Positions 1 to 64,000 of a stretch of 64,000 nucleotides of DNA are shown here, one piece after another. Source of the stretch: Thermoanaerobacteraceae bacterium (lineage in GTDB: Bacteria; Bacillota; JADQBR01); contig JACDOG010000001.1 in the NCBI GenBank assembly GCA_017656305.1, positions 1-64,000 on the forward strand. The letters run 5' to 3'. Position 1 is the first letter of the stretch. Every line of letters begins with the position of its first letter. The notes under the pieces were generated by a model. The model did no database searches. It saw only the letters and a program-made list of their open reading frames with translations, and was not told where the DNA came from. Position numbers and translations under genes: made by a program.

Positions 1-174
1 TATGTCAGGGAGCATAGTATCCAATATCCATAAATGGGGAGAATCGCCGATAGCTAGTTTCGCTGCTTCTCAGGTTAAAAAAGAGGAGACCTGCCAGCTT
101 TCTTTTTGCAAATAAGTAGTCAGCACGGAATTTAGATTGTTATCATCTTCAACTAAATAAATTCGAAAAGACAT
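1..174 (-). pseudogene. Response regulator receiver domain, N-terminal part, interrupted by TGA; runs off the window edge
   Basis: Translating the minus strand from the ATG at 174 gives a receiver-domain start: MSFRIYLVEDDNNL carries the acidic pair of two-component receivers, and LWILDTMLPDI carries the expected phospho-acceptor Asp in an LDxMLPD context, as in OmpR/PhoB-type regulators. The reading frame stays open on both sides of a single in-frame TGA at codon 35 (70-72), so only one codon breaks it. It is a pseudogene, a sequence error, or (less likely) a read-through site. The remainder of the gene lies left of base 1, so the output domain and any partner kinase are unseen. Confidence 0.7.
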
Positions 175-201
175 ATTTTAACCCCTTCAACCTAAATTAT
201 A

Positions 202-240
202 ACAAAAGGACGTGTTTTTTCACGACCACGTCCTTTTTTG
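202..240 (-). terminator. Rho-independent terminator
   Basis: Inverted repeat AAAAGGACGTG (204-214) / CACGTCCTTTT (227-237) with a T-rich tract on the minus-strand side. It lies just beyond the stop of the minus-strand repeat protein at 309 and before the response regulator at 174, so it probably ends the repeat-protein transcript. Confidence 0.75.
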
Positions 241-308
241 AGTATGCTCAATTGTATCCAGGGAGGTACTCTTTACTATTCTTGTCTCTGAGTTTTCCAG
301 TGTTGAAA

Positions 309-686
309 TTACTCTTGTTTCAGTTGTTTCATCTCTTCCCAAAATTGCTTGCGGGTAATCTCACCACTTTTAAGCTTTTCCTTCAGTTCCGCTATTTTTG
401 CTTTCAATTCTTCGGGGAGTTTTCTTCCTTTAAATTGGAACCTTTCAGGCATAATTTTCTTCATTTCTTCCCAAAACTGTTCGCGGGTAATCTCACCACT
501 TTTAAGCTTTTCCTTCAGTTCCGCTATTTTCGCTTTCAATTCTTCGGGGAGTTTTCTTCCTTTAAATTGGAACCTTTCAGGCATAATTTTCTTCATTTCT
601 TCCCAAAACTGTTCGCGGGTAATCTCACCACTTTTAAGCTTTTCCTTCAGTTCCGCTATTTTCGCTTTCAATTCTTCGGGAAGTTT
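309..686 (-). repeat. Three tandem 132-bp in-frame repeats
   Basis: Near-identical units at 555-686, 423-554 and 309-422 (last one partial) within the coding sequence. The period of exactly 132 bp is 44 codons, so copy-number change keeps the frame. The first and second downstream copies are almost base-identical, which suggests recent amplification. Confidence 0.9.
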
Positions 687-863
687 TCCTCTTTTACCAG
701 CCCATTCCTTTCCAAAATGTGTCCGTTCGGTAATTGCTGTACGTAACCTACTAAAATTCTTCTTATTCCTCTCATCGTTTACATTACTAATCGCGAATGC
801 TGCTGTGGACATCAAGAGTGTCAGGGCAAGAGTAATCGGGATTATACTTTTCTTCCAGTTAAT
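309..863 (-). CDS. Secreted protein with three SHOCT-like charged repeats
   Basis: About 185 residues. A signal peptide is visible (KK followed by IIPITLALTLLM and the STAAFA cleavage region), then a short linker and three copies of a 44-residue unit; the last is cut short by the stop. Each unit starts KLPEELKAK and contains LKSGEITREQFWEEM, a pattern like the short SHOCT helix pair (LxxGxITxExF). The start is uncertain. The AAAGGAG site on the minus strand is well spaced from an ATT codon at 863-861, while the in-frame GTG at 872-870 overlaps the Shine-Dalgarno site and the nearest ATG lies far upstream at 974. Function unknown; a highly charged helical exported protein. Confidence 0.6.
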   Translation of the reverse strand: MNWKKSIIPITLALTLLMSTAAFAISNVNDERNKKNFSRLRTAITERTHFGKEWAGKRGKLPEELKAKIAELKEKLKSGEITREQFWEEMKKIMPERFQFKGRKLPEELKAKIAELKEKLKSGEITREQFWEEMKKIMPERFQFKGRKLPEELKAKIAELKEKLKSGEITRKQFWEEMKQLKQE

Positions 864-1022
864 AGAAACCACTCCTTTCGAATTGTTTTGTTTTGAATAC
901 CTCCCTATTAGTAGTATGAGATAAAAGTGCGGAATAATTATCAAAAGTTTATGGGAAATTGTGAAATCAAACAACCTGAAAGCGGACAGTTACTATATAA
1001 TGGACGCGATTCCTAAATGCTG

Positions 1023-1103
1023 TTGACTAAATATTAATAATTAATTAAAATAAAAATGTACATGATATCTTTTTTTACGATGTAATTGATAATAATTTTC
1101 AAT
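1023..1103 (+). promoter_or_regulatory. feoAB promoter and Fur-box-like operator
   Basis: TTGACT (1023-1028) and TAAAAT (1046-1051) are separated by 17 bp, a good sigma-A promoter. At 1085-1103 the near-palindrome ATTGATAATAATTTTCAAT resembles the Fur box core (GATAATnATTATC type) in an AT-rich leader just before feoA. Iron repression by the Fur protein encoded at 39357 is inferred, not shown. Confidence 0.5.
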
Positions 1104-1140
1104 TAAAATTAATTAATGTTTAGAGGGAGAGGTGGGAATT

Positions 1141-1365
1141 TTGACTCTTGATCAGGCACGAAAAGGCTTGACTTACGTAGTTAAATCTATTCCTCGAGGT
1201 ACTGTTCAAGCCCAGGCCATTCGTTTCGGCGTCTATGAAGGTGAAAAAATCACGGTGGGCGAGATAATTCCTTTCGGACCCATTGTTATCTATAAGAATC
1301 GCCAGGAAATTGCCATTGGCCGCAGTCTTGCAAGGAAGATCGACATCGAGCAGGTGGAGGTGTAG
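1141..1365 (+). CDS. feoA: Ferrous iron transport protein A (FeoA)
   Basis: A 74-residue SH3-like FeoA protein that starts TLDQARKGL and has the usual small beta-barrel pattern (GVYEGEKITVGE, GPIVIYKNRQEIAIG). FeoA is a cytosolic accessory factor of the FeoB ferrous iron transporter. TTG at 1141 is chosen because GAGGTG lies six bases upstream and it places the family's TLDQ motif at residue 2; a GTG at 1132 is also in frame. The stop lies 4 bp before the feoB start, so the two genes are surely co-transcribed and probably translationally coupled. Confidence 0.9.
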   Translation: MTLDQARKGLTYVVKSIPRGTVQAQAIRFGVYEGEKITVGEIIPFGPIVIYKNRQEIAIGRSLARKIDIEQVEV

Positions 1366-1369
1366 TACA

Positions 1370-3214
1370 TTGCATTGCCATGACCTTTCGTACCATTTGA
1401 ACATACCAAAAGATGCCAAAAAGATTGTGCTTGCTGGAAACCCCAATGTAGGGAAGTCTGTAGTTTTTAATGCTCTTACCGGGATGTATGTGGACGTATC
1501 AAACTTTCCCGGCACAACTTTGGAAATTGCCTACGGCAGATACGGTAAGGATGTCATTCTGGACACGCCAGGTGTTTATGGTATATCTTCATTTAACGAT
1601 GAGGAAAAAGTAGCCCGGGATGTAATCCTGGGCGCCGATGTCGTAATCAACGTGGTGGATGCGGTGCATTTGGAAAGAGATCTGTTTTTGACGCAGCAAA
1701 TTATTGATACCGGAATACCCGTGGTTGTGGCGCTGAATATGGTGGATGAAGCGGAAAGCCAGGGTATTCGAATTGATGTAGACCTGCTTAGCGACCTGCT
1801 GGGAGTGCCGGTAATACCCACGGTGGCTACCAGGAAGGAAGGGTTGGAGGAATTACAGAAGGCTCTTAAGCATGCCCGGCCGGGGTTAGTTGACCACGAA
1901 TTGAAAAATAAACTAAAGAAGTTATTGGACAGAGTAGGTAGCCAAGGAGACGCGTTGCTGGTACTGGAAGGTGATGAACATGTTGCAACCCGCCACGGCA
2001 TTGAGCCGGGCAACATGCGAGAAGAGATATACCTGAGAAGGCGGCAGCGGGTTAACGATATCGTCGACCACGTGGTTAGCGAGACCGGTGACAAACTTTC
2101 CTTTAAAGCACGGTTGGGCCGGTGGATGATTTACCCTTGGACGGGTATTCCCATTCTGGTGTTGATCCTCTGGGTAATGTATGAAGTGATCGGGGTATTT
2201 ATCGCCCAGACTGTGGTCGGGATTACTGAAGAAACTGTCATGCAGGGCATGTACGAGCCCTTTATCCGGGACCTGCTGGTTCCCGTGCTGGGACAGGACA
2301 GCGTAATATCCCAGTTATTAATCGGAGAATTCGGCCTGCTGACTATGACCGTAACATATATCCTAGGGTTGTTGCTCCCGTTGGTGGTTGGTTTCTACTT
2401 TGCTCTGTCCGCCATGGAGGACTCCGGCTATCTGCCCCGATTGGCCGCTCTGGTGGACCGTGTGTTAACCAGCATCGGCCTCAACGGTCGGGCGGTCATT
2501 CCCATGATTTTGGGATTCGGCTGCGTCACCATGGCCACCATTACCACTAGGTTGTTGGGAACGGACAGGGAAAGACGTATTGCCATTTTCCTGTTGGCCC
2601 TAGCTATTCCATGTTCGGCCCAGCTGGCAGTCATTGTCAGCATGCTGTCCGGGTTGGGTGCCGGTTACGTGGCCCTGTATGTTGCGGTAATCTTTACTAT
2701 TTTGGTTATCGTCGGCACAATTTTAAACAAGGTCCTTCCCGGCCAATCTTCGGAACTGATGATTGACCTACCGCCGCTGCGCTTTCCGCGACTGGAAAAT
2801 GTTATCAAAAAGACGGTTACCAAATCCACCATGTTCTTGAAAGAGGCGACACCGCTGTTTGCCCTAGGGGCGTTGGTAATTGGTGTGCTGCAGGTGACGG
2901 GACTGCTGGAGTTGATACAGGAATTTTTTGCTCCTATTACGGTGGGATGGCTGCAGCTGCCCAAAGAGGCAGCCACCGCGTTTATCATGGGATTTGTAAG
3001 GCGGGATTTTGGTGCAGCCGGACTGTACAGCCTGGACTTGAGCCCCCTGCAAACAGTTGTTGCCCTGGTTACCATTACCCTGTTTGTACCCTGTATTGCC
3101 TCGGCTATGGTGATATTCAAGGAGCGGGGCAAGACGGAAACCATTGCCATTTGGACATCCATTCTGGTAATGGCGTTCCTGATTGGTGGTATCATGTCGC
3201 AGGTAGTCATATAA
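1370..3214 (+). CDS. feoB: Ferrous iron transport protein B (FeoB)
   Basis: A 614-residue membrane iron transporter with an N-terminal G domain: G1 GNPNVGKS, G3 DTPGVYG and G4 NMVD. A helical insert follows, then the polytopic domain with its two gate regions; GFGC and PCSAQ are the conserved Cys-containing segments. It imports Fe(II) across the cytoplasmic membrane. TTG at 1370 is preferred because GGAGGTG precedes it by seven bases; an upstream ATG at 1283 would overlap feoA extensively. It is shorter than the E. coli protein (about 770 residues) and ends soon after the last membrane helix. A Cys-rich peptide gene follows, as in many feo operons. Confidence 0.95.
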   Translation: MHCHDLSYHLNIPKDAKKIVLAGNPNVGKSVVFNALTGMYVDVSNFPGTTLEIAYGRYGKDVILDTPGVYGISSFNDEEKVARDVILGADVVINVVDAVHLERDLFLTQQIIDTGIPVVVALNMVDEAESQGIRIDVDLLSDLLGVPVIPTVATRKEGLEELQKALKHARPGLVDHELKNKLKKLLDRVGSQGDALLVLEGDEHVATRHGIEPGNMREEIYLRRRQRVNDIVDHVVSETGDKLSFKARLGRWMIYPWTGIPILVLILWVMYEVIGVFIAQTVVGITEETVMQGMYEPFIRDLLVPVLGQDSVISQLLIGEFGLLTMTVTYILGLLLPLVVGFYFALSAMEDSGYLPRLAALVDRVLTSIGLNGRAVIPMILGFGCVTMATITTRLLGTDRERRIAIFLLALAIPCSAQLAVIVSMLSGLGAGYVALYVAVIFTILVIVGTILNKVLPGQSSELMIDLPPLRFPRLENVIKKTVTKSTMFLKEATPLFALGALVIGVLQVTGLLELIQEFFAPITVGWLQLPKEAATAFIMGFVRRDFGAAGLYSLDLSPLQTVVALVTITLFVPCIASAMVIFKERGKTETIAIWTSILVMAFLIGGIMSQVVI

Positions 3215-3240
3215 ATGGCATATGTTTAGGAGGACTTAGT

Positions 3241-3378
3241 ATGGCGGAACGGGAGGTTACATGTCCCCGGTGCGGTTTGAAAGTAAAATTAACTGGGACC
3301 AGTCGCTGCCCCAGGTGCAACTTTTTCCTGCTGCATGCCGCTGATTGCAGCGGGTGTGGCAAGTGTCTCAAAAAATAG
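3241..3378 (+). CDS. Small zinc-ribbon protein downstream of feoB
   Basis: A 45-residue protein with CPRCG, CPRC and CSGCGKC motifs, so at least two metal-binding pairs plus a C-terminal Cys cluster. ATG at 3241 follows GGAGG. It sits 26 bp after feoB and before a terminator, in the place where many Firmicutes carry small Cys-rich Feo accessory proteins. Its sequence does not let me assign it to a named family; a role in iron handling is inferred from context only. Confidence 0.8.
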   Translation: MAEREVTCPRCGLKVKLTGTSRCPRCNFFLLHAADCSGCGKCLKK

Positions 3379-3390
3379 AATGTGTTTTGT

Positions 3391-3417
3391 CAGCCTTATG
3401 TGGCTGCTTTTTTTTTA
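3391..3417 (+). terminator. Terminator of the feo operon
   Basis: CAGCC (3391-3395) / GGCTG (3402-3406) stem followed by C and a run of nine T. Confidence 0.8.
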
Positions 3418-3523
3418 TCTTTTTTGTGGCCGGTGCCGTAGTCATAATATCTTGGAATTTAACTATACTATAATTGACAATATTTAACTGAAATATACCG
3501 ATAAAGACAAGGGAGGAATCTGT

Positions 3524-4363
3524 TTGGCAAGCCGCAGAGTCAACCGGTTAAATAATTTAACCGGGTCCCAATGGCTGTACTTCACCAACACCATATACAT
3601 CACCAACTTTCCCCCGGATGAAACGCACAAGCTGCGCCAAAAGCACGGTGCCATCAAACCCCCGCAGCTAATGGCACAGCTTATCGAATTTTTTACCAAA
3701 AAGGGACAGATAGTTTTAGACCCTTTTGCCGGCGTGGGCAGTACCTTAATCGGTGCTTCCTTAACCGGACGTCGGGCCATCGGTTTTGAACTAAATCCTG
3801 AATGGGTGGATATCTACAGGACGTTACAGGCCAATTATGTGGTGGATAACAATAAACTTGTTCTAAAACATAAGACAAGCGACGGGGCGCCGCTCTGCAA
3901 TGAAATGTTCAGCGGGGATTGCCTAGAGCTCATTACCGGGCTGGAGGATGAAAGTATGCATGCGGTCATTACCGACCCGCCTTACGGGTGCCAGCACAAC
4001 ACCGGTACGTTTCAGGAAGAGACCAATTTCAATATGTTCAGCGATATGGCAGCCGACTTCGGCAACGCGGCCAGTTTTGCAGATTTTTTGGAGAAGATGG
4101 AACAGTTGGGCAAAGAAGTGCTACGGGTATTGAAACCCGAAAAATATTTTGTCATCATCGTTGGAGACAGGTATCGTGACGGGGAATACGTACCCCTGGG
4201 CTATCTAGTTGCGGAAAGAATGCGCAAGGTCGGGTTTTCCTTTAAGGGACTGCGTATCTGGTGTAACAAGGCCACTCAGCGCCCCTTAAAACCTTATGCC
4301 ATTCCCATCAGTTTTGTACCCAATATAACCCACCAAAATATTCTCATATTAAAAAAGGACTGA
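3524..4363 (+). CDS. Solitary DNA methyltransferase (N4-cytosine or N6-adenine type)
   Basis: A 279-residue S-adenosylmethionine-dependent DNA amino-methyltransferase. SAM-binding motif I DPFAGVGST lies near residue 68 and the catalytic TDPPYG motif IV near residue 152, so motif I precedes motif IV. A C-terminal stretch with RVLKPEKYFV is motif-VIII-like. TTG at 3524 follows GGAGGAAT. No restriction endonuclease or specificity subunit is adjacent and terminators isolate it on both sides, so it is an orphan enzyme, possibly with an epigenetic role. The recognition sequence cannot be inferred. Confidence 0.85.
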   Translation: MASRRVNRLNNLTGSQWLYFTNTIYITNFPPDETHKLRQKHGAIKPPQLMAQLIEFFTKKGQIVLDPFAGVGSTLIGASLTGRRAIGFELNPEWVDIYRTLQANYVVDNNKLVLKHKTSDGAPLCNEMFSGDCLELITGLEDESMHAVITDPPYGCQHNTGTFQEETNFNMFSDMAADFGNAASFADFLEKMEQLGKEVLRVLKPEKYFVIIVGDRYRDGEYVPLGYLVAERMRKVGFSFKGLRIWCNKATQRPLKPYAIPISFVPNITHQNILILKKD

Positions 4364-4387
4364 AAACAGGGTTGTCTTAAAAATTTT

Positions 4388-4425
4388 GCCGGTGCCGCCA
4401 GAATGGGCTGCACCGGCATTGTTTT
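4388..4425 (+). terminator. Terminator after the methyltransferase
   Basis: GCCGGTGC (4388-4395) / GCACCGGC (4410-4417), followed by ATTGTTTT. Confidence 0.7.
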
Positions 4426-4506
4426 GCTCAAGAATGATATGGAAAATAACTTGAGGGGTGTTGCTGACTTTAGTAAACTAAAATAAACGGGAGAGGAGGA
4501 ATAGTT

Positions 4507-5214
4507 TTGAGCAAGGGTTTGCTTATTTTTGACTTTGACGATACCCTTGTCAGTACCAATCCGGTTTTTGATGCTGCGAAAATGCGTTTTGTTTCCCTGA
4601 TAAGGCGGCTGACACTGGACGTACCGAATTTACTGGAGATAGTAAATGAGTATGATAAACAGCTGGTAAGAGAAAAGGGATTTGCTAGGGACTGTTTTCC
4701 CCGGGCCCTGGTACGGGCTTACAAGTACTGCTGTCAGTTTCACGGCAAGCAGGCGGATGAGCAAGTGGTCAGGGAGATTGAGAATATCGGATGGTGGGTA
4801 TTTGACCAACCCCTGGAAGTCAAAGAGGGTGTGCCGGAGGTTCTCCCGGCTTTAAGGGAGAACTACGTGATGCTGCTGGTAACCAAGGGTGACAGGAAGC
4901 ATCAGATGACGAAGGTGCAGGAAAGCGGGTTAGACAGGTATTTTGACGATGTTTTTGTGGTGAATGAAAAAGATGCCACACTGTTTTCCAGTCTGTGCTG
5001 GAATTTCGCAGGTTCCTTACGAGACTGCTGGTCTATCGGCAACAGTATTAAATCGGATATCAACCCGGCGTTGTGTGCCGGGATTAACGCCATTTTAATG
5101 CGTGCTCCTACCTGGGATTTTGAAACGGAACCGCTGCTTGCTCCGGTTCCGGAGGTGGAAAAAATGTATGAAGTCAGGTTTATTTTGGAAGAGCAATCGG
5201 AAGAAACGGGTTAG
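4507..5214 (+). CDS. HAD-superfamily hydrolase
   Basis: A 235-residue cytosolic HAD phosphatase-like protein. Motif I is DFDDTLV at residues 9-15 with the nucleophile Asp, motif II is the Thr in LLVTKGD, and a C-terminal SIGNSIKSDI segment supplies the acidic motif IV. A helical cap lies between motifs I and II (residues about 20-110). TTG at 4507 follows GAGGAGGAAT. Substrate unknown; the family includes phosphoglycolate and nucleotide phosphatases. Confidence 0.85.
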   Translation: MSKGLLIFDFDDTLVSTNPVFDAAKMRFVSLIRRLTLDVPNLLEIVNEYDKQLVREKGFARDCFPRALVRAYKYCCQFHGKQADEQVVREIENIGWWVFDQPLEVKEGVPEVLPALRENYVMLLVTKGDRKHQMTKVQESGLDRYFDDVFVVNEKDATLFSSLCWNFAGSLRDCWSIGNSIKSDINPALCAGINAILMRAPTWDFETEPLLAPVPEVEKMYEVRFILEEQSEETG

Positions 5215-5260
5215 CGGGTGCAACTTACACCGGACTGCCGCAACAAAGCCCATACTTGTT

Positions 5261-5294
5261 AAACTCACTCCCCGAGTGAGTTTTATTTTTTTTT
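5261..5294 (+). terminator. Terminator after the HAD hydrolase
   Basis: AAACTCACT / AGTGAGTTT stem around a CCCCG loop, followed by a T-rich tract. Confidence 0.8.
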
Positions 5295-5461
5295 TAGTTG
5301 AGCCTGCAAGCTTGCCAAGTTAACCGGTGTTACCAAAGGATGGGAGCTGTCCGGACTGGTGCAACGTATTTTCAGCGTTAACAAGCAAAGCATGAATGAA
5401 AAATTTACCGGAAGGGGTATACTAGATAAATACCTATGCTACATGTAAGGGGGGCGTAAAT

Positions 5462-7477
5462 TTGCGCGGATTTAATGGGCCAGCTGCAAACCGGTTGTTG
5501 CTGGTTGGATATTTACTGGTATTTATGATAGTGCTGTCCGGCTGCGGGCTGCCGCCGCTGCCAAAACCGCAGATTCCCGAAACCACCATCCTGTTGGATA
5601 TTAACGGCAGGGAAATTGGTGCTCTCTTTGAAGAAAACCGGATTGTCGTCTCCGGTGAGCAGATACCGGACAGCATGCGGAAGGCCATTGTGGCTGTGGA
5701 AGACGAGCGGTTTTACCGGCACCAAGGCTTTGACCTGCTGGGTATAGCCCGTGCTTTGTACCGCAATATCAGGGCGTGGGATATAGTAGAAGGGGGCAGC
5801 ACCTTAACCCAGCAGCTGGCCAAAAACCTCTACCTGACGCAGAAGCGGACACTATCGCGAAAAATAAAGGAAGCGCTGCTGACCGTACAACTGGAAAGAA
5901 CTTATACGAAAACGGAAATTCTTGACATGTACCTGAATCAGGTCTATTTTGGCCAAGGGGCATATGGTGTAGAGGCGGCTGCCAGGCGGTATTTTAATAA
6001 ATCGGCTAGGGACCTGACTCTCTGGGAAAGTGCCATGCTGGCGGCGTTACCCAGGGCGCCAAGCTATTATGACCCGTACAAGCGGCCGGAAGTAGTAAAA
6101 AAGCGCAGGGATTTTGTCCTCGGTAAGATGGCGGAGTTAAATTTTATCAGTGACAAGCAGAAAGAGTTTGCCCAGCGCCAGCCGCTGGTAGTAGCACCCA
6201 GGGAAAACAAGCAGCAGGCCCCCTATTTTGTCCAGGAAGTAATCAAAAGACTTACGGAACGTTTTCCTGAAGAATTTATCTACCGGGGCGGTTTGAAAGT
6301 ATATACTTCGCTGGATTTGGACATGCAGCATGCTGCGGAAAGAGCGGTGGCGGAGGTTCTGTCCTCACAGGACCCGGAGTTGGAGGCGGCACTGGTGGCC
6401 ATTGATAACAAAACGGGGTATGTTAAAGCACTGGTTGGCGGGCGGGACTTCAACAAAAGCCAGTTTAACAGAGCGCTGACCCCTCACCAGCCGGGCTCGG
6501 CCATGAAGCCATTCCTGTACACCGCAGCAATTGACAGGGGATACACGCAGGCCAGCATGATAAAATGTGAGCCAGTGGAATATAAGTTGCCTGGTGGCGA
6601 GACCTACAAGCCCGGTGATTACGGGGATACTCCGTATCATTACCGCAACTTCACCTTGAAGGAGGCGCTGCAGCGTTCTGATAACGTGGTTGCCGTGAGA
6701 TTGAACAACTTCATGGGCCCCCAGGCTATGGTTGAGACGGCAAAGGAAATGGGGATTGAAACCCGGCTCCGGCCTTATCTGTCGCTACCCCTGGGCACTA
6801 TTGAAGTTACGCCCCTGGAAATGGCCCGAGCATATGCTACTCTGGCCAATCAAGGTATCAAGGTAGAGCCCATATTTATTGTCAAGGTGGTCGATGAAAA
6901 TGGTAATATTTTATTGGAAAACAGGCCGCAGCGTGAGGTGGTTCTATCCAAAAGCACGGCATATATCGTTATGGATATGATGCAGTCAGTACTGCAGCCG
7001 GGAGGGACCGCTGTCAACATCCGGCGCTACATTAGTCGCCCTGCAGCGGGCAAGACCGGTACCACCAACGAATTTCGTGATGCCTGGTTTGCCGGATTTA
7101 CTCCGGAGCTTTCCGCTGCAGTATACGTGGGATTTGATGACAAGCGCCCGGTTTGGATACCCGGGGGAATAGTAGCGGGACCCATTTGGGGCAAATTTAT
7201 GGCCGGTGCGCTTAAAAATGTACCGGTGACCAGCTTTCCCGTCCCGCAAAACATTGTTAAGGTAAAAATTTGCCTGGATTCCGGGTTGCGGGCTACGGAG
7301 TACTGCCCGAGGGTAATGACCATGAGTTTTGTCAGGGGGACAGAGCCCCAGGAGTGGGATACTTCCCACAACCCCCCGTGGAGCTGGCGGGAGGAAAGTG
7401 AACCGGATGACAGGGAGCCCGGTGCCGGTTTGCCGTGGAAAGAGCTGCTGGACAGGATAATTAACGGGCGGCCGTAA
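5462..7477 (+). CDS. Class A penicillin-binding protein (transglycosylase/transpeptidase) with a lipobox-like N-terminus
   Basis: A 671-residue bifunctional peptidoglycan synthase. The GT51 domain has the catalytic Glu80 in EDERFYRHQGFD and GGSTLTQQLAKN near 111-122. The transpeptidase domain has the nucleophile Ser346 in GSAMKP, SDN at 406-408 and KTG at 531-533. It acts on the outer face of the membrane, polymerising lipid II and crosslinking strands. The N-terminal hydrophobic segment ends in LSGC (25-28), a perfect lipobox, where class A PBPs normally have an uncleaved anchor. TTG at 5462 follows a G-rich site. It looks like the PBP1A/PbpF group. Confidence 0.93.
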   Translation: MRGFNGPAANRLLLVGYLLVFMIVLSGCGLPPLPKPQIPETTILLDINGREIGALFEENRIVVSGEQIPDSMRKAIVAVEDERFYRHQGFDLLGIARALYRNIRAWDIVEGGSTLTQQLAKNLYLTQKRTLSRKIKEALLTVQLERTYTKTEILDMYLNQVYFGQGAYGVEAAARRYFNKSARDLTLWESAMLAALPRAPSYYDPYKRPEVVKKRRDFVLGKMAELNFISDKQKEFAQRQPLVVAPRENKQQAPYFVQEVIKRLTERFPEEFIYRGGLKVYTSLDLDMQHAAERAVAEVLSSQDPELEAALVAIDNKTGYVKALVGGRDFNKSQFNRALTPHQPGSAMKPFLYTAAIDRGYTQASMIKCEPVEYKLPGGETYKPGDYGDTPYHYRNFTLKEALQRSDNVVAVRLNNFMGPQAMVETAKEMGIETRLRPYLSLPLGTIEVTPLEMARAYATLANQGIKVEPIFIVKVVDENGNILLENRPQREVVLSKSTAYIVMDMMQSVLQPGGTAVNIRRYISRPAAGKTGTTNEFRDAWFAGFTPELSAAVYVGFDDKRPVWIPGGIVAGPIWGKFMAGALKNVPVTSFPVPQNIVKVKICLDSGLRATEYCPRVMTMSFVRGTEPQEWDTSHNPPWSWREESEPDDREPGAGLPWKELLDRIINGRP

Positions 7478-7560
7478 TAGTAGGGTTTTGCTGGTTGGCA
7501 GGAGATAAACCTGCCAACAGCGAAATCAAAGGAAGAAGTTGGGTGTCAGGGAGGGATTGT

Positions 7561-8307
7561 ATGGATTACCAACAGCGATTAACCCGAGCAAAAAAACTTT
7601 TGGAACAATCCAAGAGGGTTTTTGCCCTTACCGGAGCGGGAATCAGTACCGAAAGCGGCATTCCGGACTACCGCAGTCCCGGAACCGGCTTATGGGAAAA
7701 GGTAAACCCTTTGAAAACAGCATCGGCCAGTGCCTTGCGGAACGACCCAGCAGAATTTTATCGCACCACCATTGCACAGTGGCGAGAATTCAGCAAAGCT
7801 GAACCCAATGCCGGTCACTATGCACTTAAGGAACTTGAAGAAAACGGCTATATTCTCGGTATCATCACTCAGAATATTGACGGACTGCACCTTAAAGCAG
7901 GTTCTCAAAGCGTGCTGGAAGTACACGGTCACCTGCGCACGGCCCGCTGTATGCAGTGCGAGAACCGGGTCCTCTTTGAAGAGATTACCAGACAACTGGA
8001 TGCGGGGACCAATCCGCCGCGGTGCGCCAAGTGTTCCGGGGTGCTGCGTCCGGATGTGGTGTTGTTTGAAGACCCCATGTCCGAGGATTTCTTAAAGGCC
8101 TCAAAGGTGCTATCCGGGTGTGACCTGTTGCTGGTAATTGGCACCAGTCTTCAGGTTTACCCGGTGGCAACTCTACCGCAGCTGGCTAAGAGGCTGATCA
8201 TCATCAATAAGATGCCGACACCATATGATAATCAGGCGGAACTTATCTTCAGGGAAAGCATCGGCCAGGTGTTGACCGACTTGAAGAATTTATGCTTGGT
8301 AGATTAG
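7561..8307 (+). CDS. NAD-dependent protein deacylase, sirtuin (SIR2) family
   Basis: A 248-residue sirtuin. The NAD-binding motifs GAGISTESGIPDYRS, QNIDGLH and GTSLQVYP are all present, with a catalytic His in VHGH. A structural zinc site is formed by CMQC and CAKC. It removes acyl groups from lysines using NAD; acetyl-CoA and propionyl-CoA synthetases are common targets. ATG at 7561 is chosen because GGGAGGG precedes it. It lies 83 bp after the PBP gene, possibly co-transcribed. It fits a cell with high acyl-CoA flux, but the partner is unknown. Confidence 0.93.
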   Translation: MDYQQRLTRAKKLLEQSKRVFALTGAGISTESGIPDYRSPGTGLWEKVNPLKTASASALRNDPAEFYRTTIAQWREFSKAEPNAGHYALKELEENGYILGIITQNIDGLHLKAGSQSVLEVHGHLRTARCMQCENRVLFEEITRQLDAGTNPPRCAKCSGVLRPDVVLFEDPMSEDFLKASKVLSGCDLLLVIGTSLQVYPVATLPQLAKRLIIINKMPTPYDNQAELIFRESIGQVLTDLKNLCLVD

Positions 8308-8435
8308 CTAGGAAATACTACCTGCTGCTGTGGCCGGGCATACCACAACCCTTGTGTTCATAATAACGAGGGAAAATTTTTCAAATTGTTTGTAAACAGT
8401 GAAAATTTTCTATATTAGAACTTATTGCCTCTCCC

Positions 8436-8464
8436 TTGCGAGCCGTTTTTACCGGTAGTATAAT
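8436..8464 (+). promoter_or_regulatory. Sigma-A promoter of pduL
   Basis: TTGCGA (8436-8441), 17-bp spacer, TATAAT (8459-8464), 80 bp upstream of pduL. Confidence 0.65.
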
Positions 8465-8544
8465 AGGGGCGAGTGGTAGTAAAGTATCGGTGAATGGTTG
8501 AATTTGGATGGTGAATGGTTGAAGCGGCTTAAGGAGGGGTAACC

Positions 8545-9150
8545 ATGACAAGAGGAAGAGTACCCGTTGGAGTTTCTAACCGTCATGTGCATTTAAGCAA
8601 GGAGCATCTGGAAATTCTGTTTGGTGAGGGTTATGAATTAACTCAAATCAAGGAATTGAGTCAGCCCGGTCAGTACGCGGCTAAGGAAACTGTTTCCCTG
8701 GTTGGACCGAAAGGTATCATTGAGGGGGTACGTATTCTTGGACCGGTGAGAAGGCAGACGCAGGTGGAAATTTCCCGCACGGATTCTTTTCGGTTGGGTA
8801 TTAAGGCGCCGGTTAGGGAATCCGGTAACTTGAAGGGTACTCCCGGCTGCATGTTAGTAGGTCCAGCGGGTACTGTGACGTTGAATGAAGGTGTCATCAT
8901 CGCCGCCAGACATATTCATATGTCTCCCAGCGAGGCAAAGCAGTTTGGTGTGGAGGATGGAGACCTGGTAAGCGTGTTGGTAGACGGCGAAAGAGAGCTG
9001 TCTTTCCATAATGTAATCATCAGGGTAAATGAGAAGTTCAGACTGGAAATGCACATTGACACTGATGAGGCAAACGCTGCGTTATTAAGTAACGGGAGCC
9101 AGGTAAAGATTTTGGGTAAATCCAGAGATGCCCTGGAGCTTGTTGGCTGA
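8545..9150 (+). CDS. pduL: Phosphate propanoyltransferase / phosphotransacylase (PduL family)
   Basis: A 201-residue PduL-type phosphotransacylase, which exchanges acyl-CoA with acyl-phosphate (acetyl or propionyl). The two metal-binding His motifs are visible: SNRHVHLS near residue 11 and ARHIHMS near residue 122, as in the tandem barrel fold. ATG at 8545 has AAGGAGG upstream. There is no N-terminal encapsulation peptide and no microcompartment gene nearby, so a soluble catabolic enzyme is likely. With an acetate kinase elsewhere it could yield ATP from propionyl- or acetyl-CoA. Confidence 0.93.
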   Translation: MTRGRVPVGVSNRHVHLSKEHLEILFGEGYELTQIKELSQPGQYAAKETVSLVGPKGIIEGVRILGPVRRQTQVEISRTDSFRLGIKAPVRESGNLKGTPGCMLVGPAGTVTLNEGVIIAARHIHMSPSEAKQFGVEDGDLVSVLVDGERELSFHNVIIRVNEKFRLEMHIDTDEANAALLSNGSQVKILGKSRDALELVG

Positions 9151-9156
9151 TGGCAC

Positions 9157-9185
9157 GCCAGTTCGAAAGAACTGGCTTTTTTTTT
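9157..9185 (+). terminator. Terminator of pduL
   Basis: Perfect GCCAGTTC-GAAA-GAACTGGC hairpin followed by nine T. Confidence 0.93.
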
Positions 9186-9246
9186 GCAGGAATTTTTTTG
9201 CCGGTGGAGAATATACTAGTTAATAAATCTAGTTTGGAGTGTTCTT

Positions 9247-9456
9247 ATGCGCATTCCCGTTTGTGATCGTTGCAAGGCTAAAAATGTCCCAGGGGTAATT
9301 TGTCGTCATTGCGATGCCAGCTATTGTTATGACTGCCTGGATACCTTTCCTGGTAAGATGCGGCTTTGCCCTGAATGTGAGGACTTTTTGTGCCAGGAGT
9401 GTTTTGAAGGTATGATAAATTGCGACCGGAAGGTTATTAAAAGTGCCATGGAATAG
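9247..9456 (+). CDS. Small Cys-rich zinc-finger protein
   Basis: A 69-residue protein with CDRC, CRHC, CYDC, CPEC and CQEC pairs and a late Cys, so it probably binds two zinc ions in a RING/B-box-like cross-brace. ATG at 9247 follows TTGGAGTG. A hairpin just after the stop serves it and the convergent gene at 9475. I do not recognise a named family; such stand-alone fingers mediate protein or nucleic-acid contacts. Confidence 0.75.
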   Translation: MRIPVCDRCKAKNVPGVICRHCDASYCYDCLDTFPGKMRLCPECEDFLCQECFEGMINCDRKVIKSAME

Positions 9457-9467
9457 TATGACTGTTG

Positions 9468-9497
9468 CCGCTTATTATGTTAATAAGCGGTTTTTTT
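9468..9497. terminator. Bidirectional terminator between convergent genes
   Basis: CCGCTTATTA (9468-9477) / TAATAAGCGG (9481-9490) followed by seven T on the plus strand. The stop codon of the minus-strand gene (9475-9477) lies inside the stem. Confidence 0.8.
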
Positions 9498-9792
9498 GTT
9501 TATCGTGAATTTGTTGGTCAATGACAATGAATCCTAAAAGAATGAGAAAAATAAGACTGGTTAGCTGGTCAACCATTTTTTTATACAACTGGCGCTGGTT
9601 TTCCGGAATGGCTATCTGGTCCAGCAATTTATTGAGCAGATCTTCTACGGGCCCCACCACAATAATTGCCAGGGCAATGTACAAGGGAGTCTTGTCGGAA
9701 CGGTCAACCTTAAATTCAATCAATGCTGCCAGTACAACCACCGCACCCATTAGCAGGTTTGCCTTTCCCAGCCAGGAAATAAGGTCACGCAT
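9475..9792 (-). CDS. Small membrane protein of unknown function
   Basis: 105 residues with three hydrophobic segments: near 9-25 (ANLLMGAVVVLAAL), 36-50 (PLYIALAIIVVGPV) and a C-terminal helix (LIFLILLGFIVI). A charged stretch of about 25 residues lies between the second and third. GGGGGAT precedes the ATG at 9792. A tail-like DKQKNR follows the last helix. It is reminiscent of short PsiE/YqhA-like membrane proteins but I cannot assign it. Confidence 0.7.
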   Translation of the reverse strand: MRDLISWLGKANLLMGAVVVLAALIEFKVDRSDKTPLYIALAIIVVGPVEDLLNKLLDQIAIPENQRQLYKKMVDQLTSLIFLILLGFIVIDQQIHDKQKNRLLT

Positions 9793-9845
9793 ATATGATC
9801 CCCCATTTACAGGTTATGTCTGCGCCAGGTATTTGGAAACAGCTG

Positions 9846-9881
9846 AAAATAAAAATCGACAGGGAAGAAAAATCCCTGCCG
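9846..9881 (-). terminator. Terminator downstream of tRNA-Arg
   Basis: On the minus strand a CAGGGA/TCCCTG hairpin precedes a T-rich tract (ATTTTTATTTT). It separates the tRNA gene from the membrane-protein gene below it. Confidence 0.65.
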
Positions 9882-9917
9882 CATCTGCTTACATTATTAA
9901 GTTAAGTAAAATTAAAC

Positions 9918-9994
9918 TGGCGCGCCCGGCAGGACTCGAACCTGCGACCTCCGGACTCGGAATCCGTTACTCTATCCAACTGAGCTACGGGCGC
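9918..9994 (-). tRNA. tRNA-Arg (anticodon CCG)
   Basis: 77 nt with acceptor GCGCCCG/CGGGCGC, D arm GCTC..., anticodon loop TTCCGAG (anticodon CCG), T arm GCAGG-TTCGAGT-CCTGC and a genomically encoded CCA. Anticodon CCG reads CGG arginine codons. Confidence 0.95.
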
Positions 9995-10255
9995 TAGCAG
10001 TAACCATTATATATCACATCCAACCAAAAGTCAAAGACAAATTTATGGCAACGTGCTAGTCGGGAGAAGTTTACATAATATTAAGGCTGGTTAACATAAT
10101 TTTCGCCTACGGCAGTAGAGGTAAGATCACCGTACTTTTACGTCTAAAGTAAATTAATGGAAAACACCGGTATTTGGCAAACCAATCGTTGGAAAATGGT
10201 TTTCTGCCGTAAGACTTAAAATTTTGGCACAGGTAACAATAACAATGTGCCAAAG

Positions 10256-10285
10256 TTTTAACTTATAACCGGCAAGTAAGCATCA
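10256..10285 (+). repeat. Bipartite repeat copy A, left part
   Basis: Thirty bases containing ATAACCGGCAAGTAAGCATC match 51239-51268 with one mismatch. In this copy the following shared word GCCTTTAT comes only after a 32-base insert. Confidence 0.8.
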
Positions 10286-10635
10286 ACTAAATATTTTAAA
10301 GCGCTAAATACTTTGAAGCCTTTATACAACTAGCTTTTTGCTGTCTTACTACCTAAAATTTTTTTACAAAAGAAGAGGAAGACACCTTTTCTGAATCTAA
10401 ATGGATACTTGTTCGGGCTTTTTTGACGAGCAAAACTTTGAGTACTTCGAAGCCCAACCCTTTTTGTATGTCTGCAAAGCTCCCATGCGTAACGGCTTAA
10501 AAAGGTTGTAGGGTATATCAACCGCGAGGACTTATGGCATCCGTTAGATGAGTTGTACAGCGTGGCTGACTTACCAATTCTACTTCCCGAATGGAGCAAA
10601 CCAAGGTGTTTTATTTTTAATTTTACTTATTTTAC

Positions 10636-10716
10636 ATGGATATTTCTTCTTGGTTATTAAAACTTTGAAATCGGTGATGTCTCGCAGGAATGTTTTTTCA
10701 CTTACCGATTTCAGGT
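10636..10716 (+). repeat. Bipartite repeat copy A, right part
   Basis: Matches 51300-51373, sharing ATGGATATTTC, TGGTTATTA, CTTTGAAATCGGTGAT, CAGGAATGT and TTTTCACTT. GAAATCGGT and ACCGATTTC at its two ends form a perfect 9-bp stem, so it may act as a structured RNA. It ends 99 bp before the DUF3786 start. Confidence 0.8.
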
Positions 10717-10814
10717 TTATTAATATGTTACACTCCAGAAAATTTTGTATAATTATGCTATACTATTAGAAAATAGCTCGTCTTTATTGTAACTTGTTGC
10801 AAAGGAGTGACACT

Positions 10815-11417
10815 GTGGCTGAATTTAATTTGGATATTACCTGGAAGAAGGCAGTGAAGGATTTTGCTTCTGAAGAACCACAGGAAATGGCTGTCCGGGT
10901 GGATGCGGATTATGATGAAAGTAACGGTGTTGTTACCGTCAGGTATTTTGGTAAGGATATCAGGATTACATATCCCCAGGCTGAGTTTGATACAGAGGAA
11001 CTGTCCCTGGTAGAAAAGATATTGGTTTTACATTACCTGACCGGTTCCCTGGGACACCCTCTGGCGGGTGAATTTATTTCCTTCAAGGAACTGCCGGGTG
11101 GCGAGATTTACAATACGCCATTTTATAACCGGGCGGTACGACCGTTTCTGGCGGCTTTTGGTGTGCGGCCGAAACTGTTTGCACTAGCAGCGCGGCAGTT
11201 GGGAGGGAAAGAACAAACTTTAGGTGATGTAAGCTATACCTTTTTTGCTTTTCCGAAAGTCCCCGTAACCATTGTCATGTGGGAAGGTGACGATGAATTT
11301 CCTCCTTCGGCCAACATACTGTTTGATAAGTCAGCAAGTGATTACCTGCCGACAGAGGATTACGCCATTCTGGCCAGCTTAACGGTAGCCAAATTGAAGA
11401 CCGCCGCTGCAGGGTAG
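10815..11417 (+). CDS. DUF3786 domain protein
   Basis: A 200-residue soluble protein with the DUF3786 pattern: an N-terminal WKKAVKDFA helix, a middle block with LVEKILVLHYL and the C-terminal VPVTIVMWEGDDEFPPSANILFD segment typical of the family. GTG at 10815 is preferred because AAAGGAGTG precedes it; an upstream ATG-like start at 10794 lacks a ribosome site. The family is common in anaerobes with corrinoid and CO-dependent metabolism and has no established reaction. Its transcript may begin with the structured repeat at 10636-10716. Confidence 0.8.
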   Translation: MAEFNLDITWKKAVKDFASEEPQEMAVRVDADYDESNGVVTVRYFGKDIRITYPQAEFDTEELSLVEKILVLHYLTGSLGHPLAGEFISFKELPGGEIYNTPFYNRAVRPFLAAFGVRPKLFALAARQLGGKEQTLGDVSYTFFAFPKVPVTIVMWEGDDEFPPSANILFDKSASDYLPTEDYAILASLTVAKLKTAAAG

Positions 11418-11552
11418 AGGGTAGCGCGGTGCCGCTGCTTTCAAAATATTTTTATGCAGGAACTTTTCGACAAACTGTAGAATTGTAATTATTAGCTAAA
11501 AAACTAAGGTTGGGTCTTAATAAGTTAAATTTTTAGGAGTGCTGGCGCGCAT

Positions 11553-12392
11553 ATGTCTCAAACCGGTAATGAGGAATTAAACGAGCTGGAAAAGAAAATA
11601 GAGTATTACGAAAGGGAACTAGAAAAACTGGAAAACCAGAGGAACTTTCCGTTTGTCTACATTGTCGTTGCCATTCCCACAACCATTCTGTTTCTCATTT
11701 TGGTATTTATCTCTGACGGTCTTATCGACCTGACCTCTGGGATTACCGGTGCACTTTTTTTTTCACTGCTGTTTACCTGCGGTTATTTGGTCTTGTACCA
11801 ACCCAACAAGGATGAAATACGCCGCCAGTTAATCCACAATATCAAGTCGTTAAAAAGAAAGAGAGGTATGCTGGAAGCCGGTATTCGGGGGGAAAAGGCG
11901 GTAGCACATCATCTCAGCTGGCTGCCCAAGAATTGTGTGGTACTGAATGATATCAAGCTGCCCAGCAATAAGTTTCAACCCCAGCAGATTGATCATCTAG
12001 TAATCGGACCAAAAGGGGTATTTCATATAGAAACCAAAACCATTAACGGGATTATTGTCATTTCGCCTGAGGGTGACTGGACTTTAATCAAAGCCATCAA
12101 CAATAATCTGCTGAAAGAAGGCATGGAAAGCCCGCGACACCAGATTCAACGGCACGAAAAAGTATTGCGGGAGTTTTTGCGTACTCATTTTAGCGGGTGG
12201 AAGATACCTATTATTTCCCTAGTTGTTATGGCCCACCCCAAAACCATTGTGGAAGGTGAAGACCCGCAATTGCACGTAGTTAAAAAGGATAAACTAATAG
12301 ATTTTATTACCGGGGACCGGTTTCCGGACCAGTTGACGGATCACCAGGTGAAAAGGATTGCGTTAAGCATAGCAACAAATAGTCTTGAATAG
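11553..12392 (+). CDS. Membrane-anchored NERD-domain protein
   Basis: 279 residues: an N-terminal coiled coil (about 5-30), two transmembrane helices (about 34-54 and 60-80), then a NERD nuclease-related domain from about 108. The domain shows [26 protein letters not shown] (the Asp and ExK of a PD-ExK-like core) and a downstream charged helix. The family is predicted to have nuclease activity and is often linked to DNA processing. ATG at 11553 follows AGGAGTG. The gene ends 70 bp before ahcY. Confidence 0.85.
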
Positions 12393-12462
12393 AATAAAGG
12401 TTGCGGTAGGTATTGGCAAACGGGTTATTGATAATGGAAATATATTACAGGAGGTAGAGGCA

Positions 12463-13713
12463 ATGGTTGAATCCATGATTAGAGACAGCAGTCTTGCTCC
12501 CGAGGGACAGAAGAAGATAGACTGGGTGAAAGAGCACATGCCGGTGTTAAGCAAAATGGGTGACCTGTTTGAGCAGGAACGCCCCTTTGCCGGGCGGAAG
12601 GTAGTGATGTGCCTGCATTTGGAGGCCAAGACGGGTTATTTGGCCTTAACCCTGCAAAAAGGCGGGGCGGAGGTGACGGTGGTGGCTTCCAACCCTCTGT
12701 CCACCCAGGATGATGTGGTGGCTGCATTGGTAGCCCAGGGTATCAGAGCTTATGCCTGGTACGGGGCCACCGCGGAGGAGTACAACTTGCATCTACATAA
12801 AGCATTGGATACGCGACCGGATTTAATCATTGATGACGGCGGTGATTTGGTCTCTTTGCTGCACAGCGACCGAAAGGACGTGCTTCCTAACATTATTGGC
12901 GGCTGTGAGGAGACGACCACCGGCGTGCTGAGACTAAAGGCCATGGAAAAAGAAAATACACTGGCTTTTCCCATGATAGCCGTCAATGATGCCCTGTCCA
13001 AATATTTATTTGACAATCGCTACGGTACGGGCCAGTCGGTATGGGACGGTATCAATCGCACCACCAATTTGGTAATAGCCGGCAAGAATGTGGTGGTCAT
13101 TGGCTACGGATGGTGCGGTAAGGGGGTGGCCATGCGGGCCAAGGGCCTGGGAGCAAAAGTGATAGTCTGCGAGGTTGACCCCATTAAGGCAAACGAAGCG
13201 CTTATGGATGGCTTCCAGGTGATGCCTCTTGTTGAAGCGGCTCCTATAGGTGATTTCTTTGTTTCTGTTACCGGAAATAAAAACGTGGTGCGCAAGGAGC
13301 ATTTTAAGGTAATGAAAGACCAGGCCATACTGGCCAATGCCGGTCACTTTGATGTGGAAATATCCAAACAGGACCTGTACAACTTGGCTGTAAACGTGGT
13401 GGAAGTGCGCGATAATATCCAACAGTTTGAACTGCCGGACGGGAGAAAGCTCAATTTACTGGCAGAAGGTCGTCTGGTCAATCTGGCTGCGGGAGACGGT
13501 CACCCTGCGGAAATTATGGACATGAGCTTTGCGCTGCAGGCCCAGTCTCTGCGTTACCTGCTACAGCAAAGAGAAAACCTGAAACCCGGAGTGCATCGTG
13601 TTCCGGAAGATATTGACCGCCAAGTGGCCCAATTGCGGCTGGACGCCCTGGGACTGAAAATAGATAGGTTAACGCCCGAGCAGGTTGATTACCTGGACAG
13701 CTGGCGGCTGTAA
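12463..13713 (+). CDS. ahcY: Adenosylhomocysteinase
   Basis: A 416-residue NAD-dependent enzyme that hydrolyses S-adenosylhomocysteine to adenosine and homocysteine, clearing the product inhibitor of methyltransferases. Visible features are [11 protein letters not shown] near the substrate site, [13 protein letters not shown], the NAD-binding [12 protein letters not shown] and the C-terminal [17 protein letters not shown] at 12463 is chosen for its AGGAGGT site; an upstream ATG at 12385 would overlap the NERD gene. It is shorter than the E. coli-absent eukaryotic form (about 430) and lacks the long bacterial insert. Confidence 0.95.
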
Positions 13714-13733
13714 CTGGGATAATTTGAGATCTG

Positions 13734-13767
13734 ATACATGAATACATGTATACATGTATTCATGTAT
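13734..13767. repeat. 34-bp perfect palindrome
   Basis: Bases 13734-13767 form a perfect dyad centred between 13750 and 13751, built of repeated CATGTAT/ATACATG words. No T-run follows. It lies 124 bp upstream of the sigma-54 activator gene, so it may be an operator or cruciform rather than a terminator. Confidence 0.85.
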
Positions 13768-13890
13768 ACAAGAAAAAGATTGAAAAATTTAGCAGGAATT
13801 CTTCTAATAATTACGAATGTTCTAAAAAAGAAGAATATGAATAAAAAGAACAATATAACCAAAATCCCGTGCAGTTGAGGAGAGGATACA

Positions 13891-15597
13891 GTGCAAAGGT
13901 TTTCTGTGGGATTGGTAGGCGCCGGCAAGGGTGGAAGTACAATATACCGGATGTTGAAAGATGTTAAAATAGCAAAGATTGTGTGTGTGTGTGACTGCAA
14001 TCCCAATGCTCCCACCGTGGCTTTGGCCAAGAAGGATGGGGTGTTTGTTACTACCAGGCTGGAGGAACTGATGGCCTTTCAGGAGTTGGACGTGATTTTT
14101 GAGGCCACCGGTGACGCCGATGTGCAGAAGCGGATAAATGAACTTAAAAGACCGGGTATGGCTGTGATTGAAGCTCAGGCGGCAAAGCTGTTTGTAACGC
14201 TTTTAGAAGAGAAGGAAGAACTGCTGGAATTTAAAAAAGTAAAAGGTGAACTGGAAGCCATCCTGAACTCCGTGTCTGAAGCTATTGAAGTTGCAGATAA
14301 AAACGGCTTTATTAAATATGTTAACCTAGCATTTTCACGGGTTACGGGGATTCCCGAGAGTCAGCGGATCAATAAAAATATTTTTGAGGTTTCGCCTCAC
14401 GGTGCGTTGGCCCAGAGTCTTACCACCCAGAAGCCGGTATACGGGCACCGAACAAAGGTGGGCGGTTCTGGTGTGGAAGTTATTTCCAACAGTGCGCCCA
14501 TTATCGTCGACGGCAAGAGCGAGGGAGCCGTGGTAGTATTCCAGCCCATAACAGATATTATTAAGCTCATGGAAGAATTGCAAAAATCCAATACCATTAT
14601 TGAAAACCTGTATGCCAGAATTGGCCAAATTACCGGCAGTAAGTATACATTCGACGATTTGATAGGCAGCAGCAAGAAATTTAAGGCCACCATCGAAATG
14701 GCCAAAAAGGCGTCTCGCAGTGATTCTACCGTTTTAATTACGGGCGAAAGCGGTACGGGTAAAGAGCTGTACGCTCATGCCATACATCATGCAAGTTCAC
14801 GTAGAGACAAACCATTTATCAAAGTCAACTGCGCGGCTATTCCGGAAAGCCTGCTGGAGAGTGAATTTTTTGGCCACGAAAAGGGCGCGTTTACCGGCGC
14901 TGTACGAACCAAACTGGGCAAGGTGGAACTGGCCAACGGCGGCACGTTGTTCCTTGACGAAATTGGCGATATGAACCTGTTTCTGCAGGCCAAGCTGCTA
15001 CGCGTCATTCAAGACATGGAGTTTGAACGTGTGGGCGGCACGCAGACTATTAAGGTAGATGTGCGGTTTATTGCGGCAACCAACCGTAATCTTAAGGACC
15101 TGGTACGAAAGGGCGCATTTCGCGAAGACCTGTACTACAGGCTGAATGTGTTGGAACTGCCCATACCGCCGCTACGGGAGCGGAAGGACGATATTCCCGT
15201 GCTGGTGGATCATTTAATTATCAAGTTTAATCGTAAGCTGGGTAAACGTGTCAAAGGCGTGTCCCCGGAGGCATTGCAACTGCTGGTAAGTTACGACTGG
15301 CCGGGCAATGTACGCGAGCTGGAGAATGTCATTGAAAGAGCCATGGTTGTGGTGGAAGGTGATGTCCTGACGCACCACCAACTGTCCCAGTATATCGGCC
15401 AATTTGATTCAGTTTCCAGCGGTAATTTTATGGAAATTATGCCGCTGGAAAAAATGGAGCAAATGATGTTGAAGGCAGCTCTGGCAAGATACGGTGAAAG
15501 TCTCGAAGGAAAGAAAAAGGCAGCTCAGGCGTTAAATATCTCGCTAGCAACGCTTTACAATAAACTGAAAAAATACCGCACCAGTATTAGTAGCTAG
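13891..15597 (+). CDS. Sigma-54-dependent transcriptional activator with N-terminal dinucleotide-binding and PAS domains
   Basis: 568 residues. Residues 1-110 form a Rossmann-like fold ([17 protein letters not shown], then [12 protein letters not shown]) like the NAD(P)-binding part of dehydrogenases. A PAS domain follows (about 120-235). The AAA+ domain has Walker A GESGTGKE, the sigma-54-contacting GAFTGA loop, Walker [11 protein letters not shown] and the arginine-finger region [10 protein letters not shown] Fis-type helix-turn-helix closes it ([19 protein letters not shown]). GTG at 13891 follows GAGGAGAG. It lies directly upstream of the sucCD/methylmalonyl-CoA operon and very probably controls it, as the regulator does in the Pelotomaculum mmc cluster. 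Confidence 0.93.
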
Positions 15598-15758
15598 GTA
15601 TGGCCGTGGATTGAAGCACATTTCTTTTTTTTGTCATGGCTCGGTTAAAATAGTTAGAAACATTATAATAATTTGGGAAGGGGGGGACGCTTGAACCGCA
15701 ATAATTAGCAGGAAACCGGTTAGGATGCCCATGCGAAATTTGAGGGGGGGTATTTATT

Positions 15759-16865
15759 TTGAAATTATTTGAATACTTGGGCAAGGAGCTTTTTAAACAA
15801 TACGGAATTCCGGTTCCGCAAGGCGGCGTAGCTGGTTCACCTGAAGAAGCTGCCCGGAAAGCTGCTGACCTTGCAGAAGCTGTTGTCAAGTCGCAAATTT
15901 TAAGCGGCAAAAGGGGTAAAGCAGGCGGCATTAAGTTTGTTTCGGGAGTCGATGAAGCCAAAAAGGCAGCAGCCCAACTGCTGGGAACGGAACTGAGAGG
16001 TTTCAAAGTGGAACGGGTTTTGGTGGAGGAAAAACTTCCTATTGAAAAGGAATATTACCTGGCTATTACCGTTGACGGTTCTGCGAAAAAGCCGGTGATT
16101 TTGGCGTCCTCCGAAGGCGGTATGGATATTGAAGAAGTGCTCGAAGATAAAATTGTGCGCCAGGAAGTCAATGTCTCAATAGGCGTCCAACCGTATTTGG
16201 GTAGAGAGATAGCCGAGAGACTGGGTTTAACCGGAGACTATGCCAAGCAGTTTACTAAGATTATTACCAGAATTTATACTATGTTTAAAGAACTGGATGC
16301 GGAACTGGTTGAAATTAACCCCCTGATAATTGCGAGAGATAAATTGATAGCTGCCGACTCCAAGGTCACCATAGATGATGATGCTCTGTTCCGGCATAAG
16401 GACCTGCCAAAAGTTGAGGAACGTACCGAAGCGGAACAAAAAGCCCACGCCCTGGGACTGTCTTACGTGGAACTGGATGGAGACATTGCTATCATGGCGA
16501 ACGGGGCTGGGATCACCATGGCGACACTGGACATTATTCAGCATTACGGCGGTAAACCTGCCAATTTCCTGGATGCCGGCGGTGGTGCCAGCATTGAGGC
16601 CATGGCTGCAGCTTTGGAAATACTGCTGTCCACCAATCCGAAAGTAATTCTGATAAATATTTTTGGCGGTATAACTCGCTGTGACGATGTGGCCAATGCA
16701 TTTATTACTGTGAAACAGCAGAGGGAAATTCCCGTGCCGGTAGTTATCCGGCTGGTAGGTACCAACGAAGCGGAAGGTGTGGCACTGCTGAAGGAACACG
16801 GGATTGTAACCTTCCGTAGCATGGAAGAAGCTGCCCGGAAAGCAGTTAATTTAGCCAAACAGTAA
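15759..16865 (+). CDS. sucC: Succinate--CoA ligase, beta subunit
   Basis: A 368-residue ADP/GDP-forming succinyl-CoA synthetase beta subunit. It has an N-terminal ATP-grasp fold (LFKQYGIPVPQGGVA, VLVEEKLPIEKEYYLA, ELVEINPLII) and the C-terminal ligase domain with the phosphate-binding loop NIFGGITRCDDVANA. Succinyl-CoA to succinate yields ATP; in reverse it primes succinate. TTG at 15759 follows a long G-run. It is slightly shorter than the E. coli protein (388). It opens the operon 161 bp after the activator; no clear -24/-12 element was found in that gap. Confidence 0.95.
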   Translation: MKLFEYLGKELFKQYGIPVPQGGVAGSPEEAARKAADLAEAVVKSQILSGKRGKAGGIKFVSGVDEAKKAAAQLLGTELRGFKVERVLVEEKLPIEKEYYLAITVDGSAKKPVILASSEGGMDIEEVLEDKIVRQEVNVSIGVQPYLGREIAERLGLTGDYAKQFTKIITRIYTMFKELDAELVEINPLIIARDKLIAADSKVTIDDDALFRHKDLPKVEERTEAEQKAHALGLSYVELDGDIAIMANGAGITMATLDIIQHYGGKPANFLDAGGGASIEAMAAALEILLSTNPKVILINIFGGITRCDDVANAFITVKQQREIPVPVVIRLVGTNEAEGVALLKEHGIVTFRSMEEAARKAVNLAKQ

Positions 16866-16877
16866 GGAGGTATTTCT

Positions 16878-17744
16878 GTGGCCATATATATTGATGAGCA
16901 TACCAGGGTACTTGTGCAGGGAATGACCGGTAACCAGGGTTCATTTCATGCCAGGCAGATGCTGGATTACGGAACGAATATTGTGGCCGGGGTATCCCCA
17001 GGCAAGGGCGGCCAGACTGTGGTGGGTAAACCGATATACAATACTGTTGCTGCCGCCATGCGGGATCACGACATAGATGCGTCCGTACTGTTTATTCCTG
17101 CACCCTTTGCCAAGGATGCCGCGTTTGAAGCCATTGATGCCGGTATCAAGCTCGTTGTATGCATAACGGAACATATTCCCGTGCACGATGCCATGGAAAT
17201 CATGGCGTTTGCCAGGGAAAAAGGCACCACCGTTGTCGGACCCAATACGTTTGGATTAGTTTCGTCGGGGAAGTGCAAAATAGGAATACCACCTAACCAG
17301 TTTTTCGTACCGGGAAATATTGGTGTGGTATCACGAAGCGGTACACTAAGCTATGAGATTGTAGCCAATTTAACCGCTGCCGGTATGGGTACCAGCAGTG
17401 TAGTGGGACTTGGCGGCGACCGGGTTGTCGGGCTAAGTTTTATCGATGTGCTTACCGAGTTTGAAAAAGATCCGGAAACCAGCGCCATCGTCATGATCGG
17501 TGAAATCGGCGGCAGTGCCGAGGAGGATGCGGCCGAGTTCATTAAAGATAATATTTCCAAACCGGTAGTGGCTTACCTGGCCGGGAAAAGTGCTCCTCCC
17601 GGTAAGCGCATGGGGCATGCCGGGGCTATCATCGAAAAGGGTAAGGGTACTTTTGAAGGCAAGGTTGAAGCCCTGCAGAGTGCCGGTGTAAAGGTGGCGG
17701 ATTTACCGTTCCAGGTTCCACAGCTGCTGAAGGAATTGATGTAA
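16878..17744 (+). CDS. sucD: Succinate--CoA ligase, alpha subunit
   Basis: A 288-residue CoA-binding alpha subunit. [16 protein letters not shown] is the CoA-binding loop, [10 protein letters not shown] the phosphate-site region and MGHAGAI carries the phosphohistidine near residue 245. GTG at 16878 has AAGGAGGT, 12 bp after sucC. It forms the heterodimer with SucC. Confidence 0.95.
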
Positions 17745-17797
17745 GCCAGCAATAAATTATACACTATCACAGTTTCATGGTCAGGAGGCGTTAACAG

Positions 17798-19477
17798 ATG
17801 TATGATAAGGAAAAGCTAGAGCGTGTGAGGAAGGTAAAAAGTGACTGGGAAGAAACTACTCTGAAAAAAACCCTGGACCGCTTTCCCGAGCGGAAAGAGA
17901 AGTTTGAGACTGACTCCGGGATACCGATTGAACGGGTTTACACCCCCGATATGCTGGAGGATTTTGATTACGAACGGGATTTAGGCATGCCCGGGGAGTA
18001 CCCCTACACGCGCGGCGTACAGCCCACCATGTACCGGGGGCGTTTTTGGACCATGCGCCAGTATGCCGGTTTTGGTACTGCTGAAGAAACCAACGAAAGA
18101 TTTAAATACCTGCTGGAACAGGGACAAACCGGTCTCAGCGTGGCCTTTGACCTGCCAACACAGATAGGCTACGACTCCGACCATACCCTGGCTAGAGGCG
18201 AAGTGGGTAAAGTGGGTGTGGCCATTGATTCGCTGAAAGATATGGAGATTTTGTTTGAAGGCATACCCCTGGACAAAGTCAGTACTTCCATGACAATCAA
18301 TGCACCGGCAGCGGTAATTCTGGCCATGTACATTGCTGTTGCCGAAAAGCAGGGAGTCAGTCCCGACAAATTATCCGGCACTATCCAGAACGATATCTTG
18401 AAGGAATATGTGGCCCGGGGAACATATATTTTTCCACCGGAACCCTCAATGAAACTGATTACTGACATATTTGACTACTGCGCCAAGAACGTACCGAACT
18501 GGAATACTATTAGTATCAGCGGTTATCATATTCGCGAAGCGGGGGCCACTGCAGCCCAGGAAATTGCCTTTACTCTGGCAAACGGTATTGCTTATGTGCA
18601 GGCGGCTCTGGATGCAGGCCTGGATGTTGATCAGTTTGCCCCGCGTTTATCGTTCTTCTTTAACGCTCATTTGAACTTTTTTGAAGAAATTGCCAAGTTC
18701 AGAGCGGCTAGAAGAGTCTGGGCTAAAATAATGAAAGAGCGTTTCGGCGCCAAGAAAGATAAGTCTATGAAGTTGCGTTTTCACACGCAGACAGCCGGTG
18801 TAACGCTGACTGCCCAGCAGCCCGATGTAAACATCATGCGTGTAGCGTTCCAGGCACTGAGTGCCGTTCTCGGTGGCACCCAGTCACTGCACACCAACTC
18901 CAAGGATGAAGCGCTGGCGTTACCCAGTGAGCATGCCGTTTTGATTGCGTTGAGAACGCAGCAGGTCATTGCTCATGAAATTGGCGTCACGGATACAATT
19001 GACCCGCTGGCCGGTTCCTATTATGTAGAAAAGTTAACCAATGACCTGGAAGAAAAGGTATGGGAGTACATTGAAAAAATTGACCAGCTGGGCGGGGCAC
19101 CAAAAGCTATTGAGAAAGGCTTTATGCAGAAAGAAATTCAGGAAAGCGCCTACAGGTACTTGCAGCAGGTGGAAAGCGGCGAAAAGGTTGTAATTGGTGT
19201 TAACAAGTACCGCATAAAAGAAGAGACACCCACTGACCTGCTGAAGGTGGACCCGGCAGTTATGGAACGGCAGTGCAAGAAACTGGAAAGCCTACGTCAG
19301 GAACGCAACCCACAGCGGGTAGCGGAAACCTTGCAGGAACTACGTAATGCCGCACAGTCAGGCGATAATTTGATGCCTTATATCCTGGACGCTGTGAAGG
19401 CTTACGCTACACTGGGCGAAATTTGCGGTATCTTGAGAGAAGTTTATGGTGAATATCAGCAGCAGGTAGTGCTTTAG
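17798..19477 (+). CDS. Methylmalonyl-CoA mutase, large (catalytic) subunit
   Basis: A 559-residue TIM-barrel subunit that interconverts (R)-methylmalonyl-CoA and succinyl-CoA through adenosylcobalamin radical chemistry. Family blocks are [48 protein letters not shown], the His-bearing [12 protein letters not shown] and [16 protein letters not shown]. It lacks the C-terminal B12-binding domain, which is supplied by the next gene. This split architecture is that of archaeal and many Firmicutes mutases. ATG at 17798 follows CAGGAGG. Confidence 0.96.
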
Positions 19478-19491
19478 GGAGGGAACAAATT

Positions 19492-19884
19492 ATGGAAAAA
19501 CCAATCCGTGTATTGATAGCTAAAGCCGGACTGGACGGTCATGACCGTGGAGCCAAGGTAATTGCCCAAAGTCTGCGTGATGCCGGTATGGAAGTTATTT
19601 ACACCGGCCTGCGGCAAACACCCGAGCAAATTGCCGAGGCAGCCATTCAGGAAGATGTTCAGGTAGTGGGTATCAGCAGTTTGTCTGGTGCCCACATGCA
19701 CCTGTTCCCGCCGGTGGTGGAACTGTTAAGAGAAAAGGGTGCCGGAGACATCCTGGTCATCGGTGGCGGTGTGATTCCTGAGGAAGATATTCCCTACCTC
19801 AAGGAAGCTGGCATTGCCGAAGTGTTCACTCCAGGTACTTCCACCAAGGAAATAATTAAGTTTATCAAGGAACATGTAAATTAA
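19492..19884 (+). CDS. Methylmalonyl-CoA mutase, cobalamin-binding subunit
   Basis: A 130-residue B12-binding domain. DGHDRGAK contains the DxHxxG motif whose His ligates cobalt, and SSLSGAH and GGGVIPEED are the other conserved loops. It starts 15 bp after the large subunit and completes the mutase. Confidence 0.96.
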
Positions 19885-19965
19885 AATTTGTGTGGGGTGC
19901 GGTGGGTCAGCCGGGCTGTACGTATCCCGAACATCGCACCCCGTATTTGGCAAGGAGGGGTTAGA

Positions 19966-20370
19966 GTGATTAAAAAAATTGACCATATCGGTATTGCAGT
20001 GAAAAGCATCGAGAAAGCCAGAAAATTTTACGAAGGTGTTTTGGGAATGAATGTTACTGAGATTGAAGAGGTACCGGAACAAAAAGTCAAAGTTGCTTTT
20101 TTGCCCACTGGTGACAGTGAGCTGGAACTGCTCGAGTCTACTGACCCCGATGGGCCCATTGCCAAATTTATCGCTGCTAAAGGCGAGGGTATTCAGCATA
20201 TCGCCCTGCGTGTGGATGACATTGAGCAGGCATTGGCGGAATTGAAAGAAAAAGGCGTCAGGCTCATTGACGAAAAGCCGCGTCGGGGTGCCGGGGGCGC
20301 CAGGATTGCCTTTATACACCCCAAAGCTACATTTGGTACTCTGGTAGAACTTTGTGAACGTGATGATTAG
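19966..20370 (+). CDS. mce: Methylmalonyl-CoA epimerase
   Basis: A 134-residue VOC-fold metalloenzyme that interconverts (R)- and (S)-methylmalonyl-CoA, linking mutase and decarboxylase/carboxyltransferase. It starts [15 protein letters not shown] with the first metal His. [12 protein letters not shown] carries the second, and GTLVELCE the terminal Glu ligand. GTG at 19966 is used because AAGGAGGGG precedes it. It lies inside the methylmalonyl-CoA operon, 12 bp before the carboxyltransferase gene. Confidence 0.95.
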
Positions 20371-20381
20371 GAGGTGGCACC

Positions 20382-21932
20382 ATGTCAATAGAGGATAAAC
20401 TAAAAGACTTACAACAAAGACGGGAAAAAGTTCTGCAAGGTGGTGGTGAGAAAAAAATAGCCAAGCAGCACGAGAAGGGTAAAATGACAGCAAGGGAACG
20501 AATTGCTGCCTTGCTGGATGAGGGGAGTTTTGTGGAAATAGATCAGTTTGTGACGCATCGCTGCAACCAATTTGGTATGGAAAAAGTGGAGGCCCCCGGT
20601 GAAGGCGTTGTCACCGGTTATGGAACCATTGATGGGCGTTTGGTTTACGTCTATGCACAGGATTTCACGGTCATCGGCGGTACCCTGGGGGAAATGCATG
20701 CCAAGAAAATCTGCAAGGTGCTGGATTTGGCAGCCAAAATGGGTGCGCCGGTTATCGGCATGAACGATTCCGGCGGTGCGAGAATTCAGGAAGGTGTGGA
20801 CGCATTAAACGGGTACGGTGAGATTTTTAAGCGCAACACCCTTTCCTCCGGTGTGATACCGCAAATATCCGTAATTATGGGACCCTGTGCCGGTGGTGCG
20901 GTATACTCACCTGCACTGACCGACTTTATCTTTATGGTCGATAAGACCAGTCAAATGTTTATCACCGGACCGCAGGTCATTAAGAGCGTAACCGGTGAGG
21001 AAGTATCGGTGGAGGAATTGGGTGGCTCCCTAACACACAACCAGATTAGCGGTGTCGCTCATTTCAGGGCAGCGTCAGAAGACGAGTGCATTCAGCAAAT
21101 CAAGAAGCTCATCAGCTTTATTCCCAGCAATAATATGGAAGAAGCACCGCTGGTAGAGAACAATGATGATATTGGCCGCATGGAGGAAAAACTCAATGAA
21201 ATTGTACCGACGAATCCCAACAAGCCCTATGATGTCAGGGATATAATCTACAACATTGTGGACAACGGCGATTTCTTCGAGGTTCACGAAATGTACGCCA
21301 CAAACATTGTTGTCGGCTTTGCCAGATTTAACGGTAGGTCTGTGGGGATTATCGCCAACCAGGCACGGATGTTGGCGGGTTGTCTGGATATCAATGCATC
21401 GGACAAAGCAGCACGCTTCATACGCTTCTGCGACAGTTTCAATATCCCCATTTTAACCCTGGTGGATACGCCAGGATATTTACCGGGTACGGAACAGGAA
21501 TTTGGCGGTATTATCCGCCATGGCGCCAAGCTGTTGTACGCATATTCCGAGGCCACCGTACCTAAGATTACCCTGATTTTGCGTAAGGCTTACGGTGGAG
21601 CCTACCTGGCCATGTGCGCCAAGTCCCTGGGGGCAGACCAGGTTATTGCCTGGCCTACTGCAGAAATTGCCGTCATGGGTCCTGAAGGTGCAGCCAACAT
21701 CATCTTCCGCAAGGAAATTCAAGAGGCGGAAAATCCTCCGGAAGTACGGCAGCAAAAGATTGACGAGTATCGAGAGCGCTTTGCCAATCCCTACGTGGCG
21801 GCATCACGCGGTCTGGTAGACCTGGTGATTGAACCCAGGGAAACCCGCCCGCATATTATTAAGATATTGGAAACGCTGGTAACAAAACGTGAAAGCAGAC
21901 CCGGTAAGAAACACGGTAATATTCCGGTTTAA
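20382..21932 (+). CDS. mmdA: Methylmalonyl-CoA decarboxylase alpha / carboxyltransferase (12S-type) subunit
   Basis: A 516-residue carboxyltransferase of two crotonase-like halves. GGARIQEGVDALNGYGEIF and GPCAGGAVYSPALTDF line the acyl-CoA site; the second half has LVDTPGYLPGTEQE and KAYGGAYLAM. It moves the carboxyl group between methylmalonyl-CoA and biotin on the carrier protein encoded downstream. The neighbours are an OadG-like gamma, a biotin carrier and an OadB-like sodium pump. The complex therefore looks like a membrane methylmalonyl-CoA decarboxylase rather than the soluble transcarboxylase, since no 5S subunit gene is present. Confidence 0.95.
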   Translation: MSIEDKLKDLQQRREKVLQGGGEKKIAKQHEKGKMTARERIAALLDEGSFVEIDQFVTHRCNQFGMEKVEAPGEGVVTGYGTIDGRLVYVYAQDFTVIGGTLGEMHAKKICKVLDLAAKMGAPVIGMNDSGGARIQEGVDALNGYGEIFKRNTLSSGVIPQISVIMGPCAGGAVYSPALTDFIFMVDKTSQMFITGPQVIKSVTGEEVSVEELGGSLTHNQISGVAHFRAASEDECIQQIKKLISFIPSNNMEEAPLVENNDDIGRMEEKLNEIVPTNPNKPYDVRDIIYNIVDNGDFFEVHEMYATNIVVGFARFNGRSVGIIANQARMLAGCLDINASDKAARFIRFCDSFNIPILTLVDTPGYLPGTEQEFGGIIRHGAKLLYAYSEATVPKITLILRKAYGGAYLAMCAKSLGADQVIAWPTAEIAVMGPEGAANIIFRKEIQEAENPPEVRQQKIDEYRERFANPYVAASRGLVDLVIEPRETRPHIIKILETLVTKRESRPGKKHGNIPV

Positions 21933-21944
21933 GGGGGTGTAGTT

Positions 21945-22373
21945 TTGGAGAATTTAAACTTTGCCCTGGTAGTTACAGTCATGGGAATGGGTATTACTTT
22001 CTTGGTACTGATCATTTTAAGCATCTTGCTTATGGGCATGAACAATTTGTGGGACAGGTTTACCAACAAGCCTGCTCCTGCCGCAGAAGCGAAACGGGCA
22101 GTTTTGGCCGCTGGCGCTGTGGATACGAATGCGGAACCGGCGGCTGGTGATACGGAAAACCAGGCGGCAAGTGAGACTGCCGGTTTACCCGGCAGTCTGA
22201 TTGCAGTAATCAGTGCTGCCATTGCAGCCAGTTTGGAGACCAGCACCCAGAACATTAGAATTGCCAGTGTCCGCAGGGTGGAACGTGCAGGACAGGGATA
22301 TGCCTGGTCACAAGCTGGAAGACAGGAAATAATTAACGCCAGACAAAGATTTTTTGAAAGAAGGGGGAACTAA
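21945..22373 (+). CDS. OadG-family gamma subunit of the sodium-pumping decarboxylase
   Basis: 142 residues. One N-terminal transmembrane helix (about 5-30, [20 protein letters not shown]), an Ala-rich linker, and a C-terminal tail with [19 protein letters not shown]. This matches OadG/MmdD-type subunits that hold the carboxyltransferase on the membrane pump. TTG at 21945 follows GGGGGTG. It ends 2 bp before the biotin-carrier start. Confidence 0.88.
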
Positions 22374-22375
22374 CT

Positions 22376-22792
22376 ATGAAAAAATTCCGGGTAACCGTAA
22401 ACGGTGAAGTATACGAAGTGGAAGTAGAAGAAATTGGCGGTACAGCACAAGCTGGTCAAGCTCAGCCTGCTCCGCAACCGGCCATCACACCTGCACCTAT
22501 GCCGGCGGCCGCACCTAAAGCTGCAGCACCTGCTCCCAAACCGGCAGCTCCGAAAAAGCCGGCAGCTCCGACTGCATCCGGAGAGCAGGTAACTGCGCCG
22601 CTGCCGGGTACGGTACTGGATATTAAAGTTAGCGTTGGGCAACAGGTCAATGCCGGTGATGTACTGCTGACTTTGGAAGCAATGAAGATGGAAAATGAAG
22701 TTACCGCCGGTACCAGCGGTGAGGTTAAAGAAATACTGGTAGATAAAGGTGCAACTGTTGCGTCAGGAGATACTCTTGTGATAATTGGCTAG
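22376..22792 (+). CDS. Biotin carboxyl carrier protein of methylmalonyl-CoA decarboxylase
   Basis: 138 residues: a short N-terminal beta segment, an Ala/Pro-rich flexible linker (about 22-66) and a biotinyl domain with the biotin-accepting Lys104 in EAMKMEN. It shuttles CO2 from the carboxyltransferase to the membrane beta subunit. No biotin carboxylase gene is nearby, consistent with a decarboxylase rather than an ATP-driven carboxylase. Confidence 0.95.
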
Positions 22793-22819
22793 CTGGTTTG
22801 TGAAAGGAGGTAGGCGCCA

Positions 22820-23956
22820 ATGCTCCTGGAACGGTTGAGCAATTTTTTCTACAACTATACCGGCTTTGCAAATATTAACATTGGTCAAATCGGAATGATT
22901 CTCATAGCTATACTGCTGCTTTACCTGGCTATTTCCAAGCATTTTGAGCCGCTGCTTTTGGTACCCATTGCCTTCGGCATTCTCTTGGCCAATCTTCCTC
23001 TCACCGGACTATTGCGAGAACCGGCGGGGAACATTTTTGGCGGGCTATTATTCTACCTGGGTCAGGGAACCTGGCTGGGAATATACCCGCCGCTGATTTT
23101 CCTCGGCATCGGGGCCATGACTGACTTTGGTCCCATGATTGCCAATCCCATTACGCTACTGCTGGGAGCCGCAGCGCAGTTTGGTATTTTTACCAGCTTT
23201 TTGGGAGCAATACTCATGGGATATACCCCGCAGCAGGCTGCTGCTATCGGCATTATTGGCGGGGCTGACGGCCCGACGGCAATTTATACTTCCGCCTTAC
23301 TGGCGCCGGAAATTTTGGCTCCCATTGCCGTGGCCGCGTATTCCTACATTGCGCTGGTACCCATGATTCAGCCGCCCGTTATTAAGGCATTGACTACGGA
23401 AGAAGAGCGGGCGATTATGATGCACCAGCTGCGCCCTGTATCCAAGACGCAAAAGATGATATTTCCCGTTCTAGTGGTTATCCTGGTTGGTCTTCTGGTA
23501 CCCAATGCCATACCGCTGGTGGGAATGTTAATGCTGGGTAATTTCCTGAAAGAATGCGGTATGACCGACCGGCTGGCAAAAACAGCATCCAACGAGCTGA
23601 TGAACATTGTCACAATTTTTCTCATGTTAACAGTAGGGGCCAGTGCAACGGCCGAGAGATTCTTCACTTTTGAGTTTATCGGGATTTTATTATTAGGACT
23701 GGCCGCCTTCATTGTCGGTACGGCTTCGGGATTATTCTTTGGGAAAATACTTTACAAACTTACCGGCGGTAAGATTAATCCCATTATTGGTGCGGCAGGA
23801 GTGTCGGCTGTGCCGGAAGCAGCAAGACTATCACAAAAGCTGGGCAGGGAAGCAAATCCGAAAAACTTCCTGTTAATGCATGCCATGGGACCAAACGTAG
23901 CCGGCGTTATCGGTTCTGCTGTATCTGCAGGTATTTTGATATCTATTCTAAAATAG
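22820..23956 (+). CDS. mmdB: Sodium-pumping decarboxylase beta subunit (OadB/MmdB/GcdB family)
   Basis: A 378-residue polytopic membrane protein. It decarboxylates carboxybiotin and couples this to Na+ export, or runs the reverse. Diagnostic stretches are FLGIGAMTDFGPMIANP, GIIGGADGPTAIY with the conserved Asp of the Na+/H+ path, and the C-terminal GAAGVSAVPEAAR. AAAGGAGG precedes the ATG at 22820. Its presence argues that methylmalonyl-CoA chemistry here is linked to the sodium gradient. It ends the first transcription block, before a terminator. Confidence 0.95.
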   Translation: MLLERLSNFFYNYTGFANINIGQIGMILIAILLLYLAISKHFEPLLLVPIAFGILLANLPLTGLLREPAGNIFGGLLFYLGQGTWLGIYPPLIFLGIGAMTDFGPMIANPITLLLGAAAQFGIFTSFLGAILMGYTPQQAAAIGIIGGADGPTAIYTSALLAPEILAPIAVAAYSYIALVPMIQPPVIKALTTEEERAIMMHQLRPVSKTQKMIFPVLVVILVGLLVPNAIPLVGMLMLGNFLKECGMTDRLAKTASNELMNIVTIFLMLTVGASATAERFFTFEFIGILLLGLAAFIVGTASGLFFGKILYKLTGGKINPIIGAAGVSAVPEAARLSQKLGREANPKNFLLMHAMGPNVAGVIGSAVSAGILISILK

Positions 23957-24017
23957 AGTTATAAATTATAGAATTTAGAATGTTTCTAAAAATTAAAGAT
24001 ATTAGGCAGAATGCATC

Positions 24018-24065
24018 GGGAACCAGGGAATATAATAATTAAAAGCCCCCTGGTTCCCGTTTTTA
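24018..24065 (+). terminator. Terminator of the methylmalonyl-CoA operon
   Basis: GGGAACCAGGG (24018-24028) / CCCTGGTTCCC (24048-24058) followed by GTTTTTA. Confidence 0.9.
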
Positions 24066-24157
24066 TAATTGGAATCAAAATTGCTTATAAAATTTAACGA
24101 GTGGCATAAGGGTAATACTAGGTAAAAATATTCTTGAATAAAGGGGGATTACAGGAA

Positions 24158-25000
24158 GTGCGAGAAATTTCGTATGAAAAGATTGTCGCAGAGGTAGCCC
24201 GGTTGTGCCGCGAAGCTAATTATTTTCTCGGTGAGGATGTAACCAAGGCGTTTGAAAAAGCACTGGCTGACGAGGAGTCACCAACGGGGAAGGGCATTTT
24301 GGAACAACTGATTAAAAATGCCGAAATCGCCAGAAACGAAGAAGTTCCCATGTGCCAGGACACGGGAGTGGCTGTGGTTTTCCTGGAAATGGGCCAGGAC
24401 GTTACCGTTTCCGGCGGCGCCTTATATGATGCTATCAACGACGGAGTACGCGAGGGTTATGAAAAGGGCTATCTGCGGAAGTCCATGGTGGAACACCCGT
24501 TGCAGCGTAAAAATACCGGGGATAACACGCCGGCCATCATTCATACCAAAATAGTAACGGGTGATAAGTTGAAGATTACTGTTGCTCCGAAGGGCGGCGG
24601 CAGCGAGAATATGAGTGGCATCAGCATGATGGCTCCGGCAGCCGGTGAAGAGGGTGTGAAAAAATTTGTAGTGGAGACCGTGCGCAAAGCAGGCCCCAAT
24701 CCCTGCCCTCCCATTGTGGTAGGTGTCGGCATAGGGGGAAACTTTGAAAAGTGTGCCTTACTGGCCAAAGAAGCATTACTGCGCCCAATCGGGCAGCCCA
24801 GTGACGACGAGTATGCTGCCAGGCTGGAACGCGAAATATTCGAAGAAATCAGAAAGTTGGGAATTGGACCCCAGGGCATGGGCGGACGAAATACTGCGCT
24901 GGCGGTGCATATTAACGTTCATCCCTGCCATATTGCCAGCTTGCCGGTGGCAGTCAATATTAACTGTCATGCCAGCAGGCATAAATCGGTAATTCTTTAG
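24158..25000 (+). CDS. Class I fumarate hydratase, alpha subunit
   Basis: A 280-residue catalytic part of the two-subunit, [4Fe-4S] fumarase. Cys ligands are in VPMCQDTG and in the later NPCPP and GFEKCAL-like segments; GGGSENMSGISMM is typical. It hydrates fumarate to malate. GTG at 24158 gives the family's MREI start and is spaced from GGGGG; an in-frame TTG at 24134 is less likely. The beta subunit follows 12 bp later. Confidence 0.93.
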   Translation: MREISYEKIVAEVARLCREANYFLGEDVTKAFEKALADEESPTGKGILEQLIKNAEIARNEEVPMCQDTGVAVVFLEMGQDVTVSGGALYDAINDGVREGYEKGYLRKSMVEHPLQRKNTGDNTPAIIHTKIVTGDKLKITVAPKGGGSENMSGISMMAPAAGEEGVKKFVVETVRKAGPNPCPPIVVGVGIGGNFEKCALLAKEALLRPIGQPSDDEYAARLEREIFEEIRKLGIGPQGMGGRNTALAVHINVHPCHIASLPVAVNINCHASRHKSVIL

Positions 25001-25012
25001 GAGGTGAAACCG

Positions 25013-25564
25013 GTGACAAAGAAGCGTTTGACACCACCGCTGACAGATGCGGATATTGAAAATTTGGAAATCGGTGACCAGGTGTTGATTACCGGTACCA
25101 TTTATACTGCCCGTGACGCCGCTCATAAAAGATTGGTTGAGCTTTTGGATGAGGGTAAGGAATTGCCGGTGGATTTAAAAGGACAGATCATCTACTACGT
25201 GGGACCGACTCCGGCAAAACCGGGCCAGGTAATCGGGTCTGCCGGCCCTACTACCAGCTACAGGATGGATCCTTATGCTCCCAAGCTTCTGGCAATCGGC
25301 CTCAAAGCAATGATAGGCAAGGGGTCACGGTCGCAGGAGGTTAAAGATGCCATGAAAAAATATAAGGGGTGTTACCTGGCTGCTGTTGGCGGGGCTGCGG
25401 CATTGATTGCAAAATCAATCAAGAAAGCTGAGGTGATTGCTTATCCCGAATTGGGACCGGAGGCCATCAGAAAACTTGAAGTAGAGGATTTTCCAGCGAT
25501 TGTTGTCAATGATTGTAAAGGCGGCGACCTTTATGAAGAAGGCGTGAAAAAATACCAAAAATAA
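25013..25564 (+). CDS. Class I fumarate hydratase, beta subunit
   Basis: A 183-residue C-terminal swivelling domain. ITGTIYTARDAAHKRL and GPTTSYRMD bind the substrate carboxylates; VGGAAALIAKSIK lies near the end. AGGAGG precedes the GTG at 25013 by eight bases. The paired alpha and beta genes replace the single-chain FumA of enterobacteria. Confidence 0.94.
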   Translation: MTKKRLTPPLTDADIENLEIGDQVLITGTIYTARDAAHKRLVELLDEGKELPVDLKGQIIYYVGPTPAKPGQVIGSAGPTTSYRMDPYAPKLLAIGLKAMIGKGSRSQEVKDAMKKYKGCYLAAVGGAAALIAKSIKKAEVIAYPELGPEAIRKLEVEDFPAIVVNDCKGGDLYEEGVKKYQK

Positions 25565-25576
25565 GGAGTGTGTTTT

Positions 25577-26806
25577 ATGGATTTTAAAACCGAAGCTCTC
25601 AAATTACACAAGGAAAAGCAGGGTAAAATTGAAGTTAACAGTAAGGTACCAGTGAACAACAGCAAGGATCTCAGTTTGGCATATACTCCGGGGGTTGCCG
25701 AACCTTGCAAGGAAATTGAAAAAGATGTTGAGAAGATATACGAATACACGAATAAAGGAAACCTTGTCGCAGTGGTTACCGACGGTACGGCGGTACTGGG
25801 ATTAGGCGACATCGGTGCAGAGGCTGCCATGCCGGTAATGGAAGGAAAGGCGGTTTTATTCAAGGCTTTCGCCGGTGTGGACGCGTTTCCCATCTGTCTC
25901 AGTACCAAGGACGTGGATAAAATAGTGGAGACGGTGAAACTGCTGGAACCCACATTTGGCGGTGTTAACCTGGAGGACATAGCCGCCCCCAACTGCTTTG
26001 AAATCGAACAGCGCCTCAAGAAAGAGACCAACATTCCCATTTTCCACGATGACCAGCACGGTACTGCCATAGTGGCCATGGCAGGGCTGGTCAATGCGCT
26101 GAAAATAGTGGGCAAAAGGCTTGAGGAGATTAGAGTGGTGACAAATGGTGCCGGTGCAGCCGGTATAGCCATTATTAAACTGTTGCTCAGTATGGGTGTC
26201 CGGGACGTGATCATGTGTGACCGGAGAGGCATAATCTATGAAGGCAGGCCGGAAGGAATGAACCCGGCGAAGGAAGAGATTGCCAAGGTTACCAACCGAG
26301 AAAAACGCAGCGGTACCCTGGCCGATGCCTTGCAGGATGCCGACGTCTTTATCGGTGTTTCCGGGCCAAACTTGGTTACCAAGGACATGGTGCGCTCCAT
26401 GGCAAAAGAACCGATTATCATGGCTATGGCCAATCCCGTACCGGAAATAATGCCCGACGAAGCAAAGGAAGCGGGCGCCAAGGTGGTATGCACCGGTCGT
26501 TCCGATTTTCCCAACCAGGTAAATAATGTTCTGGCATTTCCGGGCATTTTCCGCGGTGCCCTGGATACCAGGGCAACGGATATCAATGAGGAAATGAAGG
26601 TGGCCGCAGCATATGCCATTGCGGAACTGATATCGGAGGATGAATTGAGTGAAGATTATGTTATTCCAAAGGCATTTGATCCCCGTGTAGCTCCTGCCGT
26701 AGCCAAGGCGGTTGCCAAAGCGGCCATTGACAGCGGCGTGGCACGCATTAAAGTAGACCCCGAGCAGGTTGCGGAACATACAAGAAAACTGGTAGAAAAG
26801 CAATAG
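25577..26806 (+). CDS. NAD(P)-dependent malic enzyme
   Basis: A 409-residue short bacterial malic enzyme that oxidatively decarboxylates malate to pyruvate and CO2. It has LAYTPGVAEPC at the N-terminal active site, DGTAVLGLGDIGAEAAMPVMEGKA divided here by the metal site, NIPIFHDDQHGTA with metal-binding Asp residues and the nucleotide fold TNGAGAAGIAI. ATG at 25577 follows AAGGAG. It ends the fumarase transcript and gives a route from fumarate to pyruvate instead of malate dehydrogenase. Confidence 0.94.
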   Translation: MDFKTEALKLHKEKQGKIEVNSKVPVNNSKDLSLAYTPGVAEPCKEIEKDVEKIYEYTNKGNLVAVVTDGTAVLGLGDIGAEAAMPVMEGKAVLFKAFAGVDAFPICLSTKDVDKIVETVKLLEPTFGGVNLEDIAAPNCFEIEQRLKKETNIPIFHDDQHGTAIVAMAGLVNALKIVGKRLEEIRVVTNGAGAAGIAIIKLLLSMGVRDVIMCDRRGIIYEGRPEGMNPAKEEIAKVTNREKRSGTLADALQDADVFIGVSGPNLVTKDMVRSMAKEPIIMAMANPVPEIMPDEAKEAGAKVVCTGRSDFPNQVNNVLAFPGIFRGALDTRATDINEEMKVAAAYAIAELISEDELSEDYVIPKAFDPRVAPAVAKAVAKAAIDSGVARIKVDPEQVAEHTRKLVEKQ

Positions 26807-26807
26807 G

Positions 26808-26836
26808 GAAAGCCCCGCTTCGGGGCTTTCTATTTT
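26808..26836 (+). terminator. Terminator after malic enzyme
   Basis: GAAAGCCCC-GCTT-GGGGCTTTC hairpin (one unpaired C) followed by TATTTT. Confidence 0.88.
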
Positions 26837-26984
26837 GCGGATAAAGAAGTTTATAACAGCAGTGGAAACATTTTTCGGTATGGGGCCCCGGCCCAGGCTT
26901 TTTCTATTTTATGTGCTCCGGAAACTATACATGGCCCCAAATTTTTTGTACAATGTAAGAGCACTTAAAATTGGGGGCAGTAAC

Positions 26985-29681
26985 ATGACTATTCCTTACC
27001 CGATTGCAGCAATCAGTGTTCAGACTACCGGCCTGGACCCGGAAACGGATAAGATAGTTGAAGTTGGTGCGGCTAAACTGCTTCACGGCGAAATTGTGGA
27101 CCGGTTTCATTCTTATGTATATTATGAAAATACGCTGGACGAGACGGTTAAAAGGATTACCGGTCTTTCCGCCGCTGCATTGCTGGCAGCGCCAAAGTGG
27201 CATGAAGTGAAGCCGAAATTTGAGAAATTTTGTTCCGGTTGTCTGCTGGCCGGCCATAACGTATCCTTTCACCTGCAGTTTCTTGGTGAAAACCATTGCC
27301 ACCTGGATGGACAGGCTATGGACACCCTGGAGCTGGCCAAAGTATTTTACCCGCAGCTGGGTTCCTATTCCCTGGAAAACTTGAACAAGCATGTTTTAAC
27401 AGATAAGGTGCTGGCGCCCGGTGCACTAAACTCGGCTGTGGTTACAGCCAGGCTGCTGAAAGCCGTCATTAACCGGATTGCGGCGTTAGATGCCGCTACC
27501 TTAAGAAAAATATTACATATTGCTCCCGAAACCTGGCGGGAACGCCTGTTATTTGAACTAATCAACGACCAAATTATGTTCCAGGAGCAGGACGGGTTTT
27601 TCGAGGATACCAGGAAACAGCCCAGTTCGCCTCCAATCAGTCAGGAAATGGCCTTTAGTTTTGATAGCATCAGCAGGCTGTTGTCTGCTGAAGAGGGAAT
27701 CGGCACCGTGCTGCCTCAATATGAACTGCGGCCGCAGCAGGTTGATATGGCGAAACAGGTGTTTCTCGCTTTTGACAACAGCCAGCATCTGGTGGTTGAG
27801 GCCGGAACCGGAACAGGGAAAACCCTGGCGTACCTGACACCGGCAGCACTCTGGGCGCTAAACCACGGCCAACGGGTGGTAGTAAGTACCAATACCATCA
27901 GCCTGCAGCAACAGCTGTGGGAAAAGGATATTCCCCTGCTGGAGCGGTTACTGCCCGAAAAGTTTCAAGCTGCGTTGCTTAAAGGGAGGAGTAACTATTT
28001 ATGCCTTCGCAAATGGTCGCAGTTGCTCACCACTGTGGAAAAGCTGCCGGATTGGCAGCGAATATTTTGCATTACCATTCTCATCTGGCAAAGCGGCACC
28101 CTTACCGGTGATAAAGCGGAACTCAACATAAAGCGACGGTTTCAAAATTTGTGGGGAAAAATTTGTGCCGACGGCGATACCTGCTGGGGCAGCGAGTGCA
28201 GCTGGTTTCGCACTTGTTATGTTACCAGGGCAAAACAAAAAGCTGCCGGTGCCCATATTATCGTGGCCAACCATGCGCTGGTCCTGGCGGACTGTTTTTC
28301 CGGACATAAGGTACTCCCCGAATTTTCCAGGTTAATTGTGGATGAGGCACAACATTTTGAGGCAACTGCTGCCAAGCAGACAGGAGTATCGGTAACTACC
28401 GGTCAACTGATGTCTTTGGCGGATGACGTTATGAAACAAAAGGCGCCAGTGCAGTTTGCAGCGGTATTTCCTCAAAGACCGCTGCGGCAGTTAAATCAGG
28501 CCGGTCGCGACCTGAAAGGTGATGTGGAAAAGATTATGGACCTGTCGCGGCAACTGCTTTCAACAGCTACCGATAAAACCCTGCGCATTACCGAAAAAAT
28601 TACGGAAATGCCCGGCTGGAAGCAGTGGTGGGAACAGGCTGAGATTATCAGCAGCAGGCTGGTTGCTATTCAGGAACTGGTGGACAAATTGCTTGTGACA
28701 GTTGAAGAACAGGAAATCGCCAGTGAGATCTGGGACAAACAACTGCAGGTATTGTTTAATAAAGTTAGCGGCTTTCTTGAGGCCTGGCAGCAAATTCTCC
28801 TGTGGTCCAACCCGGATTATGTCACCTGGCTGGATGCTCGGGAAGAGAGTATCGCCTTCAACAGGCAGCCTATTAACGTGGGCCCAATACTAAACCAGGC
28901 TTTTTACCCGAACTTTGAAACAATTGTCTTTACCTCGGCAACCATCAGTATTAACAACAATTTCAAGTTTTTTGAGCAGTGTCTGGGATTGCAGGAAATT
29001 TCGCCAAGTTACCACCAGGTGACCTCACCGTTTGACTATCAAAAGCAGTCCCTGATTTGTATACCGGCGGACATTCCTCCGGCCAATGACAGGTATTTTC
29101 TGCAAAAAGCTATTCCGCTGCTGGAACAGTTAATAGGCATGCTGCGGGGTGCCTCGCTGGTTCTGTTTACCTCCCATCAAATGCTGCAGGAATGTTATTA
29201 CCGGTTGAAGGACATTTTCAGTAAGCAGGGAATTAAGCTTCTCGGACATAACATTGACGGCGACCGCTGGCAACTGGTGGAACAGCTCAAGAAAGATACC
29301 CGGACTGTTATTTTTGGTGCCCAGAGTTTCTGGGAAGGAGTGGATGTACCGGGGGACAGCCTCCAGTGCGTGATAATCATGCGGCTGCCGTTTATTCCCC
29401 CGGCAGAGCCGCCTGTTGCGGCGCGTATGGAGCTTCTGGAAAACAACGACAAGAACTCCTTTTACCATTTGAGTCTCCCTGAAGCAATTCTCAGGTTTAA
29501 ACAGGGGGTGGGTAGGCTAATTCGCTCCCGATACGATAAGGGGGTCATCGTTGTCCTGGATACCAGAATTACCAGCAAGTCATACGGCAAGTACTTTTTA
29601 CAGTCCTTACCCGGGTACAAGTTTCAAAAAACCGATTCCAGGGAGCTTTTATCGGTTGTTAACAATTTCTTAAAAAATTAA
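26985..29681 (+). CDS. dinG: DinG-family helicase with a degenerate exonuclease-like domain
   Basis: About 898 residues. The N-terminal domain aligns with the DEDDh exonuclease of Bacillus DinG but lacks its catalytic residues: SVQTTGL replaces DxETTG and HNVSFHLQFL has His for Asp. The XPD/DinG helicase core follows, with Walker A EAGTGTGKT, iron-sulphur cysteines (YLCLRKW, then CADGDTCWGSECSWFRTC), Walker B VDEAQHFE and C-terminal GAQSFWEGVDVPGD and GVGRLIRS. It unwinds DNA or R-loops in repair. ATG at 26985 follows GGGGGC; a long upstream extension is open but lacks a ribosome site. Confidence 0.9.
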   Translation: MTIPYPIAAISVQTTGLDPETDKIVEVGAAKLLHGEIVDRFHSYVYYENTLDETVKRITGLSAAALLAAPKWHEVKPKFEKFCSGCLLAGHNVSFHLQFLGENHCHLDGQAMDTLELAKVFYPQLGSYSLENLNKHVLTDKVLAPGALNSAVVTARLLKAVINRIAALDAATLRKILHIAPETWRERLLFELINDQIMFQEQDGFFEDTRKQPSSPPISQEMAFSFDSISRLLSAEEGIGTVLPQYELRPQQVDMAKQVFLAFDNSQHLVVEAGTGTGKTLAYLTPAALWALNHGQRVVVSTNTISLQQQLWEKDIPLLERLLPEKFQAALLKGRSNYLCLRKWSQLLTTVEKLPDWQRIFCITILIWQSGTLTGDKAELNIKRRFQNLWGKICADGDTCWGSECSWFRTCYVTRAKQKAAGAHIIVANHALVLADCFSGHKVLPEFSRLIVDEAQHFEATAAKQTGVSVTTGQLMSLADDVMKQKAPVQFAAVFPQRPLRQLNQAGRDLKGDVEKIMDLSRQLLSTATDKTLRITEKITEMPGWKQWWEQAEIISSRLVAIQELVDKLLVTVEEQEIASEIWDKQLQVLFNKVSGFLEAWQQILLWSNPDYVTWLDAREESIAFNRQPINVGPILNQAFYPNFETIVFTSATISINNNFKFFEQCLGLQEISPSYHQVTSPFDYQKQSLICIPADIPPANDRYFLQKAIPLLEQLIGMLRGASLVLFTSHQMLQECYYRLKDIFSKQGIKLLGHNIDGDRWQLVEQLKKDTRTVIFGAQSFWEGVDVPGDSLQCVIIMRLPFIPPAEPPVAARMELLENNDKNSFYHLSLPEAILRFKQGVGRLIRSRYDKGVIVVLDTRITSKSYGKYFLQSLPGYKFQKTDSRELLSVVNNFLKN

Positions 29682-29766
29682 AATTAATTCGGGATAACTT
29701 GGAAGGAATTTCTTATGGCTTGCAGAATAGTAACTAAGCAATTTTCCTAAAGGCGGGGTGGGAATT

Positions 29767-30096
29767 TTGTCGGTTGGTAAGGCACAGTTATGTCACATCA
29801 TAATTGATGCTACAGAATTGAGCAGCCTGGATGACCACGATTTTTACCGCATGGTAGCTATCAAGATTATCAGGCAGTTGCTGAAAAAGGATATCTGTGA
29901 CGGCTTGCTCAACATACCATTACCTAAAAGTCATCATACATTCAACTTATTCTTACAGGCTGTTCAGGAGGAACTACCCTCTTGCTGTCCCATTTTAATC
30001 GTACTTAACAATCCTGACGTATTAAACGAAAAGCGGCGGGAAAGATTTTCCTCAATTTTTTCTCAAGACCAGAGAATCGGTTTGGTGCTTGCATGA
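29767..30096 (+). CDS. Hypothetical protein
   Basis: About 109 residues, soluble. Segments LCHIIIDATELSSL and CCPILIVLNNPDVL look like two beta strands of an alpha/beta fold flanking helices, so it might be a small receiver- or STAS-like domain, but no motif fixes this. TTG at 29767 is well spaced from a GGGGTGG site; a GTG at 29758 is also open. It stands alone between dinG and a strong terminator. Confidence 0.6.
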   Translation: MSVGKAQLCHIIIDATELSSLDDHDFYRMVAIKIIRQLLKKDICDGLLNIPLPKSHHTFNLFLQAVQEELPSCCPILIVLNNPDVLNEKRRERFSSIFSQDQRIGLVLA

Positions 30097-30110
30097 GTAT
30101 GCGGGAGTCG

Positions 30111-30159
30111 GGAGCCGGATATGGGATTGATAATCCCTGTATCCGGCTCCTGTTTTTTT
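30111..30159 (+). terminator. Terminator
   Basis: GGAGCCGGAT (30111-30120) / ATCCGGCTCC (30141-30150) with an inner GGGAT/ATCCC pairing, followed by TGTTTTTTT. Confidence 0.93.
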
Positions 30160-30236
30160 GTTTTATATTTTCTAGTATATTTCCCATTTTATACACATAG
30201 ATTTTAAGGAGACAAGCTACGGGGGAGGAAAATGAT

Positions 30237-30797
30237 GTGTCGGAGTTTTTCGTGTACTTGTTAGTGAGTGCCGTAATAGGGGGACTGCCTCTCTGGCCGC
30301 TGCTGCTGAGTGTTAAGGGGACCATTTTTTCCAACGAAACGAAGCTTACTTTTAAGGATTTGTTGGTTGAATGGGGGTTTGAATTGGCAGTGCTGGCCGT
30401 ATTGCTGGAGTTCTGTAAAGGGCTGGTGGTGACGCTAATTGCGTTGAATTTTTGGGATTCCTGGCAGGGTGTGGCCTTATTTGGCCTAGCGGTAGCTATG
30501 ATTTGCCAGCGTTTTATGTACCGGAAGTTTTCCGTTCATGGTTTGGCCATTTTTTGCGGTGCGATGTTTATTGTTTCCTCTTCCGGCTTTAAACTGTTTT
30601 CGGCCATTTGGCTATCCTTGCTGATTTTGTTAAGGAGTCACTTCCGAGCTGCAGTCGCTGGCCTGGTAACTTTAACTGTGTTTACTGTTGTCAGCAACTT
30701 TCCTGACTATACCGTAGTGTTGTGTTTGGGTTATACCCTGGTATACATGTTAACAGGTATAAGAAAAAGCGGTTGTCAATTATTTCCTAAAATATAA
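30237..30797 (+). CDS. Polytopic membrane protein, possibly a divergent PlsY-like acyltransferase
   Basis: 186 residues with five or six hydrophobic helices. The N-terminal SAVIGGLPLWPLLLS and the later LLEFCKGLVVTLIAL resemble the GSIPFG and DxxKG regions of glycerol-3-phosphate acyltransferase PlsY, but the invariant residues are not clearly kept. GTG at 30237 follows GGGAGG. Function unproven; an inactive PlsY paralogue is the best guess. Confidence 0.6.
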   Translation: MSEFFVYLLVSAVIGGLPLWPLLLSVKGTIFSNETKLTFKDLLVEWGFELAVLAVLLEFCKGLVVTLIALNFWDSWQGVALFGLAVAMICQRFMYRKFSVHGLAIFCGAMFIVSSSGFKLFSAIWLSLLILLRSHFRAAVAGLVTLTVFTVVSNFPDYTVVLCLGYTLVYMLTGIRKSGCQLFPKI

Positions 30798-30830
30798 AAG
30801 TAAATTCCTTTCACCATTTTGGCAAAGTAC

Positions 30831-30838
30831 CATACAAT
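30831..30838 (+). promoter_or_regulatory. Sigma-E-type -10 element of spoVM
   Basis: CATACAAT matches the sigma-E -10 consensus exactly and lies 37 bp before the spoVM start. A -35 is not obvious. spoVM is under mother-cell sigma-E control in Bacillus. Confidence 0.5.
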
Positions 30839-30874
30839 AATACAACAAACAGCGTAAAAAGAGGTGAGAGGAAA

Positions 30875-30943
30875 GTGCGTGTCATTTTCGTTCCCATGCC
30901 TAACTTTTTGAAAAATGTGCTGCGTAAAATTCTCAGGCAGTGA
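30875..30943 (+). CDS. spoVM: Stage V sporulation protein M (SpoVM)
   Basis: A 22-residue amphipathic peptide, MRVIFVPMPNFLKNVLRKIL plus RQ. It aligns without gaps with Bacillus SpoVM at the residues that matter: Pro9, Phe11, Leu12, Arg17 and Leu20. SpoVM recognises the curvature of the forespore membrane and anchors SpoIVA for coat assembly. GTG at 30875 follows GAGGTGA by seven bases. A sigma-E-like -10 lies upstream and a hairpin downstream. The gene is far below normal gene-calling length. Confidence 0.85.
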   Translation: MRVIFVPMPNFLKNVLRKILRQ

Positions 30944-30972
30944 GAGAGCTACTGGCTCTCTCCAGTTTATTG
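30942..30972 (+). terminator. Terminator of spoVM
   Basis: GAGAGAGC (30942-30949) / GCTCTCTC (30955-30962), overlapping the stop codon and followed by a weak T-rich stretch. Confidence 0.6.
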
Positions 30973-31063
30973 GCATAAAAGCAGCACCTGACCTGTATTA
31001 TGTATAGAAAGAGAAAAAGAGCAACCTGAGGTAATGCGTCCGGAAGACAGGCAGGTGTGGTAT

Positions 31064-31813
31064 ATGAAGAAAAACATGGTGTGGTGGATACCCGGTGTCT
31101 TGATTTCCAGTATAGTTTTTTTCAGTATTCTCTATTTTAACGCCAACCCCGGAACAATTCAGCCAGCAGTTGAGGTACCGGATGCAAGTCACCCCTTGGT
31201 CACCGTAAGTGACATGTACAGGCATATCGAACAAGGTGACTGGCGCACTGTGAAAAACTTTGTCAGCAACCAGGTGTGGCAAGAGTTAAATACCTCCGGA
31301 TTCAGAGAAAAATGGCAAAACTTGCAAGCTGACGACAGTAGTCTGGATTTTGTGTCCTTCGTGGTAATGAAATTGGAGAGAAAAAGCGATACGATCACAG
31401 ATGTTCTCGGAAGAGCGGTCTGGGTGGCGAAAGACAGGGTAGTACCCGACGAGACGCAGCAGATTACTTTACGGCTGATAAACGATAACTGGATTATCAC
31501 CGGTATCAAGTTTTACCCGGCAGTAGACCAGGTGGGCAAGTTTTTTTCGGCGGTTTCCCTGGGGGACTGGCAAAGTGCTGCAGGGTACGTCTCGCAACCG
31601 GTCATGGCTACCATTAGGGCACAGGCATTACCGTTAAAGCAGGCTAACTTTATTGCAGAGGATTTTGCTGTCAATGAGGAGCAGGCCTGGGTGAAAGGTA
31701 AATTGGTGACCGGTGGCAGCAAACCCAGGGTGGTACCGGTCAGTGCCCGGTTAAAAAAGGCTGATGACCGCTGGCAGATAATCAAGATTACTGGAGGTTG
31801 GCCTGAAAAGTAA
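31064..31813 (+). CDS. Membrane-anchored extracytoplasmic protein with two NTF2-like halves
   Basis: 249 residues: an N-terminal signal-anchor (KKNMVWWIPGVLISSIVFFSI) and an external domain of two related halves. YRHIEQGDWRTVKNFVS and FFSAVSLGDWQSAAGYVS start each half, and each goes on to a strand-rich part, like DUF4878/NTF2-like modules. The start could be ATG at 31034 or 31064; the second puts Lys residues directly before the anchor. A 30-residue membrane peptide follows 15 bp later. Function unknown. Confidence 0.7.
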   Translation: MKKNMVWWIPGVLISSIVFFSILYFNANPGTIQPAVEVPDASHPLVTVSDMYRHIEQGDWRTVKNFVSNQVWQELNTSGFREKWQNLQADDSSLDFVSFVVMKLERKSDTITDVLGRAVWVAKDRVVPDETQQITLRLINDNWIITGIKFYPAVDQVGKFFSAVSLGDWQSAAGYVSQPVMATIRAQALPLKQANFIAEDFAVNEEQAWVKGKLVTGGSKPRVVPVSARLKKADDRWQIIKITGGWPEK

Positions 31814-31828
31814 GGAAGAAGGGAAAGT

Positions 31829-31921
31829 ATGGTTTATCCGCGTCGTTACTGGAGGGCCAAGTTCGGGTTAGCTTTCATTCTGATGGGATTAGTTTTGTTA
31901 ATTAAATATATCATAAATTAG
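31829..31921 (+). CDS. 30-residue single-span membrane peptide
   Basis: Basic N-terminus (YPRRYWRAK) then one transmembrane helix (FGLAFILMGLVLLIKYII). GGAAGAAGGG precedes the ATG and a strong terminator overlaps the end. Co-transcribed with the anchored protein before it. Unknown role; size and form are typical of small inner-membrane regulators. Confidence 0.65.
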   Translation: MVYPRRYWRAKFGLAFILMGLVLLIKYIIN

Positions 31922-31955
31922 CAGGGGGCAGTGTAGCACCCCTGCTAATTTTATG
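31915..31955. terminator. Bidirectional terminator between convergent genes
   Basis: AATTAGCAGGGG / CCCCTGCTAATT stem (31916-31927 with 31939-31950) followed by TTA-rich sequence; the minus-strand gene ends at 31961. Confidence 0.8.
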
Positions 31956-31960
31956 TGTGC

Positions 31961-32356
31961 TCACATCCGGGCCACGGCTGAAATGCCGCCAACAGCACCT
32001 GCCAGCAAACAGTAAACCAAGCGCAGGGTAGTGGTGTTTGCTGAGATGCTGTGGGGTGACAGCAGCAGTGTTAGGAGGAAAACAATAATGAAAAAACCGA
32101 CAGCAACAGAAATTCCCATGATGAGACCTTTCCGTCCCGCCCGCCTGGCAGCCCTGCTGCCGCCAAAGAAGACGCTGATTACCAGAACTATCAACGCCAG
32201 AAGGGACGCGTAGCTTTCCGGTAGAGAGGATAAATACACCGTTAAGGCGACAATCAGGGTCAGGATAAAGGATAACAGTACTGCCAGTGTTATTCCTAAT
32301 AGGACTGCACCAAAGAAGCTGGTGTCGTTTTTATTGGCATTATCTTGCCAGGCCAA
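31961..32356 (-). CDS. TIGR04086-family membrane protein
   Basis: About 131 residues with four hydrophobic helices and the block FFGGSRAARRAGRKGLIMG between helices 2 and 3, which is diagnostic of the TIGR04086/DUF3792 family of Firmicutes. TTG at 32356 follows GGGGGTGG on the minus strand; a GTG at 32365 overlaps that site. Function unknown; members often lie near preprotein translocase or queuosine genes. Confidence 0.8.
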   Translation of the reverse strand: MAWQDNANKNDTSFFGAVLLGITLAVLLSFILTLIVALTVYLSSLPESYASLLALIVLVISVFFGGSRAARRAGRKGLIMGISVAVGFFIIVFLLTLLLSPHSISANTTTLRLVYCLLAGAVGGISAVARM

Positions 32357-32447
32357 TTTTACCACCCCCGTTTTCTCTTATAAAAAAATATGTACCGGTT
32401 GGGAAAATATGCTAGTTAATCCACCAATTCTTAAAAATGACCTTATG

Positions 32448-32476
32448 TTGACACCATATTTTGCTAAGAGTATAAT
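32448..32476 (+). promoter_or_regulatory. Consensus sigma-A promoter of the ABC exporter operon
   Basis: TTGACA (32448-32453), 17-bp spacer, TATAAT (32471-32476): a perfect match to both hexamers, 26 bp before the ABC ATPase gene. Confidence 0.9.
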
Positions 32477-32502
32477 CAGGAAGAAAGGAATGAGAGAAGT
32501 TT

Positions 32503-33477
32503 ATGGCTATTCTGGAAACGCACGATTTATCCAAAAGATTTGGCCGGATGTGGGCCGTGAAAAAGGTAAACCTGTCGGTTGAACCCGGGGAAATTTTTGG
32601 CTTTCTCGGACCCAACGGGGCGGGCAAGTCTACCACCATAAACATGCTGACTACTCTGCTAAAACCAACTGAAGGACAGGCCCTGATAGCCGGACACGAC
32701 GTGGTAGCCGAGCCTGAAAAAGTCAGGCAAAATATTGGTTTGGTTTTTCAGGACCCAAGTTTGGACGAAACGCTTACTGCCAGGGAAAACCTGTACTTTC
32801 ACGCCTTACTGTACGGCATTCCGGCAAAAAGCCGCGAGCAGAAAATTACCATGTTCCTGCAGGCAATGGAACTGGAACATAGAAAGAACAGTTTGGTCAA
32901 AACTTTTTCCGGGGGGATGCGGCGGCGCCTGGAAATTGCCCGGGGATTACTGCATGACCCACGTGTGCTGTTTTTGGACGAACCGACCCTAGGTTTGGAT
33001 CCTCAAACGCGGCGGCTAATATGGAAATACGTTATAGACCTGAGAAACAGACTGGAAACCACAATCTTTCTCACCACTCATTATCTGGAAGAAGCGGAAC
33101 ATTGCGACCGGATAGCCATCATTGACCGCGGCGAAATAATTGCTATGGACACGCCGGCAAACTTGAAAAGCAGGTTAGGTGGGGACATTATCAGTATGGA
33201 TACGGCTGACAATGCTGCCGCAGCAGCGTTTATTGAAAATACATGGGGCCATGCAGTCACTTCACAGCAAACCGGGTTGTCCTTTAAAGTAGCAAACGGT
33301 GAGCAATTTATTCCCGTGTTGGTAAAATCATTGAACATACCTATTAAAACTATCAGTGTCCGCAAGCCAACATTGGAGGACGTTTTTGTTTCCCTTACGG
33401 GACGCAACATCCGTGATGAAGTAATGGATGAAAAGGAAGGAATGCGGCTGCGAGTGAGAGCGAGGAGGACTCGTTGA
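32503..33477 (+). CDS. ABC-2 type exporter, ATP-binding protein
   Basis: A 324-residue ABC ATPase of the drug/antibiotic (DrrA-like) group. Walker A is GPNGAGKST near residue 43, the signature is FSGGMRRRLE, Walker B is VLFLDEPTLGLD and the switch His lies in TTHYLEEAE. The C-terminal extension beyond residue 220 is usual for DrrA-type proteins. ATG at 32503. Its stop overlaps the permease start by one base, so the two form one transporter. The cargo cannot be told. Confidence 0.93.
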   Translation: MAILETHDLSKRFGRMWAVKKVNLSVEPGEIFGFLGPNGAGKSTTINMLTTLLKPTEGQALIAGHDVVAEPEKVRQNIGLVFQDPSLDETLTARENLYFHALLYGIPAKSREQKITMFLQAMELEHRKNSLVKTFSGGMRRRLEIARGLLHDPRVLFLDEPTLGLDPQTRRLIWKYVIDLRNRLETTIFLTTHYLEEAEHCDRIAIIDRGEIIAMDTPANLKSRLGGDIISMDTADNAAAAAFIENTWGHAVTSQQTGLSFKVANGEQFIPVLVKSLNIPIKTISVRKPTLEDVFVSLTGRNIRDEVMDEKEGMRLRVRARRTR

Positions 33478-34232
33478 TGCTGGTTCGGGAGCTGAAAGGT
33501 ATTTACGTAATATGGCTGCGGGAACTGATTAAATTTTGGCGGGAAAAAATCCGTATCCTCACTTCCCTGGTGCAGCCTGCAGTTTGGTTGTTTATCATGG
33601 GAAAGGGCATCGGCAGCAGCTTTGCCGCGTCGCTGACGGTGGATTACGTGCAGTTTATGTTTCCAGGCGTTATCGGTATGACGGTCCTATTTACGTCCAT
33701 ATTTTCTGCGGTATCCATAATCTGGGACCGCCAGTTCGGTTTTCTCAAGGAAGTCATGGTTGCACCTGTATCCCGTACCTCCATTGTTATCGGTAAGGCC
33801 TTAAGCGGCAGCACCACCGCCATGATACAAGGGACAATGATCTTGTTGTTTGCTCCGCTGGTGAAAGTTCACGTTACCTTAGTAATTTTGCTGCAGTCCA
33901 TGTTTGTCATGTTTTTGATTTCTTTTACTTTATCCTCAGCCGGCATCTTGGTGGCGGCGCGAATGGAATCCTTTCACAGCTTCCAGTTGCTGATGAATTT
34001 TATTGTGATGCCCATGTTTTTTCTTAGCGGTGCGATTTTCCCCATTTCAAGACTGCCTTTGTGGATGCGTTCCCTGGCTGTCATCAACCCGTTAAGGTAT
34101 GGCGTAGATGCGCTGAAAGGTGTTATTATTCAGTTAAATGAAAACAGCATCATGCTGGATTTATCAGTTATAATGGTACTGGCACTTGTTTTGGTTTCTC
34201 TAGCAGTATATGTTTTCAAAAAAGAAGGATGA
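33477..34232 (+). CDS. ABC-2 type exporter, permease
   Basis: A 251-residue permease with six transmembrane helices and the ABC-2 block FGFLKEVMVAPVSRTSIVIGKAL. The C-terminal half has FFLSGAIFPISRLP before the last helices, as in DrrB/NodJ-like permeases. The ATG at 33477 overlaps the TGA of the ATPase gene. Confidence 0.93.
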   Translation: MLVRELKGIYVIWLRELIKFWREKIRILTSLVQPAVWLFIMGKGIGSSFAASLTVDYVQFMFPGVIGMTVLFTSIFSAVSIIWDRQFGFLKEVMVAPVSRTSIVIGKALSGSTTAMIQGTMILLFAPLVKVHVTLVILLQSMFVMFLISFTLSSAGILVAARMESFHSFQLLMNFIVMPMFFLSGAIFPISRLPLWMRSLAVINPLRYGVDALKGVIIQLNENSIMLDLSVIMVLALVLVSLAVYVFKKEG

Positions 34233-34249
34233 GAAGGGAGATGGTTTTG

Positions 34250-35065
34250 GTGGCTAAAGCCAAAGAACAAATGATTTTTACCCTGACCGTAGCCGAAAGC
34301 AAGCGGCTGATAGCAAAGGCTACGGTACAAAAAGACTGCGTCAAGGCAGCCCTTAACGGCGGGCGCTTGATTTTGAGCGGGGGTACTACCAACGGTTATA
34401 TTTTGGAGGAATTGCTGGGTAAGGAGATTGACAAGGCAAATTATACTGCTGGTATTGTCGCCGGAGGCAGGCAGTGCGTCACTGATCCTGACAGCAGAAT
34501 CCAGCCGCATGTATGGGAAAACGGCAAACTGAGCTCTCGCTCCTGGTTGGACGTACTGGCCGATTTCGGCCCGAAAGATGTCTTTATTAAGGGTGCCAAT
34601 GCGGTTGATGCAGATGGAAACGTGGGTATTCTAATGGCAAATCCCGTTGGCGGTACTATCGGGCAGGCTCTGGGTATTCTTTATGCTAGAGGTTCTCATC
34701 TTGTTGTTCCCGTGGGTTTGGAAAAGATGATACCTTCCGTAAAACAGGCAGCTCAAGTGACACCGGGAATTCACGGCTATTATAAAAGAATCGGTCAGGC
34801 AACGGGCTTGATGCCCTTGAGCAACGTACAGGTCATTACAGAAATTGAAGCACTGTCAATACTCTTTGGTGTTGAAAGTTACGCCGTTGCTGCAGGGGGC
34901 TGCGGCGGCAGCGAGGGTGCTGTTACTCTGGTGGCAGCGGGGGAAGCAAGCAAGCTGGACAAACTTGAGGTCTTTTTAAAGCAGGAAATCAAGGGCGAGC
35001 CCAACCTTAAGGCAGACAAGCAGGCCTGCAAGAAATGCAACGCCAAATGCAACCTTCCGGGTTAA
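34250..35065 (+). CDS. Uncharacterised protein with a CoA-transferase/NagB-like fold and C-terminal Cys cluster
   Basis: About 271 residues. The early ALNGGRLILSGGTTNGYILEE and the later FIKGANAVDADGNVGILM and AAGGCGGSEGAV recall the glycine-rich loops of NagB/RpiA/CoA-transferase-like proteins. The tail ends CKKCNAKC, a possible metal site. The start is unclear: TTG at 34247 and GTG at 34250 are well placed behind GGGAG, while ATG at 34229 overlaps the permease stop. Sitting last in the ABC operon, it may be co-transcribed without being a transporter part. No reaction can be named. Confidence 0.65.
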   Translation: MAKAKEQMIFTLTVAESKRLIAKATVQKDCVKAALNGGRLILSGGTTNGYILEELLGKEIDKANYTAGIVAGGRQCVTDPDSRIQPHVWENGKLSSRSWLDVLADFGPKDVFIKGANAVDADGNVGILMANPVGGTIGQALGILYARGSHLVVPVGLEKMIPSVKQAAQVTPGIHGYYKRIGQATGLMPLSNVQVITEIEALSILFGVESYAVAAGGCGGSEGAVTLVAAGEASKLDKLEVFLKQEIKGEPNLKADKQACKKCNAKCNLPG

Positions 35066-35087
35066 ATAAATATATTTTGCCAGGCTT

Positions 35088-35131
35088 ATTCCACCAGTAA
35101 TTTTTAACTAACTGGTGGAATTTTTCTTTTT
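35088..35131 (+). terminator. Terminator of the ABC operon
   Basis: ATTCCACCAGT / ACTGGTGGAAT stem (35088-35098 with 35111-35121) followed by TTTTCTTTTT. Confidence 0.9.
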
Positions 35132-35255
35132 GGAGGATATTCTCGGTTTTTGTGGAAAATGTTTCATAACAGACAAATTGCCTGTTTGAAGCAGCAGGCA
35201 TGTTTGCCAGTATAGGGAATAAACTGTTAGTGATGTCCTCAGGGAGGTAAGAACA

Positions 35256-36221
35256 GTGTCACGGACCATTGGCATTCCGGCTACTTTAACTTATTATTCT
35301 TATTTTCCGTTTTGGCAGACCTTTTTTACCAGGTTGGGTTATAAGGTCATAGCCTCTCCCTTATCTTCAAAGCAAATTGTGGATTGGGGCGTCAAGGAGA
35401 CGGTAAACGATGCCTGTATCCCCATTAAGCTGTTTCACGGGCATGTGGTGGCTCTCCGTGACAAGGTTGACTACCTGTTTATTCCCCGCATGGTTTCAGT
35501 AGACGGAAAAGCTACCTTCTGTCCCAAATTTTTGGGGTTGCCGGACATGATCCGTGCTTCCATTGCCGGATTGCCGCGTTTAATAGACGAAAGAATTGAA
35601 TTAAAAAACGGGGCTCGCGGGTTGTTGAAAACTTGTTACAAGATAGGCAGTAATTTGAAAGAGACTCCCGCGAAAATTTTACGGGCTTACTGGGCTGCCT
35701 GCAAAGCCCACTGGCAGTACCAGAAGCTGTTAATTCAAGGTGTGCTGCCGGGAGAGATATTACATCAGCAGGAAATAGTAGCTGTTCATGACCGGCGGTC
35801 TGCAGTAAATCTGGCCGTGCTCGGTTATCCCTACGAAGTGCATGACCCGTTTATCAGTGTCAACCTATTGCAGCACCTGGCGGCTATGAATGTCAAGGTA
35901 TGGACGGTGGAGATGGTTCCCACTCATGTTCTGGCCAAGTTTCGGCATTGTTTACCGAAAAACTTGTTCTGGCACTACAGCAACCGTGTTGTCTGGGCCT
36001 GTTATTACTATTTGCGGCAGCCTATTGACGGCATAATTCATGTCAGCGCTTTCGGCTGCGGTCCTGATGCCATGGTAGACAAATTGATAGAGCTGGAGGC
36101 AAAAAAACACAACATGCCCTTTATGACGCTTACTATTGATGAACATACCGGCGAAGCAGGTGCGGTCACCAGGCTGGAAGCCTTTATTGACATGGTTATG
36201 TTCCGGAGGGAGAACCGATGA
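35256..36221 (+). CDS. 2-hydroxyacyl-CoA dehydratase activase-like protein, first component (DUF2229 group)
   Basis: 321 residues. It starts with IGIPATLTYYSYFPFW and carries NDACIPIKLFHGHV, where the Cys is a likely [4Fe-4S] ligand. HVSAFGCGPDAMVDKL and the C-terminal TIDEHTGEAGAVTRLEAFID match the acyl-CoA dehydratase activase-related family. GTG at 35256 follows GGGAGGT. It overlaps the next gene by 4 bp. In many Firmicutes these parts form one very long protein; here they are three genes. Confidence 0.8.
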   Translation: MSRTIGIPATLTYYSYFPFWQTFFTRLGYKVIASPLSSKQIVDWGVKETVNDACIPIKLFHGHVVALRDKVDYLFIPRMVSVDGKATFCPKFLGLPDMIRASIAGLPRLIDERIELKNGARGLLKTCYKIGSNLKETPAKILRAYWAACKAHWQYQKLLIQGVLPGEILHQQEIVAVHDRRSAVNLAVLGYPYEVHDPFISVNLLQHLAAMNVKVWTVEMVPTHVLAKFRHCLPKNLFWHYSNRVVWACYYYLRQPIDGIIHVSAFGCGPDAMVDKLIELEAKKHNMPFMTLTIDEHTGEAGAVTRLEAFIDMVMFRRENR

Positions 36222-37321
36222 AAATATCCTTTCCGCATATGGGCACGTCTCATATTGCCTTCAAACACCTGATTGAAAATTTAGGACATGAGGCTGTTGT
36301 ACCACCTACTCCCAGTAAACATACTCTGTCGCTGGGAGTGCAGTACGCGCCGGAATTTGCCTGTATTCCGTTTAAAATACTTCTGGGCAGCTACCTTGAA
36401 GTTTTGGAGCGGGGCGCTGAGATGATTATTTCCTCCGGCGGGGTAGGACCGTGCCGGGCTGGACTTTACGGCATGGTGCACGAAAAGATACTGAGAGACC
36501 TGGGCTATGATGTGGAACTGCTGATTTTTGAGCCGCCTTTACGGGGGATAGTTGATTTTTTAAAAAAAATCGGCCGGGTAATCAGGCCCAACGGCATTGG
36601 CTGGGGTGAATTCATCAAAATTTTCAAGACATCCTGGTTGAAACTGGTAGCCCTGGATGAAACGGAAATCCTGTCCCACCAAATTCGCCCTTACGAAGTT
36701 AATCGTGGCGAGACTACCCGGGTATTTGAAGAATGCCTGTCTTTAATTGATAAAGCTTGGACCAGAGAGGAAATTTTGGAAGCGAAACACGAGGCAGAAA
36801 GGAAATTGCGTGCCATTGAGCAAAAACAGGATTACAATCCGCTGCGCATTGGTATCATTGGCGAGATATACGTGGTCCTGGAGCCTTTTATCAATCTGGA
36901 CATTGAAAAGACCCTCGGGGAGATGGGTGTGGAAACGCACCGGTCCATCTATCTTACCGACTGGACTCGCGACAACACGGTTTTTGACGGCGAAAAGGAT
37001 ATTAAAAAGGCAGCCAGACCTTACTTGAACCAGCTTATCGGCGGCCACGGCATCAACTCTATCGGAGAAACGGTACTGTACGCGAAAAATGGTTTTGACG
37101 GTGTTATTCAACTGGCACCGTTTACCTGTATTCCGGAAATAGTAGCCAAAAGTATTTTACCGCAGGTGAGTAAAAAGTTCGATATTCCGGTGATGACCAT
37201 TTTTCTGGACGAACAGACAGGCAAAGCCGGCATCCAGACTCGCCTGGAGGCATTTGTAGATTTATTACAGCAAAAGAGGGAGAAAAGAGGTGTTGATGTT
37301 GAACGGGTTTCTGGGAATTGA
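36218..37321 (+). CDS. 2-hydroxyacyl-CoA dehydratase activase-like protein, second component
   Basis: A 367-residue paralogue of the preceding protein: KISFPHMGTSHIAFKHL, FACIPFKILLGSYLE with the cluster-type Cys, SSGGVGPCRAGLYG, LAPFTCIPEI and IFLDEQTGKAGIQTRLEAF. Probably binds an iron-sulphur cluster as in benzoyl-CoA reductase/HgdB-like subunits. ATG at 36218 overlaps the previous stop. Substrate unknown. Confidence 0.8.
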   Translation: MKISFPHMGTSHIAFKHLIENLGHEAVVPPTPSKHTLSLGVQYAPEFACIPFKILLGSYLEVLERGAEMIISSGGVGPCRAGLYGMVHEKILRDLGYDVELLIFEPPLRGIVDFLKKIGRVIRPNGIGWGEFIKIFKTSWLKLVALDETEILSHQIRPYEVNRGETTRVFEECLSLIDKAWTREEILEAKHEAERKLRAIEQKQDYNPLRIGIIGEIYVVLEPFINLDIEKTLGEMGVETHRSIYLTDWTRDNTVFDGEKDIKKAARPYLNQLIGGHGINSIGETVLYAKNGFDGVIQLAPFTCIPEIVAKSILPQVSKKFDIPVMTIFLDEQTGKAGIQTRLEAFVDLLQQKREKRGVDVERVSGN

Positions 37322-38258
37322 CGTCGGGTCGGTAAGTACCAATCTTGTTGTCATTGATGACCAGGGTCAGGTAGTGGAAAAACTTTATCTCAGAACAAGA
37401 GGACAGCCCATTAAGACCATCAAAGACGGGTTGGAATACATGCAACAACGGCTGGAAGGTAAGGTAGACATTATGGCTGCCGGTTCTACCGGCAGTGCGC
37501 GCAATTTGACCGGCGTCATTGTAGGAGCTGACGTTATCAAAAATGAAATTACCGCTCATGCTGTTGCTGTTTCCAAAGAGATTCCTGATGCCCAAACTAT
37601 TATAGAAATCGGCGGGCAAGACTCAAAGATTATCATCTTGCGTAACGGTGTTGTCACTGATTTTGCTATGAACACCGTATGTGCAGCTGGAACCGGTTCT
37701 TTTTTGGACCAGCAGGCCAGCCGCTTGGGTATTCCCATTGAAGAGTTCGGTGAACTGGCATTGCGAGCAGAAAACCCTGTCAGAATAGCGGGACGGTGTT
37801 CGGTATTTGCCGAGTCTGACATGATCCACAAGCAGCAATTGGGGCATAATTTAGAAGACATCGTTGCCGGTTTGTGTGAGGCGCTGGTGAGAAATTACCT
37901 GAATAACGTCGGTAAGGGCAAGGAAATTTTAGAACCCATTGTATTCCAGGGAGGAGTGGCCGCCAATAAGGGTATCAGGGCCGCATTTGAAAAAGCCCTG
38001 GGGAAACGGGTGATTATTCCGGAACATTTTGAGGTGATGGGAGCACTAGGTGTGGCTTACCTGGCCAGGAATAGCTACGAAAAAACAGGACAATCTAAGT
38101 TTAAAGGGTGGGATACAGCCAAGCTAAGCTTTCGAGCCAAGAGTTTTGAGTGTTCCGGATGTCCCAACCTTTGTGAAGTTATCAACATTTACCAGGAAGA
38201 AAAGCTGCTGGCTCGCTGGGGTGGGCGCTGCGGAAAATGGGAATATCTTGTTTCTTAA
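37296..38258 (+). CDS. BadF/HgdC-type ASKHA ATPase (CoA-enzyme activase)
   Basis: A 320-residue ATPase. GIDVGSVSTNLVVID is the phosphate-1 motif, EIGGQDSKI is typical of the family, and the Cys in NTVCAAGTGSFLDQQ bridges the [4Fe-4S] cluster between two subunits. A C-terminal tail FECSGCPNLC adds more cysteines. Such activases drive an electron into dehydratases or reductases at ATP cost. ATG at 37296 follows AGAGGTG and overlaps the previous gene by 26 bp. Confidence 0.9.
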   Translation: MLNGFLGIDVGSVSTNLVVIDDQGQVVEKLYLRTRGQPIKTIKDGLEYMQQRLEGKVDIMAAGSTGSARNLTGVIVGADVIKNEITAHAVAVSKEIPDAQTIIEIGGQDSKIIILRNGVVTDFAMNTVCAAGTGSFLDQQASRLGIPIEEFGELALRAENPVRIAGRCSVFAESDMIHKQQLGHNLEDIVAGLCEALVRNYLNNVGKGKEILEPIVFQGGVAANKGIRAAFEKALGKRVIIPEHFEVMGALGVAYLARNSYEKTGQSKFKGWDTAKLSFRAKSFECSGCPNLCEVINIYQEEKLLARWGGRCGKWEYLVS

Positions 38259-38332
38259 CGGGTATGTGGTAAAATAAGAATTAACGCAACAATAAAAGAC
38301 ACGAACATAATATATCATGAAGGAAGGATAAA

Positions 38333-39286
38333 ATGATAGAAAGATTAGCAGTACCCACTCCCTTTCCTGTTGGCAAGGTAAACTGCTACCTGGTAGCGGC
38401 TGAACCGGTGACACTCATTGATTGTGGTGCCAACACACCGGAAGCCCGCAGGCAGCTGATCCATGAATTTTCTCGGAGGGGCATGACTGTAAGCGACCTG
38501 GAGCAGATTATCATCACACATGCCCATCCCGATCATGTGGGACTGGCGGGTTGGTTGGCGGAACAGTCAGGAGCTGCAGTTTACATGCACCGGCATGAGC
38601 GCGACAAAATCTGTGGTAATCTGGACAATAAAGAGGAACTGGTAGCATTGCTGCGGCAGGTGGGGGTACCAGAGGATATTATTGTCGGTCTCGAATTGTA
38701 TTTTGAACGTGACCGGAAACATATCGTGCCCCTGCCCGACTGCAAGGAACTGGAACACGGAAACAAGCTTTCAATTGCCGGAAAAGAATTCACCGTTTTA
38801 CATACTCCCGGTCATTCCCGGGGCCACATCTGTCTTTATCATGAAGGGGAAGGAATTATTTTCTCAGGAGACACGCTGTTGGAACATATCTCACCTAACC
38901 CCGTCATCGAAATGGATAAGCAAAATCGGATTCCCAGTTTACCCTGCTACTTACAATCTTTAACTGAACTAAAAAAGTTATCCATCGTTCGGGTGTTTCC
39001 CGGCCACGGTTCGCCCTTTTACAATGCTGCAGCAGTAATGGATGAGTTAATAAAACATCATGAAAAGCGAAAGAGGCAGCTTGCTGGTATAATCGAACAA
39101 TGTTCGCCGGTCACGGCCTATGATTTGGTACAGCATCTTTACCAGGGACTATCAGAGATAAATACTTTCCTGGCTGTGTCGGAAGTGCTAGGCCATGTGG
39201 ACTTACTTTTAAACGAAGGTCAAGTGACGGCACGGAAAGACAAACAGGGCCTTGAGGTATACGTACCGCGAAAAAAAGCTTCATGA
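38333..39286 (+). CDS. Metallo-beta-lactamase-fold hydrolase
   Basis: 317 residues. ITHAHPDHVG is the metal-binding HxHxDH motif, HTPGHSRGHI and FSGDTLL supply further ligands and VFPGHGSP the last. A C-terminal winged-helix-like region (about 240-317, with YDLVQHLY and EVLGHVDLLLNEGQV) is found in the glyoxalase II-like/LACTB2 group that acts on thioesters or RNA. ATG at 38333 follows GAAGGA. Confidence 0.9.
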   Translation: MIERLAVPTPFPVGKVNCYLVAAEPVTLIDCGANTPEARRQLIHEFSRRGMTVSDLEQIIITHAHPDHVGLAGWLAEQSGAAVYMHRHERDKICGNLDNKEELVALLRQVGVPEDIIVGLELYFERDRKHIVPLPDCKELEHGNKLSIAGKEFTVLHTPGHSRGHICLYHEGEGIIFSGDTLLEHISPNPVIEMDKQNRIPSLPCYLQSLTELKKLSIVRVFPGHGSPFYNAAAVMDELIKHHEKRKRQLAGIIEQCSPVTAYDLVQHLYQGLSEINTFLAVSEVLGHVDLLLNEGQVTARKDKQGLEVYVPRKKAS

Positions 39287-39288
39287 AC

Positions 39289-39337
39289 TTGACAAATAAT
39301 TCACAAGCTAGTAAAATGCTGTTGATATTAGCTATCA
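39289..39337 (+). promoter_or_regulatory. fur promoter with a palindromic operator
   Basis: TTGACA (39289-39294), 17-bp spacer, TAAAAT (39312-39317). TGATATTAGCTATCA (39323-39337) is a dyad just at the expected transcription start and could be a Fur-type autoregulatory site. Confidence 0.65.
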
Positions 39338-39356
39338 GTGAGGGTGGGATAGGATA

Positions 39357-39818
39357 GTGATTCAACAATTAAATAAAGGAGATAATCAGGTTAAGAAGAT
39401 ATATGAACTGCTTAAAGAGAATGATTTTAAAATAACCCCGCAGCGCAAGGTTATTCTAAATCTCTTTTTTGACAGGATTGGCGAGCATTTAAGTGCCGAA
39501 GAAGTTTATAACATACTGCAGGAAAATCATCCGGAAATAGGTCTGGCGACTGTATATCGAACTTTAGACCTGTTTGCCGAATTGGACGTCCTCCAGAAAA
39601 TGAGCTTTGATGACGGGAAAAACCGTTATGAGTTAAATAATAATGAAATACATCACCATCACCATCTTATTTGTGTTGATTGCGGCAAAGTTACGGAATT
39701 CAGCGATGACCTGCTGGAAGCGCTGGAAGAACAGATTACCAGGAAAACTAAATTTAAGATTAATGATCACAAGGTTAAGTTTTACGGAATTTGTAAGGAC
39801 TGCCAGGAAACCCGGTAA
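39357..39818 (+). CDS. fur: Fur-family ferric uptake regulator
   Basis: 153 residues. A winged helix with FKITPQRKVILN and LATVYRTLDLF recognises DNA. The metal-binding HHHHHLICVDCGK segment is that of Fur proper, and CKDC near the end completes the structural zinc site. It represses iron uptake genes when Fe(II) is present; feoAB at 1141 has a matching operator. GTG at 39357. PerR or Zur identity cannot be excluded without alignment. Confidence 0.92.
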   Translation: MIQQLNKGDNQVKKIYELLKENDFKITPQRKVILNLFFDRIGEHLSAEEVYNILQENHPEIGLATVYRTLDLFAELDVLQKMSFDDGKNRYELNNNEIHHHHHLICVDCGKVTEFSDDLLEALEEQITRKTKFKINDHKVKFYGICKDCQETR

Positions 39819-39862
39819 CATCTAGTCGTTCCAGCATTCGTTAAATTACGAACATTTAAGAC

Positions 39863-39903
39863 ATCCCCCTACATGTATGTAATTTTGTAGGGGGATTTGT
39901 TGT
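39863..39903 (+). terminator. Terminator of fur
   Basis: ATCCCCCTAC (39863-39872) / GTAGGGGGAT (39887-39896), then TTGTTG. Confidence 0.75.
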
Positions 39904-39990
39904 GCAAAACTTCCCTTCCGGCGCAGGAAATATCTGACAGGACCGCGAACTTATTTGTGATATTTTGGCGTTGTGAGGGGAGCGGTCTTG

Positions 39991-41121
39991 GTGCAGAGAG
40001 GTATCACTGCATGGAAGATGACTGTTAAGAGATTGTTACGCAAGATACCGGGAAACAACCGTGATTGTACTGGTATCGAAAACAATAAACGGAAACAGGG
40101 ATACCTACATTTGAAACAAAAAGAATTTAGGAAGCCTATTGCTTGCTTCAAACAAGCCCAGGAAGAGGAAGGCTCTACCAGCAATTTTATCTACTGGATC
40201 GGTGAAGCCTATTCTCAAGAAGGAGATTATGAAACCGGTTTGCGCTTCCTGGAAAAAGCTGTAGCCCGTAACCCCGGCGACATCAATGCTCAACTGCGGA
40301 AGGCCCAATGTCAAATCAAATTGGGAAATTACAAAGAAGCTACTTCTAACTTGGTGCAAATCGTTTCCAGGAAGCCTGGTCACCAGGAGGCACTGTGCGA
40401 CCTGGGATACAGTTTAATAATGCAGGAGTGTTATGACCAGGCTATATATTATCTTTCCCGGGCGTTGCACCGGGCACCGTGGGACCAGAACCTGTACCGG
40501 AATTTGGCCCTGGCTTTTTTTAAAAGCGGTGACGTAGAAGCCGCGTTACAACATTATCGAAGGCTGGAAAGGTTAGTCGACGGTCTCAGTTGTGACGAAC
40601 TGAATAATATCGGTGTCTGCCTGGCGGAAAAAGGTGACTATGAAACAGCCATCAACTACTTTTCCAGAGCACTAGGACAATGCGAGGGTGAGCAATCGCC
40701 GGCATTTACCCAAATTCAGTTAAATTTGACCATAGCCGACTTTTACCTGGGTAATTACCACCAGGCTATCAGTCAGCTGGACGAACTATACCGCTGTAAC
40801 CCGGCAGATGAAAATCTGTTATTAAGCATTGCCGACTGTCTGGTGAAAATTGGCAAGGACAATTTAGCACTAAATTATTACGGTAAATTAGTGGAATTGA
40901 ACCGGCAAAACGTGGTTTACCTGGAACGCTTTATCCAGTGTTTGATTGAATGCGGCAGATATGACGAGGCGGTTTATCAATTGGAAACAAAAGTGGACCA
41001 GTTGGTTCCCAGGACTTCAATAAAAAATTTATGGTACTTGCTGGGATTAGCTTTGGATGGGATAGGGGAACACGGGAAAGCAGTAGACTGTTATAACCGT
41101 TCACTGGGACTGGTTGAATAA
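39991..41121 (+). CDS. Tetratricopeptide-repeat protein
   Basis: About 376 residues made of roughly nine TPR units from residue 40 to the end; examples are FIYWIGEAYSQEGDYETGLRFLEKA and ELNNIGVCLAEKGDYETAINYFSRA, each cut by a helix turn. There is no signal peptide; the basic N-terminus (TVKRLLRKIPGNNR) may be a flexible lead. The start is open between GTG at 39973, TTG at 39988 and GTG at 39991; the last two are well spaced from AGGGGAG. It is a protein-interaction scaffold of unknown partner. Confidence 0.8.
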   Translation: MQRGITAWKMTVKRLLRKIPGNNRDCTGIENNKRKQGYLHLKQKEFRKPIACFKQAQEEEGSTSNFIYWIGEAYSQEGDYETGLRFLEKAVARNPGDINAQLRKAQCQIKLGNYKEATSNLVQIVSRKPGHQEALCDLGYSLIMQECYDQAIYYLSRALHRAPWDQNLYRNLALAFFKSGDVEAALQHYRRLERLVDGLSCDELNNIGVCLAEKGDYETAINYFSRALGQCEGEQSPAFTQIQLNLTIADFYLGNYHQAISQLDELYRCNPADENLLLSIADCLVKIGKDNLALNYYGKLVELNRQNVVYLERFIQCLIECGRYDEAVYQLETKVDQLVPRTSIKNLWYLLGLALDGIGEHGKAVDCYNRSLGLVE

Positions 41122-41123
41122 AG

Positions 41124-41146
41124 GTTCGCCACAGGCGGACTTTTTT
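41124..41146 (+). terminator. Terminator after the TPR gene
   Basis: GTTCGCC-ACA-GGCGGAC hairpin followed by six T. Confidence 0.85.
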
Positions 41147-41245
41147 ACTTTTTTGTGATTTATTTTGTGTTATTGCAGGGAAAATTATAGTTGAACAAGA
41201 AAATTACATAATTGTGTCGAAAAAGTCTGGTTGGAGGCAGTAGCA

Positions 41246-41620
41246 ATGTACATACTGACGGTTAGGAAAAGTTTTGATGCTGCTCATTTGCTCAAAAATT
41301 ATCAGGGAAAATGTGCAAACCTTCACGGCCATACCTGGTCTGTTGAGGTTGGCGTTCGGGGAGACAAATTAAATTCTCAGGGAATGCTGGTGGATTTTCG
41401 CCATTTGAAGTCTCTTGTAAATGATTTAATAAAGCGCTATGATCATGTTTATTTAAATGAAATGCCGGAATTCTCGGAGCAAAATCCCACTGCCGAGAAT
41501 ATTGCCGGCACTATCTTTCGGGAAATGCAGGGCAAACTTCCTTCAGGTGTGGTAGTAGATTATGTTAGGGTATGGGAATCCCCGGAAACTTCGGCTACCT
41601 ACCGGGAGCGTGAAGATTAG
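41246..41620 (+). CDS. queD: 6-carboxy-5,6,7,8-tetrahydropterin synthase
   Basis: A 124-residue T-fold enzyme converting 7,8-dihydroneopterin triphosphate to carboxytetrahydropterin for queuosine. Zinc ligands are the His in AAHLL and in LHGHTW; the catalytic Cys is in GKCANLHG, and the late pair lies in YDHVYLN and VWESPE. ATG at 41246 follows TTGGAGG. It opens the queuosine operon, overlapping queC by one base. Confidence 0.95.
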   Translation: MYILTVRKSFDAAHLLKNYQGKCANLHGHTWSVEVGVRGDKLNSQGMLVDFRHLKSLVNDLIKRYDHVYLNEMPEFSEQNPTAENIAGTIFREMQGKLPSGVVVDYVRVWESPETSATYRERED

Positions 41621-42300
41621 TGTCAAGGGCAATAGTTTTATTATCCGGTGGACTGGATTCCGTTGTCAGCATGGTGTTAGCTAGGGAAAAAACGGATGTG
41701 ATATTGGCGCTTACTTTTGACTACGGACAGCAGGCGGCAAAAAGGGAGATTACGGCTGCTGGGGATATCGCAAGTTACTACGAGGTGCCCCATAAGATCA
41801 TCTCTCTGCCCTGGTTAAGCGAAATAGACACGTCCGTCTTGCAGGCAGAAAGATCTATACCGCAACTGGAGGAAGAGGAACTACTCTGTAACGAAATAGT
41901 GGAAAAGACGGGAAAAGCTGTTTGGGTTCCCAATAGAAACGGTTTGTTTATAAACATCGCAGCCTCTTTTGCAGAAAGCCTGGAGGCACACTATGTCATA
42001 GCTGGGTTAAACAGGGAGGAAGCGCAGACCTTCCCGGACAACAGCAAATCATTTGTTGACCGGACCAATCAGTACCTGGAACTGGCCACGCGCAACAAGG
42101 TACAGGTGTGGGCTCCCACACAGGAGATGACCAAAGCGGAAATCGTTGCTGTCGGGGAACGCGTAAATATTCCCTGGCAGTATCTATGGAGTTGCTATGG
42201 TGGCGGTGACACAATGTGCGGTACCTGTGAAAGCTGCCGGCGCTTGAAAAGAGCTTTAAAGGAGGCAAAAGTCAATGCTCCGGTATTTTTGGACCAGTGA
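41620..42300 (+). CDS. queC: 7-cyano-7-deazaguanine synthase
   Basis: A 226-residue ATP-dependent enzyme converting carboxydeazaguanine to preQ0. The PP-loop is LLSGGLDS near residue 8, GLNREEAQTFPDNS is in the middle, and the C-terminal zinc site is CYGGGDTMCGTCESC. GTG at 41620 overlaps the queD stop codon. Confidence 0.95.
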   Translation: MSRAIVLLSGGLDSVVSMVLAREKTDVILALTFDYGQQAAKREITAAGDIASYYEVPHKIISLPWLSEIDTSVLQAERSIPQLEEEELLCNEIVEKTGKAVWVPNRNGLFINIAASFAESLEAHYVIAGLNREEAQTFPDNSKSFVDRTNQYLELATRNKVQVWAPTQEMTKAEIVAVGERVNIPWQYLWSCYGGGDTMCGTCESCRRLKRALKEAKVNAPVFLDQ

Positions 42301-42835
42301 GGAAATAACCTATGACGGTACCCAGTTAAGTTCGCTATTTGCCTACCGCACATTCGGTATTCAGGGAGATGCCATTGTCAGTTTTCAGGGTCCGTGTCAC
42401 GTTAAGCTGGACAAAATGGTGGATTTGGAGGACGTGTTGTCCAATGCTCCCATTGCTGCTGACCGGATGCTTCACTTCGTTGTGGAACATTTTGATAAGG
42501 ATTTTATGTTTTTGATTGCGAGACAGCGCCTGCTGATCTGTATCATCAAGGAACTTCTCGAGAGTATAACCGGGGCCAGTATTTTAAGGAACGGTGATGA
42601 CCTTTATTATAAAGACGGTAAGCTGTCCGTATCCATAGCCACCTTGAGCCCGGTATCGGGCTTGATCCATGTGGGCTTGAACATAACCAACGAGGGAACT
42701 CCGGTAAAAACTGCTGCCTTGACTGATTTGCAGATTGATGATATGGAGAAATTTGCACAAACAGTAATGCGGGCTTATGCTGCGGAGATTGCATCCATGG
42801 CTAAAGCTCGCTGCAAGGTTAGAGGTGTGGACTAA
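42275..42835 (+). CDS. DUF366 family protein, queuosine-associated
   Basis: A 186-residue soluble protein of the DUF366 family. It has the N-terminal WTSEEITYDGTQLSSLFAYR and the block FLIARQRLLICIIKELLE. ATG at 42275 overlaps queC by 26 bp behind AAGGAGG. It sits between queC and queE, matching the known clustering of DUF366 with preQ0 genes, but no activity is established; a role in handling the deazaguanine or a metal cofactor is inferred. Confidence 0.85.
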   Translation: MLRYFWTSEEITYDGTQLSSLFAYRTFGIQGDAIVSFQGPCHVKLDKMVDLEDVLSNAPIAADRMLHFVVEHFDKDFMFLIARQRLLICIIKELLESITGASILRNGDDLYYKDGKLSVSIATLSPVSGLIHVGLNITNEGTPVKTAALTDLQIDDMEKFAQTVMRAYAAEIASMAKARCKVRGVD

Positions 42836-43588
42836 GTGGCTAACTTGAATACCAACGTCTGCGAGGTGTTTTCCTCCATTCAGGGTGAAGGGATTTTTGC
42901 CGGGGCCAGGCAGGTATTTTTACGGCTGGCCGGCTGTAACTTAAATTGTGAGTATTGCGACACCCCTGCCAGCCACCAGGTACCGGAGAGGGGAAAATAC
43001 CAAATAACACCAACCCGTCAGGACTTTGAGGACATTAAGAATCCCGTTGATATTGATACTTTACGGGTTGCACTGGGAAGGCTGTTCCCCGGCAGGCATC
43101 ACAGTCTCAGTATTACCGGCGGCGAGCCCTTGTTGCAACCGGAAAGCGTGAAAGAAATAAGCAAATACTGGCAGGAAAACGGTGGCAAAGTGCTGCTGGA
43201 AACAAACGGCACGCTGCCCGATGCACTGGAGACAGTAATTGATACCATAGATATTGTTAGCATGGATATAAAGCTTGCTCCTGCCGTGCGGGAGACCCCC
43301 TGGCAGTCGCACGAGGAATTTCTTAAAATCTGCAGCAGCCACCGGTGTGTTGTATATGTTAAAGTGGTAATTACCCCGGAAACTGATAATGAAGCCGTGC
43401 AGAAGGCTGCGCAACTGGTGGCAGGTATCAACCGGGCAATTCCGCTAGTGCTGCAGCCGGTAACAAATCAGAATAATGAAACTCTTGTCTCTGTTGAAAC
43501 TCTTTTCAAGCGCCAGTGGGAGATGTCGCGTTATTTAAGCGACGTAAGAATCCTGCCGCAACTCCATAAGGTGCTGGGCGTTATTTAG
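42836..43588 (+). CDS. queE: 7-carboxy-7-deazaguanine synthase (radical SAM)
   Basis: 250 residues. The radical-SAM motif CNLNCEYC near residue 35 is in the CxxxCxxC form. SIQGEGIFAG and TGGEPLLQP are the other conserved blocks. It makes carboxydeazaguanine from the QueD product. GTG at 42836 directly follows the DUF366 stop. Confidence 0.95.
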   Translation: MANLNTNVCEVFSSIQGEGIFAGARQVFLRLAGCNLNCEYCDTPASHQVPERGKYQITPTRQDFEDIKNPVDIDTLRVALGRLFPGRHHSLSITGGEPLLQPESVKEISKYWQENGGKVLLETNGTLPDALETVIDTIDIVSMDIKLAPAVRETPWQSHEEFLKICSSHRCVVYVKVVITPETDNEAVQKAAQLVAGINRAIPLVLQPVTNQNNETLVSVETLFKRQWEMSRYLSDVRILPQLHKVLGVI

Positions 43589-43628
43589 ACTTTAAGGTTC
43601 CGTCCTGCAAAAGTTAGGAGGTTTTTTA

Positions 43629-44189
43629 ATGGATTTGAAGAAGATTGAGGCCGGTGTCAAGATGATCCTTGAGGGTATTGGTGAAAATCCGGATAGAGAA
43701 GGGCTAAAAGATACCCCTAAAAGAGTGGCACGGATGTACAAAGAAATTTTTTACGGTCTGGAGCAGGATCCGAAAGAACACCTGCAGGTCCTGTTTACTG
43801 AGGAACACGAGGAAATGGTGCTGGTGAAGGATATACCTCTCTATTCCATGTGCGAACATCACCTGCTGCCTTTTTACGGTAAGGCCCATGTTGCCTACAT
43901 TCCCCGCAAAGGCAAGATAACAGGATTAAGCAAGTTGGCCCGGGTAGTGGAAGGATTTGCCAAAAGACCACAACTGCAGGAGCGGCTGACTTCGCAGATT
44001 GCCGATTCCATCATGGAAGCTCTGGAACCACTGGGGGTTATTGTGGTGGTTGAGGCCGAGCACATGTGCATGACCATGAGAGGGGTCAAAAAGCCCGGTT
44101 CCAAAACTCTGACTTCAGCGGTACGTGGTGTCTTTAAGACCAATGAAGCCACCAGAGCTGAAGCCTTCAGTTTGATACGTGAAATATAG
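43629..44189 (+). CDS. folE: GTP cyclohydrolase I
   Basis: A 186-residue homodecameric enzyme making dihydroneopterin triphosphate, the first step for both folate and queuosine. [16 protein letters not shown], the zinc- and substrate-binding MCEHHLLPF and [13 protein letters not shown] are present. ATG at 43629 follows TTAGGAGG. Its place supplies substrate to QueD in the same operon. Confidence 0.96.
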
Positions 44190-44204
44190 AGAGGGGGAAG
44201 GAGA

Positions 44205-44372
44205 TTGTCTGAAGAAAAACTGGTACCGTTTGCCACCAAAACTTTTCCCGCCAGTAAAACGCTGTATGAAATTGTTGATTTTCTTAATAAGAATCTAAAG
44301 GACAAGTCGCTGATGTTTGGCGTTAATAAGAACCAGGATACCATGACCATCAGTATCTATAAACTTGATTGA
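44205..44372 (+). CDS. DUF4264 (YpmA-like) protein
   Basis: A 55-residue protein read from TTG at 44205: ATKTFPASKTLYEIVDFLNK, then KDKSLMFGVNKN and MTISIYKLD at the end. This matches the short YpmA/DUF4264 proteins of Firmicutes. G-rich sequence precedes the start. It lies 15 bp after folE. Function unknown. Confidence 0.75.
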   Translation: MSEEKLVPFATKTFPASKTLYEIVDFLNKNLKDKSLMFGVNKNQDTMTISIYKLD

Positions 44373-44470
44373 TGGCCTTTGTCTTAACCGGGCGCAACCG
44401 ACTTTAATTTGTCAATGCGCTCCTTCTTGTCATAATATGCAGTAAAGGGGGAAGCGAGGGGGAGCATTCA

Positions 44471-44629
44471 GTGGAGTTGTTGCGCTACTGTCTAAAATGT
44501 TATTTTACATTATCCCGGAACGAGTGGGAACTGGTAATCTCCTCCGGACAAATGTGGGTGCTGCGTTGCCCGCGCTGCAGGACATTGCATACATGCTTTG
44601 CTGATGGTACTATAAAGTTAATGAAATGA
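44471..44629 (+). CDS. 52-residue zinc-ribbon protein
   Basis: From GTG at 44471 behind GGGGGAG: YCLKCYFTLS near the start and RCPRCRTLHTC in the second half, i.e. two CxxC pairs about 27 residues apart plus one extra Cys. This is a single zinc ribbon. Unknown family; it precedes the signal peptidase gene by 60 bp. Confidence 0.65.
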   Translation: MELLRYCLKCYFTLSRNEWELVISSGQMWVLRCPRCRTLHTCFADGTIKLMK

Positions 44630-44688
44630 ATACTTATAGGTAAGAGCTTTTATAATAAATATTTTAGCGTATTAAGCGTATTTAGGGG

Positions 44689-45222
44689 ATGAAGGCAGTG
44701 AAGCGATTTGCCCAGTTTGTCAAAGAAACGATTACCACCATCGGTTTAGCATTGATACTGTCCTTGATTTTGCGGGTTTATGTGGTGGAAGGCAGGGTCA
44801 TACCGTCAGGATCCATGCTTCCCACTATACAAATACATGACCGGGTGCTCGTTAACAAGTTCATCTATGATTTTACCTCCCCAAAACGTGGCGATATTAT
44901 CGTATTTGCACCGCCTGACAGCCTGGGTGCAGAGCATGACTACATCAAGCGGGTAATTGGTCTGCCAGGAGAAATTGTGGAAATCAAAAACGGAAATATT
45001 TACATAAATGGAAAGCTGCTGGAGGAAGACTACCAGCACGTGAAGCCTGATTACGAGTACGGGCCGGTACGTGTGCCCGAAAATGCTTTGTTTGTCTTGG
45101 GAGATAATAGAAACAAGAGTTTTGACAGCCATGTCTGGGGTAGCTGGTTGACCCTGGACAAGGTCAAGGGAAAGGCGTTTTTAAGGTACTGGCCTTTGGA
45201 CCGTTTTAGCTTGTTACCGTGA
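44689..45222 (+). CDS. lepB: Signal peptidase I
   Basis: 177 residues, one N-terminal transmembrane helix (about 12-32). The catalytic Ser is in IPSGSMLPT and the Lys in DYIKRVIGLPGE, with FVLGDNRNKSFDSHVWG as box E. It removes signal peptides at the outer membrane face. Start may be ATG at 44689 or GTG at 44698. It is of the short Gram-positive type. Confidence 0.95.
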   Translation: MKAVKRFAQFVKETITTIGLALILSLILRVYVVEGRVIPSGSMLPTIQIHDRVLVNKFIYDFTSPKRGDIIVFAPPDSLGAEHDYIKRVIGLPGEIVEIKNGNIYINGKLLEEDYQHVKPDYEYGPVRVPENALFVLGDNRNKSFDSHVWGSWLTLDKVKGKAFLRYWPLDRFSLLP

Positions 45223-45267
45223 TTTGCATCCTTATTACTAAGCTACTTGACGGAGGATCAGCAATAT

Positions 45268-46026
45268 ATGCGAATTTTATTGACCAATGATGACGGAATT
45301 TACGCGAAAGGTCTTCAAACGCTGTTAGAACATATAAAGCCGCTGGGCGACGTGTTTGTAGTGGCACCAGAGAGAGAACGCAGTGCCTCGGGACATGGGA
45401 TAACTGTCCACAAACCGTTAAGGGCAAACGAGGTAAGACCAATGCAGTATGCCGTGTCCGGCACACCTGCGGACTGTGTGAAGCTTGCTCTGGAAGCACT
45501 GCTGCCGGAGAAACCTGATTTAATAATTTCCGGCATTAACCTGGGAGCCAATTTGGGTACGGATGTATTGTATTCTGGAACGGTTTCCGCAGCCATTGAG
45601 GGCATCATGGCAGGCATTCCCGCCCTTGCCGTTTCCCTGGTATCATATGATGAAAATAGTGATTTTTCCACTGCGGCATCGATAACCACGGATTTGTGCC
45701 GCGCGTTGGCGCACAGGCAATTTCCCCGGGAAACGCTTTTAAATGTCAATGTACCCCAGGGGAGTTTGGAAGATATCAAAGGAGTCAGAGTCACCACCTT
45801 GGGCATCAGACGTTATAAGAATTCCGTGGAGGAAAGAAAAGATCCCCGGGGAAAAAGTTATTACTGGCTGGGTGGACAAGTAGAGAACATTGCCAGCCGG
45901 GAAGATAGCGATCTAGTAGCCGTGTCGGATAATTATGTTTCCATTACCCCGGTACATTTTGATTTAACCAATTACAGGATTCTGGAACAAATTAGAAACT
46001 GGAACTTGGATACTTTACTGAAATAG
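45268..46026 (+). CDS. surE: 5'-nucleotidase SurE
   Basis: A 252-residue metal-dependent nucleotidase. It starts MRILLTNDDGIYAKGL with the metal-binding Asp pair; SASGHGIT, SGTPADCVKLAL and SGINLGANLGTDVLYSGT are conserved. ATG at 45268 follows CGGAGGATC. It dephosphorylates nucleoside 5'- and 3'-monophosphates in stress and stationary phase. Confidence 0.95.
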   Translation: MRILLTNDDGIYAKGLQTLLEHIKPLGDVFVVAPERERSASGHGITVHKPLRANEVRPMQYAVSGTPADCVKLALEALLPEKPDLIISGINLGANLGTDVLYSGTVSAAIEGIMAGIPALAVSLVSYDENSDFSTAASITTDLCRALAHRQFPRETLLNVNVPQGSLEDIKGVRVTTLGIRRYKNSVEERKDPRGKSYYWLGGQVENIASREDSDLVAVSDNYVSITPVHFDLTNYRILEQIRNWNLDTLLK

Positions 46027-46048
46027 TCACCTGCGGTGAGTATTTTTA
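46027..46048 (+). terminator. Terminator of surE
   Basis: TCACC-TGC-GGTGA hairpin followed by GTATTTTTA. Confidence 0.6.
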
Positions 46049-46063
46049 TGAAGCGGAAAAAGG

Positions 46064-47605
46064 TTATCGGTAAAAAAGCCGCAGTATCCGGCCAGGGTTT
46101 AATGTTTTGGTCATTACCAAAAACATGCAATAAACACCACCGCTGACGGTTAGTATAGGTATGATGGCCCACGGACTGTAAGTCTGGAAATACATATCCA
46201 ACCGGTACGAGACCGCAGCCATGGTTAGAGCTGCGGCCACCGGAAACAACAGGGTGTGCCTTATATTCAGCTTAAATCCCACGGCATGCCTGATAGCCAG
46301 CAAATTTAGGACAGCCACCACTACCGCGCCGATGTTTGCTGCCACAGCCGTGCCCCGAATGCCGAGAGTAGGCAGGGCCGTGAGATAATATACGCCCAGT
46401 AAATTTACGGTGGCACCGCAGGTAGCATTTAATAAGGAGGTTTTTACCCTGCCCAAACCCTGTAAAATGCCTGTGGTTGTTTGCTGCAGGTAGAGAAAGA
46501 CCGCCCCCCATCCCAAAACCCTTAAGGGAATACCTGCCTCAGCGTTATTAAAGAGCATATCGCTCAAGCGAAAGGGAAACAGCAAGAAGATTACGGTACT
46601 GGGCAGTCCCAGTAGAAGTGTAACCCGTAATGCCTGGTTAATTCGTTGGGCGATCAGCCTGTAATTGTGTTTGGTCACTGCCTCGGATATGGCAGGTACC
46701 AACGTGATTGCCAGAGAAATGGTGACCATGGTTGGCAGGTGCAGCAATGCCACGGCTATTCCCGAGTACTGGCCGAAGATTTCCGTGGACTGGCGTAAAG
46801 TATAGCCTGCTGCCTGTAGTCTCTGTGGCACCAGTGATGCCTGAATGGTCATGGAAGTACTGTAAACTATTCTGGTTAGTGTTATGGGCAATGCCAGGTT
46901 AAAAATTGCCCTGATGACAGACAGGATAGGGGCAGGCCGGAATTTATGTGTCGGCATCCCCTGTGGTACTCGCGGTCGTTTCCTCACAAATATGCCAATC
47001 ATCAATAGCAGTCCTACAAACTCACCAGTAATCATGCCAATAGCCATACCCATGGATGCAAATTCTACCCCGTAGGGAAGCAGTTTCTGCGCACACCAGA
47101 GACCAACAAAAATGCGGATGGTTTGTTCCACGGCCTGACTGACTGCAGTGGGTGTCATATGCTGCAGCCCCTGGAAAAACCCGCGAAAGGCTGAACATAC
47201 TGAAATGATAAATATTCCGGGTATCATGACCCAAAAACTCCAGTACACCCGGGGGTCGCTGTAAAAATATTTAATTAAAATGGGTAAAGTTCTGTACAAA
47301 ACAGCTGTTACTGTCGTTCCCGTTAAAGCTAAAAAGGAAAGGGAGATGTAAAAGACCCTGTAGGTACCCCGCAGGTTATTCCTGGCCACCTCTTCGGCAA
47401 CCAGTTTGGAGATTGCCAGGGGTACGCCAGCAGACGTCAGTACTAGAATCAGTACATAGAAGGGAAAGACCATTTCATAAATGCCGATACCTTCAGTCCC
47501 GACCAAACGTACGGTTAAAATTTTGTATATGAACCCCAAGAGTCTGTTATAGAAACTGGCAGTGACCAGTATAACTGCTCCTTTGAGAAATGACTGTCTG
47601 GTCAT
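46064..47605 (-). CDS. SpoVB-like MOP-superfamily polysaccharide/lipid flippase
   Basis: A 513-residue protein with about 14 hydrophobic helices, of the MATE/MOP fold. Conserved places are SFYNRLLGFIYKI and GIYEMVFPFYVLI at the N-terminus, RGFFQGLQHMTPTAVSQ in the middle, and GRVKTSLLNATCGATVN near the end. This is the SpoVB/YtgP group that flips lipid-linked precursors, here perhaps for the spore cortex. The ATG at 47605 has AGGAGGT upstream on the minus strand. Confidence 0.88.
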   Translation of the reverse strand: MTRQSFLKGAVILVTASFYNRLLGFIYKILTVRLVGTEGIGIYEMVFPFYVLILVLTSAGVPLAISKLVAEEVARNNLRGTYRVFYISLSFLALTGTTVTAVLYRTLPILIKYFYSDPRVYWSFWVMIPGIFIISVCSAFRGFFQGLQHMTPTAVSQAVEQTIRIFVGLWCAQKLLPYGVEFASMGMAIGMITGEFVGLLLMIGIFVRKRPRVPQGMPTHKFRPAPILSVIRAIFNLALPITLTRIVYSTSMTIQASLVPQRLQAAGYTLRQSTEIFGQYSGIAVALLHLPTMVTISLAITLVPAISEAVTKHNYRLIAQRINQALRVTLLLGLPSTVIFLLFPFRLSDMLFNNAEAGIPLRVLGWGAVFLYLQQTTTGILQGLGRVKTSLLNATCGATVNLLGVYYLTALPTLGIRGTAVAANIGAVVVAVLNLLAIRHAVGFKLNIRHTLLFPVAAALTMAAVSYRLDMYFQTYSPWAIIPILTVSGGVYCMFLVMTKTLNPGRILRLFYR

Positions 47606-47905
47606 GTTGTACCTCCTGTCTATTCTTAAGATTTATATGCAGTTTAATTGTTGTATAGAAACAAAAGGAAACAAATTAAAGAATAACCGGATATTTCCTG
47701 GGGAATATATTATTTGGAAAGACCTAGATATAATTTTTATGTATCAGGGCAAGAAATATTTTACAAATTAAAAATTTGTTAACGTAAAAAAGGATTTTTA
47801 AAGTTTTTGGAAAAATGTAATAATTGAATACGGATTTTTTAGGCTCTGATCAGGTTGAGACAAGCCTGGTTAATAAATATGGATTATGGTAAAAGGAGGA
47901 GAAGC
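47606..47905. other. 300-bp intergenic region between divergent genes
   Basis: AT-rich divergent promoter region for the flippase gene (minus) and the EF-G-like gene (plus). I see no clear hexamer pair and no conserved riboswitch motif. Confidence 0.5.
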
Positions 47906-49939
47906 ATGCAAGTATTTCAATCAGACAAAATTAGAAATGTCGGTCTAGTTGCCCATGGTGGTGCAGGAAAAACATCACTGGCTGAAGCAATGCTCTTTAA
48001 TACCGGTGTGCTGACAAGGCTCGGCAAGGTAGACGAAGGAAATACTACCACCGACTATTTACCAGAAGAAATTAAGAGAAAGGTGACCATAAATACCGCT
48101 TTGGCTCCGTGTGTTTGGAAAAATGTGAAGATTAACGTGCTGGATACGCCGGGTTACTCTGACTTTATCGGCGAAGTCAAAGCAGCCATGCGCGTTGTGG
48201 ACAGCATGCTGTTTACCTTGTGCGCTGTATCCGGCGTGGAAGTACAGACAGAGGTTATTTGGGGCTATGCTAACGAAAAGAATATGCCGCGGATTGCGTT
48301 TATCAACAAGTTAGACCGGGAAAATGCCGATTTTTACAGCGTAATCAACAACATGAAGGATACTTTGGAAGGCTGTACCATTGCACCGGTACACCTGCCC
48401 ATCGGTAAGGAAGCGGATTTCAAAGGTGTGGTAAATCTTTTAGATATGAAGGCTTATGTTTATGAAAACGGCAAGGCTACCCAGCATGATATCCCTGCCG
48501 ACCTGGCTGACGATGCCGAGACATACCGGGAAGAACTGATTGAGGCTGCCGCGGAAGCCGATGATGAACTACTGATGAAATATTTGGAAGGCGAAGAACT
48601 TACCACGGAAGAAATCAAAAAGGGACTAAAAGCAGGGGTGGCCAGCGGTAAAGTGGCTCCCGTTCTCTGCGGTTCCGCTTTAAACAATATCGGTATCGAC
48701 CTCCTGCTGGATTTTGTCGTGGATTACCTGCCTTCGCCAGTGGACGCTGCTGAAGATAGTAACCTGGCGTCCAAACCCCTGGCAGCACTGGTTTACAAAA
48801 CCCTGTCCGACCCCTATGTGGGAAGGCTGACTTTCTTCAGAGTATTCTCTGGTGTATTTAAAGCTGATTCCAACGTGTACAATGCCAACAAGGAAGAAAG
48901 CGAAAAAATCAGCAACGTCTATATCATGCAGGGTAAAACGCAAATGTCAGTACCCGAAGTGATGCCGGGGGATATTGCGGCGGTAACCAAACTGCAACAT
49001 ACTACTACCGGAGACACTTTGACCACGAAGGATAACCCGCAAGTTCTAGACGGTATAGAATTCCCCGAACCCAACCTGACGGTAGCTATTGCGCCTAAAT
49101 CAAAAGGGGATGAGGATAAAGTTAGTAATGCCTTGAGCAAACTCATGGAAGAGGACCCAACACTGAAACTGGAGAAAAATACCGAAACCAAGCAGACGTT
49201 ACTGACGGGTATGGGAGAATTGCATCTGGACATTATTTTGGAACGCCTGCAGGACAAATTTAAGGTGGAAGTAGAAAGTTTCACACCCAAGGTGCCGTAC
49301 AGAGAAACAATCCGCAAGGCGGTACAGCGTGTGGAAGGAAAGCACAAAAAACAAACCGGTGGACACGGCCAGTATGGGCATGTATTCCTGGATGTATCTC
49401 CATCGGAAGAGCATTTTGAATTTGAAGAAACCATTTTTGGTGGAGCTGTCCCGAAACAATATATTCCTGCAGTAGAGAAAGGTGTTCTAGAGGCCATGGA
49501 GGAAGGTATTCTTGCAGGGTACCCCGTAACCAAAGTCAAAGTAGTTTTGGTAGACGGTTCCTACCACCCAGTAGATTCTTCAGAAATGGCGTTTAAAGTC
49601 GCCGGTGCCCTGGCATTTAGGAAGGCCATAGAGCAAGCCAACCCTGTGCTGTTGGAGCCGGTAATGAATGTGGAGATTACGGTTCCCGAAAGTTACATGG
49701 GAGATATCATGGGTGATTTAAACGGCAAACGCGGCCGAATTCTGGGTATGGAACCCCAGGGTAAAAACCAGGTAATCAGAGCGCAGGTACCGCTGGCTGA
49801 GATGTACCGTTACGCCATTGACCTGAAGTCCATTACCCAGGGACGGGGCAGCTTTAAGATGGAATTTGCCCAGTACGAAGAGGTGCCACAAAATATTGCG
49901 GAAAAAATCATTGAAGAGGCAAAAGCAGCAGCTGAATAA
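47906..49939 (+). CDS. Elongation factor G-like GTPase (FusA2 type)
   Basis: 677 residues with EF-G domain order I-V. G motifs: VAHGGAGKTS (P loop), DTPGYSDF (G3), INKLDR (G4). Domain IV starts near GKHKKQTGGHGQYGHVF and domain V near GDIMGDLNGKRGRILGM. The P loop AHGGAGKT differs from canonical EF-G (AHIDAGKT), which marks the EF-G-like paralogue found in Clostridia and Actinobacteria. ATG at 47906 follows AAAAGGAGGAG. It lies alone, not in an rpsL-rpsG-fusA-tuf operon. Confidence 0.92.
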   Translation: MQVFQSDKIRNVGLVAHGGAGKTSLAEAMLFNTGVLTRLGKVDEGNTTTDYLPEEIKRKVTINTALAPCVWKNVKINVLDTPGYSDFIGEVKAAMRVVDSMLFTLCAVSGVEVQTEVIWGYANEKNMPRIAFINKLDRENADFYSVINNMKDTLEGCTIAPVHLPIGKEADFKGVVNLLDMKAYVYENGKATQHDIPADLADDAETYREELIEAAAEADDELLMKYLEGEELTTEEIKKGLKAGVASGKVAPVLCGSALNNIGIDLLLDFVVDYLPSPVDAAEDSNLASKPLAALVYKTLSDPYVGRLTFFRVFSGVFKADSNVYNANKEESEKISNVYIMQGKTQMSVPEVMPGDIAAVTKLQHTTTGDTLTTKDNPQVLDGIEFPEPNLTVAIAPKSKGDEDKVSNALSKLMEEDPTLKLEKNTETKQTLLTGMGELHLDIILERLQDKFKVEVESFTPKVPYRETIRKAVQRVEGKHKKQTGGHGQYGHVFLDVSPSEEHFEFEETIFGGAVPKQYIPAVEKGVLEAMEEGILAGYPVTKVKVVLVDGSYHPVDSSEMAFKVAGALAFRKAIEQANPVLLEPVMNVEITVPESYMGDIMGDLNGKRGRILGMEPQGKNQVIRAQVPLAEMYRYAIDLKSITQGRGSFKMEFAQYEEVPQNIAEKIIEEAKAAAE

Positions 49940-49943
49940 AATA

Positions 49944-49976
49944 AAAATGGGTTGCCTGTTTGGCAACCCATTTTTT
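49944..49976 (+). terminator. Terminator of the EF-G-like gene
   Basis: AAAATGGGTTGCC / GGCAACCCATTTT hairpin with a T-run. Confidence 0.92.
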
Positions 49977-50031
49977 CTATGAAAGGGCATCAATTTTGGC
50001 AAGAAACATATATTATTACATAAACTTAAAA

Positions 50032-50064
50032 GAAAAAAGAAGAAGAGCAAATACCCTTCTTCTC
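50032..50064 (-). terminator. Terminator of tRNA-Trp
   Basis: On the minus strand GAAGAAGGG...CTCTTCTTC forms a stem followed by six T, just 3' of the tRNA. Confidence 0.75.
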
Positions 50065-50067
50065 GTG

Positions 50068-50143
50068 TGGCAGGGGAGACAGGACTCGAACCTGCAGCCA
50101 ACGGATTTGGAGTCCGCTACTCTACCAATTGAGCTACTCCCCT
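50068..50143 (-). tRNA. tRNA-Trp (anticodon CCA)
   Basis: 76 nt with acceptor AGGGGAG/CTCCCCT, anticodon loop CTCCAAA (anticodon CCA), T arm GCAGG-TTCGAGT-CCTGT and an encoded CCA end. Confidence 0.95.
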
Positions 50144-50295
50144 GCGTTGAATATTTTGTATTGCGCCTTTCGCCTTATACATTGTAGCAGGTTTTATCAC
50201 TTTTTGCAAGTTGTATTTACTGCCAAATTCGTATAATTTTGATATAATTGTTGAGTAATAATGTAAAAAAATCTCATCAAAAAGGAGGATAACAC

Positions 50296-51222
50296 GTGAC
50301 GAAAGTAGCTGTGTTATACGGCGGTTTTTCTGCAGAACGGGAAGTTTCACTGCGAACCGGTGCAGCAGTTTATGAAGCCTTGTTAGAGGCCAATTATTCC
50401 GCCCACCTGATTGACGTTGATCATAACGTTATGGACAATATAAAAAAGGTGAATCCTGACGTGGCTTTTATTGCTTTACACGGAAAAGGCGGGGAGGACG
50501 GAGCTATTCAAGGGCTCCTAGAAACTCTCGGTATTCCGTACACCGGCCCCGGTATTTTGGCCAGCGCCATGTCCATGAACAAGATTATAACCAAACAGAT
50601 TCTGCAAAACAAGGGTATTCCCACCGCACCCTTCGCAACAGTTAATGTAAACGATGATTTAACAGCCCGTGCCCAGCAGATACGCCGGGAAATACCGGGG
50701 AAGCTGGTTGTAAAGGCTCCCAACCAGGGGTCAACCATCGGCATTTATTTTGTGGAGCCGGAAGCGGACTTGGTAGCGGTCATGAAAAAAGCCTTTCAAT
50801 ACGACCGGACCATCCTGGTAGAAAAGTTTATTCCGGGTACAGAAGTTACTGCCTCGTTATTGGGCAACGAAGACCCGCAGGTACTGCCTTTGATTGAAAT
50901 TGTATCGCATACGGGAGTCTATGACTACAAGGCCAAATATACCAAAGGTCTCAGTGAACATATTATTCCGGCGCGCGTTTCCGATGCAGCAGCAAAAAAG
51001 GTGGAAAGGTACTCCAAAGAAACTTTTAAGGCTTTGTTCTGCCAGGGTTTGGCCCGGGTAGACTTCATCATTGATGAAAATGAAGAACCATACCTGCTGG
51101 AGGTAAACACCATGCCCGGTATGACTGAAACCAGCCTGTTTCCCGATGCCGCCAGGGCTGCAGGCATCAGTTTTCCCCAGTTGGTCAGCAGGATTGTCCA
51201 ACTGGCCCTTGAAAAAATATGA
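50296..51222 (+). CDS. ddl: D-alanine--D-alanine ligase
   Basis: A 308-residue ATP-grasp ligase making D-Ala-D-Ala for peptidoglycan. VLYGGFSAEREVSLRTG, ALHGKGGEDGAIQG, APNQGSTIGI and the C-terminal RVDFIIDENEEPYLLEVNTMPG, split here by the metal-binding residues, are all present. GTG at 50296 follows AAAGGAGG. It is the short type of about 310 residues. Confidence 0.96.
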   Translation: MTKVAVLYGGFSAEREVSLRTGAAVYEALLEANYSAHLIDVDHNVMDNIKKVNPDVAFIALHGKGGEDGAIQGLLETLGIPYTGPGILASAMSMNKIITKQILQNKGIPTAPFATVNVNDDLTARAQQIRREIPGKLVVKAPNQGSTIGIYFVEPEADLVAVMKKAFQYDRTILVEKFIPGTEVTASLLGNEDPQVLPLIEIVSHTGVYDYKAKYTKGLSEHIIPARVSDAAAKKVERYSKETFKALFCQGLARVDFIIDENEEPYLLEVNTMPGMTETSLFPDAARAAGISFPQLVSRIVQLALEKI

Positions 51223-51238
51223 ACAAAAAAATGATAAA

Positions 51239-51373
51239 TTTTAATTTATAACCGGCAAGTAAGCATCAGGCCTTTATCGGAATGGGGCAGAGGGGAGGTA
51301 TGGATATTTCTGGTTATTAGCTTTGAAATCGGTGATATTCTACAGGAATGTCTTTTCACTTGCGATTTTAGGT
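51239..51373 (+). repeat. Bipartite repeat copy B (compact)
   Basis: The left part (51239-51268) and right part (51300-51373) match 10256-10285 and 10636-10716. Here they are joined by only 31 bases, which themselves share GCCTTTAT and CGGAATGG-like words with the split copy. GAAATCG and CGATTTT can pair across the right part. It begins 17 bp after ddl. Confidence 0.8.
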
Positions 51374-51511
51374 ATAAAATTTAGTTTAGTTTAGTTTCAA
51401 AAGTTCAAAAATTATCTCTTTTTAGGAAGGATTTTTTAAACTCTTAGCGAACATAATTTATAATATAAGTTGTGAAAGCACTAACGACAACTTAATTAGG
51501 AAAGAAAGCAA

Positions 51512-51586
51512 AAAGTCCGGAGACTTTAAGTCCAGAGGCCAGCAAGTAATGCTGGCTTTTTGCATCTAAACAAGCCAGCCATTTTT
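51512..51586 (+). promoter_or_regulatory. Leader element E1: attenuator-like hairpins before the first Com-like gene
   Basis: AAAGTC-CGGA-GACTTT forms a small hairpin (51512-51527), followed by AAGTCC and then GCCAGC / GCTGGC (51538-51543 with 51551-51556) and five T, a terminator. GCTGGCTT (51551-51558) can instead pair with AAGCCAGC (51572-51579), which is followed by ATTTTT, so two exclusive terminator-like folds exist. The GACTTTAAGTCC core recurs at 55626 and 55896. Confidence 0.6.
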
Positions 51587-51750
51587 ATGTTTAATGACTG
51601 TGTAAATTACCACGGCCCAAAGAAGTCCCGGACAAATTTCCCGAAAAAGGAGGGATAGGGACTCGGCAACAGATTACTTTATTACAAAAAAAAAAGCGCG
51701 TATCCTGAAGGTTTTTTGTGAGGAGAAAGGGAAATTTTTAGAAGGGGGAA

Positions 51751-51951
51751 GTGTTCAAGGGCTTGTTGGTTATTACGGGTCAGTTGTTCGCCGTAGTCTT
51801 CGGTCTTGCATCAGGGATGTATGTTACCAGATACTGTATTGGCTGGGCAGACGGGTTGCTGTCTTCTGTTTCCACATTGGTGTTAGGTTTAGCAATTACT
51901 ACAGCAGCATTCATTTCCGCAATATTTATTGCTTGGCTGCCTTTTATGTAA
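51751..51951 (+). CDS. Small two-helix membrane protein
   Basis: 66 residues with helices at about 4-25 (LLVITGQLFAVVFGLASGM) and 38-62 (VSTLVLGLAITTAAFISAIF). GTG at 51751 follows AGAAGGGGG. It leads the cytochrome module and may assist its assembly or anchoring; no family recognised. Confidence 0.65.
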   Translation: MFKGLLVITGQLFAVVFGLASGMYVTRYCIGWADGLLSSVSTLVLGLAITTAAFISAIFIAWLPFM

Positions 51952-51973
51952 ATTTTCAGGAAAGGAGGATAGT

Positions 51974-52156
51974 ATGGAAAAAGAAAAAGTTGAGCAACTG
52001 GAAAATCTACGCTGCCAATGTGGAAAAATCGTGTGTCAACTTGACGAAAAGATTGTTGTAATCAAATGCCGCCATTGCAAAAGATTTATTGTTATAAATA
52101 CCAAAGGAATTGAAACTACATCTGGGGGTGAGAAAAAGGTCCAATATCTGTCATAA
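51974..52156 (+). CDS. Com-like zinc-knuckle protein 1
   Basis: 60 residues. The core LRCQCGKIVCQ, then IKCRHCKRFIVINTKG is shared with three paralogues at 55444, 55693 and 56159. The spacing of the Cys pairs and the basic CKR segment resemble phage Mu Com, a small zinc-finger protein that binds mom mRNA and opens its start site. ATG at 51974 follows AAAGGAGG. It lies 64 bp before the first heptaheme cytochrome gene, so a regulatory role at RNA level is likely but unproven. Confidence 0.75.
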   Translation: MEKEKVEQLENLRCQCGKIVCQLDEKIVVIKCRHCKRFIVINTKGIETTSGGEKKVQYLS

Positions 52157-52220
52157 AATTATTATTGTCCAACCACAATTAGCACAAAAAATCATTCTAT
52201 GAGAAAGGGGTGACCCCAAA

Positions 52221-53078
52221 ATGAACTCGAGAAAGATACTGCTGGTAGTACTAGTGGGGATATTAACAATTTTAGTAGGTACTACAGTTGCCGCAGCTTC
52301 CACAGATGCTGCTGCAAAAAATCAAAAATGCCTGCAGTGTCACGGGAACAAGGATTTTTCCATAAAGCATGATGGTGAAACAATACCCCTTTATGTAGAT
52401 GTGGAACAATACCAGCAATCTATTCATGGTACAAACAGTTGTGAAACCTGTCATGCTGATGTCCAGAACATACCGCACAAAAACGTGGTCTACGGTGAAG
52501 AACTTGAAAGAAAAATAGATCAGCGCTGCCAAACCTGTCACGGAAATGTAAACAAAGAATACCGGGATAGTATCCACGGTATGTTGCAGGCTGAAGGAAA
52601 AGAAACGGCAGGTTGTTCAGATTGTCATGGGTCTCATAATATCCGCAAAAAGGAAGATCCGTTATCTCTTGTAAACCGCACTAATATTACCGAAACATGT
52701 ACCAAGTGTCATGACGGTCATATAGCTGAAAGCTATGCTGAAAGCTTCCACGGCAAGGCAGTATCGCTTGGCAGTACCAAGGCGGCAACATGCGTTGACT
52801 GCCACACAGGACATAGCATTTTAGGACCGGAAGATCCCAAGTCAACGGTTCATAAGGACAACATTCCTGAAACATGTGCCTCCTGCCACAATCAGGCACA
52901 ACCCAATTTTGCCGAAGGTGTAGAACACTGGACTTTTGAACCAGACGGACCAGGTAAGCCCATGTACTATACCCTGAAATTCTTCACCTGGTTGACAATA
53001 ATTACCATTGTTCTCTTGATTATCCATATTGAGTTGGAACTGTTCCGTCGCTACAGAGATGCTAGACGCGGCAGCTAA
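52221..53078 (+). CDS. Heptaheme c-type cytochrome, membrane-anchored (module 1)
   Basis: 285 residues: a signal sequence (KILLVVLVGILTILVG), then seven CxxCH heme sites (CLQCH, CETCH, CQTCH, CSDCH, CTKCH, CVDCH, CASCH) and a C-terminal transmembrane helix (FFTWLTIITIVLLIIHIELE). It is exposed outside the membrane. The cytochrome b gene follows 29 bp later, so it probably accepts electrons from the quinone pool. It is a paralogue of the protein at 56657, with matching spacing of the heme sites. Confidence 0.93.
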   Translation: MNSRKILLVVLVGILTILVGTTVAAASTDAAAKNQKCLQCHGNKDFSIKHDGETIPLYVDVEQYQQSIHGTNSCETCHADVQNIPHKNVVYGEELERKIDQRCQTCHGNVNKEYRDSIHGMLQAEGKETAGCSDCHGSHNIRKKEDPLSLVNRTNITETCTKCHDGHIAESYAESFHGKAVSLGSTKAATCVDCHTGHSILGPEDPKSTVHKDNIPETCASCHNQAQPNFAEGVEHWTFEPDGPGKPMYYTLKFFTWLTIITIVLLIIHIELELFRRYRDARRGS

Positions 53079-53107
53079 ATATAGCTTGAGAGAGGAGGGA
53101 AGGAAAA

Positions 53108-53863
53108 TTGTCTAATCTCAACAAAAATAGAAAATTTGAGCGTTTCAACATACACCAGAGATTACAGCACATTATGATGTTTACCAGTTTCATAATGTGT
53201 ACCGTAACAGGTTTACCTATCAAGTATAACCACTCATGGTGGGCTCCCAAGGTAACTGCACTATTTGGCGGATTTGACAACATGTTTACGGTGCATTTAA
53301 TCGGTGCCACCATTATGCTGGCCAGTGCCGCATATCACTTGATCTATTTGGTGGTTTATCCGCTAGTAAAACGAGAAATCAGTACAGCTGCATTTCCAAC
53401 CTTTAAGGATGTAACTGATTTGGTTCATAACATGAAATATCTCATAGGGTTAACCGATAAACCGCCGCAGTTTGATAGATACTCCTACAAGGAAAAGTTT
53501 GATTACTGGGCAGTATTCTGGGGTATGGCCATCATGGGTGGTTCTGGTTTGATGATGTGGTTCCCTGATATTGCGGCAACATACTTCCCACGGTGGTTGA
53601 TTGAATCTACGCGGGTGGCTCATAGCGACGAGGCAATGCTGGCTATTTTGGCCATATTCATTTGGCATTTTTACAATGTTCACTTCAGTCCTACTTTCTT
53701 CCCAATGAACTTTGTATGGTTCCACGGCAAGATGTCGCATGAATTAATGGAACATGAGCACCCGGTAGAATTAGCACGCATCTTAGAGGAAGAAAAGAAA
53801 GGTTCCAGCAAGGATGCAGATACCGTTGGTAGCAAGAAACCTTCCTCAAATTTGAAAACGTAA
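53108..53863 (+). CDS. Cytochrome b subunit (module 1), lacking the C-terminal helix
   Basis: 251 residues, cytochrome b561/FdnI-like. Candidate heme-ligand His residues lie in HQRLQHIMMF, FTVHLIGATI, AAYHLIYLV and IFIWHFYNVHF, on four membrane helices. Its C-terminus ends in a polar tail (GSKKPSSNLKT) after ELMEHEHPVELARI, where the paralogue at 57617 continues into one more helix; that helix is encoded separately at 53879. TTG at 53108 follows GAGGAGGGA. Likely the quinone-reactive partner of the cytochrome c. Confidence 0.9.
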   Translation: MSNLNKNRKFERFNIHQRLQHIMMFTSFIMCTVTGLPIKYNHSWWAPKVTALFGGFDNMFTVHLIGATIMLASAAYHLIYLVVYPLVKREISTAAFPTFKDVTDLVHNMKYLIGLTDKPPQFDRYSYKEKFDYWAVFWGMAIMGGSGLMMWFPDIAATYFPRWLIESTRVAHSDEAMLAILAIFIWHFYNVHFSPTFFPMNFVWFHGKMSHELMEHEHPVELARILEEEKKGSSKDADTVGSKKPSSNLKT

Positions 53864-53878
53864 GTGGGAGGGAAAATA

Positions 53879-53989
53879 ATGAGTGGTAAGCACAGCAATA
53901 ACAGAGCATTAATTGTTACGGAAATGATTTTATACGCCATAATTCTTGTTTGGTTTCTCAAAGCATTTTTACCTATAGGTTTAATGTAA
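53879..53989 (+). CDS. 36-residue membrane peptide, detached tail of cytochrome b
   Basis: SNNRALIVTEMILYAIILVW followed by a short hydrophobic end. It aligns with the last 35 residues of the paralogous cytochrome b at 57617 (SRALIIFELVVYVSVFVLL). It starts 15 bp after the cytochrome b stop behind GGGAGG. It is therefore a gene split from, or not yet fused to, its partner, and should still insert as the final helix of the complex. Confidence 0.75.
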   Translation: MSGKHSNNRALIVTEMILYAIILVWFLKAFLPIGLM

Positions 53990-54009
53990 TAGGAAGGTGA
54001 AAAATTAAT

Positions 54010-55101
54010 ATGATGTCCACACCACACACACGCATACCTGTCAGGCAAAAAAGGCTTGGCAGGCGTATTAAGCAGTTTTTGCTGGTAGCCTGTATAGTAG
54101 TGATAGGCTATGCATTGCTGTTCTTTTCCAATCACATTAAAGATCCCGATGCCTGTTTAGGCTGTCATGTAATGCAACCACAGGTTAAAACCTGGCAGGT
54201 TACGGCACATAACAGATTTGATTGTATTACCTGTCACAAAAACGTGTCTGTAGCAACCTTTGTTTTTAGGGAATTTACCGGGCGTTACAGACTACCCGTG
54301 GAGAATGAGAAGTTTATTCAGGACCAGATTTGTCTAGACTGCCACAGTAAAGAGCGAATTGTCACACCGCCGGGTGACTTGTTGATTCCTCACGGCCTGC
54401 ATATGCAAAAAGGAATTGACTGCATAGACTGTCACGAAAATGTTGTTCATGCCAACGTTAACGACGAGCTTATAGTTAAACAGGGCGTCGCACCCGAGGC
54501 CGTAACACTGGAAATGGCAGAAAAGCTAGCCACTTTCGGTAATAGAATAGAAATGGATAAGTGTATGCAGTGCCACAACGGGGCAAAAGCACCCCGGGAG
54601 TGCAGTACCTGCCACACTGACAAGGAAGCTCCGGAGTCCCATAATAGAGAAAAATGGGGTACGGAACACGGGCGTGAAGCCTTTTTGGATATTACCAGTT
54701 GCAACCAGTGTCATGAATATAACGTTGCCAAGAAGAAAGCATATGATGAAACTGCTGATGCACTGGTAAATGTGCAGCGTGAAGCACGCACCAACGGTTT
54801 TTGTTATAACTGCCACATCCAACGTCCGGTAACCCACACCAAAGTTTACTCCGTAGACCACCCCGAAAAAGCTCGGAAGTTTTCGCAGGGATGCCTGGCA
54901 TGCCATAACCGGGAAAAAGAACCGAAAAATGCCGTAGCACCGCCAACTACCAGCGTTTACTGCGAGCAGTGTCATTTCATATTACACCAGTCCGACTGGG
55001 AAAGAAAACACCCGGATAAAGTTCGTGCAGATGGCGATACACAGTGCTATCAGTGTCACGCTGCAACCAGTTGTGCCGCGTGTCACTCCCAAAAACGGTA
55101 A
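54010..55101 (+). CDS. Dodecaheme NapC/NirT-like c-type cytochrome
   Basis: 363 residues. An N-terminal anchor (FLLVACIVVIGYALLFF) is followed by twelve CxxCH sites (CLGCH, CITCH, CLDCH, CIDCH, CMQCH, CSTCH, CNQCH, CYNCH, CLACH, CEQCH, CYQCH, CAACH). DPDACLGCHVMQPQVKTW and the first four sites are NapC/NrfH-like, the type that oxidises menaquinol. The extra eight hemes suggest a fused electron conduit. ATG at 54010 (or 54013). It ends the first module, before a terminator. Confidence 0.92.
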   Translation: MMSTPHTRIPVRQKRLGRRIKQFLLVACIVVIGYALLFFSNHIKDPDACLGCHVMQPQVKTWQVTAHNRFDCITCHKNVSVATFVFREFTGRYRLPVENEKFIQDQICLDCHSKERIVTPPGDLLIPHGLHMQKGIDCIDCHENVVHANVNDELIVKQGVAPEAVTLEMAEKLATFGNRIEMDKCMQCHNGAKAPRECSTCHTDKEAPESHNREKWGTEHGREAFLDITSCNQCHEYNVAKKKAYDETADALVNVQREARTNGFCYNCHIQRPVTHTKVYSVDHPEKARKFSQGCLACHNREKEPKNAVAPPTTSVYCEQCHFILHQSDWERKHPDKVRADGDTQCYQCHAATSCAACHSQKR

Positions 55102-55120
55102 ACTGAGAAACACCTGTTGA

Positions 55121-55147
55121 GTGGCAAAGTATTATTGCCACTTTTTC
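55121..55147 (+). terminator. Terminator of cytochrome module 1
   Basis: GTGGCAA (55121-55127) / TTGCCAC (55135-55141) followed by TTTTTC. Confidence 0.85.
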
Positions 55148-55243
55148 TTTTGGGAAAAATTTACAACTTGTTTTTAATCCTGGGAAGGAATTTTTAAAAA
55201 GCCCGCGAATAAGATATAGTAAAGAAGCAAACGGCAAGAAAGT

Positions 55244-55272
55244 TTGTGAACAAACGTACAATTGTGTATACA
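55244..55272 (+). promoter_or_regulatory. Promoter of cytochrome module 2
   Basis: TTGTGA (55244-55249), 17-bp spacer, TATACA (55267-55272); it lies upstream of the E2 hairpin and the second Com-like gene. Confidence 0.6.
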
Positions 55273-55340
55273 ATTTAAAAGGAAAAAATTTAAAGACCGG
55301 TATCCTGTAGGGTGAGTCAAAGAATGGTATATATTCTACG

Positions 55341-55364
55341 GCTAGTCCTAGAGGGCTAGCTTTT
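55341..55364 (+). promoter_or_regulatory. Leader element E2: hairpin before the second Com-like gene
   Basis: GCTAGTCC-TAGA-GGGCTAGC forms an 8-bp stem with one G-T pair, then TTTT: terminator-like. It lies 80 bp before the Com-like gene at 55444. Its upstream part differs from the GACTTTAAGTC core of E1, E3 and E4. Confidence 0.55.
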
Positions 55365-55443
55365 AAAATTTTTAGAGCAAGAGGGTGGGGTGAGAGAGAG
55401 CTTCTTATAACTGGTATAGGAAAAGGTGGGGTGGGGATTTTAT

Positions 55444-55611
55444 ATGAAAGACTTACGCTGTGTTTGCAATAAAATTATATGTCAGGTAGACGGCAATAAT
55501 ATTGTCATCAAGTGCCGTCACTGTAAAAGGTACATTATTATTCGAACCAAAGGTACTGTTAAGGTAGAATCCAATATCAAAGATGAAAAAGTGAATATCG
55601 GGGTAGGGTAA
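55444..55611 (+). CDS. Com-like zinc-knuckle protein 2
   Basis: 55 residues: LRCVCNKIICQ and IKCRHCKRYIIIRTKG, then a charged tail. It shares the five Cys positions and CKR of its three paralogues. ATG at 55444 lies behind a G-rich site. It is bracketed by hairpins E2 and E3. RNA binding is inferred from Mu Com. Confidence 0.75.
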   Translation: MKDLRCVCNKIICQVDGNNIVIKCRHCKRYIIIRTKGTVKVESNIKDEKVNIGVG

Positions 55612-55617
55612 AGTTTT

Positions 55618-55669
55618 AGTCTATAGACTTTAAGTCAAAAGGCTAGTCTTGAAGGGAGGCTAGCCTTTT
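55618..55669 (+). promoter_or_regulatory. Leader element E3: attenuator-like hairpin before the third Com-like gene
   Basis: AGTC-TATA-GACT (55618-55629) runs into the core GACTTTAAGTC (55626-55636). AAAAGGCTAG (55637-55646) / CTAGCCTTTT (55660-55669) then forms a perfect 10-bp terminator stem. The gene's Shine-Dalgarno lies 10 bp further on. Confidence 0.65.
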
Positions 55670-55692
55670 GCTGTTTGGAAAGGAGGCTGATT

Positions 55693-55851
55693 ATGAAGGA
55701 TTTTCGATGTACGTGTAAGAAAATTGTATGTCAAATCAAGGGCGATATGGTAATTATCAAGTGCCGCCACTGCAAGCGTTACATTCATATTCATACCAAA
55801 GGACTAATTGATGCACGTTTTAAGATCGATGATGAAGTGCAGATTTTGTAA
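55693..55851 (+). CDS. Com-like zinc-knuckle protein 3
   Basis: 52 residues: FRCTCKKIVCQ and IKCRHCKRYIHIHTKG, then LIDARFKIDDEVQIL. AAAGGAGG precedes the ATG by 8 bases. It is below usual gene-length cutoffs but has the same core and spacing as the other three copies. Confidence 0.75.
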   Translation: MKDFRCTCKKIVCQIKGDMVIIKCRHCKRYIHIHTKGLIDARFKIDDEVQIL

Positions 55852-55885
55852 ACTGCCGTTAAAACAGCATAAGATTTCTCGTCCG

Positions 55886-55946
55886 AAGTCCGGGAGACTT
55901 TAAGTCCCAAAGGCTGGTGACCAATGACATGTTGGTACCAGCCTTT
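55886..55946 (+). promoter_or_regulatory. Leader element E4: attenuator-like hairpin between Com-like genes 3 and 4
   Basis: AAGTC-CGGGA-GACTT (55886-55900) overlaps the core GACTTTAAGTCC (55896-55907). AAAGGCTGGT (55909-55918) / ACCAGCCTTT (55937-55946) is a perfect 10-bp stem followed by T. Confidence 0.65.
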
Positions 55947-55999
55947 TATGTTCTTACAACTATAATGTTACAGGTCTGTGTCTGAGGGCACTTTAGCCA

Positions 56000-56109
56000 A
56001 AAAGACTAGCACCATTAAATTGGAGAATATCCGTTTAAAACATTAACCTTCGTAGGAAAAGTTTTTTGGGGCTACAAAGTTATGGGGTTCAAGTGGAAGC
56101 TAGTCTTTT
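56000..56109 (+). promoter_or_regulatory. Leader element E5: long-loop hairpin before the fourth Com-like gene
   Basis: AAAAGACTAGC (56000-56010) and GCTAGTCTTTT (56099-56109) are perfectly complementary across an 88-base loop, followed by GATTTTAAT. CACTTTAGCC just upstream is a weak echo of the core found in E1, E3 and E4. Confidence 0.5.
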
Positions 56110-56158
56110 GATTTTAATGTCTCGGTCAAAAAATTTTTTTCAAAGGAGGTTGTTGCTG

Positions 56159-56350
56159 TTGAATAACTTCTTTCGCTGCCAGTGTAAAAAGATTGTTTGC
56201 CAAATTGAACAGGACACCATCATCATCAAGTGCCGTCACTGTAAACGTTACATTCACATTAACACCAACGGAATAGAAAACATTGAGTTCAAGCTTACCG
56301 ATGACGTCAACAGCGATGAATCACAGGTTATTAAGTTTACCGGCAAATAG
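56159..56350 (+). CDS. Com-like zinc-knuckle protein 4
   Basis: 63 residues from TTG at 56159 (AAAGGAGG nine bases upstream): FRCQCKKIVCQ and IKCRHCKRYIHINTNG, then an acidic tail (DDVNSDES). Closest to copy 3 in the second knuckle. It is followed by a 42-residue membrane peptide gene and the second heptaheme cytochrome. Confidence 0.75.
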   Translation: MNNFFRCQCKKIVCQIEQDTIIIKCRHCKRYIHINTNGIENIEFKLTDDVNSDESQVIKFTGK

Positions 56351-56407
56351 ACACTTGGCTTAACTTCAAGTCGCTAGCCCAAAATTCGAAAGAAAGAGGT
56401 GAGACTT

Positions 56408-56536
56408 ATGTTACGAATGCCTTTGGGTAATTTTTTAACGTACTTCTTAACCGCTTGGTTCATCGCAGCTTTTGCCCTGATTACGTTTTCCGGAGTATTC
56501 TTCGTCGGCACCCTGGTTTACCACTTAATTTTCTAG
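56408..56536 (+). CDS. 42-residue membrane peptide, duplicate of the cytochrome c N-terminal anchor
   Basis: LGNFLTYFLTAWFIAAF and LITFSGVFFVG align with the first 40 residues of the heptaheme cytochrome at 56657 (LGNYFAYMFTALFVLTF, LIIFSGVFFG). AAAGAGGTGAG precedes the ATG. It is either a decayed duplicate or a small subunit that pairs with the membrane part of the complex. Confidence 0.7.
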   Translation: MLRMPLGNFLTYFLTAWFIAAFALITFSGVFFVGTLVYHLIF

Positions 56537-56656
56537 ATCAGCATCAGCATTGACCACAAATCCACTAAGACTCATTCCAAAGGCCTTCCCAGCCTTGAGA
56601 GGTGAGCTGGAGATCTGCCGGGATAAATAGCCACCTGAAAGAAAGGAGTGAGTTTT

Positions 56657-57601
56657 ATGTGGAAAAATAAGCTGGGTAATTATTTTGCCTACATGTTTAC
56701 AGCTTTGTTTGTCCTGACCTTTTGCTTGATCATATTTTCCGGAGTGTTTTTCGGGCTATTTCTCTTCAGCAGGTCTGCTTTTGCTTCCGATGCAGCAGTT
56801 GTCAATGAAAAGTGTTTCCAGTGTCACGGCCAGAAAGGATTTACTGTTAAGGTAAACGGTGAGATAAAATCTCTTTACGTTTCCAGAGACATTTATCAGA
56901 GCTCAATGCACGGTACCAACGCCTGTACCAGTTGCCACCAGGAAGGAGTGGAGGAAATTCCTCACAAAAACCCCATTTACGGTTTGGAATTAATGCAAAG
57001 CATTACAGAATCCTGTCAAACCTGCCATGCAGACATTGCCAAAGATTACAAAAGCAGTGTACACGGTAAACTAGCACAGCAACGGGAAAATACGGCATAC
57101 TGTAGCGATTGTCACGGAACCCACGATATTTTGAAAAAGGAAAATCCCCGGGCACTCAGCTACCGGTTAAACGTTGCGGAAAACTGCGCACGGTGCCACC
57201 AGGGAGACGTGTGGGAAACTTATAATTACTCGTTCCACGGGAAAGCTGAAAAATTAGGTTATGCTGAAGCGGCAACTTGTACCGATTGCCATGGAACGCA
57301 TAATATACTGGCCGCAGATGACCCGCAGTCCATGGTTTCGGCAGCCAATAGGCCGGAAACCTGTGCTACCTGTCATTTCTATGCCAGGGACGGCTTTGCC
57401 AACGGGACGGAACATGTCACCCCCTGGGATAAAGAAAAGGCATTTCCGCTCTATATCGTTTGGAAAATCTTCATAGTTCTTATCTTATTTGATGCAACTA
57501 AAGACGGTACCATCGTCATCTTTGAGCTGCTCCGTCAGTTGTGCAGCTTAAATAAATCCAAAAAGCAGGAGAAAACATCCCAAAAGAGTCTTAAGGCGTA
57601 A
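56657..57601 (+). CDS. Heptaheme c-type cytochrome, membrane-anchored (module 2)
   Basis: 314 residues: an N-terminal hydrophobic segment (LGNYFAYMFTALFVLTF, then SGVFFGLFLF), seven CxxCH sites (CFQCH, CTSCH, CQTCH, CSDCH, CARCH, CTDCH, CATCH) and a C-terminal hydrophobic stretch (LYIVWKIFIVLILF). Paralogue of 52221, but with a different N-terminal anchor and a basic C-terminal tail (KSKKQEKTSQKSLK). ATG at 56657 follows AAAGGAG; a GTG at 56648 is in frame. Confidence 0.93.
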   Translation: MWKNKLGNYFAYMFTALFVLTFCLIIFSGVFFGLFLFSRSAFASDAAVVNEKCFQCHGQKGFTVKVNGEIKSLYVSRDIYQSSMHGTNACTSCHQEGVEEIPHKNPIYGLELMQSITESCQTCHADIAKDYKSSVHGKLAQQRENTAYCSDCHGTHDILKKENPRALSYRLNVAENCARCHQGDVWETYNYSFHGKAEKLGYAEAATCTDCHGTHNILAADDPQSMVSAANRPETCATCHFYARDGFANGTEHVTPWDKEKAFPLYIVWKIFIVLILFDATKDGTIVIFELLRQLCSLNKSKKQEKTSQKSLKA

Positions 57602-57616
57602 AAAGGAGGGAGTATT

Positions 57617-58450
57617 ATGGATGCTCGCAGGCAGGTACTGCCGAGAGAAATCATGCGGTTTAACAGGCACCAGCGTTACCAGCATTTTCTGCTGATGGTC
57701 AGTGTGCTCATGCTAATTATAACGGGTTTTCCCATTAAATACGCCCAGTGGCCCTGGGCTCAGGTAGTAGTAACCCTGTTCGGCAGTTTCAAAACCATGT
57801 TTATGATGCATTTAACCTTTGGTGTTCTCATGCTGATCAGCGGCGTGTATCATGTAATCTGGCTGATAGACCTCGCTATCAAGAGAAACCTGCCCATGAG
57901 TATGGTTCCGGCCATGAAGGACGTCAAGGACGCCATCCATCACGCCAAGTACCTCCTGGGAATTGTCAAGGAACCGCCACAGTACGGCAGGTACACCTAC
58001 CTGGAAAAATTTGAATACCTAGCGGTATTTTGGGGAATCATCGTCATGGGTGGTTCGGGTCTAATGTTGTGGTTTCCCGAGATTTTTGGCGTGCTGCCTC
58101 GCTGGGTACTGCAGATAGTAAGGATTGCCCATACCAACGAAGCCTTTGTGGCCATGCTGGCAATTGTCATCGGACATTTCTTTGCGGTTCACTTTAACCC
58201 GCACGTGTTTCCGACAAGCAAGGTATGGCTGACGGGAAACATTTCCCGCGAGCACATGAAAGCGGAACACCCTCTGGAATATCAGGAGTGGCTGGAAAAG
58301 CAACAGGTTGATGAAGGTGTAGAGCTTGTGGAGAAGGAGCATCACAGCAAATTTGCCAAGAGCAGGGCTTTAATCATCTTCGAGCTGGTCGTCTACGTCA
58401 GCGTGTTTGTCTTACTTCTTATTACGTTTGTACCGCTGTTGTTTGTCTAG
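57617..58450 (+). CDS. Cytochrome b subunit (module 2), full-length
   Basis: 277 residues. Same block order as 53108: RFNRHQRYQHFLLMV, MMHLTFGVLMLI, GVYHVIWLID and IGHFFAVHFNPHVFP, plus a fifth C-terminal helix (ALIIFELVVYVSVFVLLLI). It supplies the quinone-reactive heme b part for the heptaheme cytochrome just upstream. ATG at 57617 follows AAGGAGGGAG. It is the reference that shows the split in module 1. Confidence 0.92.
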   Translation: MDARRQVLPREIMRFNRHQRYQHFLLMVSVLMLIITGFPIKYAQWPWAQVVVTLFGSFKTMFMMHLTFGVLMLISGVYHVIWLIDLAIKRNLPMSMVPAMKDVKDAIHHAKYLLGIVKEPPQYGRYTYLEKFEYLAVFWGIIVMGGSGLMLWFPEIFGVLPRWVLQIVRIAHTNEAFVAMLAIVIGHFFAVHFNPHVFPTSKVWLTGNISREHMKAEHPLEYQEWLEKQQVDEGVELVEKEHHSKFAKSRALIIFELVVYVSVFVLLLITFVPLLFV

Positions 58451-58472
58451 AAAATAAAGAAGAATAAGATAT

Positions 58473-58673
58473 GTGGTGCGAAACCCCATCCGGGCAGAAA
58501 GAGACAAAAACAAACGGGAGAAACTTTTACTCAAGGAAGAACTAGAAACAACCGCTTACGGGCGTTACCTTAAGCTATTAAAAAGCAGCAAGGTAAAGAT
58601 ATGGCAAACCAGGTACAAGTGTACTGTGAGGATAATCAACTTATCTGGGAAGCAACATGACATTAATAATTAA
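58473..58673 (+). CDS. Hypothetical charged protein (uncertain)
   Basis: 66 residues, rich in Lys, Arg and Glu (RAERDKNKREKLLLKEEL) and likely helical. GTG at 58473, 22 bp after the cytochrome b gene, has no clear ribosome site. It could be the last gene of the module or chance coding. Confidence 0.3.
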   Translation: MVRNPIRAERDKNKREKLLLKEELETTAYGRYLKLLKSSKVKIWQTRYKCTVRIINLSGKQHDINN

Positions 58674-58712
58674 TAAAGGAAGACCTTTTTCACAGGTCTT
58701 CCTTTATTAATA
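58672..58712. terminator. Bidirectional terminator between cytochrome module 2 and lexA
   Basis: AATAAAGGAAGACC (58672-58685) / GGTCTTCCTTTATT (58695-58708), A/T-rich at both ends. The lexA stop codon falls in the right arm. Confidence 0.85.
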
Positions 58713-59333
58713 TATGGTTCGATATAAGCCGATGACCTTACCGATAACTTTAGCATTTTTAGTGATAATGGGCTTTAAACTACTGTTTTCCGGTTGCAAG
58801 CGAATAACATCTTTCTCCTTGTAAAAGGTTTTGACTGTTGCTTCCTCTCCTAACAGGGCTACAACAATATCCCCGTTTTTGGCCGTTGTTTGCCGTCTCA
58901 CAAATAGGTAGTCTCCATCATGGATGCCCGCCTCAATCATGCTGTCACCACGTACTTTCAGCATAAAAACCTGTTCCCCGGCGTGATTAATCAAATCTAA
59001 AGGAAAGAGATAGGTTTCTTCAATATTTTCTTCGGCCAGGATGGGCTCGCCGGCAGTGATTTGACCCACCAAGGGAATAGAAGTTAGTTCCTGGTGACTG
59101 CCCGGCTGGGCATTGTGTAGCAATTCAATAGCCCGTGGCTTTGTTGGGTCGCGACGGATAAAACCCAATTTTTCCAGTTGGGATAAGTGACTGTGAACGG
59201 TGGAACTGGAACTCAAGCCAACTGCTTTGCCTATTTCCCTGACGGAAGGGGGGTACCCCCTGGTGTTAATTTCCTTGCGGATGAAATCCAAAATGGCCTG
59301 CTGGCGGGCTGACAACTGTTCGTAACTACTCAT
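58707..59333 (-). CDS. lexA: LexA repressor
   Basis: A 208-residue SOS repressor. N-terminal winged helix ([18 protein letters not shown]), autocleavage bond Ala94-Gly95 in QITAGEP, catalytic Ser131 in RGDSMIEAG and Lys168 in EEATVKTF. RecA filaments on damaged DNA trigger self-cleavage. AGGAGGT precedes the ATG on the minus strand. The promoter (TTGCGA-N17-TATACT, minus) overlaps a LexA box, so it is autoregulated. Confidence 0.96.
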
Positions 59334-59379
59334 GATAAACCTCCTGGGTAACTGTATAACAAATTTATCTTTATGTTAA

Positions 59380-59408
59380 AGTATATCAAAGGATACAAAA
59401 AATCGCAA
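59380..59408 (-). promoter_or_regulatory. lexA promoter
   Basis: Minus strand TTGCGA (59408-59403), 17-bp spacer, TATACT (59385-59380). The -35 overlaps the LexA box at 59406-59419. Confidence 0.75.
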
Positions 59409-59492
59409 ACAAGCGTTCGAATATTTTACTTAAATCCCTTGACCAGAACATATGTTCGTGCTATGATATACATAACCCGGAACATATGTTTG
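59406..59492. promoter_or_regulatory. Three LexA boxes and the YneA-like promoter
   Basis: CAAACAAGCGTTCG (59406-59419), AGAACATATGTTCG (59445-59458) and GGAACATATGTTTG (59479-59492) match the Gram-positive CGAACRNRYGTTCG box. A plus-strand promoter, TTGACC (59439-59444), 17 bp, TATGAT (59462-59467), is covered by the second box. Confidence 0.88.
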
Positions 59493-59507
59493 GTGGAGGT
59501 TGAAACT

Positions 59508-59825
59508 ATGAGCAGACGCAGGGTGAAAATAAACAAGACCGCCATCCGTCGCAGGTTGGCATTATTGGCAGGTGTTTTGGTTATAACAATGATTTTTATC
59601 CTGGGTGCCGCTGTGTTTGATTTTAGCGAAGCCAGGGCAGGAAGTGACAGTGGCCTTGCTGTGGTAGTGGTAGAGAGGGGAGACACCCTCTGGTCCATTT
59701 GTAAGGAACTGGGCGTCAAAGGGGATCTGCGCCTGACCATCTATCGGATCAGAGAAATCAACGGCCTGTCCAGTGCTGACATCTACCCAGGCCAAGAGCT
59801 CCTGGTTCCCGTTAATGTTCAATAA
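59508..59825 (+). CDS. LysM-domain protein, YneA-like SOS cell-division inhibitor
   Basis: 105 residues: a basic N-terminus, one membrane helix (about 18-38, LALLAGVLVITMIFILGA) and a C-terminal LysM domain (VVERGDTLWSICKELG, then INGLSSADIYPGQELLVP). Bacillus YneA has the same order and blocks division during SOS. ATG at 59508 follows GGAGGTTG. Divergent from lexA across three LexA boxes, which supports the assignment. Confidence 0.85.
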   Translation: MSRRRVKINKTAIRRRLALLAGVLVITMIFILGAAVFDFSEARAGSDSGLAVVVVERGDTLWSICKELGVKGDLRLTIYRIREINGLSSADIYPGQELLVPVNVQ

Positions 59826-59950
59826 TAAAAAAGTTGTTTACTTTTGTCCGTTCCTTGAAAAAAGGATAATAAAAATTTTTCGCTGTGTTTATGATGAATC
59901 TCGTACCATAACGAAAACAAATCCAACAACAGTTATCAAGGGTATTACAA

Positions 59951-60373
59951 TCAAGACAATTGAAAACACTTTTGAACCATATCCCATTCAAAAGCAAATA
60001 AGATACAAATTATCTCTAATTTAAGCAATGTCATCATTGTCCGAGAGAGCAGGTATATTTTTCTTGCATTTTCCTGTGTTATAGGTTTAGGGTAGTTAAA
60101 AATGTGAGGAAACCTGCTCAATATTGTAAATCCTAAGTAGAAAATTATGATAACTATAAGAAGAAACACTAAAAACATTTTACTTTCGGTCCATGCATCT
60201 GGACCGCCCATACCGTAGTGTGAAGGAATTTTATATTTATACTTGATTAGCCCCCAATTCTGCCCAAGCACAGCAATAGAAGTTAATAGTATCAAAGCAG
60301 TAGCGGCTTCAATAACGACTTCTATTTTTGACAATGGAATGGACAATTTTGGCCTTTTCGATTTCTTGCCCAT
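59951..60373 (-). CDS. DUF1648 (SdpI-like) membrane protein, probably frameshifted near the C-terminus
   Basis: 140 residues read: a first helix (VVIEAATALILLTSIAVLG), the DUF1648 block IPSHYGMGGPDAW, then two more helices. The frame stops at 59951. In another frame, from about 59969 to the TAA at 59889, a strongly hydrophobic segment (VFSIVLIVIPLITVVGFVFV) follows, which would be the expected last helix. A single base slip near the AAAA run at about 59970 would join them. ATG at 60373 has GGGAGGAAG upstream. Related to immunity/signalling proteins of the SdpI group, function here unknown. Confidence 0.7.
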   Translation of the reverse strand: MGKKSKRPKLSIPLSKIEVVIEAATALILLTSIAVLGQNWGLIKYKYKIPSHYGMGGPDAWTESKMFLVFLLIVIIIFYLGFTILSRFPHIFNYPKPITQENARKIYLLSRTMMTLLKLEIICILFAFEWDMVQKCFQLS

Positions 60374-60604
60374 TTCAATACTTCCTCCCTCAATGTAACC
60401 GGTTTTGGCGTTTCGTCCTTAATAAAACTAAGCGGGGGGTTGGTTAACATTAATGTATACGTCACCAACAACATTTCGTAGTGGCCGTTTATTCTCCCTT
60501 AATCCCTAAGCTTTGAACCTGCCTAATTCTTCCTAATCACTTTCAGTGAATAAATAGTTAATAACTTTATTTTCAGAGAACAGTTAACTAAAAATTCTCG
60601 CCCT

Positions 60605-60644
60605 ACTCCCTGATATTATGTTAACTTATCAGGGAGTTTTTTTA
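60605..60644 (+). terminator. Orphan terminator
   Basis: ACTCCCTGATA (60605-60615) / TATCAGGGAGT (60627-60637) followed by seven T. No plus-strand gene ends nearby. Confidence 0.8.
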
Positions 60645-61353
60645 TGAAGAGAACAAGAGTAGGTGCCGGGAAACGGGGAACAAAAGTCACTATCTGATGT
60701 ATTATTCTGTTGATGGCTATAGATAAACAGAATTAACTACTTAAAAGAAGCCAAGTTTACATGTGCCGGGAACGAAAAAATTAACATCGCAGCAGTTGTT
60801 GGCTGAGTATGACCGGCCACGTAATCCTATCTGGCGCCGGTGCTTGATACGCGGAAAGAATACACCGTACTTGTAACCGCACTACTGACAGTGCCCTCAA
60901 CGGAGAAACGGAAAGTGGAGACCCTTGCGAGCTTATTCCCTGAGCTCCTGCCGGGGAATGTACAACTACATTACGTTAACGGACGCATTTATAACTTCCT
61001 ATAATACATATTATGTAAACTAACAAGAGATTCTGGCCGGAAGGGCGTTCCGATTCCCGGAATCTATGTTGGGGTTGCCATCATCTTCTTATGCTTTGTA
61101 TCCTGCAGCATTATCTTTAATACTGTATCCTGCTCTCTAATTGCATGTCTTAACTGCCGTTTCTAGTGATTTTAATTTTTAGTATTGTTTTCAGTATAGT
61201 TTAAATCATATACTATGAATTATTTATTTTTGTCTTAAGCCCTAAATATTACTAAGCCGTAGAATCCGTTGTCGGGCGTCTTAAATTTGCTCCAGGGCTG
61301 ATTACACCTGTAAATGCAAGGGCTGCAGGTGGACTTTAAGCCTCTATATTTTT

Positions 61354-61381
61354 GCCTCCCTCCCTCCCTTCCTTCCTTCTT
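61354..61381. repeat. Polypyrimidine simple repeat
   Basis: Tandem CCTC/CCTT tetranucleotide units following TTTTTG, entirely C and T on the plus strand. Confidence 0.85.
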
Positions 61382-61604
61382 TATAGAAAGTGAAAGAATT
61401 CACATGTCCTCGTCCATGATGATTACAGTGTTACGGCCGTGGGTATTTTCATGACAACATAACTTGTTTTTTCAACACTGGCTGTTTATTTTGACACGTG
61501 CACTGTTAATTTTTTTTACCTGTTACTTAAAATCTTAGAACTACCTACCGAAAAAACTATTCACCGGTTAAGGATAACATGCTACAGTTATTGGATAGTT
61601 TAGA

Positions 61605-62339
61605 TCAAGTTAGTTCAACCAAATGTTTCCAATACTTTGTGGGCATGTTACTTTTTTGCAGCACGGGATTAAACCGGTGCTTGATGGCTATGTTGTTGAA
61701 GTATTCTTTCCACAGTTGTTGATAATTACGTTCCTCCTCGCTAAACTTCAATTCTTTCACATCAATATTGGTTATTATCCACTCTTTCCTGTTATAAACC
61801 GCACCTATTCCCCGCCTTACATCATGAATAATCCAATTCTGGTCCGCCAGCCTGCTGGCAAAGTGTCCGGCCACAAGCCCAACGATATTATACTGCGGTT
61901 CCATGGGAGCATAGTAAATATTTCCTTCCAGCTGGCGAAAGCGGATAAATCCCAGCATTAAATGCCTTTCCCGGCCAACTTTCCGGCTGATATCGTGTAC
62001 TGTTAGTACCCTGTCATCTGTCAGGTGCTTGTCCACCTGATTACCAATTTTCCATCCTAATTTCAAGTAATGGTAGATGATTGTCCCTGCTTCGGGCAGT
62101 TCCGACAAAAAGACATAGAATACATTTTTCAGGGCACCATAGGATATTTTGTTCTTGATAGCCTGGTAAACCTTATTGGCTTTGACCGTATCCGTTTCCA
62201 CGTACAGCTTTGTGCTTAACAGGTTTTCCTGGTAACATTGCTCGCTCATTATTCTTTCCGGTGTCTCTTTCCGGTAGTAGGCTTCGTAAACGGCGGTTAA
62301 CAAACCGTCAAAACTACCGTCATAAATGTAATCCAGCAT
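61605..62339 (-). CDS. TIGR03915-family putative DNA metabolism protein
   Basis: A 244-residue protein. It starts LDYIYDGSFDGLLTAVYEAY, which is the family hallmark, and has a central DISRKVGRERHLMLGFIRF with a C-terminal domain like uracil-DNA glycosylase relatives. ATG at 62339 abuts the radical SAM gene. The two always occur together as a putative DNA modification/repair pair; the lesion is unknown. Confidence 0.88.
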   Translation of the reverse strand: MLDYIYDGSFDGLLTAVYEAYYRKETPERIMSEQCYQENLLSTKLYVETDTVKANKVYQAIKNKISYGALKNVFYVFLSELPEAGTIIYHYLKLGWKIGNQVDKHLTDDRVLTVHDISRKVGRERHLMLGFIRFRQLEGNIYYAPMEPQYNIVGLVAGHFASRLADQNWIIHDVRRGIGAVYNRKEWIITNIDVKELKFSEEERNYQQLWKEYFNNIAIKHRFNPVLQKSNMPTKYWKHLVELT

Positions 62340-63641
62340 TTACAACTCCCCCGTAATCCTGGATAATTGCTCATCTGCGGCAAAAATATCTGGGTACAAG
62401 GAAAACAGAGACAGCTGCTGGTACTGCGGCTGGTAACTCTTACTGCCGGCAAGCAGTTTGTTTCTAATGTGTTCCGGCTCCACAACCGTTGCCCCGTAGT
62501 ACCTGCCTCTGCAGGTAATAAAATACTTTGCTCTTTTTAACACCACGCCAATCTTCTTCAGGTCTGAATAGTTCAGGGGGCCAACCTGTCTGGCCGCTAC
62601 AATTCTTTTGGCAGACTTAATTCCTATTCCCGGCACACGCAGCAGCATCTCGTAATCAGCACGGTTTATTTCTACGGGAAATAAGTGAAGATTTCTCAGG
62701 GCCCAGTCGGTTTTGGGATCCAAATCCGTAGCAAAATTTGGATTATCAGCATCCAGCAGTTCCCCGGCGCTAAATCCATAGAAGCGTAACAGCCAGTCCG
62801 CCTGATAAAGTCTGTGTTCCCGTAGCAACGGCGGGGCTGAAATATTGGGTAAGTGCGGGTGATTGGATACCGGAACATAAGCTGAATAGTAAATTCTTTT
62901 CAATTTAAACTGCCCGTACAGGTTTTCTGTCAGCTTCATGATCTGTAAGTCGCTGTCAGGTGTTGCACCCACAATTAGCTGCGTTGATTGTCCGGCGGGC
63001 ACAAACTTGGGTGCCTGTTTATATTTTTTCTTTTCTTCCTTTCTCTCCGTAATTTTTGAACTTAACAAACTCATGGGTTTTATTATGGCTTCGTGTTTTT
63101 TTTGCGGAGCCAGTAACTTTAAGCCTTCACTTGAGGGCAGTTCCACATTGACGCTCATACGGTCAGCATATTTGCCCGCCTCTTCAATGAGACTAAAGTC
63201 GGCTCCCGGTATGGCCTTCAGGTGAATGTAGCCGTTAAAGTTTTCTTCTTCCCGCAGCTTTTTTACAGTTTTTAGCAGCAGCTCCATTGTGTAGCTGGGA
63301 TTTTTATATACGGCGGAACTTAAAAAGAGACCTTCAATATAGTTCCGCCGGTAGAAATTAATGGTTAACGCCACTACCTCTTCGGGAGTAAAAAGCGCAC
63401 GCGGTAAATCGTTGGAAACCCTGTTGACGCAGTAGGCACAGTCGTAGACACAGTAGTTGGTAAACAATATCTTTAGCAGAGAGATGCACCGGCCGTCACT
63501 GGTCCAGCTGTGACAGATGCCGGAGTAACTGGCATTACCCAAACCTCCGGGGGTATTTTTGCGCGTGCTACCACTGGAAGAACAGGATACATCATACTTG
63601 GCGGCAGCGGCTAAAATTCTTAATTTATCCAGCAGCTGCAC
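62340..63641 (-). CDS. Putative DNA modification/repair radical SAM protein (TIGR03916)
   Basis: About 433 residues. AAAAKYDVSCSSSG at the N-terminus is diagnostic. The radical SAM motif is CVYDCAYC, and a helix-hairpin-helix (LLRVPGIGIKSAKRIVAAR) near residue 325 suggests DNA contact. GTG at 63641 is preferred because GAGGTG precedes it by six bases and it places QLLDKL at the start; in-frame ATG at 63647 and GTG at 63650 are alternatives. It forms a two-gene unit with the TIGR03915 gene. Confidence 0.9.
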   Translation of the reverse strand: MQLLDKLRILAAAAKYDVSCSSSGSTRKNTPGGLGNASYSGICHSWTSDGRCISLLKILFTNYCVYDCAYCVNRVSNDLPRALFTPEEVVALTINFYRRNYIEGLFLSSAVYKNPSYTMELLLKTVKKLREEENFNGYIHLKAIPGADFSLIEEAGKYADRMSVNVELPSSEGLKLLAPQKKHEAIIKPMSLLSSKITERKEEKKKYKQAPKFVPAGQSTQLIVGATPDSDLQIMKLTENLYGQFKLKRIYYSAYVPVSNHPHLPNISAPPLLREHRLYQADWLLRFYGFSAGELLDADNPNFATDLDPKTDWALRNLHLFPVEINRADYEMLLRVPGIGIKSAKRIVAARQVGPLNYSDLKKIGVVLKRAKYFITCRGRYYGATVVEPEHIRNKLLAGSKSYQPQYQQLSLFSLYPDIFAADEQLSRITGEL

Positions 63642-63674
63642 AGGCATCACCTCAAACCGTGGTTTGTATTTATT

Positions 63675-63875
63675 TTAACACAACGTGCCTGCACCTGACA
63701 AACAAGTGTTCGCTTTAACAAAAATACCGTTAAAAAATTTGGGGACAGCAGTATGCTGTCCATCCAGCTTTGTATGGTTGGGCATCAGTGCCAGAACCAG
63801 GGACGCCAGTGCAAAGAGGATAATTATGTTAAATATTTTAAAGGCCCGGTTGTTATGTAGACCCTTTTCTTCCAC
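63675..63875 (-). CDS. Hypothetical membrane-anchored peptide (uncertain)
   Basis: 66 residues from GTG at 63875: basic N-terminus, one hydrophobic helix (FNIIILFALASLVLALM) and a polar tail with two Cys. AGGAGG lies on the minus strand too far upstream for this start. It could be a real small protein or chance coding. Confidence 0.3.
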   Translation of the reverse strand: MEEKGLHNNRAFKIFNIIILFALASLVLALMPNHTKLDGQHTAVPKFFNGIFVKANTCLSGAGTLC

Positions 63876-64000
63876 GAAGAGTAGTCATGTTAAATTTAAA
63901 ACCTCCTAAACGGTCACGTGTACAAGCGGCTGCTATGCCGGTTTCTACTTTCTTTCCCATATTATGAAGTCTATAGCACAATTGAAATAAGAGTGTTAAT

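Follow-up and report, generated by a model that had tools for sequence, protein, structure and literature searches.

In the window analysed here, a stretch of 64,000 nucleotides from a Thermoanaerobacteraceae bacterium, multiheme cytochrome genes are interspersed with four genes for small zinc-ribbon proteins resembling phage Mu Com and with five leader RNA elements, and judged from sequence this pair of a Com-like protein and an RNA switch looks like a new gene-control system. We consider it probable that these elements attenuate transcription in a protein-dependent manner, with the Com-like proteins as their trans-acting antiterminators, where we infer both the contact and its sign. The proposal of the sequence-only reading, an RNA-level switch of repeated elements beside RNA-binding-type proteins, is supported by covariation and co-occurrence and can be sharpened.

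The element follows the consensus aAGUC-CRG-A-GAC-U(N3)A-A-GUC-CAG-A-GGCcagc and continues into a terminator that uses the last segment as its 5' arm; in E1 (Table 1), segments A to D lie at 51515-51517, 51522-51524, 51530-51532 and 51537-51539, respectively. All five T-run hairpins of the sequence-only reading are found where it had placed them, and the GAGACTTTAAGTC core that it reported for three leaders is present there and, with one mismatch allowed, absent from the rest of the genome. The upstream AAGTC, which it had described as able to pair with this core, could be extended to a four-segment switch with both alternative pairings kept. In an unfiltered search of the 64 kb with the final covariance model R3, three elements stand out and the next match has E=0.37, the E-values of the covariance models being rough. 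The E1 core is identical in several related genomes. The leaders of E2 (55310-55366) and E5 (55976-56112) are divergent and were not called by R3; in E5, A-D and B-C are fully paired and C-D is broken. According to RNA folding, both form the nested hairpin as long as the terminator arm is left out, and the terminator with it included, and all five leaders of the window switch to the terminator once the 3' arm is added. Before this addition, four of the five adopt the nested hairpin and E1, which is not nested on its own, adopts local hairpins. A generic terminator scan of the window itself was not above chance (6 found, 5.3 expected); the case rests on homologs. An unconstrained de novo search for nested hairpins followed by terminators gave too much noise (89 vs 77 on the opposite strand).

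Table 1. Features of the cytochrome locus, in window coordinates
Feature	Position	Strand	Evidence
Element E1, type I	51513..51543	+	R3 E=1.5e-10, 50.1 bits
E1 intrinsic terminator, 5' arm shares segment D	51535..51561	+	fold -19.8 kcal/mol with 3' arm, z -3.6
Small membrane protein, 66 aa, between E1 and first Com-like gene	51751..51951	+	ORF
Com-like protein 1, CxCGK type	51974..52156	+	shared motifs, genome scan, PHROG, profile comparison
Heptaheme cytochrome c	52221..53078	+	Pfam Cytochrome_C7 and others
Cytochrome b561-type membrane subunit	53108..53863	+	Pfam PF01292
Multiheme cytochrome, Cytochrome_C7/c3-type domains	54010..55101	+	Pfam
Element E2, divergent (GUC-AAAG-AAU..AUU-CUAC-GGC)	55310..55346	+	nested hairpin alone -7.1; terminator with 3' arm -17.1
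E2 terminator hairpin	55340..55366	+	T-run hairpin scan, RNA fold
Com-like protein 2, CxCNK type	55444..55611	+	shared motifs, genome scan; PHROG gpCom 2.7e-5
Element E3, type II (UAUA/AAAA)	55617..55647	+	R3 E=4.9e-8; nested hairpin is minimum-energy fold, z -2.7
E3 terminator	55637..55671	+	fold -24.5 kcal/mol, z -4.4
Com-like protein 3, CxCKK type	55693..55851	+	shared motifs, genome scan
Element E4	55886..55918	+	R3 E=0.0013; nested hairpin is minimum-energy fold of truncated RNA
E4 terminator	55909..55946	+	fold -27.6 kcal/mol, z -4.6
Element E5, divergent (GUC-UGAG-GGC..GCC-AAAAA-GAC)	55976..56010	+	nested fold -9.7
E5 long terminator-like hairpin with T-run	56000..56110	+	T-run hairpin scan, RNA fold
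Com-like protein 4, CxCKK type, TTG start	56159..56350	+	shared motifs, genome scan
Second heptaheme cytochrome c	56657..57601	+	Pfam
Second cytochrome b561-type subunit	57617..58450	+	Pfam PF01292

Related loci contain about 110 confident element copies, most of them beside Com-like genes and heptaheme cytochromes. R3 yields 140 matches up to E=1, including 111 with E<0.001; the R1 model, applied to the window and the first 26 loci, gave 73 matches up to E=1, all of them on the strand of the Com genes. A first covariation test relied on a regex-selected, biased set and barely separated nested from local pairing; it was redone on a model built from sequence only, with an alignment of 125 copies. 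The sequence-only reading had looked to homologous leaders for covariation, and a nested hairpin does covary, in which the first segment pairs with the fourth and the second with the third (95% of cells paired), leaving four near-invariant unpaired A's at columns 2, 9, 28 and 36 (conserved in 110/112, 119/121, 119/125 and 124/125 copies). The strongest covarying column pairs, 8-33 (G-C/U-A), 16-27 and 6-35 (C-G/U-A), as well as 11-30, which ranks fifth, all belong to this hairpin, and its double-sided changes number 54, against 14.5 +/- 3.2 in shuffled and at most 11 in slid controls. A local, ANTAR-like two-hairpin structure shows no excess covariation (score 0.132 vs 0.129 in shuffles); this comparison rules it out as the covarying structure, and it is probably the partner pairing of the OFF state. 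Given the covariation, we disfavour, as hardly credible, the notion that the hairpins are plain intrinsic terminators whose shared letters form a duplication-spread repeat with no regulatory meaning: a tandem arrangement is frequent (26 arrays with two to four copies) and would suit such a repeat, but the compensatory changes, the conservation across 13 families, the strand and location of the copies and the unlinked copies upstream of unrelated genes speak against it.

The nested hairpin and the terminator are mutually exclusive. In 89 of the 111 copies the 5' arm of a terminator starts in segment D, compared with 3.9% at random positions; in every one of these 89 the stability of the terminator exceeds that of the nested-hairpin segment, and compensating pairs are seen in the terminator arm. 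As the element thereby overlaps the 5' arm of an intrinsic terminator, attenuation is favoured among the two modes, attenuation or translation, that the sequence-only reading had named. Phage Mu Com itself activates translation of mom mRNA (PMC6483171), and its bacterial relatives could act likewise, the terminators then being ordinary operon terminators. This is very improbable from our point of view, since the element is fused to the terminator 5' arm and not to ribosome-binding sites, and is often separated from the next start codon by hundreds of nucleotides.

All four Com-like paralogs (52-63 aa) share the RCxCxKIxCQ and IKCRHCKR motifs, as had been noticed, and a motif scan of the 2.7-Mb genome found no further matches; the family is present in 1-5 copies per genome. 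The proposed likeness to Mu Com (gpCom; PF10122 Zn_ribbon_Com; PHROG 13819) is genuine, if distant: of 50 family members, 29 are matched by PHROG gpCom (best 1.3e-5), and hhalign gives 95.4% probability with 48% identity over 33 residues in the zinc ribbon. Both are small Cys4 zinc ribbons with a CxxCKR second knuckle, whereas the first knuckle is CxC in all members of our family and CxxC in Mu Com and the PF10122 family. The PF10122 profile does not recognise the family at its curated cut-off (one of 50 members matches weakly, E=0.0048), NCBIfam matched none of the 50, a sequence search returned weak zinc finger matches only, and a structure search found no PDB entry significantly similar to the predicted structure (pLDDT 78). 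The two also differ in setting, as our family is bacterial and stands beside cytochromes with a terminator as apparent target, whereas Mu Com is encoded beside mom and acts at a translation start. A viral origin was considered and rejected, as viral contigs held no relative and window protein 2 matched no phage record; ten element-pattern matches in viral contigs are without terminator and look like chance. In most related loci a heptaheme cytochrome c like that at 52221..53078 is found 3' of the Com-like genes. The 66-aa membrane protein has no Pfam or NCBIfam match.

Among 399 genomes of the phylum, 27 carry both element and protein, 16 the protein only, two the element only (these are 61-63% complete) and 354 neither (Fisher 1.6e-28, shared ancestry ignored), so that the co-occurrence sought beyond the window was found in 27 of 29 element-bearing genomes; 13 families contain both. 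A confident element is missing in 16 of the 43 protein-bearing genomes, and in some genomes the single Com homolog is a neighbour of ddl and cytochromes are absent; in all of these, the protein thus serves another function or acts on another target. No Com gene is nearby for 22 of 108 element copies, which instead precede a lactate transporter, an AAA/VWA operon, ATP synthase and others; control through such copies requires a trans-acting factor. Type I elements adjoin CxCGK proteins 58 times and CxCKK proteins never, while the other elements adjoin CxCKK proteins 17 times (p=5e-7 for the matching of subtype and paralog, shared ancestry ignored); few events may lie behind the type I/type II difference. 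One could imagine that the element responds to a small molecule as a riboswitch, or that a different protein binds it, the Com-like proteins merely sharing its loci and acting elsewhere, as its compact, highly conserved form and the element-free Com homologs might suggest. We regard this as improbable in view of the genome-wide co-occurrence, the confinement of unlinked copies to genomes of that kind, the subtype-paralog matching, the resemblance between the repeats and the motif of Com and the absence of any matching Rfam family, the Rfam comparison proposed at the outset having left the element undescribed there.

Antitermination by the Com-like proteins would proceed as follows. By default, segment A would pair with B and D with its downstream partner, and the resulting intrinsic terminator would stop RNA polymerase ahead of the next gene. 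A Com-like protein, perhaps as two copies on the pseudo-symmetric site, would hold both CC-R-GAG repeats, such that the A-D and B-C pairings form in the nested hairpin with its four unpaired A's; this would take D from the terminator, and transcription would continue. With the elements placed one after another between successive Com genes and the cytochrome genes, the proteins would regulate their own production and the cytochromes, and in some genomes also unlinked energy-metabolism operons.

Direct binding, the antitermination sign and the stoichiometry are what we infer here. The homology to Mu Com and the likeness of CC-R-GAG to the RNA motif of that protein speak for this reading. Mu Com is an RNA-binding zinc finger with the selected motif CC(N)2-3GAG, often bipartite (PMC6483171); the element carries its repeat twice as CC(N)1GAG, one base shorter. 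Published work is divided on whether Com prefers a hairpin or a duplex. In one study, Mu Com was found to favour hairpins closed by a C-G pair (PMC6483171). The proteins could also promote termination in a negative feedback by clamping the A-B hairpin, since its C-G-closed loop contains CC-R-GA and resembles the Com target, so that binding there alone could favour termination; A-B complementarity is moreover retained in most copies. We deem this unlikely, because conservation of the second repeat and of its flanking A's equals that of the first, the element subtype involves both repeats and A-B pairing covaries no more than chance. The second repeat also adjoins or lies in the terminator arm, and contact there should hinder termination.

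Several known systems resemble the proposed antiterminator. In the BglG/LicT/SacY systems, a protein-stabilised hairpin, the RAT, overlaps the terminator, and copies flank the regulator's own gene. Our system would work likewise, with a hairpin that excludes the terminator, but its protein is a zinc ribbon in which Pfam scans found no RNA-binding CAT or PRD domains, and its RNA is unrelated and without Rfam match. ANTAR-domain proteins of the EutV type act on two repeated RNA units, the second of which overlaps the terminator. The same arrangement is seen here, but our element covaries as one nested hairpin and not as two separate ones, and no ANTAR protein was found in the loci examined. PyrR-type attenuators have the sequence UCCAGAG in the switch over their terminator; it occurs in our terminator switch as well, yet in a different structure without Rfam match.

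If true, our reading would extend the known means by which transcription termination is controlled by one new family of proteins and one of RNAs, provide a bacterial context for phage Mu Com and supply protein-RNA pairs of small size (52-63 aa) whose specificities seem to differ. Our literature search, mostly without subscription journals, returned nothing linking such elements to cytochromes or Thermincola, and the searched literature held no account of multiheme cytochrome control in Gram-positive metal reducers such as Thermincola relatives. The carriers are some mineral-breathing bacteria, in which the predicted switch can stop or release the transcription of electron-transfer genes. More tentatively, and with some doubt, one could speculate that bacterial Com homologs are an unrecognised class of zinc-ribbon antiterminators with diversified paralog-RNA pairs (type I/CxCGK, type II/CxCKK); polymerase would have to pass several such gates in a row, every one of them controlled by a protein of its own, for the cytochromes of external electron transfer to be made. 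In this reading the Cys4 site may sense metal or redox state; that the signal is the metal or redox state of this site is a guess. The RNA element and the protein family are both defined and the target operons listed, and all of these are directly testable.

The RNA element and the Com-like protein family are real and conserved and act together, most likely in transcription antitermination, and both are apparently undescribed, as judged against Rfam 15 and the open-access literature. The principle is already known in other systems, and what is new to it is this protein and this RNA. In the window, element copies (E1-E5) and genes for small Cys4 zinc-ribbon proteins (Com-like 1-4) belong to two cytochrome operons arranged in tandem (see table). 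Searches of the whole genome revealed no Com-like genes beyond these four and showed the GAGACTTTAAGTC core to be restricted to E1, E3 and E4.

Features of the cytochrome locus in the window, in order
Feature	Operon	Position
ddl		50296-51222
TTGTGA-type dyad		51468-51493
E1	1	51513-51543
Small membrane protein	1	51751-51951
Com-like 1	1	51974
Heptaheme cytochrome	1	
b561 subunit	1	
Small ORF	1	
Multiheme cytochrome	1	
TTGTGA-type dyad		about 55243-55262
E2 leader	2	55259-55340
E2	2	55310-55346
Com-like 2	2	55444
E3	2	55617-55647
Com-like 3	2	55693
E4	2	55886-55918
E5	2	55976-56010
Com-like 4	2	56159
Small ORF	2	
Heptaheme cytochrome	2	
b561 subunit	2	

When 84,980 species genomes were searched with an alignment of the four Com-like proteins, 26 loci came up, all Bacillota-type going by the genome titles, and in most of them one to four Com-like genes lie directly upstream of a heptaheme cytochrome. 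The same motif recurs when their leaders are read through. Covariance model R1, applied to the 26 loci and the window, gave 73 copies with E up to 1, all of them on the Com-gene strand. At locus L117 the Com genes have a degenerate element between them, which suggests that the element model overlooks some copies. In that locus, transposase-like ORFs (about 6560-7850) separate the eight-heme cytochrome from its b561 gene. A small membrane protein frequently lies between element and Com gene (window, L002, L010, L020, L021); that of the window matched no known family.

To keep manual fitting out of the structure, model R2 relied on sequence alone, and with it 125 copies from 59 loci were gathered and aligned. 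The seed of R2 came from a regular expression that constrained some letters but left the covarying columns 6, 8, 16, 27, 33 and 35 free. The majority of the top mutual-information column pairs fell within one nested hairpin, namely GUC(3-5)/GGC(37-39), C6-G35, G8-C33, GAC(10-12)/GUC(29,30,32) and U16-A27, with a non-canonical position 7-34 and a lone, nearly invariant unpaired A at each of columns 2, 9, 28 and 36. Changes on both sides confirm this hairpin (54 cells versus 14.5 +/- 3.2 when shuffled and <=11 in slid controls), whereas covariation for the alternative of separate hairpins did not exceed its own shuffles in the 125-copy alignment.

By a strict rule, an intrinsic terminator has its 5' arm starting in D, the last of the four element segments A-D, in 89 of 111 copies, compared with 3.9% at random positions, and most of the other 22 carry a recognisable arm that fails details of the rule. 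The arm varies together with compensating partners. Segments A and C are each complementary to both B and D, and a two-state scheme is a consistent reading of these complementarities: in the OFF state A would pair with B while D is held in the terminator, and in the ON state A:D and B:C would form. RNA folding of the window leaders agrees, as leaders cut before the 3' arm gave the nested hairpin for E2-E5 and two weak local hairpins for E1, and inclusion of the arm gave the terminator in all five. With a mean energy of -4.4 kcal/mol, versus -16.5 for the terminator, the element segment alone is weak and hence needs stabilising by something.

Among 399 genomes of the phylum, 43 encode a Com-like protein and 29 carry the element, 27 having both, in 13 families (Fisher's exact p = 1.6e-28, uncorrected for ancestry). 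The element occurs without the protein in two genomes, of 61% and 63% completeness, which are relatives of genomes that have the two together. The element is not obligatory where the protein exists, as 16 protein-bearing genomes lack a confident copy, lone ddl-linked homologs among them. Such homologs lie directly 3' of ddl with neither element nor cytochrome nearby (L017, L019, L113, L114, L128); ddl is likewise the upstream neighbour in the window.

By our own reading of the tables, 86 of 108 copies are near a Com gene and 22 away from one. Downstream of unlinked copies are genes for an L-lactate MFS transporter (NF049980, scoring above the cut-off), for a NifX-type protein accompanied by MinD-like ATPases, and for a small membrane protein with spoIIGA after it (L095); others stand before an AAA-ATPase/VWA operon, ATP synthase, an NADH-dehydrogenase-like cluster and another six-heme cytochrome with b561. 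Such copies require a diffusible factor, for which the Com-like protein is the available candidate. The AAA-ATPase/VWA leaders (L091, L092, L096, L099, L100, L102) have a third CC-N-GAG upstream of the element and a CGUC that could pair with GACG.

Element subtypes and paralogs go together: next to type I elements (C6-G35/G8-C33) the nearest protein is of the CxCGK type, defined by the first knuckle, in 58 of 70 cases and never CxCKK, while CxCKK is nearest to 17 of 24 other elements, the six exceptions with CxCGK including three truncated rows. The matching is also seen within single genomes (window, L001, L002, L003) and is what would be expected of matched protein-RNA pairs, with paralog ancestry limiting the number of independent events.

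In a profile comparison, the family and phage Mu Com align across the zinc ribbon (95.4%, 48% identity). By published selection, Mu Com recognises CC(N)2-3GAG, frequently in two copies and with an accessible GA (PMC6483171). In type I elements, two copies of CC-R-GAG are typical. The two published Com binding studies conflict, hairpin versus duplex, and thus do not decide between the local and the nested form. As to the sign of control, we infer antitermination. Bound to the first hairpin alone, a Com-like protein would act oppositely, for termination, which we regard as improbable; the second repeat is conserved like the first and adjoins or lies within the terminator arm, so that gripping both repeats should block the terminator.

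The E2 leader shares with the equivalent L001 leader an upstream GACC...GGGUGAGUC stretch that the element model does not explain. The TTGTGA-type dyads ahead of Com leaders suggest a promoter regulator of CRP/FNR or Rex type; besides those of the window (AAGTTGT...ACAACTT), perfect TGTGA-N6-TCACA dyads occur at L004:4331 and L024:4928.
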